DNA of 64,000 nt from Phycisphaerae bacterium. GTDB taxonomy: Bacteria; Planctomycetota; Phycisphaerae; UBA1845; UTPLA1. The first letter of the stretch is position 1. Each line of letters begins with the position of its first letter. A program made the translations under genes and the position numbers. Positions 1 through 64,000 of this stretch are shown piece after piece. The stretch covers positions 434,001-498,000 of the forward strand of contig DATEMU010000015.1 of the NCBI GenBank assembly GCA_035275405.1, given 5' to 3'. Under the pieces are notes generated by a model that saw only the letters and a list, made by a program, of their open reading frames with translations, had not been told where the DNA came from and made no database searches.

Positions 1-76
1 GGTCGATCTCGTCGCCGGGGCGATGCACGAGAACCGTCTCCAGGCGATCGTACTCATTGGCGATATTGAGCTGCAC
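1..76 (-). CDS. Arginine deiminase-like protein, N-terminal fragment
   Basis: Only the first 25 codons are in the window; the gene runs off the left edge. The reading starts at a GTG preceded by AAGGA, right after an in-frame stop, and gives a peptide containing NEYDRLETVLVHRPGDEID. This resembles the amino end of arginine deiminases and related guanidino-group enzymes, which begin with a short strand, then a (K/R)L..VL.HRPG segment. Arginine deiminase converts arginine to citrulline and ammonia. The family call rests on this short motif alone; another amidinotransferase-fold enzyme is possible. It lies downstream of the deacetylase-family gene on the same strand, separated by a hairpin. Confidence 0.5.
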   Translation of the reverse strand, partial: MQLNIANEYDRLETVLVHRPGDEID

Positions 77-99
77 GGAGCCGTCCTTGAACTAAAGCC

Positions 100-124
100 C
101 CCGGCAAGTTTGCCGGGTCTTTTT
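100..124. terminator. Hairpin with T-run between deacetylase and arginine deiminase-like gene
   Basis: A perfect 8-bp stem (CCCGGCAA/TTGCCGGG, 100-107 and 110-117) with a 2-nt gap is followed on the plus strand by TCTTTTT. Read on the minus strand, the direction of both flanking genes, it is followed only by GGCTTT, so it would be a weaker terminator there. It may attenuate read-through from the deacetylase gene or be bidirectional. Confidence 0.5.
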
Positions 125-168
125 AGCATTCTACGTGAAGATCGGGAATCAGCAACGCGAAGAAATCC

Positions 169-1107
169 CTATTCCATCAGCGCAAGCACATGCGCGGCGA
201 CACTTCTCTGCAGCGCGTCGAGATTGTACCCGCCTTCGAGACAACTGATGATGTGGCCCTGACAACGATCCCCCGCCAGTTGTTTCAGCCAGCGAGTCAA
301 TTGCCCAAAGCCGGTCTCCGTCAACTGAAGATTGGCGAGCGGATCATCGCGGTGCGCATCGAATCCGGCAGAAACAAGCAGGAACTCGGGCTTAAAGGAA
401 AGTACGGCCGGCAGCACCCGCGCTTCAAACGTCGCCAGGTATTCCGACTCGCTCGTGAAAGGAGCAATAGGGATGTTCAGCGTCATCCCCTTTCCCGGCC
501 CCTCGCCAATTTCGTCCGCCATCCCGCTCCCCGGCCACAGCGGATGCTGATGCAGCGAGACAAAGAGTACATCGCCGTCACGGTAGAAAATGTCCTGCGT
601 GCCGTTACCGTGATGCACGTCAAAATCGACGATGGCGATCCGGCCGATCTTGTGGTGCTCCTGTAAATAGCGGGCGACAATGGCCACATTGCCAAAGAGG
701 CAGAACCCCATCGCCGCATGAGGCAGCGCATGGTGCCCCGGTGGTCGCATCGCGCAAAAGGCGTTGTCGGCCTGCCCCGTCATGACCGCGTCGGCAGCTG
801 TCAGCGCCGCGTTCACCGACCCCAGCGCCGCCTCGTAGCTGCGCTCGGAGACGACGGTATCGCCGCCATCCAGCAGCGACTTACCGCGCCGGCACGCCTC
901 CGCCACCCAGTCGTGATAGGCCGATTCGTGAACCCGAACGATCCACCTGGGCGCATCATGATCCACGACGGCCCGCGCATCGAGTTCCGGCACCTGGGCC
1001 CTCATCGCCTCCGGCCGCAACCGCTCGGCGCGTGCAATCTGCTCGACATGCCTGCCCGTATCGTGTTCAAGGCTGATCGCGTCCCAGTAGTAGGCCGTCC
1101 GCGACAT
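169..1107 (-). CDS. Histone deacetylase family protein (acetylpolyamine/acetoin-utilisation type)
   Basis: This is a 312-residue protein of the arginase/deacetylase fold; such bacterial enzymes remove acetyl groups from lysine, polyamines or other small amines using zinc. The family motifs occur in order: RPPGHHA (121-127, the tandem His pair), DFDVHHGNGTQ (161-171), SAGFDAHRDDPL (247-258) and LEGGYNL (290-296). By family analogy D163, H165 and D250 bind zinc and Y294 stabilises the intermediate. The length covers the full catalytic domain. It lies 14 bp downstream of pntB on the same strand, so it may be read with the transhydrogenase operon. The physiological substrate cannot be told from sequence. 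Confidence 0.9.
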   Translation of the reverse strand: MSRTAYYWDAISLEHDTGRHVEQIARAERLRPEAMRAQVPELDARAVVDHDAPRWIVRVHESAYHDWVAEACRRGKSLLDGGDTVVSERSYEAALGSVNAALTAADAVMTGQADNAFCAMRPPGHHALPHAAMGFCLFGNVAIVARYLQEHHKIGRIAIVDFDVHHGNGTQDIFYRDGDVLFVSLHQHPLWPGSGMADEIGEGPGKGMTLNIPIAPFTSESEYLATFEARVLPAVLSFKPEFLLVSAGFDAHRDDPLANLQLTETGFGQLTRWLKQLAGDRCQGHIISCLEGGYNLDALQRSVAAHVLALME

Positions 1108-1121
1108 GAATTGACTTTGGC

Positions 1122-2561
1122 TCAGTGCCCGCCGCCACCGGACAACTCTTTAACCATCTCGCCCACGAATGACTTCGCATCGCCAAACAACATCATCGTC
1201 CGATCCAGGTAGTACAGCTCATTGTCGATCCCCGCGAAGCCGGGGTTCATGCTGCGCTTAATGACCATGACCGTCTTGGCCTTGTCACAGTCGATAATGG
1301 GCATGCCGTAGATGGGGCTGGCCTTGTCGTGGCGGGCCGCGGGATTGGTGACGTCGTTGGCCCCGATGACCAGGGCCACGTCCGCCTGCGGCAGGTCGGA
1401 GTTGATCTCGTCCATCTCCTTGAGCTTCTCGTAGGGAATGTCCGCCTCGGCCAGAAGCACGTTCATGTGCCCCGGCATTCGGCCTGCGACCGGATGAATG
1501 GCGAACTGTACGTTGACGCCGCGCTTGGTCAGTTGATCGTAGAGCTCGCGGACTTTGTGCTGCGCCTGGGCGACGGCCATCCCGTAGCCCGGCACAATCA
1601 CGACCGAACTCGCCGCCTCCAGGATCTGGGCCGCATCTTCCGCGGTCGCGCTCCGATAGGTCTTCTGCTCGGCGGCCGCCGCTTTGGCCTGCACCTGCCC
1701 GAACGCGCCGAAGAGCACGTTGGTAAATGACCGGTTCATCGCCTTGCACATGATGATCGACAGGATCAGACCCGAAGAGCCGTCCAGTGCCCCTGCCGTA
1801 ATCAGCAGCTTGTTATCCAGCACGAACCCCATCGCCACCGCCGACAATCCCGCGTACGAGTTCAAGATAGAAATGACCGTCGGCATGTCTGCCCCGCCGA
1901 TCGGCAGGACGAGCATCCCGCCAAATGCCAGGGCCAAAGGAATAATCAGCGCAAAGACCCACGGCGACCACGCCTGCGCCGGGTTGAGGATGAGGGCGAT
2001 GCCCAGCCCCAGGGCCAGGGCGAACGCGCCGAGGTTGACAAGATTCTGCCCCTTATAGACCCACGGCCGCTGCGGAATCCACTTGATCTCCTGCAGCTTC
2101 CCTGCCGCAATCAAGCTTCCTGTAAACGTCAGATATCCCAGGATGATTTCCGCAATAATCGCGGTCATGCGAAAGGCGGTGAGCATCTCCTGCTCGTTGT
2201 GAATCCAGTAGTAATATTTTGCCGTGCCTACGAGGCCCGCGGCCAATCCGCCGAAGGCATGTGACAATGCGGTTCGTTGCGGGACCGCCGTGAGCGGCAC
2301 CAGCGACAGCCAGATGCCAATGGGCACGGCCAACAGGATCGGCACGATCACCCACCAGTGATGCGGAATCTCTTGCGCCCACTGCGGCCACCAAGTGGCT
2401 GCGACGGCAAGAATCATCGCCGCGACACCCGCGAACACGCCGCGCCGCGCCGTCTTGACTTCCGCCATCCAGTGCAGCGAAAAAACAAACAGGGCGGTCG
2501 CGACAAGGTAAGCTAGTTGTGTGTATACCGCAGATTGGGGGGCAGCGGCCACGATCGCCAT
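1122..2561 (-). CDS. pntB: NAD(P) transhydrogenase subunit beta
   Basis: The 479-residue protein is the beta subunit of the proton-translocating transhydrogenase, which uses the proton gradient to reduce NADP+ with NADH. The N-terminal two thirds hold many hydrophobic membrane helices, beginning with a helix at YLVATALFVFSLHW. The C-terminal third is the NADP(H)-binding domain, with VPGYGMAVAQAQ, HPVAGRMPGHMNVLLAEA and GANDVTNPAA. The ATG at 2561 overlaps the TGA of the upstream gene by one base (TGATG), which implies translational coupling and rules out a longer start. Third gene of the pntAA-pntAB-pntB operon. Confidence 0.95.
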   Translation of the reverse strand: MAIVAAAPQSAVYTQLAYLVATALFVFSLHWMAEVKTARRGVFAGVAAMILAVAATWWPQWAQEIPHHWWVIVPILLAVPIGIWLSLVPLTAVPQRTALSHAFGGLAAGLVGTAKYYYWIHNEQEMLTAFRMTAIIAEIILGYLTFTGSLIAAGKLQEIKWIPQRPWVYKGQNLVNLGAFALALGLGIALILNPAQAWSPWVFALIIPLALAFGGMLVLPIGGADMPTVISILNSYAGLSAVAMGFVLDNKLLITAGALDGSSGLILSIIMCKAMNRSFTNVLFGAFGQVQAKAAAAEQKTYRSATAEDAAQILEAASSVVIVPGYGMAVAQAQHKVRELYDQLTKRGVNVQFAIHPVAGRMPGHMNVLLAEADIPYEKLKEMDEINSDLPQADVALVIGANDVTNPAARHDKASPIYGMPIIDCDKAKTVMVIKRSMNPGFAGIDNELYYLDRTMMLFGDAKSFVGEMVKELSGGGGH

Positions 2562-2857
2562 CACTTCGCCCCCTTCTGCGTGCGGAACATCTTCAACATA
2601 CGATTGGTGATCAAAAACCCGCTGATGATGTTCGTCATGGAGGCAAACAAGGCAACCGCGCCCATGACGCGGATGTGCGTCGGATAGTGCTCGCCACCGG
2701 CGACGATGATCGCACCGACGACCGCAATGGCCGAGATCGCGTTCGTCAGCGACATCAGCGGCGTGTGCAGCAGCCGCGAGACCCGTCGGATCACGCCGAT
2801 GCCGATAAACGTGGCGAGCATGAACACATAGATGCTCATCTCCATCTGTGATTCCAT
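2561..2857 (-). CDS. NAD(P) transhydrogenase subunit alpha, membrane part (PntAB/PntA2)
   Basis: A 98-residue membrane protein with three hydrophobic segments (IYVFMLATFIGIGVI, AISAIAVVGAIIVA and VMGAVALFASMTNIISGFLI). It matches the short membrane piece that in many bacteria is split from the alpha subunit; with PntB it forms the proton channel. The motif RVSRLLHTPLMSLTNAIS is typical of this piece. AGGGAGA about 8 nt upstream supports the ATG at 2857. It lies 56 bp after the soluble alpha subunit gene and overlaps pntB by one base. Confidence 0.93.
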   Translation of the reverse strand: MESQMEMSIYVFMLATFIGIGVIRRVSRLLHTPLMSLTNAISAIAVVGAIIVAGGEHYPTHIRVMGAVALFASMTNIISGFLITNRMLKMFRTQKGAK

Positions 2858-2913
2858 TCAATTGTCTCCCTGTAGGGCAGGTCGAGTCTTCGAGAACTGC
2901 CTTTGTGGTACTG

Positions 2914-4095
2914 CTACGCGGCCCCCACCGGCTCCGGTGGCCGTACTTCCAACGCCGCCAGTCCCATCCCCTGCCGCACGCGGGCGTTGACGACCTGGCC
3001 ATCGCGCGTGACCAGCGTATCCCGTACGATTTCGTCTTCCATGTTGAATTCGATCCGGCCGTCCTTGGTCATGTTGAGCAAGAACGCCGTGAGGTTCCGC
3101 GAGAACATCTGGCTGGAGTGATACGGCACGCTCGCGGGAAGATTTTTCGGCCCCATGATCGTCACGCCGTTATCTACGACGTTTTCGCCCGGCCGCGTCA
3201 ACTCACAATTCCCACCCGCCTCCGATGCCAAATCCACAATGACCGATCCAAGCCGCATGTCGCGGACCATTTCCGCCGTAATGAGCTTCGGCGCCGGCTT
3301 GCCGGGGATCAGCGCCGTCGAGATCGCCACGTCGCATTCCTTGACATGCTGGTGGATCGTCTCTTTTTGCTTTTGCTTGTACGCCTCAGACATTTCCTTG
3401 GCATACCCGCCCTTGTCCTGCGCATCTTCCGCCGGCGCCTCGACGATCACGAACCGCGCTCCGAGGCTCTCCACCTGCTCCTTCACGACCGGCCGCACGT
3501 CAAACGCCTCGACGACCGCGCCCAACCGCTTGGCCGTGGCGATCGCCTGCAACCCCGCGACACCCGCGCCGAGGATCAGCACCCGCGCCGGTTTGATCGT
3601 CCCCGCGGCGGTCATCATCATTGGAAAGATCCGGCCGAGTGTCGCCGCCGCGAGTACCACCGCCTTGTACCCCGCAATGCTGCTCATCGAACTGAGCACG
3701 TCCATCGCCTGTGCCCGCGTGATCCGCGGCACGAGGTCCAGCGAGATCGCGCAGACGCCGCGATCCGCGAGCGTGCCGACCAGATCATGGCGAACCAGCG
3801 GATTCAGGACGCTGATCAGGATGGTGCCGGAGCGCAGATGGGCGATGTCCGCCTCGCCGGGCGGATGAACGAGCGCCACGGCATCGGCCTCGCCATAGAG
3901 CGCTTCTGCGTCAGTGACGACGCGAGCCCCCGACTTCTCGTAATCAGCGTCTGCGTAGGAGGCCGGTCGGCCGGCACCCGCCTGGACGAGCACCTCCAAC
4001 CCGGCCTTCGTCAGCTTCGCCACGCTCTCGGGGATTAAGGCGACCCGCGTTTCGCCTTCACTGGTGGGTTTGGGTATGGCAATCTTCATGCTCAT
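2914..4095 (-). CDS. NAD(P) transhydrogenase subunit alpha, soluble part (PntAA/PntA1)
   Basis: The 393-residue protein is the NAD(H)-binding domain I of transhydrogenase, related to alanine dehydrogenase. Seen in the sequence: the opening KIAIPKPTSEGETRVALIPE, a Rossmann-like LILGAGVAGLQAIATAKRLGA, and RPVVKEQVESLGARFV. It is the first gene of the operon and faces away from the ECF sigma gene, so the 159-bp gap 4096-4254 should hold its promoter. GGGGAA five to six bases before the ATG at 4095 favours that start over the second ATG at 4089. The split alpha subunit is a common, not unusual, arrangement. Confidence 0.94.
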   Translation of the reverse strand: MSMKIAIPKPTSEGETRVALIPESVAKLTKAGLEVLVQAGAGRPASYADADYEKSGARVVTDAEALYGEADAVALVHPPGEADIAHLRSGTILISVLNPLVRHDLVGTLADRGVCAISLDLVPRITRAQAMDVLSSMSSIAGYKAVVLAAATLGRIFPMMMTAAGTIKPARVLILGAGVAGLQAIATAKRLGAVVEAFDVRPVVKEQVESLGARFVIVEAPAEDAQDKGGYAKEMSEAYKQKQKETIHQHVKECDVAISTALIPGKPAPKLITAEMVRDMRLGSVIVDLASEAGGNCELTRPGENVVDNGVTIMGPKNLPASVPYHSSQMFSRNLTAFLLNMTKDGRIEFNMEDEIVRDTLVTRDGQVVNARVRQGMGLAALEVRPPEPVGAA

Positions 4096-4254
4096 TCGTT
4101 CCCCAGCAATTTCCGTACCAGCCGCATTCCGGTCCCCTACTGAAGGCGACTATCTCCAACAGGACCGGCAGTTTAGCGGCTTCCCCAAAAAATGTAGAGC
4201 AGCCGCCCCAACGGCTTTATTTTCGCTTCTGGTATCATCGCCCGGCAGGTGGCT

Positions 4255-4869
4255 ATGGCCGATCGCTCGGAAAAGCAGCTTTTTGTCGATGTGCGGGCGG
4301 GAGACGACTCGGCCTTTGAGCGCATCTATGACCTCTATCACCAGCGCGTCCGCCTGAGCGCCTGGCGGATTTCCCACCGACCGGATTGGGTGGACGAACT
4401 GGTCAACGAGGCCTGGTGCCGCGCCTTTGAGCAGCGCAAGCGCTTCAACCCCGACCGCCCTTTTTTGGTCTGGATGGCCGGAATCGTCCTCAACGTCTAT
4501 CGCGAACACTGTCGCCAGTCCCCCACCACCCTCGGCGGCCCCAACGACCTCCGCCCTGCCCAGACCGGCGAGCCCAGCCCGGAGACGATCGCTTCCGAGG
4601 CTGAATTGCTGGTCGGCCTCAACGACTGCGTGGCCCGGTTGAGCCCCAAAGACGCCGAAATCGTCCGCCGTCGCTTCTTTGCCGGCGAAACCTTACGCCT
4701 TGTGGCACAAGAGGTTGCGATCCCGGAGGCGACGCTTCGCGAGCGCGACCTGCCCCGTATCCTCGCCGACCTCCGGCGGTGCATGGAGGCCAAGGGTCTG
4801 AAAATCTCCGACATTTTTTCTGCGCAAGGGGGCCTCGACCTGCAATACCCCAATGAGGAATCGTCATGA
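4255..4869 (+). CDS. ECF-type RNA polymerase sigma factor
   Basis: About 204 residues with the two-domain layout of extracytoplasmic-function sigma factors. Region 2 includes FERIYDLYHQRVRLSAWRIS and DWVDELVNEAWCRAF, followed by a variable linker. Region 4 (LSPKDAEIVRRRFFAGET...VAQEVAIPEATLRERDL) is a helix-turn-helix that recognises the -35 element. AGGTGG just upstream supports the ATG at 4255; an in-frame GTG at 4249 is an alternative. Its stop codon overlaps the start of the next gene (ATGA), so the two are co-translated. This suggests that the downstream membrane protein is its regulator. Confidence 0.88.
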   Translation: MADRSEKQLFVDVRAGDDSAFERIYDLYHQRVRLSAWRISHRPDWVDELVNEAWCRAFEQRKRFNPDRPFLVWMAGIVLNVYREHCRQSPTTLGGPNDLRPAQTGEPSPETIASEAELLVGLNDCVARLSPKDAEIVRRRFFAGETLRLVAQEVAIPEATLRERDLPRILADLRRCMEAKGLKISDIFSAQGGLDLQYPNEESS

Positions 4870-5327
4870 CCCCAACGGATCTCGATAGCCTGCTCGCCCA
4901 GCTCGGCCAAGCCCATCGCGATGGCGCTCTGGCCCCCTCGGCGGCAGCCTATCCTTGGCGTGCGGACCGGCGCTCCAGTGCGAGCCGGAGCGCCGCTCAC
5001 GCCGGCCACCGATGGGTCCGCGTCGCGATTCCCCTGGCCGCCGCCGCGGCGGTCGCCGTTTTGTTCGTCTTGCCTGGTCTCTTTGGAACACGCTCGGTTC
5101 GTGAGATGGCCCACGACGGCCCTGCCGGCGTCAACCCCGAAACAGCGAACTTGTTCGCCGATGCTGAACCAGCCGCAACCCAGGGTCGCTCCCCGGACTG
5201 CGACTACAACGGCGACGGGGTGATCGACGGTCGGGACATCCAGGCCCTCATTGACCGGCTTCGGGACAGCGATGAAGACCCCGCACTTAAGGCGGAAAAG
5301 CTTCAGCGCTGCCTCTTAGGGAGTTAA
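4866..5327 (+). CDS. Single-pass membrane protein with a dockerin-like calcium loop; candidate anti-sigma or partner protein
   Basis: The 153-residue protein has a short hydrophilic N-terminus (1-50), one membrane segment (about 53-73, VAIPLAAAAAVAVLFVLPGLF) and a C-terminal part with CDYNGDGVIDGRDIQALIDRL (112-132). That part is one copy of the Asp-rich F-hand loop found in dockerins and common at the C-termini of planctomycete secreted proteins. True dockerins have two copies; here there is one. ATGA overlap with the sigma gene argues for a functional pair. By analogy to other ECF pairs the cytoplasmic N-terminus could hold the sigma factor, but no zinc-binding anti-sigma motif is visible, so the role is inferred from context only. 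Confidence 0.7.
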   Translation: MTPTDLDSLLAQLGQAHRDGALAPSAAAYPWRADRRSSASRSAAHAGHRWVRVAIPLAAAAAVAVLFVLPGLFGTRSVREMAHDGPAGVNPETANLFADAEPAATQGRSPDCDYNGDGVIDGRDIQALIDRLRDSDEDPALKAEKLQRCLLGS

Positions 5328-5352
5328 GCGCTCCTTAGTTTTTCTCTTGCAG

Positions 5353-5405
5353 CGTAAGGCCGGGCTGGTATTTACCGGAATGCCAACTCGGCCTTACGTT
5401 TTTTT
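5353..5405 (+). terminator. Intrinsic terminator after the ECF operon
   Basis: A 10-bp perfect outer stem (CGTAAGGCCG at 5353-5362 with CGGCCTTACG at 5389-5398) extends inward with further pairing (TGGTATT/AATGCCA). It is followed by seven T residues, the classic form of a rho-independent terminator for the sigma factor operon. Confidence 0.9.
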
Positions 5406-5436
5406 ACTTTATCGATTGACGCGATACAGTGGCTGG

Positions 5437-6198
5437 ATGGACTGGATCGCCGACCCCCAGGTCTGGATCGCCCTCGGCACGCTGACCGTGCTGGAGATCG
5501 TCCTCGGCATCGACAATGTCGTGTTCATCTCCATCCTCGCCGGAAAGCTCCCGCGCGCCCAGCAGGCCAAGGCCCGCCGGATCGGGCTGGCCCTCGCGAT
5601 GCTCATGCGGATCGCCCTGCTGTTTTCGCTGGCGTGGATCATCCGACTGACCAACCCGCTGTTCTCCATCCTCGGTCATGCGATCTCCGGCCGCGATCTG
5701 ATCCTGCTGGGCGGGGGCCTCTTCCTCCTGGCCAAGAGCACCCACGAAATCCACCAGAAACTCGAGGGCGACGAGGGCGGGTCGTCGGCCCGCGTCCGGC
5801 CCTCGCTCGGCGGCGTGCTGGTGCAGATCATGCTCCTGGACATCGTCTTTTCGCTGGACTCGGTCATCACCGCCGTGGGCATGGTCGAGGCCGACCAGAT
5901 CGCCGTCATGATCGCCGCAGTCGTGATCGCCGTCGCCCTGATGATGGCCTTCGCCGGTCCGATCAGCAGCTTCGTGGAGAAACGGCCGACCGTGAAGATC
6001 CTCGCCCTCAGCTTCCTGCTCCTGATCGGCCTGACGCTGATCGCCGAAGGTTGGGGCCAACACATTCCCAAGGGCTACATCTATTTCGCCATGGCGTTCT
6101 CCCTGTTCGTCGAGGTGCTCAACGAGCGGCTGCGCAAGACGAAGACGGCGCCGGTCCGGCTCCATGAGCCGTACACCGGGTCGGATCGACCCGCGTAA
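5437..6198 (+). CDS. TerC family integral membrane protein
   Basis: A 253-residue polytopic membrane protein of the TerC/Alx family, linked elsewhere to metal (notably manganese) export and tellurite resistance. The two diagnostic Asp-containing helices are LEIVLGIDNVVFISI near the start and LLDIVFSLDSVITAVGM in the middle; the Asp residues are thought to line the ion path. At least six hydrophobic helices are visible. The start MDWIADPQVW is preferred because longer in-frame starts would reach back into the terminator. The gene has its own transcription unit between that terminator and the toxin-antitoxin pair. The substrate is not predictable from sequence. Confidence 0.9.
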   Translation: MDWIADPQVWIALGTLTVLEIVLGIDNVVFISILAGKLPRAQQAKARRIGLALAMLMRIALLFSLAWIIRLTNPLFSILGHAISGRDLILLGGGLFLLAKSTHEIHQKLEGDEGGSSARVRPSLGGVLVQIMLLDIVFSLDSVITAVGMVEADQIAVMIAAVVIAVALMMAFAGPISSFVEKRPTVKILALSFLLLIGLTLIAEGWGQHIPKGYIYFAMAFSLFVEVLNERLRKTKTAPVRLHEPYTGSDRPA

Positions 6199-6280
6199 GA
6201 AAGTGCGGCACCACTTGGTGCACCGAAAAAGACAAAAATGTGCGATGCCGCTAAAATGCGATGTTAGAGGTTTCGAGACC

Positions 6281-6589
6281 ATGGACGGACGAATCCCAAT
6301 TCAAATTGCGTTATTCGATATCAAGCCTCTCTGCGCGAGGTGGAAGATCAGGGAATTCGCGATCTTTGGCTCGGCGCTCCGGGATGATTTTGGGCCCGAG
6401 AGCGACGTCGACGTGTTGGTCAGTTTCGAGCCCGGCGCGGGTTGGAGCCTGTGGGACCTGTTCGATCTTCAGGACGAACTGGAAGCCCTTTACGGGCGGC
6501 ACGTAGACCTGATTGAAAAGGAAGCCCTGCGCAATCCTTTTCGTAAACACGAAATCTTGAGCACGCGCAGGGTCCTTTATGCCGCGTGA
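6281..6589 (+). CDS. MNT-type nucleotidyltransferase, antitoxin of a MNT/HEPN pair
   Basis: A 102-residue minimal nucleotidyltransferase. The catalytic pattern is intact: IFGSALRDDFGPESDVDVLV has the G-S pair at residues 30-31 and the two metal-binding acidic residues D42 and D44. In characterised MNT/HEPN systems this protein silences the HEPN RNase by adding AMP to it. The gene overlaps the following HEPN gene by 11 bp, the usual order and spacing. GAGG lies ten bases before the chosen ATG; an in-frame ATG at 6245 is possible but would add a weakly conserved extension. Confidence 0.88.
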   Translation: MDGRIPIQIALFDIKPLCARWKIREFAIFGSALRDDFGPESDVDVLVSFEPGAGWSLWDLFDLQDELEALYGRHVDLIEKEALRNPFRKHEILSTRRVLYAA

Positions 6590-6930
6590 GCAAAGCGACG
6601 CATCCTATTTGGAAGACATGTTGACCGCCGCGCGGGCGGTAGTGTTCTTTACCCGAGATCGAAGCTTTGACGACTACGCAGGGGATTTACTCCTGCGTTC
6701 GGCGGTCGAACGCCAGATCGAGATCATCGGAGAAGCCGCCCGTCGAGTCTCCGCCGTCCTCAAAAAACAACACCCCGAAATCCCCTGGGACAAGATCACC
6801 CGGGCAGCGACACGTTTTGGCGCATGATTACGGCGAGATCGAACATGAGCGAATCTGGCGCGTGGCGACTTTTCACATCCCGGCGCTCATCACGCAGCTT
6901 GAGCCCCTGATTCCACCGTCGCCCCCTTAA
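6579..6930 (+). pseudogene. HEPN-domain RNase toxin (DUF86 type), interrupted by a single-base frameshift
   Basis: The first frame gives a good HEPN N-terminus (LRSAVERQIEIIGEAARRVS ... IPWDKIT), then runs out of frame into a TGA at 6825-6827. The neighbouring frame continues with GQRHVLAHDYGEIEHERIW and ends at 6930. That includes the R-x4-H active site of HEPN RNases (RHVLAH). Removing one C from the CCC at about 6799-6801 joins the two halves into a 116-residue protein of normal length. As it stands the toxin would lose its catalytic motif. This could be genuine inactivation, a programmed shift, or a sequencing error. Confidence 0.8.
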
Positions 6931-6960
6931 CGGGCCTCACCCCAGCGCGATCATCTCACT

Positions 6961-6988
6961 TGTTTCTTGTCTCCAGTCTCCTGTATCC
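6961..6988. repeat. Short heptamer tandem array
   Basis: Four imperfect 7-bp units in a row (TGTTTCT, TGTCTCC, AGTCTCC, TGTATCC) lie just before the DUF1697 gene. It is the same kind of short-period array seen at 8999, 21907 and 43635-43986. Confidence 0.55.
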
Positions 6989-6995
6989 TGATTTA

Positions 6996-7547
6996 ATGTC
7001 TTCCTACATCGCCCTCCTCCGCGGCATCAACGTCGGCGGTCACAACCTCATCGGCATGTCCGACCTTCGCGCCATGCTCGAATCCCTCGGCTTCACCGGC
7101 GTAAAGTCGCTCCTCCAAAGCGGCAACCTTGTCTTTCAGGCCGGCAAGCGCTCGCCCGAGTCTTTGGAACGCCTGCTTGAAAGCGAAACGAAAAAGCGCC
7201 TGAAAGCCGCGCCCGACTACTTCGTCCGCACCGCCGACGAGTGGCAAACCCTCATCGACCGCAACCCCTTTCCGAAAGAGGCCAAATCCGATCCCAGCCA
7301 CCTCCTCGTCGTGTTCCTCAAGGACGCCCCCGACGCGAAGCTCGTGAAGGCCCTGCAAGCCGCCATCAAAGGCCCGGAGATCGTCCGCGCCGACGGTCGC
7401 CACCTCTACGCCGTCTACCCCGCCGGCATTGGCCGCTCCAAACTGACCAACACCCTCATCGAAAAGTCCCTCGCCACCCGTGGGACCGCGCGGAATTGGA
7501 ATACGATTATCAAACTCTCATCGATGCTGACGCTGCCATCAGGTTGA
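6996..7547 (+). CDS. DUF1697 family protein
   Basis: A 183-residue soluble protein with the family signature near its start: YIALLRGINVGGHNLIGMSD (4-23), then LLQSGNLVF. The family is widespread in bacteria and has no established biochemical role. The length is normal. The chosen ATG (6996) is the one directly before the conserved opening; a longer in-frame start at 6960 would place the heptamer repeat in the coding region. No clear ribosome binding site is visible. It is not obviously in an operon with its neighbours. Confidence 0.88.
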   Translation: MSSYIALLRGINVGGHNLIGMSDLRAMLESLGFTGVKSLLQSGNLVFQAGKRSPESLERLLESETKKRLKAAPDYFVRTADEWQTLIDRNPFPKEAKSDPSHLLVVFLKDAPDAKLVKALQAAIKGPEIVRADGRHLYAVYPAGIGRSKLTNTLIEKSLATRGTARNWNTIIKLSSMLTLPSG

Positions 7548-7584
7548 ACTGTGCGCGGATACAATTACGCATCAGACCTAGCGA

Positions 7585-7614
7585 TTGTATTCGGCCGCGG
7601 TCATTCGTTAGAAT
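7585..7614 (+). promoter_or_regulatory. Possible sigma-70-type promoter for the secreted unknown
   Basis: TTGTAT at 7585-7590 and TAGAAT at 7609-7614 are spaced 18 bp apart and lie 37 bp upstream of the ATG at 7651. The -10 element is close to consensus, the -35 only partly. This is a prediction from two hexamers. Confidence 0.3.
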
Positions 7615-7650
7615 AAAATCTGACCTACCAATCGTTAGGAGAGCAAGAAA

Positions 7651-8781
7651 ATGCGAAGTTGCGTGTTTGCTGTGTTGGGACTCGTCGCGCTTTCGGCAAA
7701 TACGTCTGCATTGGAGGACCCGCCCCAGGGCTCTGCCGAGTTTGACAAATTCGTCACCTACTACTACTTGGACAAAGATACTTCCTCCGTCGTCAATTTC
7801 CTCAAATGGTTGCAAGAGAGTGAGATGCTCGACGACAACGCGTCCGCATTAACTCCGACCGCCGCGTTCCTTGCAATCGTATTTGCAGATAACCCCTCAG
7901 AAGTCGGCCGATTTGCGAAAAGCGCGGATTTCACCGGCAGGACGAAGGAGGCTGTACAGATTGCGCTTTGGCGCTCCGGCCACGCGAAAAAGGTCGCCGA
8001 AATCTTTGGCGAGATGCCCGCGTTTGCCAAGAAAAAGCCCGTCAATCTCAAAAAGAAGAAAATGAAAGGGCCGGGCGATCTCGACATGATGTGGGGCGCT
8101 TTCTTGGCTTCCGGCGACGTCGTGTATGTCAAAAAGGTAATCGACGTGCTGGATGAGAAGCATCCGCTGAGTGGCGACGCAACAAAGGATGAAGTGACGC
8201 GCGGCGCCGCCGAATGGTCGCTGAAAAGTAACATGATTCAGCATGAGCTTGTGTATCGGCTGATCCACAAGGAGTCTATGTCGCGAACGGGCGACGTGAA
8301 GAAAAAGCTCCAAGAAATGGTGTCCTATGCAAAACCAAAGGACGCGCTACCACACAAGGACGGACCCTTCTCCGCGGACCTCTACGTGATGGCTGACAAG
8401 GAAATGGCGGAGTTCGACAAGCCCGTCGATGATGCGCCGCGCATTGGCCACAAGTCGACGGCCAAGCGTGGCGATATCGTCGGCATCAAAATCGTTTTCG
8501 GCGGAATCGAGTTGGCAGATGATTTGAATGCGAACGTGACGTATGATTTGAAGATTCTCAACCCGGATGGCGACGTCTATGAAGAAGCGGACCTCAAGGA
8601 TTTGGAGGCGCTGTCTGGGAAAATCCCGACACGCTTTCGAGTATTCGATAATCGATTGGTGATCAAGATACGCTTCGAGCCCCACGACAAGTTGGGCGTG
8701 TACAAAATCAGCGCGACAATCCGGGATAAAATCGGCGACAAGTCAGTCTCACTGACGCGTGAAATCGAACTCAAGGGTTAG
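7651..8781 (+). CDS. Secreted protein of unknown function
   Basis: A 376-residue protein with a clear signal peptide (MRSCVFAVLGLVALSANTSA, cleavage likely before LED). A helical middle follows that contains a Lys-rich stretch (KKPVNLKKKKMKG). The C-terminal roughly 115 residues look like a beta-sandwich (ANVTYDLKILNPDGDVYEEA, KISATIRDKIGDKSV). I recognise no family. AGGAGAG placed ten bases before the ATG supports the start. By eye its base composition and codon use are less GC-biased than those of flanking genes, which may point to acquisition by transfer. It stands alone between DUF1697 and the divergent PLP-enzyme gene. Confidence 0.8.
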   Translation: MRSCVFAVLGLVALSANTSALEDPPQGSAEFDKFVTYYYLDKDTSSVVNFLKWLQESEMLDDNASALTPTAAFLAIVFADNPSEVGRFAKSADFTGRTKEAVQIALWRSGHAKKVAEIFGEMPAFAKKKPVNLKKKKMKGPGDLDMMWGAFLASGDVVYVKKVIDVLDEKHPLSGDATKDEVTRGAAEWSLKSNMIQHELVYRLIHKESMSRTGDVKKKLQEMVSYAKPKDALPHKDGPFSADLYVMADKEMAEFDKPVDDAPRIGHKSTAKRGDIVGIKIVFGGIELADDLNANVTYDLKILNPDGDVYEEADLKDLEALSGKIPTRFRVFDNRLVIKIRFEPHDKLGVYKISATIRDKIGDKSVSLTREIELKG

Positions 8782-9034
8782 CCTGCATTCCCATCAAGCA
8801 CTACCAAGCGTTTTTCCGAGCGCGCCTCCCGAGGTCCCTTTCGCCGTGGAGATAACGTCCCTTGAAACCTTGCATCAACTGTCGTTTCGACCGCACCCGC
8901 AGCATCGGCTTGATTTCGTTGATCGTTCTCTCCGCGGACTGTCGTGTCTTGGCGAACAAGCGGGTGATTGGGAGCGGCAAGCGAAGACCCCTTTCTTAAT
9001 CTGCGTTCATCTGCGCCATCTGAAGAAAGCGCTC
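8782..9034. other. Intergenic gap with a short ATCTGCG repeat
   Basis: No supported gene is present in these 253 bases between two convergent genes. The only structure seen is an imperfect direct repeat at 8999-9022 (ATCTGCGTTC, ATCTGCGCC, ATCTG). A related CATCTGCGTCATCTG tract occurs at about 43969-43984. Confidence 0.5.
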
Positions 9035-10207
9035 TCAAACTCCCGCCGCGACCGCCTTCGACGGCGAAAGGACCGCCAGTGCCCCCTCCAAGTCCGCGAC
9101 CAGATCGTCCGCGTCCTCGATACCGACCGACAACCGCAGCAGACCGCCGGTGATGCCCCGCGACTCGCGCTCGGCCGCGGGAATCGAAGCATGGGTCATC
9201 GTCGCCGGGTGGCCGATAAGACTTTCCACGCCGCCGAGGCTCTCGGCCAGGGCGAACAGGTGCGTGCGCCCCGCGATCTTCCGTGCCGCCGCCTCTCCGC
9301 CCTTCACGACGAACGAGACCATACCGCCGAAGCCGCTCATCTGCCGACCCGCGAGGGCATGCTGCGGATGGGAGGCGAGACCGGGATAGACGACCTTTTC
9401 GACGGCCGGGTGTCCCTCGAGGAACTGCGCGACCTTCGCCGCATTATCGCAGTGCGCCTGCATCCGCAGGGCCAGCGTCTTGAGGCCGCGTAACACCAGC
9501 CACGAGTCAAATGCCCCCGGCACGCCGCCGACCGCGTTCTGGTGGTACTTGATCGTCTGGTAGCGCTTTTCGTCGCTGAGCATGACCGCCCCGCCGACGA
9601 CGTCGGAGTGGCCGCCGATGTACTTGGTCGTGCTGTGGACGACGATGTCGGCGCCGAGTTCCAGCGGCTGCTGGAGGCAGGGGCTGGCGAAGGTGTTGTC
9701 GACGACGCTGATCGCTCCGGCTCGCCGGCCGATCTCGCAGACCGCCGCGATATCCACGATCTTGAGCAGTGGGTTGGTCGGCGTCTCGATCCAGATCATT
9801 TTTGTGTTCGGCCGCATCGCCTGCTTGACGTTGTCTGACCGCGTCATGTCCACCCAGGAATAGGTCAGTCCATAGCGCTTCAGGACGAGCTCGAAGAGCC
9901 GATAGGTCCCGCCGTACACATCGTCGGCGCAGACGATGTGGTCACCGCTGGACAGGAGATTCATAATCGCCGCGCTGGCCGCCGTACCCGAGGCGAAGGC
10001 CAGGCCGTACTGCGCCCCTTCCAGCGAGGCGAGGCACTTTTCCAGCGCCGCGCGCGTGGGGTTGCCGGTCCGCGAGTATTCAAAGCCCTTGTGTTGCCCG
10101 ATGCCCTCTTGAGTGTAAGTTGAAGTCTGGTAGATGGGGACGATCGTCGCCCCGGTCGTGGGATCGGCCTCTTGTCCGACGTGAATGGCGCGTGTGGCGA
10201 ATTTCAT
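9035..10207 (-). CDS. PLP-dependent Cys/Met metabolism enzyme (cystathionine gamma-synthase/lyase type)
   Basis: The 390-residue protein belongs to the trans-sulfuration enzyme family, which makes or cleaves cystathionine. Family signposts: RAIHVGQEADPTTGA at the start, YSRTGNPTR, LAFASGTAAS, the Asp-bearing SVVDNTFASP and the PLP-binding Lys in VHSTTKYIGGHSDV. The C-terminal domain includes LAESLGGVESLIGHPATMTH, conserved across the family. CGGGAGG six bases upstream fixes the start at 10207; a longer open frame lacks such a site. Synthase and lyase are hard to separate by reading alone, so no gene symbol is given. Confidence 0.92.
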   Translation of the reverse strand: MKFATRAIHVGQEADPTTGATIVPIYQTSTYTQEGIGQHKGFEYSRTGNPTRAALEKCLASLEGAQYGLAFASGTAASAAIMNLLSSGDHIVCADDVYGGTYRLFELVLKRYGLTYSWVDMTRSDNVKQAMRPNTKMIWIETPTNPLLKIVDIAAVCEIGRRAGAISVVDNTFASPCLQQPLELGADIVVHSTTKYIGGHSDVVGGAVMLSDEKRYQTIKYHQNAVGGVPGAFDSWLVLRGLKTLALRMQAHCDNAAKVAQFLEGHPAVEKVVYPGLASHPQHALAGRQMSGFGGMVSFVVKGGEAAARKIAGRTHLFALAESLGGVESLIGHPATMTHASIPAAERESRGITGGLLRLSVGIEDADDLVADLEGALAVLSPSKAVAAGV

Positions 10208-10272
10208 GGGTACCTCCCGGTAGTATTTCTCCAAATGATACTTGAGCTGCGGAGCTTCGTCACTTTGCTGAA

Positions 10273-12216
10273 CTACACCCGCTTAAACTGCCGTTCTAAA
10301 TCCCGCGTCGACAGTTGCAGCGTCGTCGGGCGACCATGCGGACAATTCGACGAGCGGTCGGTCAAGTGCCGCTGCATCAGCAGGGCCTGCATCTCCTCGG
10401 CTGTCAGCGGATCGCCCGCTTTGACCGCCGCCTTGCAAGCCATCATGTCGAGCGCCTGGTGCAGCAGCGTCTCATCGGAGGGCGGTTCGCTCTGCTCGGC
10501 GAGCTTTTCCAGCAGGTCGGCGACGAACTCGCCCGGCTCGACGGTCTTGAGCAGGCTGGGGAAGCCCAGCACCGCCAGCGTCGTCGGCCCGAAGACCGAC
10601 AGCTCGATCCCCAGCCGCAGGAGCAGTTCGCGATGGTGCTCCGCCGCCTGGACCATCCCGGCCGACGCCTCGATCGTCGGCGCGATCAGGAGCCGCTGCG
10701 ACTCCAGCGCTCCGGCCAGGATTCGATCGCGAAATCGCTCATAGAGAATCCGCTCGTGCAGAGCGTGCTGGTCGACGATGATGATCCCGTCCTCCGTCTG
10801 CGCGACGAGATAGGTATTGTGGACCTGGATGACGGAGGCCTGCGCTTCAGCGGCAGTTCGCACCGGAGGCACATTCGCTGGAGGTGGCTCGAATGATTCA
10901 TTTTCCCCCGAAACCGGTTTGCCGTTTGGCGGCCGCTGTTCCGCAGCTGCGCCCTCACCCGAGTGAGTCACTACTGTCGAATGAGTCGGCCGCGCGACGG
11001 CCTCTTCAAACGAAGGATAGCGCGTCGTCAACGTCTCCGAGATGGATGGCCGCACGCTCTCCGACGGAAATCGCGGCGGCTGGAACGCCAGCCGCGCCTG
11101 CGTCGGGTCGATCGACTTGAGATAGTCGGCCAGCGCCGCCCGGGTCCGCTCCTGATGGCCGAGATCGTCCTCGGTTAGTGCCGCCGCCCCGCTCGATGAG
11201 CGTGCCAGGCTCAGCCCCGGCGTCAGGTCGCGCGACAGCAGCGTTTCCCGCAAAATCGCGAGCACCTGCGACTGCACCAACGCCGCATCGCGCCAACGCA
11301 CCTCGATCTTCGTGGGATGGACATTGACGTCGTACGCCTGAGGATCGGTCGTGAGAAAAATGAAAATAACGGGATAGCGATCATGCTCGACGAGACCGCG
11401 AAAGGCTTCACGGATCGCAAATCCGATTCGCCGGTCACTGATGAATCTCCCATTGAGAAACAGATATTGCCATTTGGTCGAGGCCCGCGACTGGGCGGGC
11501 GGAGCGATTAACGCCTCGATCCGCAATCCGCGCTCCTCGCGGTCGATGGGAATCAGGCACTCGGCGAGCTCCGCGCCGTAAAAATCCGCTATCCGCGCCC
11601 GTCGATCAGCCGTCGCCGGAAGGTTCCGCGACGCGCGATCGTTGTGCGCGAGGGTGAAGGCGACCTGCGGATGGGCCAGCGCCAGCCGGGCGAGCTGCTC
11701 GGTGGCATTCGTCAGTTCCGTCGGCGCCTGGCGCAGGAACTTCCGCCGCGCGGGCACATTGAAAAAGAGTTGCCGTACCTCGACGCAGGTACCGACCGGC
11801 GCGGCGCAGGGCCGCGGCCCCTCGATCTGTCCATCAGTGCAGATGATTTCATGTCCTTCGATCGCTCCGACGGTCCGACTGGCCATCCGCAGTCGGCTGA
11901 CGGAGGCGATCGACGCCAGCGCCTCGCCCCGAAAGCCCAACGTGCGAATGTTGAAAAGATCGTCGCTCGTATGAAGCTTGCTGGTCGCATGGGGCGCCAC
12001 AGCCAGGGGCAGGTCCCCCGCCGCAACCCCGGAGCCGTTGTCCGCAACGCGTATGAGTTGCGTGCCCCCCTCCTCCAGCGCGACATCGATGCGCGTGGCC
12101 CCAGCGTCGAGGGCGTTTTCCAGCAATTCCTTGACGACGGAAGCCGGCCGCTCGATCACCTCGCCCGCGGCGATCTTATTGACGAGGCTGGGGTCGAGCT
12201 TCCTGATCTCGGGCAT
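10273..12216 (-). CDS. mutL: DNA mismatch repair protein MutL
   Basis: A 647-residue MutL. The N-terminal GHKL ATPase shows NKIAAGEVIERPASVVKELL, NALDAG, DNGSG and TLGFRGEALASI. A low-conservation linker follows (about 340-450). The C-terminal domain has the metal-dependent endonuclease motif DQHALHERILYERF together with ACKAAVKAG, CPHGRP and a terminal FKRV. This MutL therefore belongs to the nicking type used by bacteria that lack MutH. AAGGA before the ATG at 12216 supports the start. It is divergent from nuoD and follows no obvious operon partner. Confidence 0.96.
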   Translation of the reverse strand: MPEIRKLDPSLVNKIAAGEVIERPASVVKELLENALDAGATRIDVALEEGGTQLIRVADNGSGVAAGDLPLAVAPHATSKLHTSDDLFNIRTLGFRGEALASIASVSRLRMASRTVGAIEGHEIICTDGQIEGPRPCAAPVGTCVEVRQLFFNVPARRKFLRQAPTELTNATEQLARLALAHPQVAFTLAHNDRASRNLPATADRRARIADFYGAELAECLIPIDREERGLRIEALIAPPAQSRASTKWQYLFLNGRFISDRRIGFAIREAFRGLVEHDRYPVIFIFLTTDPQAYDVNVHPTKIEVRWRDAALVQSQVLAILRETLLSRDLTPGLSLARSSSGAAALTEDDLGHQERTRAALADYLKSIDPTQARLAFQPPRFPSESVRPSISETLTTRYPSFEEAVARPTHSTVVTHSGEGAAAEQRPPNGKPVSGENESFEPPPANVPPVRTAAEAQASVIQVHNTYLVAQTEDGIIIVDQHALHERILYERFRDRILAGALESQRLLIAPTIEASAGMVQAAEHHRELLLRLGIELSVFGPTTLAVLGFPSLLKTVEPGEFVADLLEKLAEQSEPPSDETLLHQALDMMACKAAVKAGDPLTAEEMQALLMQRHLTDRSSNCPHGRPTTLQLSTRDLERQFKRV

Positions 12217-12390
12217 GGCATCCTTGCTGCGCAATGGGTTGCGTTGGGATTACACCGAAGGTGAAACTATACAAACGAGCACCGCGCCCGGTCAACGTGC
12301 CAGGAACAGACGTTGCCAATTGGACGACAATTGCAGTCTGCCCTACGATGCCTACGGGCGTATTGTCGACGCCGTGGAGGATAATCGTTG

Positions 12391-13644
12391 ATGGCGACGA
12401 TGCCGAAAATCGAGCCGACCCGCCTCGAGCGTGAAGACGTCGGCGGCGATTTGTGGACGCTGAACTTCGGGCCGCAGCACCCGGCCACGCACACGACCCT
12501 GCGCCTCGTCCTCGAACTCGACGGCGAGACGGTCGTCGCCTGCACACCCCACATCGGCTACCTGCACAGCGGCTTCGAGAAGCTCGGGGAGCACCTCAAC
12601 TACAACCAGTACGTCGTCGTCACCGACCGGATGAACTACATCAGCCCGATGGCCAACAACATCGCCTGGCACCACGCCTGCGAGAAACTGTTCGGGATCG
12701 AACTGACACCGCGGTGCAAAGTCCTGCGGACGATCATCGCCGAACTCGCCCGGATTCAGGACCACTTACTCTGCATCGGGACCGCGGGTCTGGACCTGGG
12801 GGCGTTCACCGCCTTCCTCTACACCTTCAACGAGCGCGAGCACATCTACGACCTGTTCGAGGAAATCTGCGGCGCCCGCTTCACGACGAGCTACACCCGC
12901 GTCGGTGGGCTCATGTACGACATGCCGCCGGAGTGGCCCGATCACGTGAAGGCGTTCCTGAAGCGCGTCCCCCAGGCCATCAACGATACGGAGTCCCTCC
13001 TGACGCGCAACCGCATCTTCGTCGAGCGGACCCGCGGCATCGGCGTCCTGACGCACGACGAGGCCATCGCCTGGAGCTGGACGGGCCCCATCGCCCGGGC
13101 CAGCGGAGTCCAGCGCGACCTCCGCAAGGATGAACCGTACCTGTGCTACGCTGACAACTGGGACGGCAAGGGCTCATCCGCCGTCGACTTCAAAGTGCCC
13201 GTCGCCTCGCACGGTGACGTGTATGACCGCTATCTCGTGCGGCTGGAAGAAATGCGCCAGGCCATTTCAATCGTCCATCAGCTCATCGACAACATCCCCC
13301 CCGGCTCGGTCAACGTCCTGCCCAATGACAAGCTTACCCTGCCGGACAAGCGTGAGATCTACTTCTCCATCGAGGGCCTGATCCATCACTTCGAACAGAT
13401 CATGACCAACCGCGGCTTCTCGCCGCCGATCGGCGAGGCCTACGGCGCCAACGAGACCGCCAACGGCGAACTCGGCTTCTACTTCGCCTCCGATGGCGGC
13501 AACGCCCCCTACCGCGCCCGCTGCCGCCCGCCCAGCTTCATCAACTACCAATGCTTCCCCAAGCTCGTCGTTGGTCACTGCATCAGCGACGTCGTCGCGG
13601 TCCTCGGCAGCCTCAACATCATCGCGGCGGAGCTGGATCGTTAG
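12391..13644 (+). CDS. nuoD: NADH-quinone oxidoreductase subunit D, not linked to other nuo genes
   Basis: A 417-residue protein of the 49-kDa subunit family, part of the quinone-reaction site of respiratory complex I. Conserved stretches include NFGPQHPATHTTLRLVLELD, PHIGYLHSGFEKLGE, DRMNYISPMANN, RIQDHLLCIGT and the C-terminal GELGFYFASDGGNAPYRAR with INYQCFPKLVVGHCISDVVA. GTGGAGG ten bases upstream supports the ATG at 12391. Unusually, no nuoC, E, F or other complex I gene flanks it: mutL lies divergently upstream, and the SGNH gene convergently downstream overlaps it by 26 bp. Confidence 0.95.
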   Translation: MATMPKIEPTRLEREDVGGDLWTLNFGPQHPATHTTLRLVLELDGETVVACTPHIGYLHSGFEKLGEHLNYNQYVVVTDRMNYISPMANNIAWHHACEKLFGIELTPRCKVLRTIIAELARIQDHLLCIGTAGLDLGAFTAFLYTFNEREHIYDLFEEICGARFTTSYTRVGGLMYDMPPEWPDHVKAFLKRVPQAINDTESLLTRNRIFVERTRGIGVLTHDEAIAWSWTGPIARASGVQRDLRKDEPYLCYADNWDGKGSSAVDFKVPVASHGDVYDRYLVRLEEMRQAISIVHQLIDNIPPGSVNVLPNDKLTLPDKREIYFSIEGLIHHFEQIMTNRGFSPPIGEAYGANETANGELGFYFASDGGNAPYRARCRPPSFINYQCFPKLVVGHCISDVVAVLGSLNIIAAELDR

Positions 13645-14989
13645 TAGCGCGTCGGCCTATTAAGCCTCGTTCAACAAGAAAACTCGCCAGGGCCTCGGCG
13701 ATGAGCTTCATCGTCGCCGCCGTGGGGTGCCCTTCATCAATATAGATCGCATCGCCCGACACTCCGCGGCGCTCGCCCTCTTTCAGGATAAGGGGCAGCG
13801 GATCGAACATCGGGACATGATGCTCGTCAGCCCACACCCGCAGGCGCCGCTGCGGCCGGAGGTGGGCCACCTTCGGATCCAATTCGGAGCGCGGCGGCGT
13901 CACGATGAAAGCCCACGGGACCGCGCGCGCCTTGCACAACGCGTCAAACGCGGTCAGATCGACGAGCACGCGCTGCCAGGCCTTTTCCACCGGGGCCGGC
14001 GGCGGCTCCGCGAACATGGACGCAAACGAGCCGAGCTTCGCGACCGTCGCCCGATCGCCTTCATCAATCCATTCGAGGTTTTCCCGAGCCTGTCGCCAGT
14101 AACGGCGCGCGCGAAGTGAGGTAATCGCCCGGACGATCCCCGACCAATGGGAAGAATTTGAGAACTCGAATTCTATCCGCCGGCCATGCACGCGGCCGGG
14201 CTCAACGAGTAGCACATCGAGGATGTCGTTCAACGAAAACTGGAGCACGATCAAATCGGGCCGCAGCGCGAGCCCGTCGTGCTCGAGATAATGAAGCTCC
14301 TGCCACGTGGTGTAGCCGCTGACGCCGGCATTGACACACCGAACGGCTGCGCGGGATGACCGGCCGGTCAAGGCCGCGCAACAGCGCGCCGAAAGCGTCT
14401 GATCGTCGGACAAATCGTAGCCAAAGGTGACCGAATCGCCGACGAACAGGATGCGAAACTCGTCCGCCGGTTTGTCACGCGGCAATTCGGCCCCGCGGAG
14501 TCCGAGGGAGTTCGTCCGCGCATGGACGCCGGCATCCGTTCCCACCGCGCTGCGACGCAGGGTCCAGCCCCTTTCCGGGTGCGGCTCCAGAAGCGAATTC
14601 AACTCGGACGGCGGTGGGAAGACAAAGGCCAAGGCCCGGTCCGTCAGAATCATCCCCAGCGCCACCCCTGCCAGCAAGAACAGGCGCGCCAATCTCGCCG
14701 ACCCGCTCGCCTTGCGGCGCACGACGAGCGCCCCGCCCGCCGTTACGGCGGCCAGTACGCCGAATATCCACATGCCCACATATAACTCGGGGACCTGCGA
14801 CGGCGCAAGAAAGGGCCATCGATCTATCCATTGTAACGCGGCGAAATGCAGCAGGCTCGCAACCGCTGACAAGCCTGCCGCAAGACCGAGCATAACGACG
14901 CAAAGGCGTCGATGCCGGATCGACGCGGCGCGCATCTCCGCGGCAACGGTGGATGGAAGGGTGTCTACATCGACGGCCGCGCGCTCCAT
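13619..14989 (-). CDS. Membrane-anchored SGNH-hydrolase-like protein
   Basis: The 456-residue protein has three hydrophobic helices in its first 125 residues (LCVVMLGLAAGLSAVASLLHF, VGMWIFGVLAAVTAGGALVV, LFLLAGVALGMILTDRALAF). A GDSL/SGNH-like domain follows, presumably extracytoplasmic. Catalytic blocks are visible: FVGDSVTFGYDLSDDQT (nucleophile Ser), GVSGYTTWQE (block II-like Gly), FSLNDILD (Asn) and IDEGHPTAATM (Asp-His). Such proteins act as esterases or O-acetyl transfer/removal enzymes on polysaccharides; the substrate is unknown. The 3' end overlaps the convergent nuoD by 26 bp. The start is uncertain because no good ribosome site is seen. Confidence 0.8.
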   Translation of the reverse strand: MERAAVDVDTLPSTVAAEMRAASIRHRRLCVVMLGLAAGLSAVASLLHFAALQWIDRWPFLAPSQVPELYVGMWIFGVLAAVTAGGALVVRRKASGSARLARLFLLAGVALGMILTDRALAFVFPPPSELNSLLEPHPERGWTLRRSAVGTDAGVHARTNSLGLRGAELPRDKPADEFRILFVGDSVTFGYDLSDDQTLSARCCAALTGRSSRAAVRCVNAGVSGYTTWQELHYLEHDGLALRPDLIVLQFSLNDILDVLLVEPGRVHGRRIEFEFSNSSHWSGIVRAITSLRARRYWRQARENLEWIDEGDRATVAKLGSFASMFAEPPPAPVEKAWQRVLVDLTAFDALCKARAVPWAFIVTPPRSELDPKVAHLRPQRRLRVWADEHHVPMFDPLPLILKEGERRGVSGDAIYIDEGHPTAATMKLIAEALASFLVERGLIGRRATNDPAPPR

Positions 14990-15162
14990 GGGCGAATTCT
15001 ATGCGACTTTCGTCGCTCGCGCCGCGCTCATGGCCACCAGGTTTGGTCCGGACCGGTCTGCGGCAATGGGCTGGTCGAGATGTATCGGAATCCGTTACCA
15101 TTGTCGGCGCCCGATGAGGGGTGAGGGACCAACCAATCAACAACGACAAACGAGGGGACCGA

Positions 15163-15732
15163 ATGGCCAAGACTCCCGAAGAAATGCTGGCAACCATGAT
15201 TTCAAACTTGAAGGAAAAGACGGGAAAGCCGCTGGATGCATGGCTCAAAATTGCAACGGCTTCCAAAAAGTCCAGGCACGGCGAGATCGTCGCATTTCTG
15301 AAGTCGGAACATGGCATGGGCCACGGATACGCGAATCTGGTCGCGCAGAAGACGTTGCAGGCCGCATCCGGCGAGGCGCCGGTCGAGGGTGAAGACCTTG
15401 TCGACGGGCAATACGCCGGCGCCAAGGCGGGCCTGCGGCCGATTTACGACGCCCTGCTCACCGCAGTCGGCAAATTCGGCGGCGACGTCGAGATCGCCCC
15501 GAAGAAGGCGTACGTCAGCCTGCGGCGGTCCAAGCAATTCGCGATCGTCCAACCGTCAACCGCAACGCGCGTGGACGTCGGGATCAACCTCAAAGGCGAG
15601 TCGTCCACGCCGCGCCTGGAGAAATCCGGTAGCTTCAATGCCATGGTCAGCCATCGCGTCCGCGTAGAAAAGAAAACCGATGTCGACGCTGAACTCATCC
15701 GTTGGCTCCGCAAGGCCTACGAGGCGGCGTGA
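15163..15732 (+). CDS. DUF4287/DUF5655 domain protein
   Basis: A 189-residue protein. The N-terminus (EEMLATMISNLKEKTGKPLD, then HGMGHGYANLVA) matches the DUF4287 pattern. The C-terminal half (YDALLTAVGKFGGDVEIAPK, YVSLRRSKQFAIVQ) matches DUF5655, which often follows it and is suspected of DNA or nucleotide-related roles without proof. GAGGGGACCGA before the ATG at 15163 is a strong ribosome site and rules out the longer open frame. It is followed 36 bp later by the lipoprotein gene. Confidence 0.85.
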   Translation: MAKTPEEMLATMISNLKEKTGKPLDAWLKIATASKKSRHGEIVAFLKSEHGMGHGYANLVAQKTLQAASGEAPVEGEDLVDGQYAGAKAGLRPIYDALLTAVGKFGGDVEIAPKKAYVSLRRSKQFAIVQPSTATRVDVGINLKGESSTPRLEKSGSFNAMVSHRVRVEKKTDVDAELIRWLRKAYEAA

Positions 15733-15768
15733 TCGCGAGTTCAACAGGGCGATTCGAAGGGATTACAA

Positions 15769-16608
15769 ATGATCGCGTCAATAGGCCCCACGATTCCGTC
15801 ATCCGGTCTAGTTCGAATTAGTATTGCCGTATCCGGCGTCGTCCTCATTCTTGTTGCCGGCGGGTGTGGTCCGCAGCCGCCCAAAGTCCTCCTCGAGGCC
15901 CCGCGCGAGGTTTCCGCCGAATACCGAGGCCGAAGGCTCTTTCACACCCCGCAAGCTTTTATCTACGCCCGAAGTGCCGAATCCGCGGGCGAGGCCGATC
16001 GCTGGGTGCGCGATGTGCAGAAGTACATCAAGCGGAATTTCAAGCGCGAACTGGAAAAGGGCCTCGTCGTCGTCATGGACCCGGGGGATCCGCCGGTCGC
16101 GGCCACCCTCGAAGACGCCCATCTCCTGGAGCGCGACCCCGCGATCATGGTCACCAGACCGCGCCACGCCAGGAGCGTCGCAGAGGTCCGCAAAAAGATG
16201 GCGGCCGAGGGTCTACCCGAGCCTCCCATGCTCAAGGGAATGACGCTGGTCCTTCCCCCGCGCAAGCGAGTGGAGCTACAGTTGAGTACTCCCGAGACAA
16301 CCTGGGCCGCCGTCGCGCCCTCGCACGCCCTGGCGGTCGAGTGCGGCATCGATGTCGGCGCGGCGGGACTGCGCAAGAAACGACCGGATTGGTCGGAGGA
16401 ACAGGCGCGAAAGGCCGCGTCGATGTTCAAGGACAGCTTTGCCAAGGCCTTCGAAATTGGCCGCGGCAATCCGGTCTTCATCGCCTGGGTTCAGCGCCAG
16501 TCGGATTGGTCAGACGAGCAGCGCCGGGAGGCCATCCGGAAGTACCTGCGAAACGTCTTTACGTCCAATTGGCTGCCGCCGCCGAAAGAAGAAGACCTGG
16601 AGTGGTGA
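15769..16608 (+). CDS. Putative lipoprotein of unknown function
   Basis: A 279-residue protein with a hydrophobic signal segment (ISIAVSGVVLILVAGG) ending at Cys33, a lipobox of the VAGGC type, so it is probably lipid-anchored. Nothing in the mature part is recognised. It contains two similar short motifs, RPDWSEEQARKAA and QSDWSDEQRREAI, each followed by a K-rich or aromatic segment; these may be repeats of one small helical unit. GAAGGG lies upstream of the ATG. The gene ends 15 bp before the convergent histidine kinase gene. Confidence 0.75.
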   Translation: MIASIGPTIPSSGLVRISIAVSGVVLILVAGGCGPQPPKVLLEAPREVSAEYRGRRLFHTPQAFIYARSAESAGEADRWVRDVQKYIKRNFKRELEKGLVVVMDPGDPPVAATLEDAHLLERDPAIMVTRPRHARSVAEVRKKMAAEGLPEPPMLKGMTLVLPPRKRVELQLSTPETTWAAVAPSHALAVECGIDVGAAGLRKKRPDWSEEQARKAASMFKDSFAKAFEIGRGNPVFIAWVQRQSDWSDEQRREAIRKYLRNVFTSNWLPPPKEEDLEW

Positions 16609-16622
16609 CGCCGGTCGGCCCA

Positions 16623-18593
16623 TCAACTGCCGACGATCTCCCGATTGGCCGGCAAGCGACTCGGTAGCGTCAGCGCAAAACAGGAATAATGCGTGCCATT
16701 GCGCGTGCTCTTTTTGAGTGACAAATGACCGCCCAGACATTCCGCCCAATAGCGCGATAACGACAAACCCAGTCCCACGCCGCTGGATTTGCGCTGCGGC
16801 TCCGAGCTGCCGCGCCGAAAGGGCTCGAAAACCGCGCGGCGCATCCGCGACGGCACGCCCGGCCCGGCGTCGTCCACTTCAAAGATCGCCCCGTCGCCCG
16901 CCGGCGAAACGGACAGCCAGACCCGCGGGTCCGCGGCATCGCCGCTGTACTTGCACGCGTTCTCCAGGAGATTGGCCAGGATTTGTACGACCAATTGCGG
17001 ATCGGTGTGCAGCATCATCTCGCGCGGGCAGCGGTTTTCGACCACGATCTGCTTGGCCGCTGCCGCGCACGTCTCGGCCGTCAGTGAAACCGCACTGTCC
17101 AAAAGGGACTGCGGGGAAACGGCCTGCGGGCTGAGCCGCGGGCTCTGGTCGCCCACCCGCGAATACGCGAGGACATTTTCCACGAGCCGCGCCAGGCGCT
17201 TCGATTCCGTTCCCAGCGTTCTGGCGTATTGCCGCCGTTTTTCGCCGTCTTCCGTTTTCATTTCGCCCAGGAGATCGCTATACAGTTGGAACGACGTCAA
17301 CGGCGTGCGCAGTTCGTGCGTCACGGCCGCGACAAACTGCATCCTCCGCTCCGAATAAGAAATATACTTGAGGGTGCCATACGATATCGCCGTCAGCGCC
17401 AGCAGCGTCGCCGCCCATGCGATGGCCAACCCCCCCCACGAAGATTTTTCATTCTCACGGGTCCGCACCCCGGCAGCCTCATTCGGCTCAAGGCGTACGG
17501 GAATCCTCTGCATCGTGCCATGCGGCGGCCGTCGCTCCGAGTACTCGGAGCTCGCCAGGGGAACGACGCGCGCATTCGGAAAGATGTCCCGAATCTCGCC
17601 TTCCAGGACTGCACGCAGCCGATCCCAATCGATCAGAACGCCCTGAAGCGTGCAATAGGGCTGCGTCTCCACCGATACCGAACGGACCAGCGCCAGTTGC
17701 TGTCGGCCGTCAAACGTCAGGTCCAGCCAGATTGGCATCATGAGGGTGCGTGAAACCTGCACGCACGCGCCGCTGGTCCCGTTGTTCTGTGGCTCGCGCC
17801 GTTCGGCGTCGAGGTTTTCCAGCGCCACGGTCTCCGGTTCACATTGGTAGAGCGGGAAGTACTCGCGCTGCATTTGCAGAAGCCGGGCGCTGCGCCGGTA
17901 AAAATCCGCTGCGCCCCGTCCCGGCTCCTTGTCGGGCGGTCCGGACGTATCGGACGAAAAAGTCGATCGAGCCGGGCTGGACTCCGCTCGCCCCCCCTGC
18001 CAGGTCGAAGACTCGCCGAGGAGAGAGCTGCGACCGTTGATCTCCTTCGACAGGGCCTCTTCAAGGATAGAGAGCATCGTGACGGGCGAATAGCGATCCC
18101 GCAGCGCGGCCAGCCAGTTCGCCGCCGATGCCTGCCGGGCCCGCTCGGCCGCCGGAAACGCGCCGGCGGGCATCGCGCTGCCGGCGCCCGCTTCCAGTTG
18201 CGGCGATACCCATCCCTCGGTATCGGAGCCCTGAAAGTGCAACAAGAGCCAATCCGGCCCTTTGAAATTCTGAAGGGGCGACGGCACCAGGATTCGCTCG
18301 CTGACGTCCGATCCGTCCATCTTGTCGCGCGCTCTCGCAGGGACATAAAACGCGCGGAAATGTTCATAAGGGCGCGTCGATTCCTGATCGAGAACCGGCG
18401 CGACCACTGCCTCCATCAACCGGACGGCGCGCTCCAGCCGGACGGTCTCCGCTTCGTCGCGCTCATACCGCGCCTCCAGTCGCTCCAGCCGGATCGCTGC
18501 GGACGTCGCCCAGGCCAATCCTCCGATCACCAGAATCCAAATGAGTGCGAGCGCGAAGACCGCTCGACGCCGGGTGGTTTTCGGCAGCGTCAT
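16623..18593 (-). CDS. Sensor histidine kinase
   Basis: A 656-residue membrane histidine kinase. It has an N-terminal membrane helix (AVFALALIWILVIGGLAWA), a long presumed periplasmic sensor region of about 340 residues with no recognised domain, and a second helix near 385-408 (GLAIAWAATLLALTAISYG). The H box is VAAVTHELRTPLTSF (phospho-acceptor His near 425). The ATPase domain follows: N box ILANLLENACKYSG, G1 VDDAGPGVP and G2 SSGVGLGLSLSRY. The ATG at 18593 overlaps the stop of the response regulator (ATGA), so the pair is co-translated, regulator first. The signal sensed is unknown. Confidence 0.92.
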   Translation of the reverse strand: MTLPKTTRRRAVFALALIWILVIGGLAWATSAAIRLERLEARYERDEAETVRLERAVRLMEAVVAPVLDQESTRPYEHFRAFYVPARARDKMDGSDVSERILVPSPLQNFKGPDWLLLHFQGSDTEGWVSPQLEAGAGSAMPAGAFPAAERARQASAANWLAALRDRYSPVTMLSILEEALSKEINGRSSLLGESSTWQGGRAESSPARSTFSSDTSGPPDKEPGRGAADFYRRSARLLQMQREYFPLYQCEPETVALENLDAERREPQNNGTSGACVQVSRTLMMPIWLDLTFDGRQQLALVRSVSVETQPYCTLQGVLIDWDRLRAVLEGEIRDIFPNARVVPLASSEYSERRPPHGTMQRIPVRLEPNEAAGVRTRENEKSSWGGLAIAWAATLLALTAISYGTLKYISYSERRMQFVAAVTHELRTPLTSFQLYSDLLGEMKTEDGEKRRQYARTLGTESKRLARLVENVLAYSRVGDQSPRLSPQAVSPQSLLDSAVSLTAETCAAAAKQIVVENRCPREMMLHTDPQLVVQILANLLENACKYSGDAADPRVWLSVSPAGDGAIFEVDDAGPGVPSRMRRAVFEPFRRGSSEPQRKSSGVGLGLSLSRYWAECLGGHLSLKKSTRNGTHYSCFALTLPSRLPANREIVGS

Positions 18594-19330
18594 ACCGGCC
18601 CTCCCCGCGAGGCGCCGCTCGCCTCGGCGCGAAGATCGGCGCCCAGCATGTACCCCGTGCCGCGGACGGTGACGATGAACCGTTCGCCATCTTCCCCGGA
18701 CGCCGACGACAGTTTCGCGCGGAGGCGGGCGACGTGCATGTCGATCGTCCTTGTCTCCACGCCCCGGCCGACACCCCACACCCGCGCCAGAAGTTCCTCG
18801 CGCGAAATGGCCCGGCCCGCGTGTGCTGCCAGGTGGCTGAGGATCGAACACTCCGTCTCAGAAAGCGCTTGGCGCTCGCCCTTGCCCGCAAAAAACTCCC
18901 GCCTCGCCAGATCCACGATCAATCCCCCGTCGCGCAGACGTTGCACCTGCGCGGGCCGCTCCGCGCTCCGCCGAAGCACTGCCTCCACACGGGCAAGCAG
19001 TTCCTTCGCCGAAAACGGTTTCACAACATAGTCATCGGCCCCGGCCCGCAGGCCCGACACGCGCTCCTCCTCGGTCCCCCGCGCCGTCAGAATGATCACG
19101 GGCAGCGTCGGATGCGTCTTCCGCAGGTTCTTCAGAACATCCATGCCGTCGAGCTTGGGCAGAAGCAGGTCGAGCAGGACGAGCCGCACGTCCGGACGCC
19201 GCGCCGCGGTCAGACCGGCCTGACCGTCCGCGGCCTCGATCGGCTGATACCCCGCGCTGCGGAGGACTTCAACCACGCCCTGGCGGATGGCCTGCTCATC
19301 CTCAACGATGACGATCGCACCGAGTGTCAA
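18590..19330 (-). CDS. OmpR-family response regulator
   Basis: A 246-residue two-domain regulator. The receiver (1-120) has the acidic pair E10/D11, the phospho-acceptor D54 in LVLLDLLLPKLDG, and K104 in YVVKPF. The C-terminal winged-helix DNA-binding domain (about 135-235) shows LSETECSILSHLAAHAGRAI, the recognition region RTIDMHVARLRAKL and the wing segment VRGTGYML. It is the first gene of a two-gene operon with the histidine kinase. It faces away from lpxD, so the gap to that gene should carry its promoter. The target genes are unknown. Confidence 0.95.
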   Translation of the reverse strand: MTLGAIVIVEDEQAIRQGVVEVLRSAGYQPIEAADGQAGLTAARRPDVRLVLLDLLLPKLDGMDVLKNLRKTHPTLPVIILTARGTEEERVSGLRAGADDYVVKPFSAKELLARVEAVLRRSAERPAQVQRLRDGGLIVDLARREFFAGKGERQALSETECSILSHLAAHAGRAISREELLARVWGVGRGVETRTIDMHVARLRAKLSSASGEDGERFIVTVRGTGYMLGADLRAEASGASRGGPV

Positions 19331-19498
19331 AACGCTCTCACCTTGCCGACGTGCCGAACGGTCGCATTCGCGTTATTATAGCGTTCCGCCGCAGCCTCGA
19401 ACGGCCCAACGCAATTGACTCACCGCCGTCGTCGCCGCATAATCGAGCAGTGGCCTCGCGGATTCCATGCGGCCGGACCGGGGGTGGTCGAATCCTAT

Positions 19499-20563
19499 AT
19501 GCCCTATCGACTCAGCCAGATCGCCGACATCCTAGCGAAGTATCAGATGCCCTGCGAAATCATCGGAGACGCCGGCCGCGAGGTCATCGGCGTCGCCACA
19601 CTCGAAGACGCCGGTCCGCAGGAAATCAGCTTCCTTTCCAATGCCAAGTACGAAAAGGCTCTGCAAACCACCCGTGCCGGCGCGGTCATTGTCTCGCAGG
19701 ACCAGGCGATTCCCAACGCGCTGACCGTCCTTCGCACGACCGACCCTTACGCCGCCGTCACGGCCGTCATGGTCCACGTTCACGGCTACCGACAACATCC
19801 GCCGTGCGGCATCGATCCCCGTTCGGTGATCGCGTCGTCGGCCAAGATCGGCCCCGGCGCGTGCATCCATCATAACGTGACCATCGGCGAGAATGTCACG
19901 ATCGGAAAAAACGCCGTGTTCTATCCCGGCTGTTACATCGCCCGCGATTGCCAAATCGGCGACGACTGCCTCCTGTATCCGAATGTCGTCATCTACGACG
20001 GCAGCCTCCTCGGCCATCGCGTCACCATTCATGCCGGATCGGTCATCGGTGAAGACGGCCTCGGCTATGCCCCCGTCAAGGAAAAATGGCATAAGATCCC
20101 GCAGATCGGCATCGTCGAGATCGGCGACGACGTCGAGATCGGCGCGAATTGTTCCATCGATCGAGCGACGCTCGGCCGCACTCTGATCGCAGAGGGTACG
20201 AAGTTCAGCAATCTGATCGCCATTGGCCATGGGACGAAAATCGGCCGTGATTGCATGCTCGTCGCGCACGTAGGTATCGCCGGCTCGGTGGTCGTCGGCA
20301 ACCACGTGACCATGGCCGGAAAGGCCGGCGTCGCCGGTCACCTGACCATCGGCGATAACGCCCAACTCGGGGCGATGTGCGGCGTCATGAAGGATGTCCC
20401 CGCCGATACATCGGTTGCCGGAACCCCCGCAATTCCGCTCAAAGACGCGCTCCGCTCCTTCGCCTACACGGCGCGGCTGCCCGAGATGGCCAAGCAAATC
20501 AAGGAACTCGAGGCCCAGGTCGAGGCCCTCCAGAAGGCGTTGGATGTCCGCGCAGCCCGATGA
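19499..20563 (+). CDS. lpxD: UDP-3-O-(3-hydroxyacyl)glucosamine N-acyltransferase
   Basis: A 354-residue LpxD, the third enzyme of lipid A synthesis, which adds the amide-linked acyl chain. An N-terminal uridine-binding domain (EISFLSNAKYEKAL, RTTDPYAAVT) is followed by a left-handed beta-helix of hexapeptide repeats (IGPGACIHHNVTIGENVTIG and so on). The catalytic His lies in IAIGHGTKIGRD and the acyl-chain groove in MAGKAGVAGHLTIGD. A C-terminal helix (MAKQIKELEAQVEALQKAL) closes the trimer. The ATG at 19499 precedes the conserved opening; a GTG at 19484 is an alternative. Presence of lpxD implies lipid A in this organism. The end overlaps the next gene by 20 bp. Confidence 0.95.
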   Translation: MPYRLSQIADILAKYQMPCEIIGDAGREVIGVATLEDAGPQEISFLSNAKYEKALQTTRAGAVIVSQDQAIPNALTVLRTTDPYAAVTAVMVHVHGYRQHPPCGIDPRSVIASSAKIGPGACIHHNVTIGENVTIGKNAVFYPGCYIARDCQIGDDCLLYPNVVIYDGSLLGHRVTIHAGSVIGEDGLGYAPVKEKWHKIPQIGIVEIGDDVEIGANCSIDRATLGRTLIAEGTKFSNLIAIGHGTKIGRDCMLVAHVGIAGSVVVGNHVTMAGKAGVAGHLTIGDNAQLGAMCGVMKDVPADTSVAGTPAIPLKDALRSFAYTARLPEMAKQIKELEAQVEALQKALDVRAAR

Positions 20564-21932
20564 CGCGCCCTCGTTGCCGCCCGCAGCGGCGAAGGGCCGT
20601 TGGCTCATCGTCGTCCTCCTCGTCGCCCTAGCCAGCCATGCCTGTGTCTTTTTCTTCTTTGTCTATGACGAGCGGTCGAACGATGAGAAGGAGTACCTCT
20701 CGCTCGGCATCGCCCTGTCTGACACCGGCGCGTTGCGATCGCCTACCGGCGAATTCGCCAAGCGGATGCCGCTCTTTCCTGTCTTGATTGCCGCCGTCGA
20801 TCGCTGGCAGGGCCGCGAGGTACTGGACTCCGGCATTATCGAGGCGCAGTCCATCCTCTCGATGTTCGCCACGATCTTCATTGCCCTCATCGCGCGGCGT
20901 TTGTCGGACCCTCGCGGCGCGATTGTGGCCGGACTGATCGCCGCACTCTATGCCCCGTTTCGCTATTTGCAGTCCGTTTACCTGACCGAGACGCTGGTCA
21001 TCACCCTCTTGATGGCCGCGATCCTCCTCTATCTCGTCGCGCTCGAATCGGATCGCCCCGCACGACGGTGGGCGGCATGGTGCGGCACCGCAGTCTTGTT
21101 GGGGCTAGGCGCGCTGACCCGCGCGGATGCCGGTGTCTTCGCGCTTCCGTTCGCACTCCATGCCGCGTGGCGAAGCGGCCCGTCGGTGAAGGGAATTCTC
21201 CGCGCCGTGATATTGCTCTTGGGCGTCGGCATGGCCGCAATAGGCTGGGGCGATCGCAATAGCCGCGTCATCGGCGCCTGGACGCTTTCGACGAGCGGCG
21301 GACTCAACTTTTATCTCGGCAACAACCTCGATTACTCGAAGCGTCCCGGCATGGACCAGGCCGATTATGGCGCGTTCGATCGGCTGCGTCGGAAGGGTCT
21401 TTCCGAAGTCGAAGCCGATCGCCGGCTCTACGCGATGGGCCGCACGTTTATCGCCGCTCACCCCGCCGATTGGGCCCTCAACATCCTGCGCAAGTTTCGA
21501 GTCTGGGCCGGCACCAGCGTTACCTGGACTCCGCCGGGCACGCTCCTCATCGTCGCCTGGACGCTCGCGCTCGCCGGTCGCCGCACCCCTTATCATCGAT
21601 GGCTTTTGACGGCGGCTATCGTGCTGTCGATCGTCTGGCTGGCGGTCTTCTGGCGGCTTATGCGACCGTGGTCACACCCGATGTTCGTCTTCCCGCTCGG
21701 ATTGGCCGGCCTCTTTTACTTCGACGACCGGCTGAAGGTGCGCGGTCTGCTCATCGGCCTCATCGCCGCCCAACTCGCCGTCGCCCTCGCCTTCATCCCC
21801 CTGGAGCGCCTCCGCTGGACGGTCGACGGCATCCTGATTGTCGCCCTCGCCGCCACCGTTTCGCGAATCTGCGATCGCCTCCATACCTTAGATGCCATTT
21901 TCCGCACGGGCACCGAGACACCGAGTAACTGA
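20544..21932 (+). CDS. GT39/ArnT-like membrane glycosyltransferase
   Basis: About 462 residues with a short cytoplasmic N-terminus and 10-12 hydrophobic helices. After the first helix comes YDERSNDEKEYLSLGIAL, an acidic loop like the catalytic Asp/Glu loop of GT-C enzymes. The stretch RMPLFPVLIAAVDRW follows, as in the PMT/ArnT group that transfers sugars from polyprenyl phosphate. The overlap with lpxD suggests co-expression and possibly a role in modifying lipid A or another envelope glycan, but this is inference. The last codons (from about 21907) lie in a short-period repeat tract, so the native C-terminus may have been altered. Confidence 0.8.
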   Translation: MSAQPDDAPSLPPAAAKGRWLIVVLLVALASHACVFFFFVYDERSNDEKEYLSLGIALSDTGALRSPTGEFAKRMPLFPVLIAAVDRWQGREVLDSGIIEAQSILSMFATIFIALIARRLSDPRGAIVAGLIAALYAPFRYLQSVYLTETLVITLLMAAILLYLVALESDRPARRWAAWCGTAVLLGLGALTRADAGVFALPFALHAAWRSGPSVKGILRAVILLLGVGMAAIGWGDRNSRVIGAWTLSTSGGLNFYLGNNLDYSKRPGMDQADYGAFDRLRRKGLSEVEADRRLYAMGRTFIAAHPADWALNILRKFRVWAGTSVTWTPPGTLLIVAWTLALAGRRTPYHRWLLTAAIVLSIVWLAVFWRLMRPWSHPMFVFPLGLAGLFYFDDRLKVRGLLIGLIAAQLAVALAFIPLERLRWTVDGILIVALAATVSRICDRLHTLDAIFRTGTETPSN

Positions 21933-22039
21933 TTTCGATTTTTATTGCAAAGCTTCTTTCGTCTCCGTGCCTCTGTGTCTCTGTGGTGAGATCTTCGTTG
22001 TTTTGACTTTTTGACTTTTCGGCGTTTTGACGTTTCTGT
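21907..22039. repeat. Octamer-period repeat tract upstream of the Sec tRNA
   Basis: Three groups of imperfect 8-bp direct repeats lie within 130 bp. GCACCGAG then ACACCGAG (21909-21924) fall in the 3' end of the GT39-like gene. CTCCGTGC, CTCTGTGT and CTCTGTGG form the second group (about 21963-21986). TTTTGACT, TTTTGACT, TTTCGGCG, TTTTGACG and TTTCTGTC form the third (22001-22040). Each group has its own unit but the same period. Confidence 0.65.
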
Positions 22040-22053
22040 CGTATGATGCCCGC

Positions 22054-22148
22054 GGGAGCGTCCGGGTTCCTGGTGGGCCCCGCGGTCTTCAAAGCCGTTG
22101 AGGCGTTGCATCGCAGCGTCTGGTGGGTTCGATTCCCATCCGCTCCCG
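22054..22148 (+). tRNA. selC: Selenocysteine tRNA, anticodon TCA
   Basis: A 95-nt tRNA gene with all hallmarks of tRNA-Sec. The anticodon loop is CTTCAAA (22087-22093) with anticodon TCA at 22089-22091. The D arm is long with a TGGT loop (22071-22074). The extra arm has 8 bp (GGCGTTGC/GCAGCGTC, about 22102-22120). The T loop is TTCGATT (22128-22134). The acceptor stem is GGGAGCG/CGCTCCC and the discriminator is G148, as seryl-tRNA synthetase requires. CCA is not encoded. The eighth acceptor pair of bacterial tRNA-Sec would be T61/C140, a mismatch; the T stem may extend to 6 bp instead, keeping 13 stacked pairs. TATGAT at 22042-22047 could be its -10 element. No selA, selB or selD is in the window. 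Confidence 0.93.
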
Positions 22149-22295
22149 TCGAACGGCATGGCGGATCGCGATTTGAAGGCGGTATTCCGGCCATTATCTC
22201 ATGGCTTGATTCCGGCCGTGGCAGGATTAGAATCTCTCCGGGTCCCGTTAGAGAGCCTCCTTTCTCTACTCTCCGGCCCGAGAGGTAGGGACCCG

Positions 22296-22322
22296 GCCCC
22301 GCCGCAACGGCGGGGCTTTTGT
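22296..22322 (+). terminator. Intrinsic terminator downstream of the Sec tRNA
   Basis: A 9-bp perfect stem GCCCCGCCG/CGGCGGGGC (22296-22304 and 22308-22316) with a CAA loop is followed by TTTTGTT. It lies 148 bp after the tRNA and abuts the stop codon of the convergent gene. Confidence 0.8.
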
Positions 22323-22801
22323 TAGACCCCTTCAAACGCCGGCTGGCACGTCCTCTCCAATAGACATTGCTCCGCCGTTGCAATGATTCCCGGAAGCGAC
22401 CGCAGTATCAGCACCCGCCCGCCGCGCCCTTCGCCTGCGGAGAGGACGGCGCTGGGGGCGTTGATCTGATTCGCATAGCCGCGAATCTCCGTCGTGATGC
22501 GCTTCCAGTGGCGCTCTGGAATGGCCAAGTTCGAAAAATCGAAGCACATCGACTCGGGCAGGCCGCTCTCGCCCAGGGCGTCGAGCCGGCGAAGAAATGC
22601 GGCGACGTCGCGGCCCGTGATCGACTCCTTTAGCGGTCGCACATAAAGATGTCCCGCCGCGGAGATGGAAAAATACCAGGTGTCCAGGAACCGGCGGATC
22701 TCCGCCAAAGAGGTCCGCCAACCGCCCGTCTTCATCCACCTGCCATTCCGTTGTTGCATGTCGGCGTTTGGGCCAGGACAGGAGACGCGATCCTGCGCCA
22801 T
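22322..22801 (-). CDS. 159-residue protein of unknown family, homologue of the gene at 27947-28426
   Basis: The protein aligns without gaps over about 80 residues with the one at 27947-28426. Both have LDxWYxxxSxxGxLxxxP (here from residue 39, LDTWYFSISAAGHLYVRP), then a helix with a D and a hydrophobic run, then FDFSNLAIPERHW (FHFDGVRAPRSVW in the other). The alternating strands and helices with an acidic FDF turn resemble a STAS-like fold, but this is only an impression. The start is uncertain: ATG codons at residues 1, 15 and 23 are all possible. It lies 57 bp downstream of the KAS III-like gene on the same strand. Confidence 0.7.
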   Translation of the reverse strand: MAQDRVSCPGPNADMQQRNGRWMKTGGWRTSLAEIRRFLDTWYFSISAAGHLYVRPLKESITGRDVAAFLRRLDALGESGLPESMCFDFSNLAIPERHWKRITTEIRGYANQINAPSAVLSAGEGRGGRVLILRSLPGIIATAEQCLLERTCQPAFEGV

Positions 22802-22858
22802 CCCGGCGATTCAAAGAGTTCGTTTGTCATCCCTACCCGGTCCGTCGCGCGGCCGGTA

Positions 22859-23977
22859 TTACCAACGCAGCGCGAAGCCCGCCGTCATCCACTTGCTCGA
22901 CTCGACGGCGTGAATGACGACGAGCTGGCCAGGTTGGATTTCCCCGGACCGCACCATCTGATCCAGATGGACCAGCGTGGCCGCGCCCCCCACATACCCG
23001 ATGCGGGCGCAGCGGAACTGAATCTGCTCGCGCGTTACGCCCAGCCGGTCAAGAAAAGCCGGAATGTGATCTTCGTAGAGTTTCAGCGACGGAATCGAGA
23101 CGACATAGTGGTCAACGGTGTTGGACGGAATTCCAATCTTGGCGGTAAACCGGGCCAGCCCTTCGAGCAGCAGCGGCGCGGCGGAATCGTTCACGGCGTT
23201 GAAGTCCTGCCACAGGTGGTGGCGCCCGGCGGCGTACAGTTCCGGGATTTGGCAGGTCCGATCGGTCAAATCGGCCGCCGCGCCGCCCGCCTTCATCCCC
23301 GCGGGCCGTCCACCCCCGACCGATTCAACAAACGTGTCGATGACGCGTCGCTGCGTATCGCCCGGATCGCCCGCGCGAAGCAGCACGGCCCCGGCCCCGT
23401 CCGCCAATATCCACCGCAAGGCCGCGTTGACCTTGTCCATTTTCGGCTGATTGAAATAGCAGCTTCGCAGATAGACGGAGGAAAGTTGGCTGTAACAGAC
23501 CAGCGCCGTGCGATAGCGGCCGTTGGTGAGTGAATCGAAGGCGACCTGCACGCCCTTGCCCATGCCCGAGCAATTCGAGTGAATCTCCATCTCCGCGCAG
23601 GACTCGATGCCCAGCCGCTCCTGGAGCAGGGCGCTCGTCGGCGGCGTGCTCTGGTCGTACGACGGACATGACATGATCAGGAGGTCCACGTCTCCGGCGG
23701 ACATCCCCGCCATCTCCAGGGCGTTGCGCGCCGCGACCTCGGACAAGCTTGCAAAAGTATGGGTGAGATTGCCGGTCTCGGGATCGACCGCGAAGTGCCG
23801 CGCGTCGATGCCGCTGCGCTCGAGCATCCGCGGACCCATATTGTCCACGAAGCTGAGTACCTTGGGCGGGGCATCCTGCAACCGACCGAGCACCTGCTCG
23901 ACGCGATCGTTGGGCACGGGGTCACCGGGAAGACAGCTTCCCGTTCCGGCGACATGAACTGAATATTTGGGGGCCAT
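22859..23977 (-). CDS. Beta-ketoacyl-ACP synthase III-like protein with degenerate active site
   Basis: A 372-residue thiolase-fold protein of the KAS III/FabH class. The nucleophile Cys lies in EIHSNCSGMGKGVQVA, which matches the class, and GAGAVLLRAGD is the usual glycine-rich strand. At the expected His position (HQAN in FabH) the sequence reads VVSIPSLK, and where the catalytic Asn of GNTSAAS should be it reads YVGGAATLVHL. The usual Cys-His-Asn triad therefore seems incomplete. It may catalyse a different condensation or acyl transfer, as in other divergent FabH relatives. AGAGAGGAT before the ATG supports the start. Its partner may be the 159-residue protein 57 bp downstream. Confidence 0.85.
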   Translation of the reverse strand: MAPKYSVHVAGTGSCLPGDPVPNDRVEQVLGRLQDAPPKVLSFVDNMGPRMLERSGIDARHFAVDPETGNLTHTFASLSEVAARNALEMAGMSAGDVDLLIMSCPSYDQSTPPTSALLQERLGIESCAEMEIHSNCSGMGKGVQVAFDSLTNGRYRTALVCYSQLSSVYLRSCYFNQPKMDKVNAALRWILADGAGAVLLRAGDPGDTQRRVIDTFVESVGGGRPAGMKAGGAAADLTDRTCQIPELYAAGRHHLWQDFNAVNDSAAPLLLEGLARFTAKIGIPSNTVDHYVVSIPSLKLYEDHIPAFLDRLGVTREQIQFRCARIGYVGGAATLVHLDQMVRSGEIQPGQLVVIHAVESSKWMTAGFALRW

Positions 23978-24151
23978 GGGGCATCCTCTCTCTGCGACTG
24001 GCTTCGTCCATGAACTGCGAGGGGACGCGCCGTTAACCTGCTTTTCCTACTCGTCCGCTTGAATCCGCGAGAGGGTAGAGGCGTACGATCGAAGGAGGGA
24101 CTCGCAGCGCCTCACCCTCTCATCATGCGGATCATTCCTTCAAAGAGTGGT

Positions 24152-24180
24152 CGGCGCCGGCGGGATCGCCGCCGGCGCCG
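24152..24180 (-). terminator. GC-rich hairpin downstream of the small lipoprotein gene
   Basis: A perfect 11-bp stem (CGGCGCCGGCG at 24152-24162 and its complement at 24170-24180) with a 7-nt loop lies 11 bp past the stop of the small lipoprotein gene. On that strand it is followed by ACCACTCTTTG, so the T-run is weak, but the stem is very stable. Confidence 0.65.
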
Positions 24181-24191
24181 GAAGGGAGACC

Positions 24192-24317
24192 TCAACCCGT
24201 GATGCCCGGAATGTTCGGGATCAGGCCGCCGAGCTGATCCTGGAGTTGCTCCAGGAAACTGCACCCGGCCGCCTGAAAGGCCACGAAACCACTCACCGCC
24301 AGCATCAACTTCTTCAT
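24192..24317 (-). CDS. Very small lipoprotein (41 residues)
   Basis: The peptide starts MKKLMLAVSGFVAFQAAGC, a textbook lipoprotein signal with lipobox QAAGC (Cys19). It ends after 22 more residues containing an amphipathic stretch (SFLEQLQDQLGGLIPNI). The mature product would be a short acylated peptide on the membrane. An in-frame open reading extends upstream, but the signal peptide marks this ATG as the real start; no clear ribosome site is visible. It is followed by a stable hairpin and preceded by about 195 bp of non-coding sequence, so it is probably its own transcription unit. Function unknown. Confidence 0.7.
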   Translation of the reverse strand: MKKLMLAVSGFVAFQAAGCSFLEQLQDQLGGLIPNIPGITG

Positions 24318-24512
24318 TCGTGCGTATTTCACAATACGGCTCCTTATGGGGCTTGACCGTTCGCGCCGGCATTGCCGAGAACCGTTCTCGGAAGTCGTGT
24401 GACCTGCAACGCCGGCCCGGTGTGGGCCTTCGCCGTCAGCCAACGCGACGGTTTGCCGGGAAATCCGCAGGTGAGAATGTGCTTTTTTTTAGCGAGAGGG
24501 CCGATATTCGGA

Positions 24513-27287
24513 TCAGGAGAGACCCGGCGGCGAATTACGCATGTTTTCGAGGGACGGGAGTCGCGACGCCTGATAAAAGCCCCACAGGATCAGGCCAAGG
24601 GTCGCTCCCAGGGTAAAGAGACTGTACCCGGCGAACCAGGCGTCGAGATCAAAGGTAACCGGAAAGTCGGTCAAGAACCCAACGACCAGCAGCGCGGCGA
24701 GGATGCTTACCAGCCCCCAGCGGAGCAGCACGAAGAGGGCAACGCCGACGATGCCGAAGGCAAATAGCGTCCAGGCGGTCAGCGGGTGCGTGGCCGCGGG
24801 GGCAAACATGGCCGCGCCGATCAACCACGCGAAAAACAGTGCCGGCCAGCGCCGCGCGCCCGCCAACCACGTGCCGATGAGCAAGAGCAGCAGTACGACC
24901 AGTCCCTGGTAGATCCCGCCGCGCAGGCTGTTCAGGATTCCGGCGGCGGCGAAACGCGCGCCGAACACATCTTCGAAGCCCTGGTAAAGCCGCATTTGCG
25001 TCCGCGCCTCCCATCCCGTCCACTCAGGGAATTGGCGATCCACAAACACCAGTACCGCCCAGAAACAGCCGACCGCACATCCGAGGAGAACATCGCGACC
25101 GACGAAGGGGTCGCGAACCCGGCCCTCCAGCAGACGGCTCCAACCGCCCAATATTCTCGGCCAGCGCCGTCGAACCTGCGCTTCGATGGCCATGTAAAAT
25201 AGGGCAACGATCATCCCCTCGCACAAGGCGCTAATGGCGTTGGCGGCGGCGCTGTTGATGGCGTCGGCCAGTCCGCCGACGTTGCGCATGGTCAGGAGAT
25301 GGCCGAGCATCCGCAGGGCGAAGACGAAGCAGCCTAAACGCACGGCGCCGGCCAGGTCGCCGCGTTGTTTCCAGTTTTTCCAGGCCGCCGGCAACGCCGC
25401 CGCCAGAAGGAGCAACAGCACGGCGTTCCGAAGCGTCATTACAAACATCCACCGCGCAGAACTTGAGGAAAAAATGGAGTCCGATCGAGACGGAGCCTTG
25501 TCCAGGACGGCGAGCCACTGAATGCGATCGTGCTCCCCTGCGGCCTCAATTCGCACGGATCGATTCAGCGGTTCACCGGATCGCGAAAGAAAAGCCCGGG
25601 ACTGCCCGCGATCGAAATCACCAACCGCGACCGGTTGCGTGGGGACCAGTTCGTGGACGTCGTGGCCCGTCGTCTGAACCAGCGCCGACCAGTCGGCCGT
25701 CATCTCCTGACCCGAAACCGTGGGGGTGTACTGGGTCGGAGTTTCCAGACACAACAGGCGCCCCTGTCCATCCAGGACCACCGTCGTCTTCCGATTCGCT
25801 TCCGCATCGAAAAGCCGGGGCCGGGGACCCGGCATGAGAAACGAGAGGACATCGCTGCCCAGCGGTCCACCGTCCGCGCGGTGTTCGGAGTAAACGAAAA
25901 CAAGCTCATCACGCTCCGGAATCGCCAGACATAGTGGCGCGCCGTCTACGGTTGCAGCGATTCGCGAATTCACGACATCCTCGGCAGGGACATATTGACC
26001 CTCTCCTTGCCTCGGGCTCGGTGGACGGCCCGCCCTTCGGATCACGTCATGGGCCCTTTCCATCAGGACTTCCGGTGCCTTTACCCCTCCGTGCCGCGCG
26101 ATCGGGTGCGTGTTGTTCCCAATGACAATCGCGGCAACAAAAAGGCCCAATGCCCCGACGGCGGCCCGATAGGTGCCGCGCCGGCTGAGGCGCCCCTGTG
26201 CCGCGGCCTGCGCGACCATTTCTCGCGTCGGGATCTGACCGGCGTCCAAGGCCGCCGCCAGCAGATCGCCGCCGGGCAAGGCCGCCGCGACAAGCAGCGC
26301 CGATTCCGGCCGCTCCGTTGGGTCTTTTCGCAGACAGGCGAGGATGACGGCCTCGACCTTGGGATCGATTTCCGGCACGATCGTCGAAGGCGCCGGTGGA
26401 TCCACCGATTGGTGAAGTCGCAGGTATTCAAGGACGTTGTCCGCGTCGAAGGCCGGTCGACCGGTGAACATCTCATAAAGGACGAGACCCAGCGCATAGA
26501 TGTCGCTCTTCTCAGTGACCGCGACGCCCGCGATTTGCTCCGGAGCCATGTAGCGCGGCGTGCCCGCCCGGATTTCACGGCTCGACACTTGACCAGCCAG
26601 GACGGCGAGGCCGAAGTCCGTAATTCGGACGCGCCCCTTCTGATCGATCATGACGTTGGCGGGTTTCAAGTCGCGATGCAGGACGCCATGAATATGCGCC
26701 GCGGCCAGGCCCGCGCAAATCTGGCGGGCGATATCAACGGCCCGTGTCCCGGTCAGTCGGCCCACGCGCCGGAGTAGCGAGGCGAGATCTTCGCCATCAA
26801 CGTATTCCATCGAAATGTAAGGGGCCCCCTCCAGATTCCCGAGGTCATAGACCCGGCAGATGTTGGGATGCCCCACTTCGCGCCCGAGTCTGACCTCGCT
26901 TTCGACGCGACGCCGCCAGGTGGGGTCCAGTACTTGCAATCGCGGGAGGAACTTCAGCGCGACTTCCTGTTCAAGACGATCATCCTCAGCGCGATAGACC
27001 CGCCCCATCGCCCCCTTGCCGAGGAGCGCGACAATGCGATAGCGATCCGCGACCACGTCTCCAGTCTGGAATACCGGTGGTTCAGAAATATCCGTAGCAC
27101 CAGCCAGCTTCACGACGGTCGTCGGTTCGCGCGGGGGCAGATAATGGCCAAGCAGTCGTTCGATCTCATGACGAAATGATTCATCGCCTCCGCACGCCTG
27201 GGCGACGAATGCGGCGCGCCGCTCGGGCGCCAGCGCACACGCCTCCAAAAAGATCGCTTTGGCTTTCGCGTGCCGATCGGCGCTCAC
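24513..27287 (-). CDS. Hanks-type Ser/Thr protein kinase with C-terminal polytopic membrane domain
   Basis: A 924-residue protein. After an 80-residue N-terminal segment it has a complete kinase domain (about 83-345): Gly loop LLGKGAMGRVY, Lys112 in VALKFL, catalytic loop HRDLKPAN (204-211) and DFG (224-226), then GTPRYMAPEQ. A first membrane helix lies near 375-395 (VGALGLFVAAIVIGN). A presumably external region follows, and then about seven helices at 615-905 (for example GLVVLLLLLIGTWLAGA). The start overlaps the upstream ECF sigma gene by 4 bp (ATGA). In planctomycetes such sigma-kinase pairs are common, and the kinase is thought to control the sigma factor by phosphorylation. The membrane domain is not recognised. 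Confidence 0.92.
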   Translation of the reverse strand: MSADRHAKAKAIFLEACALAPERRAAFVAQACGGDESFRHEIERLLGHYLPPREPTTVVKLAGATDISEPPVFQTGDVVADRYRIVALLGKGAMGRVYRAEDDRLEQEVALKFLPRLQVLDPTWRRRVESEVRLGREVGHPNICRVYDLGNLEGAPYISMEYVDGEDLASLLRRVGRLTGTRAVDIARQICAGLAAAHIHGVLHRDLKPANVMIDQKGRVRITDFGLAVLAGQVSSREIRAGTPRYMAPEQIAGVAVTEKSDIYALGLVLYEMFTGRPAFDADNVLEYLRLHQSVDPPAPSTIVPEIDPKVEAVILACLRKDPTERPESALLVAAALPGGDLLAAALDAGQIPTREMVAQAAAQGRLSRRGTYRAAVGALGLFVAAIVIGNNTHPIARHGGVKAPEVLMERAHDVIRRAGRPPSPRQGEGQYVPAEDVVNSRIAATVDGAPLCLAIPERDELVFVYSEHRADGGPLGSDVLSFLMPGPRPRLFDAEANRKTTVVLDGQGRLLCLETPTQYTPTVSGQEMTADWSALVQTTGHDVHELVPTQPVAVGDFDRGQSRAFLSRSGEPLNRSVRIEAAGEHDRIQWLAVLDKAPSRSDSIFSSSSARWMFVMTLRNAVLLLLLAAALPAAWKNWKQRGDLAGAVRLGCFVFALRMLGHLLTMRNVGGLADAINSAAANAISALCEGMIVALFYMAIEAQVRRRWPRILGGWSRLLEGRVRDPFVGRDVLLGCAVGCFWAVLVFVDRQFPEWTGWEARTQMRLYQGFEDVFGARFAAAGILNSLRGGIYQGLVVLLLLLIGTWLAGARRWPALFFAWLIGAAMFAPAATHPLTAWTLFAFGIVGVALFVLLRWGLVSILAALLVVGFLTDFPVTFDLDAWFAGYSLFTLGATLGLILWGFYQASRLPSLENMRNSPPGLS

Positions 27288-27865
27288 TTTGCGTCATCCG
27301 GACCCAACTCGGCGCGGAGCCAGGCCTTGGCGTGCGTCCAGTCACCCTCAATGGTGCGCTTCGAAACGCTCAAGACGGTGGAAATCTCCTCCATCGAAAG
27401 TCCCGCGAAGAGGCGCAGCTCGACCACCTTCGCCTGTCGACTGTCGAGCGCCGCGAGCTTTTCCAGGGTATCGCGAAAGTCGACGAGGTCCGTTTCGAGA
27501 ATGGCCAGTTCAGAGACGACATGATCGAAGGCGACCCGCCGCCAGTCCTTGCCCCGCTTGCTTCGCTTGCGCGAACGCGCGTGGTCGATGAGAATCCGGC
27601 GCATGGCCTCCGCGGAGACGGCCATGAAATGCGTCTTGCCCTGCCAATCCACGCGAGATTGATCCACCAGACGCAGAAATGCCTCATGGACGAGCGCCGT
27701 CGGATCAAGGGTGTGGCCATGTCGCTCGCGCCGCAGGTATTTCGCGGCGAGACCGCGCAGCTCGTTATAGACCAGCGGGAGAAGTTCGGCGGCGACGAGA
27801 GAAGGGTCGGATTCGCCGAGGCGACCCAGAATCTCCGTTGCCGGTGACGACTTGTCTTTTTCCAT
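27284..27865 (-). CDS. ECF sigma factor of the kinase-linked (Sig-70_X6-like) type
   Basis: A 193-residue sigma factor. Region 2 includes LLPLVYNELRGLAAKYLRRE and HTLDPTALVHEAFLRLVDQ. The motif FMAVSAEAMRRILIDHARS is characteristic of the planctomycete/acidobacterial ECF group encoded beside protein kinases. Region 4 (LDSRQAKVVELRLFAGLSMEEIS ... SKRTIEGDWTHAKAWL) is the -35-binding helix-turn-helix. It lies in the middle of an operon: the 159-residue protein gene is 81 bp upstream and the kinase gene overlaps by 4 bp. Confidence 0.93.
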   Translation of the reverse strand: MEKDKSSPATEILGRLGESDPSLVAAELLPLVYNELRGLAAKYLRRERHGHTLDPTALVHEAFLRLVDQSRVDWQGKTHFMAVSAEAMRRILIDHARSRKRSKRGKDWRRVAFDHVVSELAILETDLVDFRDTLEKLAALDSRQAKVVELRLFAGLSMEEISTVLSVSKRTIEGDWTHAKAWLRAELGPDDAK

Positions 27866-27946
27866 GAATCCGTGGCGGGCCGACGAGCCAGTTCAGCGAC
27901 CGTTTACGGATTATCGGGGCATTTCCCGGAAAAACAAGTGCCTCGA

Positions 27947-28426
27947 TCAGGAACCGGTTTGTGCATCGCGCTGAGGCGTGTGCGACGAACACGTTTCCAT
28001 GACGACGGAGATGCCGTTCAAATCCACGGTTCGCCGGGGGGCCTCCAGTCGATCGGCTGGATCCGCGGCGTTTCCAAGCGGATGGAAATCGGCGGGCGGT
28101 TGGGCGTTCACCTTGACCGAGCGGATGACGCGGCAGTCCGTCTCGACCGCTTTGGCCAGGGCGGTCAGGAGACGCAGGACGATCGCCCACACACTCCGCG
28201 GCGCTCGCACGCCGTCAAAGTGAAAGATCATGACGTCAAAACGGTGTTCGTTGACGATGCGGTGAATGCGCTTGATGAGGACGCAAAAATCGAGAAGGCT
28301 GAGCACCGACCGGCGGGGTTGAATCCACAAGCAGCCGTCGCTGGAGACGGCGATGTACCATCGATCCAGGGCATTGAGCACGTCATTCATGATGTTGGGT
28401 TCTTTCGATTCGGCGATCTTGATCAT
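27947..28426 (-). CDS. 159-residue protein of unknown family, first gene of the sigma/kinase operon
   Basis: A homologue of the protein at 22322-22801 and of the same length. Shared positions include LDRWYIAVSSDGCLWIQP (19-36) and FHFDGVRAPRSVW. The last 50 residues differ and contain a proline-rich turn. GGAGGAAGACCC before the ATG at 28426 fixes the start. Its place ahead of an ECF sigma factor and a membrane kinase suggests a role in that regulatory path, for instance as an antagonist-type protein, if the STAS-like impression is right. No family is recognised with certainty. Confidence 0.75.
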   Translation of the reverse strand: MIKIAESKEPNIMNDVLNALDRWYIAVSSDGCLWIQPRRSVLSLLDFCVLIKRIHRIVNEHRFDVMIFHFDGVRAPRSVWAIVLRLLTALAKAVETDCRVIRSVKVNAQPPADFHPLGNAADPADRLEAPRRTVDLNGISVVMETCSSHTPQRDAQTGS

Positions 28427-28629
28427 GGGTCTTCCTCCAGTCGTGGGTCCGAGCCCCCGCATCCTGCGGGAGGGTCAAAATTAAACGCGGCAATCTCTGA
28501 GCCCATCCGCAAGCGCCCTCCTCTTGAAGAAAATCCGTTTTCCCAATAGGGTTTCAACTGCGGATCGGATGCGCGGATGTCGCTTTGGCAGGCTGGCGCA
28601 CCTCGATTCGGATTGGAGCGGTATTCACG

Positions 28630-29898
28630 ATGGGTCGAAATCTCACGAATCTTGCCAATTGTATTTTTTTGACATGCGTCTCGGGATGCGCGCAACAACT
28701 GATGCCGACGCCGAACATGTATTTGCATACGGACATCAATCCGTTTGCCGAAGTCCCCCCGGCCCTGCAGACCAGCGACATTGACGTGCTCTTCGTAACA
28801 GATCGCGCCGAGACGAAGGACAAAAATGGAAAGCCCGACTTCGGCTATGGACGTTCGCGGTCACTCGCGTTCGGCTCGTACATCGTCGGCGTCGGCAACA
28901 ACGTCTCCTGGGCCGATCTCGTCGCGGACAGCCGTACCAAGTCGCGCAAGAATGCGCTGCCGCTTTGGCGGAAGGAGATCCGCGTTATCGGCCGGCTCGA
29001 TGAAACCCCGACGCCGATGATAATGATCGACGGTGTTCCCTCGGAGGACCCAGCCGTCCGACAACGGAGTGAGCAGGCGCGAGACGTCTTTTGCGCCGAG
29101 GTTTCGCGACGATTGGCCCTGACCCCGTCAAAGAAAGAAGTGGCCGTCTACATCCACGGCTTTAATAACTCCATGGATGATGCCGCCTTCACCATCGGCG
29201 AGATGTGGCACTTCGGCGGCCGCAAGGGCGTTCCCATCGCCTACACCTGGCCGGCCGGCAAGAGCTACCCCGCCGACTACGAATCCTGCCAATTCACCAT
29301 CTTCCACCTCAAGCAGTTTCTCCGGGGCATTGCCTCGTGCCCTGATGTCGAAAAGATACACCTCATCGCGCACAGCCGCGGAACGGACGTCACCACCACG
29401 GCACTTCGCGAACTGAATATCGAATACAAGTCGGCCGGCAAAAGCACCCGCGACGCGCTAAAGCTGGGAAATCTTGTGCTCTGCGCCGCCGATCTCGATC
29501 TCGACGTCGTCGGCCAGCGGCTCGGGGCCGAACGCCTCCAATTCGTGCCTGAGCGCGTGACGCTCTACGTATCGCAGACGGACAGAGCACTGGGAGCGGC
29601 CTCAAAGTTTATCTTTAAGGGCGGTGACCGCCTCGGTCATATGACCGCGGCAGACTTGTCGCCTCAGCAGCGAAAGTCGTTGGCCATGTTTCCGCAGTTG
29701 CAGATCATCGACGCCAATATTAAGAGCGACCTGATCGGCCACGCCTATTTCCACACCAATCCCGCCGTCAGTTCGGACCTGCTCCTTGTCCTCCGTGATA
29801 ACGCGGGCCCCGGCGCCGAGAATGGCCGTCCCATGATCCGCCGGGACGACGGCTTTTGGGAGATTCGCGACGATTACCTTCTCTCCGACGCCAAGTAG
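28630..29898 (+). CDS. Lipoprotein alpha/beta hydrolase (DUF900 type), copy 1
   Basis: A 422-residue hydrolase with a lipoprotein signal ending at Cys20 (TCVSGC). Directly after the lipid-bearing Cys comes AQQLMPTPNMY, a motif repeated in the second copy at 36610. The catalytic domain has VYIHGFNNSMDDAAF (oxyanion strand), YTWPAGKS, and the nucleophile elbow LIAHSRGTDV (Ser in HSRG). A C-terminal GHAYFHTNPAVSSDL may supply the His. The second ATG (28630) is preferred because it gives a proper signal peptide. It opens the long plus-strand cluster and is divergent from the 159-residue protein gene. The substrate is unknown. Confidence 0.88.
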   Translation: MGRNLTNLANCIFLTCVSGCAQQLMPTPNMYLHTDINPFAEVPPALQTSDIDVLFVTDRAETKDKNGKPDFGYGRSRSLAFGSYIVGVGNNVSWADLVADSRTKSRKNALPLWRKEIRVIGRLDETPTPMIMIDGVPSEDPAVRQRSEQARDVFCAEVSRRLALTPSKKEVAVYIHGFNNSMDDAAFTIGEMWHFGGRKGVPIAYTWPAGKSYPADYESCQFTIFHLKQFLRGIASCPDVEKIHLIAHSRGTDVTTTALRELNIEYKSAGKSTRDALKLGNLVLCAADLDLDVVGQRLGAERLQFVPERVTLYVSQTDRALGAASKFIFKGGDRLGHMTAADLSPQQRKSLAMFPQLQIIDANIKSDLIGHAYFHTNPAVSSDLLLVLRDNAGPGAENGRPMIRRDDGFWEIRDDYLLSDAK

Positions 29899-29911
29899 CG
29901 CTCTTGCGACG

Positions 29912-30994
29912 ATGACAACGATGACGCAATCTCAGCCCGTACCGGCACCGACCGCGCCCCGGCGCCGCCTGCCGCGCCGCGTTGCCCGAGGACTGCTTTT
30001 CGCCCTCGGCGGCCTCGTCCTACTGGGGATGACCGGCTGGATGGCCCTGGCCGTCTGTTATGCGGATTTGCACACCGCTCCGCCGCGAAAGTTCCTGGCC
30101 CTGATAGTGGCGATTGCGGCATTGTCGGTCGCCGCCTTCGTTCGCCCGCGACGGCGCGGCTTGGTGATCTTCGCCGCCATGTTCGCGGGGGTGCTGGCCT
30201 GGTACTTTTCGATCCGGCCGAACAGCTCCCTCGAATGGCTCCCCGACGTCGCCCGCATGCCGCACGCGACGATCGAGGGCGATCTCGTCCATCTGCACGA
30301 CATCCGCAATTTCGACTACCGCTCGGAAAACGACTTCACGCCGGGCTATTACGATCGAACCCTCGATTTGAAGCAGATAAAGACGGCAGACTTAATTCTC
30401 TCCTATTGGTCGGGCCGAGCAATCGCCCACGCCATGTTGAGCTTCGGCTTCGACGACGGCCAATACATCGCCATCTCCATCGAGACTCGCAAAGAAAAAG
30501 GCGAGCAATACTCCACCATAGAAGGTTTCTTTCGACAGTACGAATTAATCTACGTCGTCGCGGATGAACGCGACCTGATTCGACTGCGTACGAATTATCG
30601 CAACGAGGAGGTCTACATCTTTCGAGGGCGGGTGCCGGTCGAAAAAGTGCGTGCCGTCTTCCTGGATTACCTGGACACCGTAAACACGATCCACAAGCGC
30701 CCCCGGTTTTACAACGCCCTCACCGAAAACTGCACCACGAGCATTTTCGCCCACCTCCGCTGCGCACCGCCCTATCCGCCGTTTACTCCCGGCGTGTTGC
30801 TGAGCGGATATTCGGCGGAGTACGGTTACAAATCCGGCGGCCTCGACCACAGCGTGAGCTTCGAGGAACTCGAGCGCCGCGGGCACATCAACGATCTCGC
30901 CAAGCTCGCCGATCAGGCTCCGGATTTTTCGCGACGGATTCGAGCACGGTTGACGGACCCTCAGCCCCCGAATCCGCTCACACCCGATCCATGA
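29912..30994 (+). CDS. DUF4105 membrane protein (Lnb N-terminal-like)
   Basis: A 360-residue protein with three hydrophobic helices in the first 110 residues (LLFALGGLVLLGMTGWMALAV, ALIVAIAALSVAAFV, LVIFAAMFAGVLAWYF). A DUF4105 domain follows: HLHDIRNFDYRSENDFTPGY, AHAMLSFGFDDGQYIAISIE and YNALTENCTTSIF. The invariant Cys in ENCTT and the His in AHAMLSF suggest a Cys-His hydrolase or transferase. A related domain forms the N-terminal part of bacterial lipoprotein N-acyltransferase Lnb. It starts 13 bp after the DUF900 gene, so the two are probably co-transcribed. No strong ribosome site; an ATG at 29921 is an alternative start. Confidence 0.85.
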   Translation: MTTMTQSQPVPAPTAPRRRLPRRVARGLLFALGGLVLLGMTGWMALAVCYADLHTAPPRKFLALIVAIAALSVAAFVRPRRRGLVIFAAMFAGVLAWYFSIRPNSSLEWLPDVARMPHATIEGDLVHLHDIRNFDYRSENDFTPGYYDRTLDLKQIKTADLILSYWSGRAIAHAMLSFGFDDGQYIAISIETRKEKGEQYSTIEGFFRQYELIYVVADERDLIRLRTNYRNEEVYIFRGRVPVEKVRAVFLDYLDTVNTIHKRPRFYNALTENCTTSIFAHLRCAPPYPPFTPGVLLSGYSAEYGYKSGGLDHSVSFEELERRGHINDLAKLADQAPDFSRRIRARLTDPQPPNPLTPDP

Positions 30995-31202
30995 GCCTGA
31001 GTCGATTGCCCCATCGGCGCAAGGAAATTGGCACAAGAAAGCGTCTTGCTTGGCCCCCCGCGCGTGGTTATCCTGCGCTCACTCGCCAATAAAATCGCCA
31101 AGTGCGATCTAGCCGCCGGAGCGGGAACCGGCCACAACAACGTGATCAGGGCCTTCGGCAGTTAGCCGATGACTAAGTCCTGCGCACGTAAGGAGACAAG
31201 CC

Positions 31203-32630
31203 ATGTTGCATGGGTTTCGACTGATATTGTGCGCGCTGACCGCGTCTTGCGTCAACGCTACGCCGGCTTCCGCCCAGGCCCCCGCCGCCGGCGATACGTC
31301 GACTCCCGCCCCTGCCAAGCTCGGGTCGGCCGACCTGCAGGCGCTCGTGGCTCCGATCGCGTTATATCCCGACGCTCTGATCGCCCACATCCTCCCCGCG
31401 TCCACCGCCGGAATGGATGTCGTCCAGGCGGCCCGCTTCCTGCGCAAGAACAATGGCAAGGCCGATCCCAAGCCGAACGCCAAGTGGAACACCAGCGTGT
31501 TTGTGCTCCTGAAATTTCCCGACGTCCTCTACCGAATGGACGAAAACCTGGATTGGACCCAGCAACTCGGCTCGGCCGTCTTGGCGCAGCAAGCCGACGT
31601 CATGGCGGCGATTCAGACCGTGCGCCATGCGGCCAGTGCCGCCGGTTCTTTACAGTCCAATGACAAACAGACGGTCATCGTACAGCAGGAAGTGGTGAGA
31701 ATCGTTCCGACCGACCCGCAAGTCGTGTATGTCCCCACGTACAACCCCGACGTCGTAGTCGTCAATCAGACCAGCAACACCGGGCAAGCGTCGGCCGCTG
31801 CCGCCGGCGCGGCCGTCGGATTCGGCCTCGGTGTCGCCGTGGGGGCTATCCTCAACGACGATTCCTGCGATTGGCATGGAGGCTGCGTTTATCATGGAGC
31901 CTATCCGGTCCATTACGGCACCTACGCCCACCCTGCCCACCCGTACAACCCCCGCGGCCTCTACGATCCTCGTGGAATCGCCGATCCCCGCGGACGATAT
32001 GACCCGCGCGGCGTAGCAGATCCCCGAGGTATCGCCGATCCTCGCGGTGTCGCCGATCCTCGCGGTGTCGCCGATCCTCGCGGCGTCGCCGACCCGCGAG
32101 GTGTGGCCGACCCCCGCGGCGCGGCGGACCCCCGAGGTCGCTATGACCCGCGGGGCGCAGCGGATCCCCGAGGTCCCGCCGACCCAAGAGGCGCGGGCGG
32201 TGCCGGTCGCGCCGGTGTCGGTGGCGATGCGGGACTGGGCGGCGGCGCAGCCGGCGCTGGTGCCGGACGTGCCGGTCGAGGCGGCCAGGCGGGCCTTGGT
32301 GGCGGCGCCGCAGGCGATGCCGGACTCGGTCGAGGTGCAGCCGGACAAGGTGGGGAACGCCGCGGCGCTGGCGGACAGGCAGGATACGGTAGCGGTGCCG
32401 AAGCTGGTCGGGGCAGCACCGGAAACCGCGGAGGGTACGGGGGTTCTGGTGCCGGGCACGGAAGCTTCGGGCGCGGTTCCGATGGCGGAAGCCCATTCGG
32501 AGGATATTCCAGCGGCCACAGCGCCAACCGCGCCAGCAGCCGTGGCGGTCGGAGCATGGGGGGAGGGTTTGGCGGCGGCGGCGGACGTGGTGGGCGCGGT
32601 GGCGGTGGTGGTGGCCGAGGACGGCGGTAG
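31203..32630 (+). CDS. DUF3300 protein with hexapeptide repeats and Gly-rich tail
   Basis: A 475-residue secreted protein with a signal peptide (to about ATPASA). The DUF3300 domain (about 40-195) shows LVAPIALYPDALIAHILPAS, WNTSVFVLLKFPDVLYRMDE and TDPQVVYVPTYNPDVVVV. A glycine/alanine hydrophobic stretch follows (AAAAGAAVGFGLGVAVGAIL), then fourteen hexapeptides of the DPRG type (248-331), and then a tail almost entirely of Gly, Ala, Arg and Ser. Proteins of this domain usually end in low-complexity Gly/Arg regions. It is commonly paired with DUF2950, as here. Function unknown; an envelope role is likely from the signal peptide. Confidence 0.9.
   Translation: MLHGFRLILCALTASCVNATPASAQAPAAGDTSTPAPAKLGSADLQALVAPIALYPDALIAHILPASTAGMDVVQAARFLRKNNGKADPKPNAKWNTSVFVLLKFPDVLYRMDENLDWTQQLGSAVLAQQADVMAAIQTVRHAASAAGSLQSNDKQTVIVQQEVVRIVPTDPQVVYVPTYNPDVVVVNQTSNTGQASAAAAGAAVGFGLGVAVGAILNDDSCDWHGGCVYHGAYPVHYGTYAHPAHPYNPRGLYDPRGIADPRGRYDPRGVADPRGIADPRGVADPRGVADPRGVADPRGVADPRGAADPRGRYDPRGAADPRGPADPRGAGGAGRAGVGGDAGLGGGAAGAGAGRAGRGGQAGLGGGAAGDAGLGRGAAGQGGERRGAGGQAGYGSGAEAGRGSTGNRGGYGGSGAGHGSFGRGSDGGSPFGGYSSGHSANRASSRGGRSMGGGFGGGGGRGGRGGGGGGRGRR
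31944..32195 (+). repeat. 18-bp tandem repeat, 14 units, inside the DUF3300 gene
   Basis: Fourteen consecutive 18-bp units encode (Y/A)(D/N)PRG plus one variable residue (L, I, R, V, A or P). Central units are nearly identical at DNA level (GCCGATCCTCGCGGTGTC), while the edges have diverged by synonymous and coding changes. This is the pattern of expansion by slippage or recombination followed by drift. Confidence 0.9.
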
Positions 32631-32696
32631 CGCCCCGGAAAGGGATTTGGACCGAGGTATTTTTTCCGCGACGGCGAGCGAGATCGGATAGCAAAC

Positions 32697-33626
32697 ATGA
32701 ATAGAAACTTCATCTTTGGTGCTGTGGTGGCGCTCGCGGTGGCCGTCGTCCACGCACAATCGCCTTCAATGGAAACCAAGCAGGCGCAGCAATTATTTCC
32801 CACACCCCAGGCCGCGATAGACTCGCTCCTGGAAGCCTGTAAGAACGATGACACCGCAGCGCTGGTACGGATGCTGGGCCCGGGTTACGGCGCCCATCTG
32901 GAGAAGATGGACGACGCCGAGGAGCGGCAGCACCGCGCAGACTTCTACGAAAAGACGCGGGAGTTCATGAAAATCGAGGAGCAAGAGAAAGACCGGGCGG
33001 TCTTGATCGTCGGTCGCGAACGCTGGCCGGTCCCGGTCCCGCTGGTAAAGGAATCCGCGGGCTGGCGGTTCGACACCGAAGAAGGTATGGAGGAAATGCT
33101 GGCGCGGCGTATCGGAGAAAACGAGCTGGCCGCCATCGAGGTGTGCCGCGAATATGTCCGCGCCCAGGTCGAGTATGCCCGAATCGACCGCGACGATGAC
33201 AAGGTCCGCGAGTTCGCCCAGCGAATTATTAGCACGGAAGGCAAACGCGACGGCCTGTATTGGGATCGCGACCCTCAGTCGGCCGAACACCCCAGCCCCT
33301 TCGAGGCACTGCTGCCCGACGACTTCGACGGACTACGACACAGCAAGTCTCGGGTTCCCTATATGGGCTACTACTACAAGGTCTTGACGCGCCAGGGCGC
33401 GAATCCTCCCGGCGGAAAGTACGACTACGTCATCAACGGAAACATGATCGCGGGATTTGCACTGATCGCCTGGCCGGCGGATTATCGCGCGTCCGGCGTC
33501 ATGACGTTTGCGGTTAACCACCAGGGCGCGCTGGTGGAAAAGGACTTCGGGCCCGACACTGCCAAGTTGGCCGAGCCCATGACGGAGTTCAATCCGGACG
33601 ATACCTGGAATCCGACGGACGACTAA
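32697..33626 (+). CDS. DUF2950 secreted protein
   Basis: A 309-residue protein with a signal peptide (MNRNFIFGAVVALAVAVVHA). The mature part has the DUF2950 pattern: FPTPQAAIDSLLEACKNDD, GWRFDTEEGMEEMLARRIGENELAAIE, YVRAQVEYA, GKRDGLYW, and near the end PYMGYYYKVLTRQG with GFALIAWPADYRASGVMTF. The family almost always sits beside DUF3300, which here ends 66 bp upstream. Function unknown; the pair is presumed to act together outside the cytoplasm. Confidence 0.92.
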   Translation: MNRNFIFGAVVALAVAVVHAQSPSMETKQAQQLFPTPQAAIDSLLEACKNDDTAALVRMLGPGYGAHLEKMDDAEERQHRADFYEKTREFMKIEEQEKDRAVLIVGRERWPVPVPLVKESAGWRFDTEEGMEEMLARRIGENELAAIEVCREYVRAQVEYARIDRDDDKVREFAQRIISTEGKRDGLYWDRDPQSAEHPSPFEALLPDDFDGLRHSKSRVPYMGYYYKVLTRQGANPPGGKYDYVINGNMIAGFALIAWPADYRASGVMTFAVNHQGALVEKDFGPDTAKLAEPMTEFNPDDTWNPTDD

Positions 33627-33673
33627 GTGCGATGGTCCGCTTGATCGGATCGTAGTTTGAGAACGGGCGAAAA

Positions 33674-34786
33674 TTGAATCGAATTGCACTTGAAGCGTGG
33701 TGGGTCGCGCTCGCGGTCTCTCCCCTGATCGCCGGCGACGATCCGTCGATCCATCAACTGGGGATGTCGCCCCCGGTCTCCAGCGCGCCAACATCACCCA
33801 GGCCGAAGCCCGACGGCATGGTCTGGATCCCCGGCGGCGAGTTTGTCATGGGGACCGACGATGAATCCGCATGGAACACCGAAAAACCCGCCCATCGCGT
33901 GCGCGTCTCCGGATTTTGGATGGACGAGACCGAAGTCACGAACGACCAATTCGCCGCGTTCGTGAAAGCGACGGGTTACAAGACCCTCGCCGAGCGGCCG
34001 GTCGACTGGGAGGAATTAAAAAAACAAGTCCCCCCCGGCACTCCCAAACCTGCGCCGGAGATGCTCCTGCCCGGCTCGCTCGTCTTCACGCCGCCCGATC
34101 ATCCGGTGCCTTTGGACGACATTGGCGGCTGGTGGAGTTGGACCACGGGCGCGAACTGGCGTCATCCCGAAGGCCCGAAGAGTTCCATCGAGGGGCGCGG
34201 GAAGCACCCCGTCGTCCATATCTGCTGGGACGATGCGATGGCCTACGCCAAATGGGCGGGAAAACGCCTGCCGACGGAGGCCGAGTGGGAGTGCGCCGCG
34301 CGCGGTGGTCTGGCCGGAAAACGATTTCCGTGGGGCGATGACGAGCCGACCGACGCCAAACCGCGCTGCAATATCTGGAACGGCGCCTTTCCATGGAAGA
34401 ACACGCTATCGGACAAATATCTGCGGACCGCGCCGGTCAAGTCGTTCCCCCCGAACGCCTACGGCCTGTACGACATGGCCGGAAACGTCTGGGAATGGTG
34501 CAGCGATCTCTATCGCGCCGACGAATACGATCGCCTGATGGCGTTGCACAAGGGCGCGCTCCTCGTCGATCCGCCCGGTCCGCGCGACAGTTGGGACCCG
34601 GACGAGGCCATTGACTCGACGACCAAACACGTCATCCGCGGCGGATCGTTCCTCTGCCACAAGAGCTACTGCGAGTCCTACCGCCCCAGCGCCCGCCGCG
34701 GTCAGACCCCCGACACCAGCATGAGCCATTTGGGCTTTCGCTGCGTGATGACTGTGGATAGACTCCGGCAGCCGGATTCAAGATAG
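33674..34786 (+). CDS. Formylglycine-generating enzyme (sulfatase maturase), secreted form
   Basis: A 370-residue FGE-family protein that oxidises the motif Cys of type I sulfatases to formylglycine. The fold is marked by MVWIPGGEFVMGTDDE, YDMAGNVWEWC and the C-terminal GGSFLCHKSYC with LGFRC. Cys328 and Cys333 match the copper-binding active-site cysteines of true FGEs, so this is more than a generic SUMF-like domain protein. The N-terminus from a TTG start reads as a signal peptide (MNRIALEAWWVALAVSPLIAG), implying export. The next gene is a sulfatase with a Cys-type motif, its obvious client. Confidence 0.92.
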   Translation: MNRIALEAWWVALAVSPLIAGDDPSIHQLGMSPPVSSAPTSPRPKPDGMVWIPGGEFVMGTDDESAWNTEKPAHRVRVSGFWMDETEVTNDQFAAFVKATGYKTLAERPVDWEELKKQVPPGTPKPAPEMLLPGSLVFTPPDHPVPLDDIGGWWSWTTGANWRHPEGPKSSIEGRGKHPVVHICWDDAMAYAKWAGKRLPTEAEWECAARGGLAGKRFPWGDDEPTDAKPRCNIWNGAFPWKNTLSDKYLRTAPVKSFPPNAYGLYDMAGNVWEWCSDLYRADEYDRLMALHKGALLVDPPGPRDSWDPDEAIDSTTKHVIRGGSFLCHKSYCESYRPSARRGQTPDTSMSHLGFRCVMTVDRLRQPDSR

Positions 34787-34844
34787 GAAACTTTGCCCTC
34801 ACACCAGGGGAATGGACTCCCCACAACCAAGGGAGACCATTTCG

Positions 34845-36452
34845 ATGATCAAGAAAATGATGACGTTGATCGCGGCATCGCTCGCGGCCTTGATCTTCGC
34901 CGCCGTCCCCGCGCACGCGCAGGAGAAGAAACCCAACATCGTCGTCATCATGGGCGACGACATCGGCATTTGGAACATTGGCGCCTACCACCGGGGCATG
35001 ATGGCCAGCCGGACCCCGCACCTCGACAAGCTAGCCGCCGAGGGCATGCTGTTCACCGACTACTATGCCGAAGCCAGTTGCACGGCCGGTCGCGCCGCGT
35101 TCATCACCGGGCAATTGCCCATTCGCACGGGCATGACCACGGTCGGCCAGGCCGGCGCGTCCGTCGGGTTGCCCTCTCAAGCTTGTACGATCGCCACGGC
35201 GCTGAAGGAACAGGGATATGCCACGGGACAGTTCGGCAAGAATCACCTCGGCGATAAGAACGAGTTCCTGCCGACGTTGCACGGATTCGACGAGTTCTTC
35301 GGCTATTTGTATCACCTCGACGCGATGGAGGATCCGTGTCACCCCGGCTACCCGCAGGAACTCCTGGACAAGGTCGGGCCACGCAACGTGGTTCATTCCT
35401 GGGCGACGGACAACGACGATCCGACCGAGATGCCGCGCTGGGGCAAGGTCGGCAAGCAGAAAATAGAGGACGCCGGCCAGCTCTGCCCCGAGCGCATGGA
35501 AACGGTGGACGACGAGATTCGCGATCTCGCGTTCAAGTTCGTGGACAAGGCCAGGGCCGACAACAAGCCGTTCTTCCTCTGGCTGAACCCCACGCGAATG
35601 CACATCGTCACCCATCTCTCAGAGAAGTACGAGAAGATGCGCAATTCGAAGAATGGTTGGACCATTTCGGAAGCCGGCATGGCCCAGCTCGACGACATCG
35701 TCGGCGACGTCATGAAGAAGCTCAAGGACTTGGGAGTGGACGAGGACACCATCGTCGTGTTCACCACCGACAACGGTACCGAAGTTTTCACCTGGCCCGA
35801 TGGCGGACAGACGCCGTTTGCGCAATGCAAGGGAACGGTCATGGAGGGAGGATTCCGCGCACCGGCCATGATTCGCTGGCCGGGCAAGGTGCCGGCCGGC
35901 AAGGTGGAGAACGGCATCATGTCCGGGCTCGACTGGTTCCCGACGCTGGTGGCCGCCGCGGGCAATCCGAACATCAAGGAGGACCTGCTCAAGGGCAAGA
36001 CGATCGGCGATCGGACATACAAGAACCACCTCGACAGCTACAACCAGATGGACCTGATCACCGGCAAGGGCCCCTCGGCTCGCCATGAGATTTTCTACTT
36101 CGGAGAAAGCACGCTCGGGGCGGTGCGCGTGGACGACTACAAATACCGGTTCATTGACCAGCCGGGAGGCTGGCTGGGCGAAAAGACCCACGCGGATGTG
36201 CCTTTCCTGACCAACCTTCGTCTGGACCCGTTCGAGCGCACGGGCTGGCCGGGAAATGGGACAAAGGATGGGGCGCAGAACTATTTCAGTTGGTTCCAAT
36301 ACGAGTTCTGGCGCTTCGTTTTTGTCCAGCAGGAAGTGGCGAAGCTGGCCATGACGGCGGTCGAGTACCCGCCCATGCAGAAGGGCGCGAGCTTCAACCT
36401 CGATGCCGTGAAAGCGAAGATTGAGGCCGCCAGAGCGGCTATGGGCAAGTAA
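34845..36452 (+). CDS. Arylsulfatase, Cys-type, secreted
   Basis: A 535-residue sulfatase of the alkaline phosphatase superfamily. Signal peptide to about AHA. Metal-binding D38/D39 lie in VVIMGDDIG. The formylglycine motif is CTAGR (C79-R83) in EASCTAGRAAFITG. FGKNHLGD and the C-terminal VVFTTDNGTEVFTWPDGG carry the remaining Lys, His and Asp/Asn ligands. AAGGGAG nine bases before the ATG at 34845 supports the start. It lies 58 bp downstream of its likely maturase. The substrate (a sulfate ester of a sugar, aryl or other alcohol) cannot be assigned. Confidence 0.93.
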   Translation: MIKKMMTLIAASLAALIFAAVPAHAQEKKPNIVVIMGDDIGIWNIGAYHRGMMASRTPHLDKLAAEGMLFTDYYAEASCTAGRAAFITGQLPIRTGMTTVGQAGASVGLPSQACTIATALKEQGYATGQFGKNHLGDKNEFLPTLHGFDEFFGYLYHLDAMEDPCHPGYPQELLDKVGPRNVVHSWATDNDDPTEMPRWGKVGKQKIEDAGQLCPERMETVDDEIRDLAFKFVDKARADNKPFFLWLNPTRMHIVTHLSEKYEKMRNSKNGWTISEAGMAQLDDIVGDVMKKLKDLGVDEDTIVVFTTDNGTEVFTWPDGGQTPFAQCKGTVMEGGFRAPAMIRWPGKVPAGKVENGIMSGLDWFPTLVAAAGNPNIKEDLLKGKTIGDRTYKNHLDSYNQMDLITGKGPSARHEIFYFGESTLGAVRVDDYKYRFIDQPGGWLGEKTHADVPFLTNLRLDPFERTGWPGNGTKDGAQNYFSWFQYEFWRFVFVQQEVAKLAMTAVEYPPMQKGASFNLDAVKAKIEAARAAMGK

Positions 36453-36467
36453 GCCGGCTACCCCGCG

Positions 36468-36493
36468 GCGGGCGGTCCAAAGGGACCGTCCGC
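36468..36493 (+). terminator. Hairpin after the first sulfatase gene
   Basis: An 11-bp stem with one G-T pair (GCGGGCGGTCC at 36468-36478 and GGACCGTCCGC at 36483-36493) has an AAAG loop and lies 15 bp past the stop codon. No T-run follows, so it may slow or protect the transcript rather than end it. Its GTCCGCCCT end recurs in the hairpin at 42805. Confidence 0.5.
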
Positions 36494-36609
36494 CCTATTC
36501 GACCGCAATTCCGCACTTCGTGACGCCCTGTGCCTTGGATATCTTGGCGATGCGTCACCAAGGTTTGAACGCCTCTTGGCGATAATCTGCGGAGGTTCGA
36601 GGAGGCTCT

Positions 36610-37929
36610 ATGAGCGATAAGGACAAGGAGTGGCAGAAGTCGTCCACAAGGGCCAATCGGTTCGCCTCTGCGGCGACGTTCATTGCGCCTCTGGTCGTGC
36701 TCGGTCTGGCTTGCGGTTGCCAGCACCAGCTCATGCCGACGCCGAACTTGTATTCCTATGGCCGTGACGACGCGTTTGCCCATGTGCCTCCCGAATATCG
36801 CAGTAACGAGGTCGACGTCTTATATGTCACCGACCGGCTGCCGGAAGGCGACACCAAAACAGGACCGAAGTATGGCTACGGTCGCTCACACTCGCTGGCG
36901 TTCGGCACGTGCGTCGTCGAAATCGGCCACAATATCTCCTGGGAAGATCTGGCTCGCGAAAGTCGCACAGCGAAGCGCCGGCTGTCGCTGCCGCTCTCGG
37001 TGAAACAGGTCCGCGAGATCGCTCGTTTTCCGTCCGTACCCCATCCCATCGTTGAGAAGGGCCCTCGGCCGATCGACGATCCCGCAGTGGTGGCAGAATA
37101 CGCGGCGACCGAAGCGAAGCTGCACACCGACCTGGCGGCCCGGCTATCCCATACCGATCGAAAGCATGCGTACATTTTCGTCCACGGATTCGCCAACACG
37201 TTTGACGATGCAGCGTTCACCACGGCCGAGCTGTGGCACTTCTATGGACGACAGGGCGTGCCGATCTGCTACACCTGGCCGGCCGGTCGGGGAATGAGCA
37301 GCCTGGGCTACGATTATGACAGCGTATCCTGTGAGTTCACGGTCTTTCATCTCAAGCAGCTGCTCCGGTCGCTAGGCCGCTGCGAACCGATCGAAAAGGT
37401 ACATATCCTGGCGCACAGCCGCGGGACCGAGGTCGTCACCAGCGCTTTGCGTGAGCTGAACATCGAACATACCCATGCCCCACAATCGGCCCGTGAGACC
37501 CTGAAGCTGGGTAACGTCGTTCTGGTAGCGCCTGATCTGGATTTCGACGTCTACCAGCAGCGAGAATGCGGAGAGCGGTTTACCTTCATGCCCGAGCGGG
37601 TCACGATCTACACCTCTCCAACGGATCGCGCGCTGGCCATGGCCGACGCGCTGACGCTCGGCGTCGCTCGCCTCGGCCAGCTTCAACCGTCGGAATTGAC
37701 GCCCGGCCACCGCAATTGGCTCGAAATGTCGCCCGTGACCCTTGTCGAGGCCCTCGTGCATTCGGGCTACATCGGGCATTCGTATTTCACCGGCAGTCCC
37801 GCGGCTTCGTCCGATCTGATCCTTGTCCTGCGTGACAACCGTCCGCCGGGTGCGGACCACGGCCGGCCCTTAAAACAGCGAATGACGAATTTCTGGGAGC
37901 TGAGAGATGATTATCTTGAAGGCAAGTAA
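36610..37929 (+). CDS. Lipoprotein alpha/beta hydrolase (DUF900 type), copy 2
   Basis: A 439-residue homologue of the protein at 28630-29898, aligning along its whole length. The signal anchor ends at Cys37 (LACGC) after an unusually long polar N-terminus. QHQLMPTPNLY follows, matching the post-Cys motif of copy 1. The catalytic segments are kept: FVHGFANTFDDAAF, CYTWPAGRG, LAHSRGTEV (nucleophile Ser) and IGHSYFTGSPAASSDL. GAGGAGG six bases before the ATG is a strong ribosome site. The two copies bracket the DUF4105/DUF3300/DUF2950/FGE/sulfatase block. Confidence 0.9.
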   Translation: MSDKDKEWQKSSTRANRFASAATFIAPLVVLGLACGCQHQLMPTPNLYSYGRDDAFAHVPPEYRSNEVDVLYVTDRLPEGDTKTGPKYGYGRSHSLAFGTCVVEIGHNISWEDLARESRTAKRRLSLPLSVKQVREIARFPSVPHPIVEKGPRPIDDPAVVAEYAATEAKLHTDLAARLSHTDRKHAYIFVHGFANTFDDAAFTTAELWHFYGRQGVPICYTWPAGRGMSSLGYDYDSVSCEFTVFHLKQLLRSLGRCEPIEKVHILAHSRGTEVVTSALRELNIEHTHAPQSARETLKLGNVVLVAPDLDFDVYQQRECGERFTFMPERVTIYTSPTDRALAMADALTLGVARLGQLQPSELTPGHRNWLEMSPVTLVEALVHSGYIGHSYFTGSPAASSDLILVLRDNRPPGADHGRPLKQRMTNFWELRDDYLEGK

Positions 37930-38022
37930 GGCGCACTCAGTCGGGCCTGCGACCTTCATCGTTGTGGCGTTAAATGCTGCGTTGTTCGATTGCCATCTTC
38001 GCACCAACGACTTCAAGTCCGG

Positions 38023-38118
38023 CTCGACAAGGGCCTCGACGAAGCCACGGAGAATGGCTGGACCGTCGTAGATATGAAAAAAGATTGGAAACAGGTTTTT
38101 CCAAAAGGTAAACAGTAA
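38023..38118 (+). pseudogene. C-terminal gene remnant, possibly of a HAD-type phosphatase
   Basis: Thirty-one codons (LDKGLDEATENGWTVVDMKK ... VFPKGKQ, then TAA) look like the C-terminus of a real protein but have no start or upstream domain in frame. The wording resembles the tail of HAD-family acid phosphatases that I associate with sulfatase/DUF clusters; this is recalled, not searched. Frames upstream (37950-38022) do not continue it convincingly. The stretch is best read as the relic of a deleted gene. Confidence 0.4.
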
Positions 38119-38133
38119 ACGGGAGTACGTTCG

Positions 38134-38748
38134 ATGATGAAGACTTATGGCAAATACAGTTACATGGTCATGTGCGCGGGTCTCGTCGCTCTGGCAGCGG
38201 GCTGCAATTCCCCGGCCGGAATGGCCGTCCAATTGGTCGGCAAGGCCGTGGATTCCGTGGAGACCCAAAAGTACGGCGACGAACTCGAGGGCCAGCCTCC
38301 ATCCGCCGCCGACGCCAAGTTCGGTCAACCCAACGATGTCTTCGCGGAGGTCGGCGGCTCGCGAAAGTGGCGCGTGTACCCCGGAGGCGCGACGGACGTC
38401 CTGGGCAACGAACGCTATGTCGTGGAAATATCCCGCGAACGGATCGTCGGAGTCACGAAGGAGAAGCTCGATTCGAGCGGCATCGATCTGGCCCGCAAAT
38501 TGCTCTTGGATCAAAAGGCGGAAGGCAAATCCCCGCAGGAATGTGAAGCGGCGCTGGGCCTCGGTCGCCCGCTGCTGACCGTCCGCAGCGAGACGACCAA
38601 CACGTTGGCCCAGCTTTACGATGCCCGGATGATCGAGGGCATCGGCAGCCCGAAATATTGCCGCCTGAAGTTCGACCCCCAGGAACGCTGCAATGAAGTC
38701 GATCTCGTGGACGTCGCGGCCTCGGCGGGCAGCGCACCGCCGGCATGA
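38134..38748 (+). CDS. Putative lipoprotein of unknown function
   Basis: A 204-residue protein with a lipoprotein signal ending at Cys24 (ALAAGC). The mature part contains AAGMAV-like hydrophobic sequence, then GQPNDVFAEVGGSRKWRVYP and ERYVVEISRERIVGVTKEKL, suggesting a small beta-rich domain like those of outer-membrane assembly lipoproteins (SmpA/OmlA-like turn), though the match is weak. It sits between the second DUF900 gene and the large sulfatase on the same strand. No function can be assigned. Confidence 0.75.
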   Translation: MMKTYGKYSYMVMCAGLVALAAGCNSPAGMAVQLVGKAVDSVETQKYGDELEGQPPSAADAKFGQPNDVFAEVGGSRKWRVYPGGATDVLGNERYVVEISRERIVGVTKEKLDSSGIDLARKLLLDQKAEGKSPQECEAALGLGRPLLTVRSETTNTLAQLYDARMIEGIGSPKYCRLKFDPQERCNEVDLVDVAASAGSAPPA

Positions 38749-38838
38749 TACCCGACGCCGCATCCGCCGCTACGAGAAATGCGACTAACGCCATGAACGC
38801 TGCAACGCCCGAACCATGCCACAACTGGAAAGGACACG

Positions 38839-41211
38839 ATGAATCGCACGCTCCTCGCTCTGTTCACCCTCATCGCACTCGCGATGTGCGCGTTCCTCAC
38901 CCCATCGTCCGGCCACGCACAGGCACCATCGCCGTCAGGGGACAACCTCGACCGTACGAACCTGCCGATCCCCGAGCCAAAAGTCACCCCGATCTCCATC
39001 CTCGACGCCCGCAATGCGAAGGCCCCGCCGCGCTTTGAAGTGAAGCCGCCCCGGGGGGCGCCCAACGTCGTAATCGTCCTGATCGACGATATCGGCTTCG
39101 GTCACTCCAGCGCCTTCGGCGGGCCCATCCACATGCCCACCTTGGAAAAGCTGGCCGCCAAGGGACTGAAATACAATCGTTTCCACACCACCGCGCTTTG
39201 CAGTCCCACCCGCGTCGCCCTGCTCACCGGTCGCAACCATCACGTCAACAACGCCGGGGCCATCATGGAACTGGCCACGGGTTTTCCCGGTAACACCGGG
39301 GTCCGCCCCGAAAGCGTGACGCCCCTCGCCGAGATCCTCCGCCTCAATGGCTTCAGCACCGCGGCCTTCGGCAAGTACCACGAGACCGCGCCGTGGGAAG
39401 TCTCCATTTCCGGCCCCTTCGATCGCTGGCCGACGCGCTCCGGCTTCGACAAGTTCTACGGCTTCATCGGCGGCGAGACCAACCAGTGGGCGCCGGGCAT
39501 CTTCGACGGCGTCGTTCGAATTGCGCCTCCGCAAAAGCCGGATTACCACTTCACCACCGACATGACCGACCAGGCCATCAAGTGGGTCAGCGCCCAGCAG
39601 GCCCTCACGCCCGACAAGCCCTTCTACATGTACTTTGCCACGGGCGCGACGCACGCCCCCCACCATGTCCCCAGGGAGTGGATCGACAAGTACAAGGGAA
39701 AATTCGCCAGCGGCTGGGACAACCTGCGTGAGGAGACCTTCGCGCGTCAGAAGAAGCTGGGCGTGATCCCCGCCGATGCCAAGTTGACCCCGCGGCCGAA
39801 GGAAATCCCCGCCTGGAACGACATGAGCGCCGACCAGAAGCGCCTCTTCGAACGCCAGATGGAGACCTTCGCCGGCTTCGCCGAGCACACCGACCACGAG
39901 GTGGGTCGCCTCGTCGCGCAACTGGAATCCATCGGCGTCCTGGACAACACGCTCTTCTTCTACATCGTCGGCGACAACGGCGCCAGCGCCGAAGGCGGCC
40001 CCGAAGGCACCTACAACGAAATGATGGCCCTCAACGGCATCATCGGCAAAGCCGACCAGATGATGGGCCACATCGAAGACTGGGGCGGACCCAAGACCTT
40101 CCCCCACTTCGCCATCGGCTGGGCCTGGGCCGGCAACACGCCCTTCCAATGGACCAAGCAGGTCGCCAGCCACTTCGGCGGCACGCGTAACGGCATGGTC
40201 CTCCACTGGCCGAACGGTATTAAGTCCCGGGGCGAAATCCGCTCGCAATTCCACCACGTGATCGACGTCGCCCCCACCGTCCTGGACGCGGCAAAAGTCC
40301 CCGAGCCCAAAATGGTGAACGGCATCCCGCAGCGGGCCATGGATGGCGTCTCGATGCTCTATACCGTGGATGATCCCGACGCCAAGGACCGCCACACCAC
40401 CCAATACTTCGAGATGTTCGGCAACCGCGGCATCTATCATGACGGCTGGGTCGCCTGCACCCGCCACTCCATCCCGTGGCTGATGGTTCATCTCCCGCCG
40501 CTGACGGACGACGTCTGGGAACTTTACAACGTGGACAAGGACTTCACCCAGGCCGACAATCTCGCGGCCCAGCATCCCGAAAAGTTGAAGGAGCTGCAGG
40601 ATCTCTTCATCAAGGAAGCCATCAGGAACCACGTCCTCCCGATCGACGACCGCCGCTCCGAGCGCTTCAACCCGGCCGTCGCCGGTCGCCCTGACCTCAT
40701 GGGCGGTCGCAAGTCGCTCACCGTCTATGACGGCATGACTGGAATGATGGAAAACGCCTTCATCAACATAAAGGGCGTGCACCACACCATCACCGCCGAT
40801 ATCGAAGTGCCGGATGCGAACACCGAGGGCGTGATCCTCGCCCAGGCCGGCTACTTCGGCGGCTGGACCCTGTACATGAAAGAGGGCAAGGTCCACCACG
40901 AATACAACTTTTTCGCCCTGGAGCGCACCAACATCGCCGCCCCCTCGACTCTTGAACCGGGCAGACACACCGTCGTGTACGAGTTCATCCCCGACGAGAC
41001 CAAGCCCGGGGCCGGTGGCAAGTCCATCATCACCATCGACGGCAAGAAGGCTATCGAAGGGCACATTCCCAAGACCCAGCCCTTCGCCTTTTCCGCCGAT
41101 GAAGGCGCCGACGTGGGCGAGGATGGAGAAACCAATGTGTCGCCCGATTACAAGCAGCACGACAATAAGTTCACCGGTAAGATCCACAAGGTCACGATCG
41201 ACGTTAAATAG
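38839..41211 (+). CDS. Large arylsulfatase, Cys-type, with C-terminal beta-sandwich
   Basis: A 790-residue sulfatase. Signal peptide to about GHA. Metal ligands D83/D84 lie in IVLIDDIGFGHSSAFGG and the formylglycine motif is CSPTR (C121-R125) in TTALCSPTRVALLTGR. GATHAPHHVP and FFYIVGDNGASAEGGPEG complete the site. After about residue 620 a region (VHHTITADIEV, EGVILAQAGYFGGWTLYMKE, GRHTVVYEFIPDE) reads as a concanavalin/LamG-like sandwich, usual in this long subgroup. AAAGGA upstream supports the start. It is probably activated by the maturase encoded at 33674. Confidence 0.94.
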   Translation: MNRTLLALFTLIALAMCAFLTPSSGHAQAPSPSGDNLDRTNLPIPEPKVTPISILDARNAKAPPRFEVKPPRGAPNVVIVLIDDIGFGHSSAFGGPIHMPTLEKLAAKGLKYNRFHTTALCSPTRVALLTGRNHHVNNAGAIMELATGFPGNTGVRPESVTPLAEILRLNGFSTAAFGKYHETAPWEVSISGPFDRWPTRSGFDKFYGFIGGETNQWAPGIFDGVVRIAPPQKPDYHFTTDMTDQAIKWVSAQQALTPDKPFYMYFATGATHAPHHVPREWIDKYKGKFASGWDNLREETFARQKKLGVIPADAKLTPRPKEIPAWNDMSADQKRLFERQMETFAGFAEHTDHEVGRLVAQLESIGVLDNTLFFYIVGDNGASAEGGPEGTYNEMMALNGIIGKADQMMGHIEDWGGPKTFPHFAIGWAWAGNTPFQWTKQVASHFGGTRNGMVLHWPNGIKSRGEIRSQFHHVIDVAPTVLDAAKVPEPKMVNGIPQRAMDGVSMLYTVDDPDAKDRHTTQYFEMFGNRGIYHDGWVACTRHSIPWLMVHLPPLTDDVWELYNVDKDFTQADNLAAQHPEKLKELQDLFIKEAIRNHVLPIDDRRSERFNPAVAGRPDLMGGRKSLTVYDGMTGMMENAFINIKGVHHTITADIEVPDANTEGVILAQAGYFGGWTLYMKEGKVHHEYNFFALERTNIAAPSTLEPGRHTVVYEFIPDETKPGAGGKSIITIDGKKAIEGHIPKTQPFAFSADEGADVGEDGETNVSPDYKQHDNKFTGKIHKVTIDVK

Positions 41212-41268
41212 GCAGAGTCGAAAACCTGGGGGTCACGTCCGCCGCGGCGGACCGGATGGAGCGGTACG

Positions 41269-42798
41269 ATGCGAATGCGCAATGCGTCCCTGACATGCGG
41301 CCTGTTGACCCTCGCAAGCATTCTGACGGCGGCCACGCCCCTCGCCGCGCAGGAGCAGCCTCCGGTCACAGACCCGCCGGCTCAGACCGAGACCGCCGCG
41401 GCCAACGAATCGTCAACTGCGAAAGACGCCAAGCACCCGACCACCCAGCCCATGGCCCTCCAATCGCTCATCCCCACGCTCCCCGACTATTCGGGCGACG
41501 TCTGGAAGCGCGGTTACCTGACCGGCGACTGGGGCGGCGCGCGGACGCAGCTCGCCGAGCATGGCGTCCTCTTCGACCTCGACGTGACGCAGGTCCTCCA
41601 GGGCAACGCCCACGGCGGCAAGAACACTAAGGGCGCGCTCGAATACGGCGGTTCCGCCGATTACACCCTGCGTCTGGACACCGCCCGCATGGGCCTCTGG
41701 CCCGGCGGTCTCATCACCCTCCACGGCGAGACGCAGTTCGGCCGCGCAACCAACGGCAACACCGGCAGCCTCGGCTCGCCGAACTTCAAGTCGCTGCTCC
41801 CCGTTCCCGGCGACCCCGGCATCACTACGCTTTCGGAATACTACCTCACGCAGGCCCTGTCCGAGACGTTTGTCATCGTCGCCGGAAAAATGGACCTGAC
41901 CGCCGCGGGCGATCGCAACGTCTTCGCGGGCGACACCAAGCACTACACCCAGTTCATGAACACGGCGTTCAACGTCAACCCCGTCCTGTTGAGTGCCGCG
42001 CCGTACACCGCGATGGCGGCGGGATTCGTCCTGCTCCCCACCAAGTGGCTCACCATCAGCACGCTCGTGTCCGACAACGACCCCGACGGCGCGGCCACCA
42101 TGACCGGCTTTAACACCGCCTTCCACGGTCGCACCTGGCTGACCGTGATGCAGGAATATGCCGTCAAGATCAAACTCTTGGATAAACCCGGTAATCAGCG
42201 GTTCGGCTGGTTCTATACCACGAAGGACTTCATCGACTTCGCCGGCGACCCGCGGCTGCAACTGCCCGGCCGCCAGCAGAGTTTCGGTCTGCTGCCCCGC
42301 AACGTCGGACCCTTTCGTCTTCGCAAGCCGCCGCGCTGGCTGCGCTCGGTTCGCGTGGGCGATACCGTGCTGAGCGCCGACGGACCCGACAAGTGTCCCG
42401 ATGACTGGGGCTTCTACTACAACTTTGACCAGTACCTCTACACCGAGACCGAAGACCCCACGCAGGGTTTTGGCCTCTTCGGCCGCTTCGGCTGGTCCAA
42501 CGGCGAGTGCAACCCGATCGAGGAGTTCTACAGCATCGGCCTCGGCGGCAAGGGCTCGATCCCGTGCCGCGACCATGACACCTGGGGCCTGGGCTATTAC
42601 CTGATCAACATGACCGACGACCTCCCCCGGATGCTCGGCCTGAACGCCGAACAGGGCGTCGAACTCTTCTACAACATCGAGATCACCCCCTGGCTGCACC
42701 TCTCGCCGAACCTGCAGGTCATCGTCGACCCCGGCGCCGGCTACCAGGACCGCGACGTGGCGGTCATTTACGGAATGCGGGCGCAGATGACGTTTTGA
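41269..42798 (+). CDS. OprB-like carbohydrate-selective porin
   Basis: A 509-residue outer-membrane protein with a signal peptide ending near LAA. After a Thr/Ala/Pro-rich linker (to about residue 65) come the OprB hallmarks: YLTGDWGGARTQLAEHGVLF and LDVTQVLQGNAHGG. Many alternating beta strands follow, and the protein ends in a terminal Phe (MRAQMTF), the signal for outer-membrane insertion. It would let small sugars or other products through. Placed 57 bp after the large sulfatase, it suggests uptake of desulfated products. GGAGCGG lies upstream of the ATG. Confidence 0.92.
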   Translation: MRMRNASLTCGLLTLASILTAATPLAAQEQPPVTDPPAQTETAAANESSTAKDAKHPTTQPMALQSLIPTLPDYSGDVWKRGYLTGDWGGARTQLAEHGVLFDLDVTQVLQGNAHGGKNTKGALEYGGSADYTLRLDTARMGLWPGGLITLHGETQFGRATNGNTGSLGSPNFKSLLPVPGDPGITTLSEYYLTQALSETFVIVAGKMDLTAAGDRNVFAGDTKHYTQFMNTAFNVNPVLLSAAPYTAMAAGFVLLPTKWLTISTLVSDNDPDGAATMTGFNTAFHGRTWLTVMQEYAVKIKLLDKPGNQRFGWFYTTKDFIDFAGDPRLQLPGRQQSFGLLPRNVGPFRLRKPPRWLRSVRVGDTVLSADGPDKCPDDWGFYYNFDQYLYTETEDPTQGFGLFGRFGWSNGECNPIEEFYSIGLGGKGSIPCRDHDTWGLGYYLINMTDDLPRMLGLNAEQGVELFYNIEITPWLHLSPNLQVIVDPGAGYQDRDVAVIYGMRAQMTF

Positions 42799-42804
42799 GC
42801 CGTA

Positions 42805-42828
42805 GCGTCCGCCCTCAGTGGCGGACGC
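42805..42828 (+). terminator. Hairpin after the porin gene
   Basis: A perfect 9-bp stem GCGTCCGCC/GGCGGACGC with a CTCAGT loop lies six bases past the porin stop. No T-run follows. It resembles the hairpin after the first sulfatase and may mark the 3' end of the cluster's transcript. Confidence 0.55.
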
Positions 42829-42956
42829 CGTTAACCTTCTCGGGAGGGTGAGGCCCCCCAGCCGCGCGCGCCTGACGAAAACAAGCAATGGAAACCAATG
42901 TTCTCTCCTACACTTGGGAGCCGCATGCCATCGCCCAGTCCCGTTCACGGGGCTTT

Positions 42957-42977
42957 CCCGCCAACGGCGGGCTTTTT
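42957..42977 (+). terminator. Orphan intrinsic terminator
   Basis: A 6-bp stem CCCGCC/GGCGGG with an AAC loop is followed by CTTTTTGG. No gene ends within 150 bp upstream except the porin. It either backs up the porin hairpin or ends an unannotated short transcript (about 42830-42955). Confidence 0.55.
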
Positions 42978-43171
42978 GGTAGGTCCTTCAGGGCCGGTCG
43001 CGCGGCCCGAGCAACGCCACCCCACCGTTTACTCCCCCCCGCCTATCTTCTGCTCCCCTGCCCTGCCTCCCCTCAATCCCTTAATCCCTGTTCCCTTATT
43101 CCCTCGCTCTCATGGCCCCGCGGGCAAGGCCGTTGAAACGGCCTCACGCCCCGCCCTGTGCCCGCCGAACC

Positions 43172-43349
43172 AACGCCAACGGCGTTGATGTCCGCCTAGC
43201 CCAGGGTTGGTCGGCTTTGCGACCTACCCTGGGTACCCAATGCGCAATCCAACGACAACGCCAACGGCGTTGTGACTCAACCCTGTCAGGGTTGTGCATG
43301 CGCGGGACCCGACGCGACCCAGGGTATTCGCCGCGGCGACAACCCTGGG
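43172..43349. repeat. Cluster of four imperfect palindromes
   Basis: Four hairpin-forming units in 180 bp: AACGCC-AAC-GGCGTT (43172-43186, repeated near 43258-43272); TAGCCCAGGGT with ACCCTGGGTA (43197-43207/43226-43235); CAACCCTG-T-CAGGGTTG (43278-43294); and CCCAGGGT with AACCCTGGG (43318-43325/43341-43349). The shared CCCAGGGT core and the alternation with AACGGCGTT units suggest one composite interspersed element. Sequences of this look are known to me from other PVC genomes; I cannot name a described family. Confidence 0.75.
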
Positions 43350-43634
43350 CTATTGCCGAAGCCCCGTTGTGGCATGTGAACCGCCCGCCAAAATCCACCT
43401 CCGCCCTCTCCTGCTCCCCTTTTCTACTGTTCCACTGCTCATTTTTACAGGGAGCGCTGAACAAGAATGCTGGCTGAGGAACAACTAGGGCGGCGAGCCG
43501 CCGCCTGCGTGCAGCTTACGGCATATGGCTGAAAGCTTATGGCTCGTAAGGTCGGAGATTCCGCGCTATGACCTTGAACTTCAAGAGATTCAGGTGTTTT
43601 CAACGTTGCGATCTTCGCCGCGCCGTCCCCCGTT

Positions 43635-43986
43635 CCTCAAGCCTCAGGTCTCAAGCCTCCGGCCTCCGCCTGTTCCGCCTGGTACCGCCTTGTTCCACCA
43701 ACAAAAAAAGAACAGCCCTGCGATTTCGCTCAATTTCGCTCAATTCCGCCCCCCCTCCCCCGGGGTTCACCTCTCCCTGTTCAACTGTTACCTGCTCAGT
43801 TTCCGCGGTCCCCCTCAAGCCTCAGGTCTCAAGTCTCGACTTTGCGCTCCATTGCGGTCGTTTGCGCATGAAAACAATATCTGCGGCAGGAGTTAACCCA
43901 CGAAGGCAGGCGTCACTGTGGTTTGCACCTTTATTCCCCAATCCGCATTCCGAATTCCGCATTGGGCTCATCTGCGTCATCTGTGG
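43635..43986. repeat. Short tandem arrays with 7-10 bp periods
   Basis: Separate mini-arrays, each with its own unit: five heptamers CCTCAAG/CCTCAGG/TCTCAAG/CCTCCGG/CCTCCGC (43635-43669); TTTCGCTCAA repeated about every 10 bp (about 43721-43745); CCTCAAG/CCTCAGG/TCTCAAG/TCTCGAC (43813-43840); CAATCCG/CATTCCG/AATTCCG/CATTGGG (43939-43966); and CATCTG twice (43969-43984). Confidence 0.7.
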
Positions 43987-44006
43987 AAATTACTTCCGTC
44001 AGGGAA

Positions 44007-45050
44007 TCAGATCACCCCGATCGACCGCAGATGCTCCTGCGCCGCCGCCACGGTCTCGTCGATAACTTGTTGCATCGGCTTGTTCTTGACGCGGACGCCG
44101 GCCGACTGGCTGTGACCGCCGCCGCCGAAGCGCTGGGCCAATTCCAGGACCGTGATCTTGCCCTCGCCGCGGAGGTTGATGCGGATGACGCCGGGCTCGC
44201 CCTCGGAGAAGAGCATGGCGATGGCCACGCCCTTGAGGGCCCGGGGGATGGAGACCTGGTCGTCGATGTCGTCGGCCTTGCAGCCGGACTCGCTGATGTC
44301 CGCATAGGAGAGGTGGCTGTAGGCGATTCGGCCGGCCGCGACGACGCGGGTGTGGTCGTAGACCCGCCGCAGGAGTTCGAAGTCGTGCTGCCCCTGCGAG
44401 CGGCAGAGCTGTTCGCCGATGTGCGAGACGTCGGCCCCCGCGCGAACGAGTTCGGCGGCGACGTGCAGCGCGTCGGACGTCGTCGACGGCAGGCTGAAGC
44501 CCGCGGTGTCGCCGTGCAGACCGGCGTAAAGGAGCGAGGCGACGGCCGCCGAAGGCTGCCACTTCAGTGCGTTCAGCAGGAGCGCGATCATCTCGCAAGT
44601 GCTGCTGGCGTGCGGATCGACCCAGTTGTGGCGGCCGAAGTCGATGTTGGTGATGTGGTGGTCGATGTTGAGGGTCGGCAGCGGGCCCGTCATCGCGGGC
44701 GGCGGCCGGATGTTGATCCGCTTCTCGCTCGCCGTGTCGACGATGATCAGGCTGTCGTAGCGGCCGTCGGTGGACCATTCGACCGACCGCGGCGTCGTGG
44801 GAGCGAGTTCCAGCATGAAGCCCAGCCGCTGGGCCACGCAATCGGCGGGCAGGCCGACGACGGCCTCGATGCCATGCTCGCGGAGGCTCCCCGCCACGCC
44901 CAGCGCCGCGCCGATGCAGTCGGCGTCGGGCGTGACGTGACCCACGACCAGCGGCCGCCGGACGCTCGTAAGTTGCCGCAGGAATTCCGGCGTCGGCTGT
45001 CGGTTGGATCGGGGTGCGTTTTTCGATTCGGCGGGAGCGGTCTCACCCAT
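44007..45050 (-). CDS. DHH/DHHA1 family phosphoesterase (NrnA-like)
   Basis: About 347 residues. The DHH part has HVTPDADCIGAALG, IVDTAS, the name-giving NIDHHITN, and GLHGDTAGF, which together bind two manganese ions. The C-terminal DHHA1 domain ends with RFGGGGHSQSAGV, which grips the substrate. Relatives degrade short oligoribonucleotides (nanoRNase) and/or 3'-phosphoadenosine 5'-phosphate, the by-product of sulfate activation; some act on cyclic dinucleotide products. Start uncertain: ATG at 45050 is used, a GTG at 45086 is possible, and neither has a clear ribosome site. It stands alone downstream of the glycosyltransferase gene. Confidence 0.9.
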   Translation of the reverse strand: MGETAPAESKNAPRSNRQPTPEFLRQLTSVRRPLVVGHVTPDADCIGAALGVAGSLREHGIEAVVGLPADCVAQRLGFMLELAPTTPRSVEWSTDGRYDSLIIVDTASEKRINIRPPPAMTGPLPTLNIDHHITNIDFGRHNWVDPHASSTCEMIALLLNALKWQPSAAVASLLYAGLHGDTAGFSLPSTTSDALHVAAELVRAGADVSHIGEQLCRSQGQHDFELLRRVYDHTRVVAAGRIAYSHLSYADISESGCKADDIDDQVSIPRALKGVAIAMLFSEGEPGVIRINLRGEGKITVLELAQRFGGGGHSQSAGVRVKNKPMQQVIDETVAAAQEHLRSIGVI

Positions 45051-45360
45051 CGGGAAGGTCTCACTTCGGCCAATAGAATAATTCACAACCGACCGTCGGG
45101 CCAGCGTCGGTACTTGATGTGAAGCAGCCGCCCCCGGCTGCCGCGTAGAAAGGAATAAAAAGGGCCAGGGTTCGGGTGCGCGCTGGGGGGAAACGCGCGG
45201 GGCGCCGAAGCCCTGGCCGGGTTTTTGAGGATATCGAAGGTCTCAGACTCTTCAAGGTTAAAATCGGAAGTTTTGGTGCGTTAACCCCAACAAAAACGGA
45301 CGTTGCCGCCGCTAACTTTCCGCTCATCAAAAGGTAACAGAAGCGGCGGGCCGTCCGGCC
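45051..45360. other. Intergenic region without supported features
   Basis: This 310-bp stretch between the DHH gene and the glycosyltransferase gene on the same strand should hold the promoter of the former. I see no convincing hexamer pair, hairpin or small gene. A minus-strand open frame here has no homology-like sequence. Confidence 0.4.
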
Positions 45361-46143
45361 TTAATAAAGATAAACCCAAAGAATTGGCGCCAAAGCCGCC
45401 ACCAGAACGACGAACAGCACCAGGGGCAGCGCATAGGGCCAGCGAAATCGATAGAGACGGCCGAGGTGCTGCAGGTACTCGATCTGCTGTTTGAGCGTCA
45501 GCTTGCTCTTGCCGTGCAGCCGGTCGGAGAACTCGATCGGCACCTCTGTTACGCGCTGGCACCGGGCCTTAATAAGGATTTCGAGACCGATCTTGTAGCC
45601 GATGGGATTGAGACCGGCGGCCTGGGCGCGATCGAGCGTATCGCGCGTGAGGCAGAAGAATCCGGCCATCGGGTCCTTCGCGGCGGTCAGCGGTCGCGCC
45701 AGGAGCGTGGCGACTTGGGAGTTGAGTTGGCGAAGGAAGCCCCAGTCCTCCTTCGTTTTGCCGCCGGCGGTGTAGCGCGAGCCGATGCAGAAGTCGGCGC
45801 GGCCGTCGGCGATCGGCGCGATAACGGCGGGCAGGACTTCCGGCGGGTGCGAGAGGTCGGCGTCCATGCAGAGGAGGATGTCGTACTTGGCTTCGGAGAA
45901 TCCCCGCACAACAGCGGACGAAAGCCCCCGTTCGTCGAAGCGGGTGATGAGCCGAACGGGGAAGTGCGCGGCCAGTTCGGTGACCAGCGTCTCCGTCCCG
46001 TCGCGGCTGTGATCGTCGACGAAGATCAGCTCGGCGGGGATGTCGGCGGCGCGCAGCGTCTCGAAGACCCGCCGCGTCAGGATCGGAATGTTCTGCGCCT
46101 CGCGATAAGTCGGGACGACGATGGAGACGGGCGGTTGGGGCAT
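45361..46143 (-). CDS. Family 2 glycosyltransferase, dolichol/polyprenol-phosphate mannosyltransferase-like
   Basis: A 260-residue GT2 enzyme. It begins VSIVVPTYREAQNIPIL, then has FVDDHSRDGT, the metal-binding CMDADLSHPPEVLP (DAD) and GSRYTAGG. PMAGFFCLTRD and GYKIGLEIL are typical of the Dpm1 group. A single C-terminal membrane helix (YALPLVLFVVLVAALAPILWVYLY) anchors it. Such enzymes load a sugar onto polyprenyl phosphate as donor for membrane GT-C enzymes, two of which (20544 and 57214) are in this window. Whether they act together is inference. Confidence 0.92.
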   Translation of the reverse strand: MPQPPVSIVVPTYREAQNIPILTRRVFETLRAADIPAELIFVDDHSRDGTETLVTELAAHFPVRLITRFDERGLSSAVVRGFSEAKYDILLCMDADLSHPPEVLPAVIAPIADGRADFCIGSRYTAGGKTKEDWGFLRQLNSQVATLLARPLTAAKDPMAGFFCLTRDTLDRAQAAGLNPIGYKIGLEILIKARCQRVTEVPIEFSDRLHGKSKLTLKQQIEYLQHLGRLYRFRWPYALPLVLFVVLVAALAPILWVYLY

Positions 46144-46219
46144 TGGGGGGATTCTACAAAGAAACGCGAACGACGTTTAGCCCCCGGTGAGTCACCCGGG
46201 GCGAATGTTCATCAAGCGA

Positions 46220-47323
46220 TCATGTGGCTTGAGGCGGCGATGGAATCGGATGAAGCCAGGCGTTGTATGTAGCGGCCGAGTTTTCACGGATCGTCTGTTT
46301 GAGGATTCGGCGGAAGGAGATTAAAGCCAGAAGCCAAGCCCCGCCCAAAGCCAGCACGAAAAGATAAAAAGCGACGGCGAAGGCAACGCTCAGGAACATG
46401 ACGGCTGGCATGCGCGGCGGCATGACCGCCCCGGGTGCAGTAGGTGTCGTGGTGGGCGAGACAATTTGTGCTGGCCCCGACGCCGGCGCGCTCGCAGGAC
46501 TTGGCCATTCGACGGAAACAGCCATGGGACGAACACGGACATTCATGGTCGTCGGCGATGGAGCGGACGAAGGCCCGCTGACTGGTGCGACGCCGCGACC
46601 GCCGATTACCGCAGCGGTAACTACGCCGCCTAATGTAAGTGCGGTGAAGCCTATTCCACTCCATAAGATAAAGCTCAACAGGTTTCCTAACGAAGGCTTG
46701 GACACGCGGCGAGCCAGCCTCCGCATGTGCACGAGCAGCAAGAGGAAACCCAGCAGATACGCTGACCCGCCCACGGCGCCTACGCCAATTATGCTCAGCA
46801 CCTTGATTATGTCCGGCGCGGTGATTTCATGTGTGCCCGATGAAACGCAGACGCCGACAACAGCGGTGACGATCGCGGCGACATTTAGAGCGCGAATCCA
46901 GTGTCCGAGATTGGTTTTCATGCGGCCCGGGTTCGACAGTGGCTCCGGCGACGTGACACCCCAGACTCCGAAAAGTAACAGGGCAATAAATGCCAGGCCC
47001 GTCGCCAACGTCAATACACCCAGGACCACTTCGTCCGGCTCGCCACCGGCAGAAACGACCGTGTAAAGGACAATGCCTGCTATACCGACCGGCCAAACAA
47101 GCAGCGAGAGTAACAGGGAAGAAAGTCCACCGCGGACGCGCCACAGCCACGCCGAATCGGCGAAGATCAGCCAGCCGTGTTCGAGGGTCCGCCGGATGGG
47201 CAGGGCACACTCCGGGCAGACGGCTTCAACGGGCATTGTTCGCAAGTTGTAGCGGCAGCCGAGGCACGCAAGATCGAAAGGAATTGGGGCAAGGGCCGGA
47301 CGAGCAGTCGGGGGCTGGATCAC
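46220..47323 (-). CDS. Membrane protein with N-terminal zinc ribbon
   Basis: About 367 residues. The N-terminus has a zinc ribbon, CLGCRYNLRTMPVEAVCPEC (Cys-x2-Cys and Cys-x2-Cys), a type I associate with planctomycete membrane proteins. Then come four or five hydrophobic segments (LLSLLVWPVGIAGIVLYTVV, VLTLATGLAFIALLLFGVWG, VAAIVTAVVGVCVSS, VGGSAYLLGFLLLLVHM). A Pro/Ser/Thr-rich stretch (about 270-315) and a last membrane helix follow. AGGAGA before the GTG at 47323 favours that start over the ATG at 47365. It follows proA by 43 bp but need not share its function. Function unknown. Confidence 0.75.
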   Translation of the reverse strand: MIQPPTARPALAPIPFDLACLGCRYNLRTMPVEAVCPECALPIRRTLEHGWLIFADSAWLWRVRGGLSSLLLSLLVWPVGIAGIVLYTVVSAGGEPDEVVLGVLTLATGLAFIALLLFGVWGVTSPEPLSNPGRMKTNLGHWIRALNVAAIVTAVVGVCVSSGTHEITAPDIIKVLSIIGVGAVGGSAYLLGFLLLLVHMRRLARRVSKPSLGNLLSFILWSGIGFTALTLGGVVTAAVIGGRGVAPVSGPSSAPSPTTMNVRVRPMAVSVEWPSPASAPASGPAQIVSPTTTPTAPGAVMPPRMPAVMFLSVAFAVAFYLFVLALGGAWLLALISFRRILKQTIRENSAATYNAWLHPIPSPPQAT

Positions 47324-47366
47324 GGCGCGGGTCTCCTGCCGATCGAACCGGCATCTTGGCGGCAAA

Positions 47367-48620
47367 TCACCGCAGGTGCCACTGGCCGTGGACCACGTAG
47401 CGCTGCGTCGTCAGTTCCTCCAGCCCCATCGGGCCGTAGGCGTGGACTTTGGAGGTGCTGATGCCGATCTCGGCGCCGAGGCCGAGTGAGAAGCCGTCGT
47501 TGAAGCGGGTGGAAGTGTTGACGAGTGTGCAAGAGGATTGGACGCGCTCGACGAAAGTCCGCTGATTGGATTCGTCGCTGGAGAGGATGGCGTCGGTGTG
47601 GTTCGAACCGTAGTGGTGGATATGTTCAACGGCGGCGTCGAGGTCGGGGACGATCTTGCACGCGACGATTAAGTCGAGGAACTCGCGGCCCCAGTCGTCG
47701 TTGGTGGCGGGGATCGCCGTGAGCGCGAGGCGGCAGACCGTCTCGTCGCCGCGAAGTTCGACGCCGTCCTTCGCCAACCTCGCTGCCAGCTTCGGCACGA
47801 ACGCCGGCGCGATCTTCTCGTGGACGAGGCAGCACTCGACGGCGTTGCAGGTGGCCGGTCCACTGGTCTTGGCCGTCGCACAGATATCGACAGCCCGATC
47901 CACATCCGCGGAGGCGTCCACGAAGATGTGGCAGACACCGTGGAAGTGCTGGACCATGGGGATGCGCGATTGTTCGTGGACGAAGCGGATCAGCTCGGTA
48001 CCGCCCCGCGGAATGACGAGGTCGATGTAGTGATCCAGCTTGAGCAGTGCCTTGAGTTCCTCGCGATCCGAGGTCGTCAGCAACGCAGCGGCGTCCGGCG
48101 TGACGCCTTTCGCGTCGAGCGATTGCCGCACCAGTTCCATCAAGGCCAGATTCGAATGCAGCGCCTCGCGGCCGCCCTTGAGGATGCAGGCATTGCCCGA
48201 TTTGAAGCAGAGGGCGAAGGCGTCGATCGTCACGTTCGGCCGGGCCTCGTAGATCATCAGGATCACGCCGATCGGGCAGCGGACCTTGCGGACAAGGATG
48301 CCGCTGGGAGCGGTGTACTCGCGGGTGATCTTGCCGACGGGATCATCGAGGGCGGCGACTTGTCGCAGACCTGCTGCCATCTGGCGAATACCGGCGTCGG
48401 TCAGCTCCAGTCGCTGGAGTTTGGCATTCCCAAGGTCGGCAGCCTTGGAGGCGGCGAGGTCCTGCTCGTTGGCTTGCCGAATCCGGAAGGCGTCGCTTTC
48501 GATTCGGCCCGCAAGATCGAGAAGGACATCGTTCTTAACGGCCGTATTCAAGTGCGCGAGATCCGCGGCCGCGCGACGGGCGCGCTGAGCGAGCGATTCG
48601 ATGGATTCTACCTTGATCAT
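47367..48620 (-). CDS. proA: Glutamate-5-semialdehyde dehydrogenase (gamma-glutamyl phosphate reductase)
   Basis: The 417-residue ProA carries out the second step of proline synthesis, NADPH-dependent reduction of gamma-glutamyl phosphate. Conserved parts: RKVRCPIGVILMIYEARPNV, ACILKGGREALHSN, and the catalytic Cys in TSGPATCNAVECCLVHE. FNDGFSLGLGAEIGISTSKV and HAYGPMGLEELTTQ complete the pattern. It lies 82 bp after proB on the same strand and is the last biosynthetic gene of the argR-argG-argH-proB-proA unit. Confidence 0.96.
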   Translation of the reverse strand: MIKVESIESLAQRARRAAADLAHLNTAVKNDVLLDLAGRIESDAFRIRQANEQDLAASKAADLGNAKLQRLELTDAGIRQMAAGLRQVAALDDPVGKITREYTAPSGILVRKVRCPIGVILMIYEARPNVTIDAFALCFKSGNACILKGGREALHSNLALMELVRQSLDAKGVTPDAAALLTTSDREELKALLKLDHYIDLVIPRGGTELIRFVHEQSRIPMVQHFHGVCHIFVDASADVDRAVDICATAKTSGPATCNAVECCLVHEKIAPAFVPKLAARLAKDGVELRGDETVCRLALTAIPATNDDWGREFLDLIVACKIVPDLDAAVEHIHHYGSNHTDAILSSDESNQRTFVERVQSSCTLVNTSTRFNDGFSLGLGAEIGISTSKVHAYGPMGLEELTTQRYVVHGQWHLR

Positions 48621-48702
48621 GTTCTAATACGGCAAGTCGGTTTTCGGCGCAAACTCTTGTTCTACGGCCGGCAGGGGCGCTGGACGCTACACCTGCCGAC
48701 CG

Positions 48703-49830
48703 CTACTCCATCACCACCATGTCGTCGCGGTTGATGATCTCTTTGGTGTATTCATAGCCGAGGATTTCCTTGAATTCGCTCCGCTTTCGGCCCTGCAGGC
48801 GGCGGATTTCGGTCGCCGAGTAGGAGGCGAGGCCCACGGCGAAAGCCCGGCCGCTTTCGTCTTGAAGCTCGACGCGGGCGCCCATAGGAAATTGCCCTTG
48901 TACAGTACGAATGCCCGTCGGCAACAGACTCGCCCCCTTTTGCAGAATCGCCCGCCGCGCCCCGGCATCCACGCGGAGGACGCCGTGCGAGCGGTTGCGT
49001 AGCGCGATCCAGCGCTTGCGTGAGGTCAACTTGCTCTCGCGCGGCAGGAAGAGCGTACCAATGTCCTCGCCTTTCACGATGCGGGGCAACAGCCCGGCTT
49101 CCAGGCCGTCGGCGATGATCGTGGGAACGCCGCCCTGACCGGCGAGGCGGGCGGCGGAGACCTTCGCGATCATCCCGCCGACGCCGGATTCGCTGAGCGC
49201 TGTGGTGATATGCTCCTCGACGGACGAGCCGACTTCGACTTGCGAGATCACGCTGCCGTCTCCGTTGGCGTAGACGCCCTTGGCGCGGCTGAGCATGATG
49301 AGAAGCTGAGCGGAAACGACATTGGTCACGAGGGCGGCGAGATGGTCGTTGTCGCCGACCTTGCTCTCATCGTCGGAAAGGGCGTCGTTTTCGTTGATGA
49401 TCGGCACGATCCCACGAGACAAAAGGGTCTGGAGCGTGTGCCGCGCGGAGAGGAAGCGGCGGCGGTTTTCAATGTCGTCGGCCGTCATGAGAAGCTGCGC
49501 CACATGCAAGCGATGCCGCTCGAAGGCCTTCGCAAAGAGGCCCATCAGCCGGTGCTGGCCGACGGACGCGGCGGCCTGCCGCTCGACGACAGTCGTCGGC
49601 GGCGCCTCCAGGCCCATGAGCGCGAAGCCCGCCGCCACGGCCCCAGAGGCGACCATGACGACTTCGTAGCCCTGGTGGCGCAGCACGGTCACGTCGTACG
49701 CGAGATTCTCGATGACCTTGGGGCGCGGTTTGCCCTTCCCAGCGATGACCGCGCTGCCGACCTTGACGACGACGCGCTTGATCCTCCCCAGCTTTCGTTT
49801 TCCGTTTCCGTTGGCTACCGCCTCGATCAA
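48703..49830 (-). CDS. proB: Glutamate 5-kinase with PUA domain
   Basis: The 375-residue ProB makes gamma-glutamyl phosphate, the first and feedback-controlled step of proline synthesis. The kinase part has RVVVKVGSAVIAG, MVASGAVAAG, PIINENDALSDDESKVGDND and GVGGMIAKVSAA. The C-terminal PUA domain (about 285-365) includes GASLLPTGIRTVQGQFPMGA. It starts at a TTG (49830) three bases after the argH stop, with GGAGA upstream, so translation is probably coupled to argH and kept low by the weak start codon. Confidence 0.95.
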   Translation of the reverse strand: MIEAVANGNGKRKLGRIKRVVVKVGSAVIAGKGKPRPKVIENLAYDVTVLRHQGYEVVMVASGAVAAGFALMGLEAPPTTVVERQAAASVGQHRLMGLFAKAFERHRLHVAQLLMTADDIENRRRFLSARHTLQTLLSRGIVPIINENDALSDDESKVGDNDHLAALVTNVVSAQLLIMLSRAKGVYANGDGSVISQVEVGSSVEEHITTALSESGVGGMIAKVSAARLAGQGGVPTIIADGLEAGLLPRIVKGEDIGTLFLPRESKLTSRKRWIALRNRSHGVLRVDAGARRAILQKGASLLPTGIRTVQGQFPMGARVELQDESGRAFAVGLASYSATEIRRLQGRKRSEFKEILGYEYTKEIINRDDMVVME

Positions 49831-49833
49831 CGT

Positions 49834-51138
49834 CTATTTCTCCTTATGTATCGCCGCAAGCAATTCGTCGGCGACCCGCCTTGTCTCGGCGGGCGCGGCG
49901 CTGCCGATCGTCTGATATTGGTTCACGAGTCGTGGGCCGTTGACGTCCACCGTCGCGGGATTTTCGGCGAGTTCGTTCGCGACGGCGTGGTGCGCCTCAC
50001 GAAGCGGCAAGCCGTTTTTTACCTTCTGCTCCATTTGCAGCGTCGCCCCGACATGGCCGACCTTCAGCGCTTCACCGAGCCGGGCCGCGTCAAACCCCAA
50101 TCCCTCCGCAAAAGCCGTCGTCAGTTCCAGCATCGTTCCCAGCGACTGAGCCGTGTCACGCAACAGAGGCTTGATGCACTGCAGATCACGGTTGTAGCCG
50201 CTCGGCAGGCCCTTCATGAGCAATAATGCCTGACCGTGCGCCGCCGCGATTCTGCAACATTCGCCGCGCAACAGTTCCATTGCATCCGGATTGGACTTGT
50301 TCGGCATCATCGACGAGCCCGTTGCGAAGGCCTTCGGGTAAATCGTCCAGGCCAGCGGCGTCTGCGCGAATGAGATCACATCCGCCGCGAAGCTTTGCAA
50401 ATGCAGCGACACCTGTGCGGCGACCGCCAGGTATTCCAATACCTCGTCGCGGCACGATGTCGAAGCAAGCGCATTCTTCGACGGGCCGTCAAAGCCTAAT
50501 TCCCGCGCCTGTATCCGCCGGTCGATGGGAATCGACGAACCGGCGACCGCCCCGCTGCCGAGCGGGCACGATTCGCGCCAATGTCCGCCAAGCCATTTCA
50601 CGTGCCGGCGGATTCGATCCAACGCAGCGGCATACCGTAACGCCCAAAATCCTACCGTCCCCGGCGCAGCGAACTGTGTATGAGTTAGCAACGGGAACGC
50701 CAACTCGCTCCAGTCTTTGGCCCGGCGGCAGAGCAACTCCACCAGCCGACTCAACGCCTGTCCCATGCCGCGACCGGTCTCGATGACAAACATCACGAGC
50801 AGCGTCGCGACCTGGTCATTACGAGAGCGGGCCGTATGGATCTTCCGCCCCGCCTCGCCCGCCAGTTCCGTCAGCGCTTCCTCCAGCCAGGTATGGATGT
50901 CCTCGGCCTGCGAGACGGGCACGAGTCCCCCGCCGTGGTTCCGCTCGATCGTGTCGAGGGCCCGATTCAGCGCGGCATGCTCATCGGCACTCAGGATGCC
51001 CGCCGCTGTCAGCGCGGAGGCGTGGGCCCGCTGGAGGCGCAACTCAAACGGAAGCAGGAACCAGTCGTCGGCCAGACACCGGTTCATCGCGTCGAACGTC
51101 GGATGCAGCGTCGTCTCCTGCTTCCACAGCGTTGCCAT
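49834..51138 (-). CDS. argH: Argininosuccinate lyase
   Basis: A 434-residue ArgH, the last step of arginine synthesis (argininosuccinate to arginine and fumarate). Signposts: EDIHTWLEEALTEL, HTARSRNDQVAT, the catalytic His in LLTHTQFAAPGT, and the mobile loop GSSMMPNKSNPDAMELLR with the catalytic Ser. GGAGCAAGAGA before the ATG at 51138 supports this start, which lies inside the 3' end of argG, giving a 95-bp overlap in a different frame. Confidence 0.96.
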   Translation of the reverse strand: MATLWKQETTLHPTFDAMNRCLADDWFLLPFELRLQRAHASALTAAGILSADEHAALNRALDTIERNHGGGLVPVSQAEDIHTWLEEALTELAGEAGRKIHTARSRNDQVATLLVMFVIETGRGMGQALSRLVELLCRRAKDWSELAFPLLTHTQFAAPGTVGFWALRYAAALDRIRRHVKWLGGHWRESCPLGSGAVAGSSIPIDRRIQARELGFDGPSKNALASTSCRDEVLEYLAVAAQVSLHLQSFAADVISFAQTPLAWTIYPKAFATGSSMMPNKSNPDAMELLRGECCRIAAAHGQALLLMKGLPSGYNRDLQCIKPLLRDTAQSLGTMLELTTAFAEGLGFDAARLGEALKVGHVGATLQMEQKVKNGLPLREAHHAVANELAENPATVDVNGPRLVNQYQTIGSAAPAETRRVADELLAAIHKEK

Positions 51139-52345
51139 TCTCTTGCTCCACGAAAGTCCGCCCGACATTGCCCAGCCAACTGAGGCGGATGAACCCGGCT
51201 GCGTCCTGATGCGAAAAGTCGCTCTTCTCGAAGGTCGAAAGGTCTTTTCGGAAGATCGGCGCATCGGCGCGGACCTGTGCGACGTACGGCACCGGCGCGA
51301 GTTGCACGGTCACCTCGCCGTTCAGGTGCGCCATCGCGGCGGAGGCGGCGGCGTCGAGCAGCACGCGTTGATCCGAGAAATACTCGCCGCGATAGATCAT
51401 GGTCCCGTATTGCCGGCCGAGATCGCAATATTGCTCATAGACCGGCTTATTCATCGTGCAGCGGGCCAGGCCATCGGCGGCCAGGTGCAGCAACTTTGCC
51501 GCGGGGTTGATGTACACGCCTCGCGACTTCACGCCGGTGAAGCGGTTCTCGATAACCAAATCCCACGCCCAAGGGGCCGCACGGTATTGGCTATTCAGCG
51601 TCGCCAGGAGGTCTTGTAGCGCCATCTCCCTGCCGCCCAATGCGACAGGGATGCCATTTACAAACCGCACGCGAACGCTCGCCGGTCCGGCGGGCTGCTG
51701 CAAGCCTCCTGCGAAGCGATCGGCCACCGCTGCCAGCACTTCGTCGATATCCAGAGACGCCGTGGGGTCCTCCAGATCGCTGCCCTCGACGCTCAGGTGC
51801 CAGAGGTTCTCGTCCATGCTGTAGTCCTTCGTCACGGCGAAGTCGTCATAGACGCCGGCCTTCTGGAGAAAGTCGATCATGTCCCGGCGGCCGCGGAGGT
51901 CCCAGACCTTCCACGGGGCCAGCACCGGACACTCCGGCGCGAGTGAGCGATAGGCGAACTCGAAGCGAATCTGGTCATTCCCCTTGCCAGTCGCGCCGTG
52001 AACGAGCGTCGCCCCGCCCAGTTTCTTGGCCAAGCAAACCTGTTCGGCGGCGATGAATGGGCGCGCCAAAGCCGTACCGAGGCGGTAATTGCCCTCGTAA
52101 GTCGCCGCCAGGCCGATCGCCTTGGGGATGACCGTGTCGAGCATGGCCGGCTGCGCGTCGCAGATGACCGCGGACTTTGCACCGAGCCGCAGGGCCTTCT
52201 CCACGTGGCCGGTCAGGTCCTCCTGCTGGCCGACATCGACCAGGACGGCGTGGACCTCATAGCCTCGTTGTTTGAGCCAGACGACGATCGTCGTGGTGTC
52301 CAGCCCGCCGGAAAAGGCGAGCACGCAGCGCTTGTTATCTTTCAT
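51044..52345 (-). CDS. argG: Argininosuccinate synthase
   Basis: A 433-residue ArgG that joins citrulline and aspartate using ATP. The PP-loop is LAFSGGLDTTTIVVWL. GATGKGNDQIRFE and KDYSMDENLWHLSVEGSDLEDP are family features. The usual end of the protein is near DAAGFIRLSWLGNVGRTFVE; the open frame then runs about 32 residues further (QENGNAVEAGDDAASDVRRD and on) across the start of argH. The tail may be translated or mark a lost stop codon. GGAGACAAGC before the ATG supports the start, which overlaps the end of argR by 11 bp. Confidence 0.95.
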   Translation of the reverse strand: MKDNKRCVLAFSGGLDTTTIVVWLKQRGYEVHAVLVDVGQQEDLTGHVEKALRLGAKSAVICDAQPAMLDTVIPKAIGLAATYEGNYRLGTALARPFIAAEQVCLAKKLGGATLVHGATGKGNDQIRFEFAYRSLAPECPVLAPWKVWDLRGRRDMIDFLQKAGVYDDFAVTKDYSMDENLWHLSVEGSDLEDPTASLDIDEVLAAVADRFAGGLQQPAGPASVRVRFVNGIPVALGGREMALQDLLATLNSQYRAAPWAWDLVIENRFTGVKSRGVYINPAAKLLHLAADGLARCTMNKPVYEQYCDLGRQYGTMIYRGEYFSDQRVLLDAAASAAMAHLNGEVTVQLAPVPYVAQVRADAPIFRKDLSTFEKSDFSHQDAAGFIRLSWLGNVGRTFVEQENGNAVEAGDDAASDVRRDEPVSGRRLVPASV

Positions 52346-52784
52346 GCTTGTCTCCGAACCACTGTTCCAACCGCCGCAGGGCTACGACCTGCGTGCGGCG
52401 GCTTTTGGTCAATACGAGGACCGTGTCGTCGCCGGCCAACGTGGCGGCGATCGCCGGCTCCTCTTTCTCATCGATCGCGACGGCGACCGGCTGGGCCTGC
52501 CCCGTCGTGGTCCGCACGATGATCTGGTGCGGACCGCACGTCGTGAAACTCTCGACGACGGCGGAGTAATCAATCTCTCCCTCGTCCGCCGGTTTGGCCT
52601 GCTCGATCACGTAACGACCGGCGGATTTACGAATACCCAATTCGATCAGGTCGCGGCTGAGCGTCGATTGATCGACGGCCAGTCCCTCGCGGCGGAGGAC
52701 CCGGCGGATGTCGTCCTGCGTGCCGACCTCGCCCTGCCGGACGAGTCGGCGGATGAGTTCCCATCTCTCGGCCTTGGCGACCAT
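52335..52784 (-). CDS. argR: Arginine repressor
   Basis: The 149-residue ArgR is the arginine-binding hexameric repressor of arginine genes. The N-terminal winged helix shows GTQDDIRRVLRREGLAVDQS followed by TLSRDLIELGI, the DNA-recognition helix. The C-terminal domain has TTGQAQPVAVAIDEKEEPAI and GDDTVLVL, with the Asp residues that bind arginine. As first gene of the arg/pro operon, directly behind a likely operator, it is expected to repress itself and the four enzymes. No ribosome site precedes the ATG; translation may be leaderless. Confidence 0.93.
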   Translation of the reverse strand: MVAKAERWELIRRLVRQGEVGTQDDIRRVLRREGLAVDQSTLSRDLIELGIRKSAGRYVIEQAKPADEGEIDYSAVVESFTTCGPHQIIVRTTTGQAQPVAVAIDEKEEPAIAATLAGDDTVLVLTKSRRTQVVALRRLEQWFGDKHER

Positions 52785-52785
52785 G

Positions 52786-52819
52786 TATTCATTATTGCAT
52801 AGTATGCACAGTTATGCAA
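52786..52819 (-). promoter_or_regulatory. Predicted ArgR operator at the head of the arg-pro operon
   Basis: Read on the operon strand there are four half-site-like words: TTGCATAA, TGCATA, TATGCAA and ATGAATA. The last equals the ARG-box half-site core known from other bacteria. Adjacent words form near-palindromes (TGCATA-G-TATGCA, 52796-52808). The block ends one base before the argR ATG, an ideal place for autorepression. Prediction from sequence only. Confidence 0.6.
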
Positions 52820-52944
52820 CATAATTCTGGGGGAAATTTATAGCCGGGTGGCGCGGTCTGACCGCGAAGCGGGCAGGCCGTGTTGAACATAGGCGCCCAC
52901 GGCCTCGCTGCTGCGAGACCGTGCCACACGGACCATTGATGTGA

Positions 52945-53850
52945 CTAGGGAGCCGACGGACCGAGGCGGCCGGGGCCCCGCTGGTCGTTCATAGCCTCGA
53001 GGACCTTGATGAGGGCGTGGGTGCCGTTGCGGCCGCCGCCCATCTCCGCCAGTTTCGTGTAAAGCTCGCGGGCCAGCGACAGGCCGGGTAGCTGGAGCTT
53101 CATCCGGTCCGCTTCCTCTAGGGCAATCTTCATGTCCTTCAGGAAGTGTTCCACATAAAAGCCGGGCGCCAGATCGCCTTTCAGCATCCGCGGGACGTAA
53201 TTTGTCAGGCTCCACGAACCCGCCGCCCCTCCGCTGACACTCTCCAAGACCCGTTGCGGATCGAGTCCGGCAGCACGGGCATAGACCAACCCCTCGCAGA
53301 TACCCACCATCCCGGCGGCGATCAGGATTTGGTTGACCATTTTCGTGTGCTGGCCGGTTCCGGGGCCGCCCTGGAGCACGATGGTCTTCCCCATCTTCTC
53401 GAAAAGGGGCTTGCCGCGCTCAAAGGCCTGAGGACTCCCTCCGACCATGAAAGACAACGTGGCATTCCGTGCCCCGATATCGCCCCCGCTGACCGGCGCA
53501 TCAAGACTTTCGATGCCCCTGGCACTGGCCGCCGCGGAGATATCGACGGCCAGGGATGGACTGCTCGTGGTGCAATCGACAAGCCATCCGCCCTCTCCCA
53601 TCCCGCTGAGTGCCCCATCCGCACCCAGGACCACGTCGCGAACATCTTTCGGATAACCCAACATGGTGAAGACGCATTCGCACTGGCGGGCTACCTCGCC
53701 CGGTGATCCTGCCCAATGGGCGCCGCGCTCCAGGAGCGACTCGGCCTTCGACCGGCTGCGATTGAACACGACCAGCTCATGACCCGCCGAAAGAAGATGT
53801 CCGGCCATCGACCGGCCCATGACTCCTGTACCAATCCATCCGATCTTCAT
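52945..53850 (-). CDS. NAD(P)-dependent beta-hydroxyacid dehydrogenase (3-hydroxyisobutyrate dehydrogenase family)
   Basis: A 301-residue oxidoreductase. N-terminal Rossmann motif IGWIGTGVMGRSMAGHLL; substrate-binding DAPVSGGDIGARNATL; catalytic Lys in GTGQHTKMVNQ; and KDMKIALEEADRM near the end. All are diagnostic of the beta-HAD family, which includes 3-hydroxyisobutyrate, tartronate semialdehyde and succinic semialdehyde/glyoxylate reductases. Residues after NAD-binding do not settle the substrate. GGGATGAGGA lies directly before the ATG. It is divergent from the small gene at 53952 and has no pathway neighbour. Confidence 0.9.
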   Translation of the reverse strand: MKIGWIGTGVMGRSMAGHLLSAGHELVVFNRSRSKAESLLERGAHWAGSPGEVARQCECVFTMLGYPKDVRDVVLGADGALSGMGEGGWLVDCTTSSPSLAVDISAAASARGIESLDAPVSGGDIGARNATLSFMVGGSPQAFERGKPLFEKMGKTIVLQGGPGTGQHTKMVNQILIAAGMVGICEGLVYARAAGLDPQRVLESVSGGAAGSWSLTNYVPRMLKGDLAPGFYVEHFLKDMKIALEEADRMKLQLPGLSLARELYTKLAEMGGGRNGTHALIKVLEAMNDQRGPGRLGPSAP

Positions 53851-53951
53851 TCCTCATCCCTTTCCGATCGCGAAAACCCGCGGATGGCATGATAGAATAG
53901 GACGTTCGGCCGGCAAAACTACATACTTCCTCTTTGGGAAAGGTCTCCGCA

Positions 53952-54152
53952 ATGGATGCCGCACATGCCTATGGCCTGAGAATGCCCGTGGTTGAGATCG
54001 GCTACGCACCCTTGCCCGTCGTGCGCCAAGCACTTCCATGGCGGGACGCCTCCGTTGTCGCTGGAATCAAATCGATCGTTGTCGGCGCTACATTGCTTCC
54101 GCCCACCTTTGGGGCCATTGTGGTGGCCGTCCTGCTCTTTGCCGCCCATTAG
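53952..54152 (+). CDS. Small membrane protein, hypothetical
   Basis: A 66-residue open frame preceded by GGGAAAGG (about ten bases upstream of the ATG) and by a TAGAAT-like hexamer near 53891. It has a polar start, then a C-terminal hydrophobic stretch long enough for a membrane helix (SIVVGATLLPPTFGAIVVAV). It overlaps the stop of the convergent glycosyltransferase gene. The only support is the ribosome site, the plausible helix and the otherwise empty gap. Confidence 0.4.
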   Translation: MDAAHAYGLRMPVVEIGYAPLPVVRQALPWRDASVVAGIKSIVVGATLLPPTFGAIVVAVLLFAAH

Positions 54153-55378
54153 CCCGTCCTTGCAGCCCGGGTAACCTCCTCGAAAACGTCCGCCAACTCA
54201 CGGGCAATGGCCTCGCGATCGTACTTCTGCCGGGCGATTTCCCTCGCGCGCCGGCCAACGGCCGCGCGCACCTCGGGATGGTCCGCGTAATATCGAATCT
54301 TCGCGGCGAGATCGTCCGCCGAACCGGGCGTACTCACCACTCCGCTGCCGTCCGCCACCACCATCTCCGCCGTCGTCCCGGCGAAATTCACGATCGTCGG
54401 CAGACCGGCAAACATGTAGTCGAAGATCTTGTTGGGCGTCACCCAGCGTGGTCGGGAGATCTGCTTGAGGATCATCAGGCCGATGTGACAACCGGTGAGG
54501 ATCGCGGGAAGCCGCAGCTTGGGCACCGGCGGAAGGAATCGGACGTTGGTCAGGTTGCGTTGGGCCGCCGAGGCCATAAGCCCATCGCGCATCATGCCCG
54601 TGCCGATCATGACAAGGACAATATCCGTCCGATCGCGAAGCCGGTCTGCAGCGTCAAGGATTTGGTCGAGGCCGTTGGCATCGCCGTGAGCCCCGGTGTA
54701 GACGGCGACAATCTTTCCATCCAGGCCGTTCTCGCGGAGGTAGGTCGAATCCGGCGCGACGTCCCTGAAGAGAGACCCATCGGCCCCCAGAACAATCGTT
54801 TTCAATCGGGAGGGATCGAAGCCCCGCTCCAAGAGACGATCGTGAAAACCCTTGGAGACTAGGAGGATCTTTCGGGCCCTTGCGTAACAAAACGTTTCGA
54901 GGCATTCCCAGAATCGATAGGCGAGACCTTTTTTCATCCGCCCCGCCGCGAGGAGGTCCTCCGGCCAAAGATCGCGCACCTCAAACACGTACGGAATCCC
55001 TTTCATCGCTGAGCCGATTCGTGCGGGGATGCCCACGGTCGGCGGGGTGCTCGTCGCAAAGATCAGATCGGCGTTCTTCGTGCGCAGGCAGACCCATGTG
55101 GCCAGGATGGCAAATTTCGCCCAGGCCCACATCCGCCAGTGCACCCGCAGCTTGTTGCTGTAGTACGAATTGCATGTCACCACGCGGATGCCGTCGATGT
55201 CGTGCTCGGCAAAAAGCCGCCACCAGGGGAGCCTTGCTAACCCCGATTGCTCGTGCAGACCGGTGATCATCGTCACTCTATGGCCCCACTGCGCGAGGTA
55301 CCTGCTCACGTCGTAGCTGCGCGTCGCGCTGGTGCCCTCATTGGTGACGAAGTACTCGTGGATATAGATGAGGTTCAT
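54149..55378 (-). CDS. GT4-family glycosyltransferase (WbuB-like)
   Basis: A 409-residue GT-B enzyme. It begins MNLIYIHEYFVTNEGTSATR, as in WbuB-type L-fucosamine or related transferases of O-antigen and capsule clusters. The N-terminal domain shows HRVTMITG and YVFEVRDLWPEDLLAAG; the C-terminal nucleotide-sugar domain has LVSKGFHDRLLERG, VYTGAHGDANGLDQILDAA and DYMFAGLPTIVNFAGTTAEM. It is divergent from psd, so their 5' ends share the 116-bp gap. No other polysaccharide gene adjoins. The sugar is unknown. Confidence 0.9.
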   Translation of the reverse strand: MNLIYIHEYFVTNEGTSATRSYDVSRYLAQWGHRVTMITGLHEQSGLARLPWWRLFAEHDIDGIRVVTCNSYYSNKLRVHWRMWAWAKFAILATWVCLRTKNADLIFATSTPPTVGIPARIGSAMKGIPYVFEVRDLWPEDLLAAGRMKKGLAYRFWECLETFCYARARKILLVSKGFHDRLLERGFDPSRLKTIVLGADGSLFRDVAPDSTYLRENGLDGKIVAVYTGAHGDANGLDQILDAADRLRDRTDIVLVMIGTGMMRDGLMASAAQRNLTNVRFLPPVPKLRLPAILTGCHIGLMILKQISRPRWVTPNKIFDYMFAGLPTIVNFAGTTAEMVVADGSGVVSTPGSADDLAAKIRYYADHPEVRAAVGRRAREIARQKYDREAIARELADVFEEVTRAARTG

Positions 55379-55494
55379 GCGCGTCCGCAATGTAGGGCAG
55401 AAGGGATGGTCAATCAACCAGCCCCACGCGCGGTTCAACCGAGATTTCTCCGCGGTCCTTTGCGCGTATAATGCGTCGCCAGGAAAGGACACCC

Positions 55495-56214
55495 ATGCCC
55501 ATTGCCCGTGAAGGTCTCCGCGAGATACTGATTGCCACGGTGCTCTTCCTGGCATTGAGCGCGGCCGCGGCGATTCCCGCCCTACTTATTTCGCCGTGGT
55601 ACTGGATCGCCCTCTTTCCGCTTTTCGATCTGTGGGTGTTTACGCTTCTGTTTTTTCGCGATCCCCGGCGAAAAATCCCCGACGATCCCGGCGTGCTGGT
55701 CGCTCCGGCGGATGGCAAGGTGACCGAGATCACGCGGCTGACGCGCTGCGAGGGTTTTCCCGGGCCGGCGCTGCGGATCGGCATCTTCCTTTCCGTCTTC
55801 GACGTGCACATCAATCGCGTGCCCTGCGCGGGGCGCGTCGTGCGCACCGAATATCATCCCGGCGCGTTCCTGGACGCCCGGCACCCTGAGTGCGGCGTGC
55901 GCAATGAAGCCAATACGATCGTGATCGATCCCCAGGATGACCTCGGCGGACCCGTCGTGGTGCGGCAAATCGCGGGACTGATTGCGCGGCGGATTATCTG
56001 TAACATCAAGGCAGGAGACCGCGTCGAGCGCGGTCAGCGCCTGGGGCTGATCAAATTTGGTTCGCGCACCGAACTGATCGTACCCGCGGACTGCGGCCTG
56101 GAGCCGGCGGTCACGCTGAATGACCATGTCACGGGCGGACAAACTATAATGCTGCGACGTGGAGCCGAAGGCCGGGCGGCCCGGAAGTCGGCTGCCACGG
56201 CGGCGCGCGGCTAG
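55495..56214 (+). CDS. psd: Phosphatidylserine decarboxylase, short type
   Basis: A 239-residue Psd that makes phosphatidylethanolamine. Two membrane segments near the start (IATVLFLALSAAAAIPALLI and ALFPLFDLWVFTLLFF) are followed by VAPADGKVTEI, FLSVFDVHINRVPCAGRV and KFGSRTELIVPADC. The GS in this last motif is the self-cleavage site that yields the pyruvoyl prosthetic group. AGGAAAGGA upstream of the ATG at 55495 supports the start. pssA follows 23 bp later, giving a complete two-step PS/PE pathway. Confidence 0.94.
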   Translation: MPIAREGLREILIATVLFLALSAAAAIPALLISPWYWIALFPLFDLWVFTLLFFRDPRRKIPDDPGVLVAPADGKVTEITRLTRCEGFPGPALRIGIFLSVFDVHINRVPCAGRVVRTEYHPGAFLDARHPECGVRNEANTIVIDPQDDLGGPVVVRQIAGLIARRIICNIKAGDRVERGQRLGLIKFGSRTELIVPADCGLEPAVTLNDHVTGGQTIMLRRGAEGRAARKSAATAARG

Positions 56215-56237
56215 AATCCGTGCAAGTTGGTGACGCT

Positions 56238-57224
56238 ATGAAGATCGCCTCGCGAATCGATTCTTCCCAACGTCGTGCGCGGCGGCGCGAGCGCGTGCTC
56301 AAGACGGTCGCGGTGCTGCCCTCGTTGGCCACGCTGGGTAACCTCGTCTGTGGATTGGGAGCGATTTACCTCTGCATGCTCAGCATCCAGGCGCAGGGCG
56401 AAGATTTGGCGCGCGCCACACTCAGCGGAACGCGGATCAGCAATCTCTTTCCGACGTTTCTAGCCATCGCCGCATACCTGCTGGTAGCGGCCATGGCCTT
56501 TGACGGAATCGACGGCCGGCTGGCACGCTTTACCCGAAAGACCAGCGAATTCGGGGCCCAGCTTGATTCCATGGCCGACATCGTCAGCTTCGGCGTCGCG
56601 CCGGCCATTCTCGTCCTGTGCATCGCCCACCCCGACGATGTTCGGGCGCTTTCCGGAATTGACCGCGTCTATTGGCGGGCCGAGTGGGTCATGGCGGCGA
56701 CTTATGTCTGCTGCGCCGCGCTGCGTCTGGCCCGCTTTAATGTCGAGAATGTTGAAGATGAATCCGCGCACCTTGGATTCCGCGGACTTCCTACTCCCGG
56801 CGCGGCCGGCGCCGTCGTGGGGCTGGTCATTTTGCATCAGGACTTGCTCAAGGACCTCGCCCCGACGTGGACGCTGCGCCTCGTTGCCGCGCTGCTGCCG
56901 CCGTTTGCCATGGTGCTGGGTCTTTTTATGGTCAGCCGGATGCGCTACGTTCATCTTTTCAACACCATCCTCCGCGGTCGCCGATCGTTCCGCCAGGTGG
57001 TGGGCATTCTCATCATCCTGCTGGTGGGTCTCGTGGTGCAATTCCAGTTGACCATCGCCATCGCGACGGCGGCGTACGCGCTGACGGGCCCGGTCGCAGC
57101 GGCTTTCCGACGACTAAGACCAAAACTGGAAGCCCCCGCCCCGGCGGTGGCGGAGCATTCGCGGCCCCGCATCCTCCACTCCGACGAGGAGCAGACTGGA
57201 CCCTCCCTGCGCGCTAATCCTTGA
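56238..57224 (+). CDS. pssA: CDP-diacylglycerol-serine O-phosphatidyltransferase
   Basis: A membrane protein of about 328 residues of the CDP-alcohol phosphotransferase class. The signature D-G-x2-A-R-x8-G-x3-D-x3-D is present as DGIDGRLARFTRKTSEFGAQ, continuing LDSMADIVSFG. LPSLATLGNLVCGLGAIYLC at the start is typical of type II PssA. Its product feeds the preceding Psd. The C-terminal 40 residues are Pro/Ala-rich. A GTG at 56220 is an alternative start; neither has a strong ribosome site. Its 3' end overlaps the convergent gene by 11 bp. Confidence 0.94.
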   Translation: MKIASRIDSSQRRARRRERVLKTVAVLPSLATLGNLVCGLGAIYLCMLSIQAQGEDLARATLSGTRISNLFPTFLAIAAYLLVAAMAFDGIDGRLARFTRKTSEFGAQLDSMADIVSFGVAPAILVLCIAHPDDVRALSGIDRVYWRAEWVMAATYVCCAALRLARFNVENVEDESAHLGFRGLPTPGAAGAVVGLVILHQDLLKDLAPTWTLRLVAALLPPFAMVLGLFMVSRMRYVHLFNTILRGRRSFRQVVGILIILLVGLVVQFQLTIAIATAAYALTGPVAAAFRRLRPKLEAPAPAVAEHSRPRILHSDEEQTGPSLRANP

Positions 57225-58944
57225 TTGGCGCGGCCGGCTGCGACGACGGCGGGATTTCGCCGCGAAATCGCCGAAGGTACTCGATCATCTTGTCCGCCTC
57301 GATGAAGCCCAATTCGCGGGCCTTCAACGTGTGCTGCATCGCCAGTTCATCCTTACGCAATCCGGCGTACGCCTGGCCGAGCACCGCGTGGACCCGCGCC
57401 AGGTCCCGGCCGGTCAAGGGTGGATTCGCCCCCAGGGCTCGCTCGGCGGCCACGACGGCATCCTCGAAGCGCTCGGCATTGCATAACAAGACCGCGAAGT
57501 TGCTGTACGCGAAAGCAAATTCGGGATCGCGGTCGATGGCCCGGCTCAAATAGAACGACGCATCGCCGTACCGACCCTGGCGCATCAGCGCCTCGCCGAG
57601 GTTGCAATGGGCGACGGCGCCATCGGGTTCGACCTCCAGCGCCCGCGACCAGAGGTTAGTGGAGTTCTTCCATATGCGGGACTGGCTTCGCGATGCCCAC
57701 GTCAGTCCGCCGCCCGCCAATAGCGCAAGGAACAATACGGCCGGCGCCATCCCGGCCCGACGAAGCCCTTCGCGCCGGGCGGTAACGGATAAGAGCCCCG
57801 CGAGAAGCGCGGTCCACGGCATCATCGCCAGATAGCTGTAGCGATCCGCCGCCAATTGCTGGCTGATCTGAATTAGTCCCAGGTTCGGAAGAAGAATGAC
57901 TACGTACGCCACCCACGCGACAAGAAGTCCCGGCCAACGCCGCCTCATCAACAGCGCCAGGACTGTCACAGCGACGACGAGGCCCGCCATGAGCGCAAAG
58001 CGACCGTGCGCCAGGCTCAGATTCTTTGGAAGGCTGTAATAGGGTGAAAGATCACCCGGCACGATCGTCTTGACCAGGTAGAAGATCAGCCCGTAGGCCG
58101 CATGCGCCAGCCGGGCGTCGGCGCTGAACTCCGACAACGGGGCACGGGACGCACCGGCATCCTTCGCCGCGATGGCCCAAATACAAACCGGAACGGCAAG
58201 GATGATGAACGGAACCTTGTCCATGAGAAGTCCCGCGCCGCGCCGGCGAAGCGGGTAGAAGTCCAGAATGAACAGCACGATCGGCAACGTGATCGCAACC
58301 GCCTTGAAAAGTACGGCGATGGCAAAAAACAGAATAGTGCCGAAGAGCCAACGCCCCCGGCCGTGCGTTCGCGTGGGCGACCGGTATTCCAGGTAGGACA
58401 GGATCGCAAGCAAATAGAAGAACGCGGCCGGCAAGTAGGGCTGCGCGGATATCCACGCGACCGCCTCGACACGCAGCGGATGAACGGCGAACAGCAGCGT
58501 CGCCGCGAGTGCGAAGACCCGATTCCAACCCGCACTGCGCTGTGCGGACGGCAACTGCGACAACGTCAGAATCCTCGCAATGACCACATAAAGGATCATG
58601 CAATTCAAGGCGTGCAGCGCGAGACTCACGACGTGATAGGTCCGCGCCGTCAATCCGGCCCAGCACCATTGTGCGCCGAAGAGCATCCACGAAAGCGGCT
58701 GCCAGACCCCGAGGTGATCGGTGCGCCAGGCCCAGGCCCATTGCGACGGACCCCATCCGCGAAACGCGATGTTCTCCACGAAGTTGCGATCGTCGTCCCA
58801 GTTGAGAAACTCCCCGTCGACGGCGGGGCCCATTGCGACAACGACGGCGCATGCGATGGCCACCATGATGGCTGGGGCCATCCATGGCTGTCGCCGAGGG
58901 ATCGGCATATGGGTCGTTGGGGCCGAATTGTCCGTGGTTTTCAT
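57214..58944 (-). CDS. TMTC-like GT-C membrane protein with C-terminal TPR repeats
   Basis: A 576-residue protein with 10-11 membrane helices and C-terminal tetratricopeptide repeats (about 440-545: NLGEALMRQGRYGDASFYLS, SNFAVLLCNAERFEDAVVAA). The first external loop holds FLNWDDDRNFVEN, an acidic loop like the catalytic site of GT-C mannosyltransferases, and LRVEAVAWISAQPYLPAAFF is typical of this bacterial group related to animal TMTC O-mannosyltransferases. It may glycosylate exported proteins from a polyprenyl-phosphate donor. GGGAGCGCGC before the ATG supports the start. Confidence 0.87.
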   Translation of the reverse strand: MKTTDNSAPTTHMPIPRRQPWMAPAIMVAIACAVVVAMGPAVDGEFLNWDDDRNFVENIAFRGWGPSQWAWAWRTDHLGVWQPLSWMLFGAQWCWAGLTARTYHVVSLALHALNCMILYVVIARILTLSQLPSAQRSAGWNRVFALAATLLFAVHPLRVEAVAWISAQPYLPAAFFYLLAILSYLEYRSPTRTHGRGRWLFGTILFFAIAVLFKAVAITLPIVLFILDFYPLRRRGAGLLMDKVPFIILAVPVCIWAIAAKDAGASRAPLSEFSADARLAHAAYGLIFYLVKTIVPGDLSPYYSLPKNLSLAHGRFALMAGLVVAVTVLALLMRRRWPGLLVAWVAYVVILLPNLGLIQISQQLAADRYSYLAMMPWTALLAGLLSVTARREGLRRAGMAPAVLFLALLAGGGLTWASRSQSRIWKNSTNLWSRALEVEPDGAVAHCNLGEALMRQGRYGDASFYLSRAIDRDPEFAFAYSNFAVLLCNAERFEDAVVAAERALGANPPLTGRDLARVHAVLGQAYAGLRKDELAMQHTLKARELGFIEADKMIEYLRRFRGEIPPSSQPAAPIKD

Positions 58945-59255
58945 GCGCGCTCCCTACGACGTTCATCGGCTAGCCGCCGTCTCATAATGCGATCGACGCG
59001 CCGAGTCATTCCATCGCCCGCGTTGCCGCGAGTCATCGTGTCGGCAAAACCCTCGCATCATCCCTTTCCGTCACGGTCTGCCGCCCGCCCCCGCGCTTCC
59101 GCGGTTTCCCAAGACGGCGAGTCCTTTTCTCGGTCGCTTGTTGCCCTTGCGATCCTGGCCGGCGATTTGCAGATCAGGCCCGTGACAAATAAACGCGAGC
59201 GAGGGTCCGCGTACGATTCGCGCGGGCGCACTTATTTCGCCAAGGGGGAGACACG
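58945..59255. other. Intergenic region between divergent genes
   Basis: These 311 bp should contain promoters for the TMTC-like gene (leftward) and the coiled-coil gene (rightward). I see no convincing hexamer pair, repeat or small coding frame. Confidence 0.4.
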
Positions 59256-59519
59256 ATGGACGAGACCGCATTTCAGCAAAAGCTTTCGGATCTGGTACAC
59301 GAGATCGGGAACATTCCCGTCGAGGAACGGGCCAAGCTGGAGACCGTGGCCGCGCAATCAAAGGCGCGCAACGAGAAACTCCGGGATACGGTCAACAGCC
59401 TCCAGGAGTCGATTGATTATCTGCGGTTATCGATTAAGTATCTGCTTTTCGATCTGGAAGCGACCCGCCGCGAGAACGGCTACCTTCGTAAGATGCTGGA
59501 AGAGCAATCCGGAAACTGA
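59256..59519 (+). CDS. Small coiled-coil protein
   Basis: An 87-residue, highly charged protein. From about residue 25 to 82 the heptad pattern of Leu/Ile is strong (KLRDTVNSLQESIDYLRLSI, LLFDLEATRRENGYLRKMLE), so it is very likely a coiled coil. GGGGGAG six to seven bases before the ATG is a good ribosome site, which supports its reality. It has no membrane segment and no recognised family. It is monocistronic and convergent with the transglutaminase gene. Confidence 0.75.
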   Translation: MDETAFQQKLSDLVHEIGNIPVEERAKLETVAAQSKARNEKLRDTVNSLQESIDYLRLSIKYLLFDLEATRRENGYLRKMLEEQSGN

Positions 59520-59551
59520 AGGCAGGCCCAGCAAAACATTCGCCGGTGCGG

Positions 59552-61798
59552 TCACCGCGTTCCAAACTGGGCGTCTTCCCGAAGCCGCTGCAAGAAGGTT
59601 CGAATGTGGGCGAATTGCACCCGGCTGAGGTCCCTTCGCCCGTACTGCGCTTCATAATACCAATCCGTCAGACCGGGAAGCTCCGCCAGATCCCGGTGCG
59701 ACCGCGCCAGGTCAACCGCGAATTCTCGCGGGGAGAAATGCGCCGGCTTGACATGGCCCTTATTGGCCAGCAAGAGGAGCAGCCGATCATAGAACCGGGC
59801 TTCCGGCCGCCGCACCATGACCCCGCCCCGCCGTCGCCGCCCGATCGGCAGCCGTTCCTTGATCATCAGCGAGAGAATTGCCAGCACCCGCATCGTCAGG
59901 ATAATGAACACGAGGCACAGCGCGATCAGCAGCCAGTAAAAGAATCGCTGCCAGAGCGTCAGCAGCTCGGGCCCCCATAGAAAGGCCAGCACGGACGAAG
60001 AAAGCGTGGCCGGGCCCTGATCGGCGCTTTCCGTCAACTTGCGCAGCGCCCGCGCGAACTGCTCGACCAGGTCGTACCGGCTGTTGGCATCGAATGCGAC
60101 CAGAGACGACCATTTGAATTGAAGGTACTCCGCCAATCGCTGAGAACGCGCCAGGAACCCATCTTCCTGGGTGGCGCGAAGCGTTGCGGTCGCCGGACTG
60201 GGGTCGAAGATGACCCACCCGCGTTGAGGAATATAAACTTCCACCCACGCATGCGCGTCGTTCTGACGGAATTGGTGATAGCCGCCGACGGCGTTGTAAT
60301 CACCGCCGTAATATCCGTTCACCAGGCGCGCGGGGATGTCCACGGCCTGGCACATGACGGCCATGGCCGAGGCAAAATACTCGCAATGCCCGCGTTTATG
60401 GTCGAACAGAAAGTCCTTAATGGGATCGACGCCGCGCGAACCACGGCCGCGGCTGAGGGTGTATTCGTACTCCCCGGAAGACAGGTGCTCCCGAACGCGC
60501 TGGGCCATCCGTTCGCGCTGCGCCGGGTCGGACGGATCCCCGAATCTCGCAAAAAACTCCCTGGCAAATTGCCGAACCTCCGGCGCGATGATCGACAGGC
60601 TGCTGGGCCGCGTTCGCCGCGGCGGAGGCGGATCGAGCTTGGCGATCTCCTCCGGCAGTACTTTCGCCAGCGATCGAACCTGGTATCGAATGGGACCGCG
60701 CGGCCGTTCGTCCGTCTGGATCGCCAGGTCGGATTGGTCGAGCTTCGCCGTCTTGATATCGATCGACGCCATCGTCAACGGCGGATACAGCGAAAAGAGG
60801 CTTCCGCTCCCGATATTCTCCAGCGATATTTCCTGATCGATCATTCGATCCGGATCGGCCGTGTTGGCCAGAAGAGACAGCTCCGATTTTGAACCATCGG
60901 GCGCCAATTCCACGGGTCGAGGGCTCTTGCGCAACGGGTGCCAGCGCCCCTGATCGTAACGTTCGAACGTCAGGCCGCGCAGATAGAGCGGCTGATCCTC
61001 CGCCTTAAACCCCAGCGCCGAACTGCGCAGGCGGACCCGCATCACCGGCGTCTCATTTTCGAGCAGCGGCGTATCACCCAGTTGAATCTGGTCCGTAAAG
61101 CCCGTCACCGCATTGGGAATCACGCCTTGTATCTTGCCGAACAACCCGCGGCCCCACCCCCGGGGGAACGCGACAAACACCATCATGCCGATGACCGCGA
61201 GGCCCAGAAAACACCCGCTCGTGGCCCCGATGGATCCGCCGCCGGTCCACCGGTTCCATTCCATTATGCTCGGCGGCGTCCCCGCCCCCGCGGCGCGCCA
61301 GGCGATCCGCCGGCGCTCCAACACGCGATCGGCCTCGCGCAACGTCTGAAACGCCAGCAGCCACGCCACGCCGAAACTGATATCGATAATCACGACGGCC
61401 GCAAAGATCGGACTCGCGCTGGCAAACGCGCTGATCAGGATGAGCAGCCCCGATATCACCATGACCAGGGCCGCGTCCCGATGGGTCCGTAACTCAAAAA
61501 ACTTACAGCAGGCCAAGAAGATCATGAAGTGGGCCAAATCGATGATGTACACCGTCGGTTCGTCGTGCGGCCAGAACATCTCATACAGCAGATACAGCGA
61601 CGACGCGCAGATCATGCCGTAAATCACCTCCATCGGAAGGCGAGTGCCCCCGTCTGGCCGGGCGATCACACAGCTCAGCGCCGCCGCGAAAAGGGCGATC
61701 AGCCATACGCCCCAGGAGGCCTCGACCTGCACGACGGGCAGCATGTTGAGCAGCGCGAGCGCCAGCAGACCGAAGTGCATCTTGCCCAGCGGTTTCAT
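59552..61798 (-). CDS. Transglutaminase-like membrane protein (TgpA/DUF3488 type)
   Basis: A 748-residue protein. Six to seven N-terminal membrane helices (DUF3488-like) precede a periplasmic transglutaminase core (about 395-565) with KRGHCEYFASAMAVMCQAVD (catalytic Cys), NDAHAWVEVYIP (His) and WVIFDPSPAT (Asp). One more membrane helix follows (FYWLLIALCLVFIILTMRVL) with a cytoplasmic tail. Relatives are essential or stress-linked in some bacteria, with unknown substrate. The start overlaps the DUF58 gene by 4 bp (ATGA); with MoxR upstream this forms the common MoxR-DUF58-TgpA operon. Confidence 0.92.
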   Translation of the reverse strand: MKPLGKMHFGLLALALLNMLPVVQVEASWGVWLIALFAAALSCVIARPDGGTRLPMEVIYGMICASSLYLLYEMFWPHDEPTVYIIDLAHFMIFLACCKFFELRTHRDAALVMVISGLLILISAFASASPIFAAVVIIDISFGVAWLLAFQTLREADRVLERRRIAWRAAGAGTPPSIMEWNRWTGGGSIGATSGCFLGLAVIGMMVFVAFPRGWGRGLFGKIQGVIPNAVTGFTDQIQLGDTPLLENETPVMRVRLRSSALGFKAEDQPLYLRGLTFERYDQGRWHPLRKSPRPVELAPDGSKSELSLLANTADPDRMIDQEISLENIGSGSLFSLYPPLTMASIDIKTAKLDQSDLAIQTDERPRGPIRYQVRSLAKVLPEEIAKLDPPPPRRTRPSSLSIIAPEVRQFAREFFARFGDPSDPAQRERMAQRVREHLSSGEYEYTLSRGRGSRGVDPIKDFLFDHKRGHCEYFASAMAVMCQAVDIPARLVNGYYGGDYNAVGGYHQFRQNDAHAWVEVYIPQRGWVIFDPSPATATLRATQEDGFLARSQRLAEYLQFKWSSLVAFDANSRYDLVEQFARALRKLTESADQGPATLSSSVLAFLWGPELLTLWQRFFYWLLIALCLVFIILTMRVLAILSLMIKERLPIGRRRRGGVMVRRPEARFYDRLLLLLANKGHVKPAHFSPREFAVDLARSHRDLAELPGLTDWYYEAQYGRRDLSRVQFAHIRTFLQRLREDAQFGTR

Positions 61799-63048
61799 GC
61801 CACTCCCCTCGCGGTGTCCCCGCCCCCGGACGCATGGTCGACATGCGCGCCGGGCGGCATCGGGATCGGGGAGCCCGGACAGATGAACATGGCGTCGAAC
61901 GTCGGCGTGCCCGGCAGATAGATCGTGGTCGACCCGACGACGGTGCCGAGAACGCGGGCGGCGGCCCGCAGGTCGGCGTTCTCGTGGGCGGCAAACAACA
62001 GGCAGCTTCCCCGCCAGCGCGTCGGCCAGGACATTCGTCGAACGTGCGGAGCGAGTTCGTCATCAGGATTGGACCCGCGGATCGCCAGCTCGCGCAGCAG
62101 CCGCGCCCGCCGCGGCCGTCCCCCCACGGGGGGCAGGACCGTCAGAGGCTCGCCGTTGCAGATGAGGCCGACTTTGGTCCCCCGTTCGAGCGCATCGCAG
62201 ATCGCCGTCGCGGCGGCGCTGATGGCCAATTCCAGGCGCGTCGCCTGCTCCACGTCACGCGGATCGCAACGCGTATCCACGACGCACCAGATCTGCGCCT
62301 CGCGCGTATTGGCCATCTCCCGGATCATGAGTTGGCCGACCTGCGCCGAGCGCCGCCAGTGGATGCGGCGCGGGTTGTCGCCCTCGCGGAATTCCCGCAG
62401 ACCGTAAAACTCCTCGTCCCCTTTGGCCCGCGACATCGAGAACCCCCCGCCCGGCGAATCCGCCGTTCGGGACGCCCGAATCACATCACCGCGAAGGCGC
62501 CCCAGCGCCGGCAGCACCACCAGATCAGCCTCCGCCGGGAAAACGACCGATTTGTTGAAGATGCCGAAGGGGAAACCCATCGACAGCCGTATCGTCGAGA
62601 ACCGGACCCGCCCGCGCCGCCCCGCCACGGCGGGCACGGTGATCACGATCGTCTCTTGCGGTCGCAGGAATGGAATGAAGGTCTCCGGCGAGGCCATCGC
62701 GGCGTTTCCCGACAAGGCGTCCATCAATCGGAGTCCCCGGGCGCCATTCCACGCCCGATGATTCGTCAGGCTGTAGCGAATCTCCGTGGGTTGGCCCGCA
62801 ATCGCGATGTCCGGAAGAAGCCGACGCACGCTGAGGGCCCGAAGCGTCCGCCAGCCGGAAAAGGCGTTGAGCACCAGCGCGGCCGCGCCCAGGCCCAGGA
62901 GCAGCATCAGCAGATTCATGTCCGAATCGATCGCCGCCATGCCGACCAGGATCGTCCCCAGCAGAAACAGCGCGCCGCCGCGGGTCAGTTGAAACCCGTA
63001 GGCCGGTAGTCTTCGGGCGGGCGATGATTTGGAAGACTTGCGCCGCAT
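61795..63048 (-). CDS. DUF58 domain protein
   Basis: A 417-residue protein with two membrane helices near the start (GALFLLGTILVGMAAI, NLLMLLLGLGAAALVLNAF). A beta-sandwich region and the DUF58 signature follow: DEEFYGLREFREGDNPRRIH with WRRSAQ after it. A VWA-like domain continues (CVVDTRCDPRD, LELAISAAATAICDAL). These proteins work with MoxR AAA+ ATPases, perhaps in assembling or activating membrane or metal-dependent complexes. It lies 88 bp downstream of moxR and overlaps the transglutaminase gene. Confidence 0.92.
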   Translation of the reverse strand: MRRKSSKSSPARRLPAYGFQLTRGGALFLLGTILVGMAAIDSDMNLLMLLLGLGAAALVLNAFSGWRTLRALSVRRLLPDIAIAGQPTEIRYSLTNHRAWNGARGLRLMDALSGNAAMASPETFIPFLRPQETIVITVPAVAGRRGRVRFSTIRLSMGFPFGIFNKSVVFPAEADLVVLPALGRLRGDVIRASRTADSPGGGFSMSRAKGDEEFYGLREFREGDNPRRIHWRRSAQVGQLMIREMANTREAQIWCVVDTRCDPRDVEQATRLELAISAAATAICDALERGTKVGLICNGEPLTVLPPVGGRPRRARLLRELAIRGSNPDDELAPHVRRMSWPTRWRGSCLLFAAHENADLRAAARVLGTVVGSTTIYLPGTPTFDAMFICPGSPIPMPPGAHVDHASGGGDTARGVA

Positions 63049-63052
63049 GTGT

Positions 63053-63132
63053 GTAGGGCGGGCTCTGCCCGCCGGATTTTACCAGCGCTGGGACCATCCG
63101 CCCCAATTCGCGGCGGGTGGAACCCGCCCTAC
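63053..63132. repeat. Inverted repeat between moxR and the DUF58 gene
   Basis: GTAGGGCGGG (63053-63062) and its exact complement CCCGCCCTAC (63123-63132) frame a 60-bp middle that itself has a small hairpin (GGGCGGG...CCCGCC). It fills the whole intergenic gap. The CCGCCCTA end recalls the hairpins at 36468 and 42805. Confidence 0.65.
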
Positions 63133-63136
63133 GACC

Positions 63137-64000
63137 CTACGAGGGCACCGGGATCTGCTCCAGAATCTCCAACAGAATCTGATCCGGCGAGCGGGCGTGA
63201 CCGTCGCGGAGATACGACTTGCTCACGATCCGATGCGCAAACGCCGACCGGGCAAGCTGCTTGATGTCATCGGGCACGGCGTAGTCGCGCCCCTGAAGCA
63301 GCGCCGAAGCCCGCGCTACCCGCAGCAGCGCCAGCGCCCCGCGCGGCGAGACGCCCACCTCGAACGAATCGTGCCGCCGCGTCGCCTCGACAATATCCTG
63401 CAAATACGCCATCAACGGGTCATCCACCCGTACCGAGTCGGTCAGCTCCTGCAACTGTACGATGTCCGCCGCCTCCATGACCGGCCGCAACGCCTCCAGC
63501 GGCGCCCGATCCGGTTGCTGCATGAGAATCTGCCGCTCGTCCTCCCGCGACGGGTAGCCGATCCGAATCCGCAAAATGAACCGGTCCAGCTGGTTCTCGG
63601 GCAGGAAATAGGTCCCCTCGAACTCAAACGGGTTCTGCGTGGCGATGACCATGAAAGGCTGATCGAGCGGGACGGCCTTCCCGTCCACGCTGACCTGGTT
63701 CTCGTTCATCACTTCGAGCAGGGCCGACTGCGTCCGCGGCGTCGTGCGGTTGATCTCGTCGGCCAGGACGATGTTCGCAAAGATCGGCCCCCGTTTGTGG
63801 TCGAACATCCCGGTCGTCTCGTTGTAGATGCTGACGCCAAGGATGTCCGAGGGCAGCAGGTCGGGGGTGAGCTGAATCCGCGAAAAGCCGCAGTCGATGC
63901 TCTTGGCCACCGCCCGCGCCAGGACGGTCTTGCCGACGCCCGGAACATCCTCGATGAGCACGTGCCCGCGGGCGAGCAGGCCGATGAGAACCTGCGAGAT
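63137..64000 (-). CDS. MoxR-type AAA+ ATPase, C-terminal part
   Basis: The gene continues past the right edge; 287 codons are visible. The frame enters as ISQVLIGLLARGHVLIEDVP, followed by the Walker A motif GVGKT. Walker B is ANIVLADEINRT, sensor 1 is MVIATQNPFEFEGTYFLPE, and the arginine-finger segment is QLDRFILRIRIGYP. The C-terminal lid domain contains VGVSPRGALALLRVARA. MoxR ATPases act as chaperones with VWA-domain partners such as DUF58. First visible gene of the operon; it is probably about 40 residues longer. Confidence 0.94.
   Translation of the reverse strand: MSQVLIGLLARGHVLIEDVPGVGKTVLARAVAKSIDCGFSRIQLTPDLLPSDILGVSIYNETTGMFDHKRGPIFANIVLADEINRTTPRTQSALLEVMNENQVSVDGKAVPLDQPFMVIATQNPFEFEGTYFLPENQLDRFILRIRIGYPSREDERQILMQQPDRAPLEALRPVMEAADIVQLQELTDSVRVDDPLMAYLQDIVEATRRHDSFEVGVSPRGALALLRVARASALLQGRDYAVPDDIKQLARSAFAHRIVSKSYLRDGHARSPDQILLEILEQIPVPS

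Follow-up and report, generated by a model that had tools for sequence, protein, structure and literature searches.

The tRNAs for selenocysteine (tRNA-Sec) of bacteria, the family described by the Rfam model RF01852, have an acceptor stem and a T stem whose 8+5 pairing is considered the rule in bacteria and the feature measured by SelB. An unusual 7+5 form (12 bp) has been described in bacterial tRNA-Sec of the Cloacimonetes type and in 47 others, and bulged stems are also found there (PMC5330540). As for the hosts, the use of selenocysteine in planctomycetes is already published: the planctomycetes P1 and P2 from Porphyra have full Sec gene sets and several redox selenoproteins (PMC4807772), and the Sargasso Sea sequences have provided SelD, Prx-like, thioredoxin, deiodinase-like and AhpD/CMD selenoproteins, with UXXC or CXXU motifs (PMC1088965).

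The window, that is, the whole 64-kb stretch of DNA analysed, lies within contig 15 of a host genome of 5.29 Mb (19 contigs, 96% complete). It carries a tRNA-Sec gene which, judging by the sequence and with a probability of about 95%, would be the single working selC of a planctomycete that has a complete bacterial selenocysteine system, and at least seven selenoprotein genes elsewhere in its genome.

The tRNA-Sec gene

ARAGORN finds a single tRNA within the window, a tRNA-Sec on the forward strand (22054-22148), and the RF01852 model scores the same gene at 71.0 bits against a cut-off of 47 (E 1.6e-12), this being its only match over the cut-off in a search of the entire host genome. The minimum-energy fold reaches -48.5 kcal/mol, compared with a mean of -36.6 for the shuffled sequences (z -3.66), none of which equals it, and it is drawn with an acceptor stem of 7 bp, a T stem of 6 bp and an extra arm of 9 bp. 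A previous sequence-only reading of this DNA had described an anticodon TCA, a long D arm with a TGGT loop, a G discriminator and an extra arm of 8 bp, and all of these are in place except for the length of the extra arm, which is one pair greater in the fold.

The anticodon TCA, which decodes UGA, occupies 22089-22091. The D arm (22064-22080) is formed by GGGU/GCCC, a bulged U at 22068 and CC/GG, which gives a stem of 6 bp with a single bulged base, closed by a loop of 4 nt, UGGU (22071-22074); this layout is also that of the tRNA-Sec of the host's order. The discriminator G73 corresponds to G22148, directly followed by TCGA, so the gene does not encode the CCA. The 5′ strand of the acceptor stem, GGGAGCG (22054-22060), forms seven pairs with CGCTCCC (22141-22147); then comes U8 (22061), and after it a linker, CC, leading to the D stem. 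On the other side, 22122-22140 contains G49 (22122), the T arm GUGGG-UUCGAUU-CCCAU and C66 (22140). Position 8 therefore faces C66, a mismatch in the eighth layer, and the alternative partner of C66 is G49, by which the pairing would become 7+6; both possibilities had been pointed out in the sequence-only reading, where the mismatch is numbered T61/C140, and the mismatch is real, while the 7+6 form is the one drawn by the fold. With either of them, the helix formed by the acceptor and T arms retains its 13 layers.

The eighth layer across the phylum

The comparison includes 111 distinct tRNA-Sec genes parsed from genomes of the host's order and of Planctomycetota, a sample drawn by score that leans to some families, so that the figures that follow are raw counts, uncorrected for relatedness. 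Each of layers 1-7 is paired in 109-111 of these genes, whereas layer 8 is paired in 28 and mismatched in 83, with U.C in 41, G.G in 37 and other combinations in five. Position 49 is a G in all 111, and C66 is present in every gene of the U.C type. As a separate observation, the genes of the G8.G66 type encode the CCA, and those of the U8.C66 types do not.

Genome contigs were also scanned for the 3′ half of the window's tRNA-Sec, a query that leaves base 8 outside. The records recovered are mostly planctomycete, with U8 in 90 and A8 in 8; G8 appears in six, one of them labelled as planctomycete and the rest from Zixibacteria, Armatimonadetes and Bacillales, and also in four Thermoflexus records. 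In the non-planctomycete records that share this same 3′ half, layer 8 is paired. Two curiosities of the relatives can be noted here: one carries, besides its tRNA-Sec, a further copy that is damaged and spans the 3′ two thirds of the gene, and in the chromosome of another a second tRNA-Sec match adjoins a stretch of N.

From these comparisons, the mismatch of layer 8 is to be seen as a trait of the lineage and the phylum, not as decay, because 83 of the 111 genes have it and because the same 3′ half is paired in other phyla. No mention of this form was found in the literature searched, though it may have been reported before. Of the 114 genomes of the order, 88 have a match over the RF01852 cut-off, as do 275 of the 392 drawn from the phylum, counts that may include a few other long-arm tRNAs near the cut-off and that fit a widespread use of selenocysteine.

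We incline, with somewhat more confidence than doubt, to the view that in Planctomycetota the 8:66 hinge is usually non-Watson-Crick, of two kinds (U.C and G.G), that 8+5 pairing would not be required there, and that what is recognised would be the length of the helix rather than its eighth pair. In the tRNA-Sec of the window, the 13 stacked layers of the acceptor and T arms would be kept with U8.C66 as the eighth, and the option of C66 with G49 would give a 7+6 arrangement of equal overall length. Since the mismatch is usual in the phylum, the planctomycete SelA and SelB would have to tolerate it, and its presence throughout the phylum bears on the way in which these two proteins recognise tRNA-Sec.

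A refinement, more than a rival, of this reading is that the molecule is a true 7+6 tRNA, in which the hinge has been shifted by the pair G49-C66 and the shifted form has been selected as the functional one in the order. The minimum-energy fold, the invariance of G49 and the constancy of C66 in the U.C genes all speak in its favor; however, G49 is invariant even where C66 is missing, so that there is no covariation between the two, and the 7+6 arrangement is impossible for the G8.G66 type (37 of 111), whereas a tolerated mismatch accounts for the U.C and the G.G types alike. A selected 7+6 form is thus possible but unlikely, and the mismatch tolerated within a helix of 13 layers would be the simpler reading.

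Partner genes and selenoproteins

The three genes that define the bacterial selenocysteine trait, selA, selB and selD, are all in the host genome and over their curated cut-offs. In the profile search, selA reaches 522.9 bits (cut-off 267.9) and selB 326.3 bits summed over its pieces (cut-off 242.3), both on contig 12, where selB is adjacent to selA and immediately before it; selD, on contig 8 (89261-90184), reaches 370.8 bits (cut-off 125). The frames of selA and selB are open, and that of selD contains exactly one TGA, found at the catalytic position within SCAGUAGK, where the U takes the place of Cys17 in the alignment to E. coli SelD.

It had been remarked beforehand that none of these genes is in the window, and this is so: they are on other contigs. 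The remark carries no weight as to function. The selC gene is often unlinked to the other sel genes, as in E. coli, and here selBA, selD and the tRNA-Sec are distributed over three contigs, so the absence of neighbours is uninformative.

A single in-frame TGA at a redox or catalytic position is found in at least seven genes, SelD and six others, a lower bound given that the survey went family by family, with two redox families and few families overall, and that the codons were read from one assembly. The six are: a peroxiredoxin-like (Prx-like) protein, with the TGA in FYRGFWUTLC; two TlpA/thioredoxin-like proteins, in WAVGUGPC and WATWUAPC; a deiodinase-like protein (contig 5:20187-20684), in GSFTUPPF; and two CMD/AhpD-like proteins, in CRYU and CLYU. 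The deiodinase-like protein matches Pfam T4_deiodinase (PF00837, E 4e-35), a family found in none of 14 control genomes, and its U is aligned at the catalytic site of the solved deiodinases. The CMD/AhpD-like proteins found in the genome are these two, and both have CxxU with the in-frame TGA. Among the molybdopterin oxidoreductases (formate dehydrogenase, FmdB type) there are three matches in the genome, with no TGA inside the match.

UGA is also a stop codon in this organism, as TGA ends 20 of the 44 long non-overlapping ORFs of the window, and beside the TGAs at redox sites this gives UGA both meanings. Downstream of the UGAs the Rfam search gave nothing credible, and the simple folds made there would offer putative SECIS hairpins at most. 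Within the window itself, a search for in-frame TGAs flanked before and after by coding-like frames yielded 16 places, the best of which (TGA 15730) proved to be a complete DUF4287/DUF5655 protein followed by a second gene in the same frame, and the other 15, mostly with the look of antisense shadows, have no CxxU/UxxC motif. The earlier impression that no protein of the window is a selenoprotein is in this way borne out, and the expectation that some of the organism's UGA codons specify selenocysteine gains support from selA, selB and selD and from the seven TGA-bearing redox genes.

Some molecules resemble tRNA-Sec without serving selenocysteine (PMC7609411), and the gene of the window could in principle be one of them, a general suppressor of UGA or an allo-tRNA, like selC*, that inserts Ser or Cys. 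This is very improbable, since G73, the helix of 13 layers, the D stem of 6 bp with its loop of 4 nt and the anticodon TCA fit tRNA-Sec, the full set of selA, selB and selD together with single UGAs at redox sites fits selenocysteine, and UGA ends many genes. That the gene is a relic, a pseudogene decaying after the loss of selenocysteine use, with U8.C66 as early damage, is scarcely conceivable and was rejected: the mismatch and the bulge of the D stem do deviate from the textbook 8+5 form, but layers 1-7 are fully paired, the U.C mismatch is common to 41 of 111 distinct planctomycete genes, and neither a low score with the Sec model nor a lack of sel genes, the two signs by which a relic was to be known, is found, while the partner genes and the selenoproteins contradict it.

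If we return to the working selC, the established bacterial pathway would operate here as follows: (i) SerRS would charge the tRNA-Sec with serine; (ii) SelD, encoded on contig 8, would make selenophosphate; (iii) SelA, from contig 12, would use it to turn the seryl-tRNA into the selenocysteyl form; and (iv) SelB, from the same contig, would bring the charged tRNA to particular UGA codons, in whose decoding a SECIS hairpin located after the UGA would take part. In other words, this uncultured planctomycete appears to use selenocysteine and to possess a deiodinase-like selenoprotein, and its SelD would itself need selenocysteine.

A candidate family of small RNAs downstream of the gene

At 91 bases after the tRNA-Sec, on the same strand, there is a structured small RNA (22239-22320), preceded by a promoter-like site and ended by a terminator that both belong to it. 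The promoter-like site (22206-22233) consists of TTGATT (22206-22211) and TAGAAT (22228-22233), separated by 16 nt; a site of this kind, scoring at least 8/12, lies just upstream of 23 of 28 copies, compared with 13% in shuffles. The core (22237-22298) is a three-way junction, supported by the copies, the covariation and the model matches, with a closing stem (22238-22246/22288-22296) and two hairpins, AGAGAG-CCUCCU-UUCUCU and then CUCUC-CGGCCC-GAGAG, and it is followed by the intrinsic terminator CCCCGCCGCAACGGCGGGGCTTTT (22297-22320); 21 of 28 copies have a terminator.

The host genome contains four close copies, that of the window included, and a fifth, shortened one, on four contigs, and a comparison of the first four shows both strands of the closing stem altered with the pairing kept. 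A model built from the four finds 30 copies; within the host's family 12 of 17 genomes have them, and a neighbouring family has them in a single genome, whose copy matches one from the host's family exactly and may stem from transfer or contamination. This model has no match in the rest of the 114 genomes of the order, and a second model has none outside the host genome among 392 genomes of the phylum, a sample without other members of the family. The covariation is strong: over 29 distinct rows, 78 cells are changed on both sides, where shuffles give 26 and slid controls 9-21. Across the family the second hairpin, CUCUCCGGCCCGAGAG, hardly varies, and the loop of the first is pyrimidine, CCUCCU in the host genome and CCUCCU or CUUCCUUUCC across the family.

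A link with the tRNA-Sec was considered and discarded, as the small RNA is not beside that gene in the relatives and is dispersed in the host genome. Rfam has no match over the cut-off for it. From the sequences compared, we regard it as unlisted and probably trans-acting, a multicopy family nearly confined to the host's family, and it stands out as a clear candidate new RNA family. The CCUCCU loop is similar to the anti-Shine-Dalgarno end of the 16S rRNA, and the small RNA may bind ribosome-binding sites.

Comparison with known systems

The TGA-bearing genes of the host are of the same kinds as the selenoprotein families of the Sargasso Sea (PMC1088965), with the same UXXC/CXXU motifs, and would be new members of these, with no difference of kind. 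With the planctomycetes P1 and P2 (PMC4807772) the host has in common the full Sec gene set, unlinked in P1, and several redox selenoproteins; it belongs to a different lineage of the phylum. The 7+5 type (PMC5330540) shares with the window's tRNA-Sec the acceptor stem of seven pairs and the presence of bulges in stems; in contrast, the gene of the window keeps 13 layers, in which the eighth is mismatched and no residue is missing. With respect to the bacterial 8+5 tRNA-Sec of RF01852, it retains the TCA anticodon, the long extra arm, the D stem of 6 bp with its loop of 4 nt, G73 and the helix of 13 layers, and it differs in the U.C of layer 8 (7 + mismatch + 5, or 7+6), in the bulge of the D stem and in the unencoded CCA. 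In summary, this is a fairly ordinary selenocysteine system, served by a known kind of tRNA with one weak joint that is common in its phylum.
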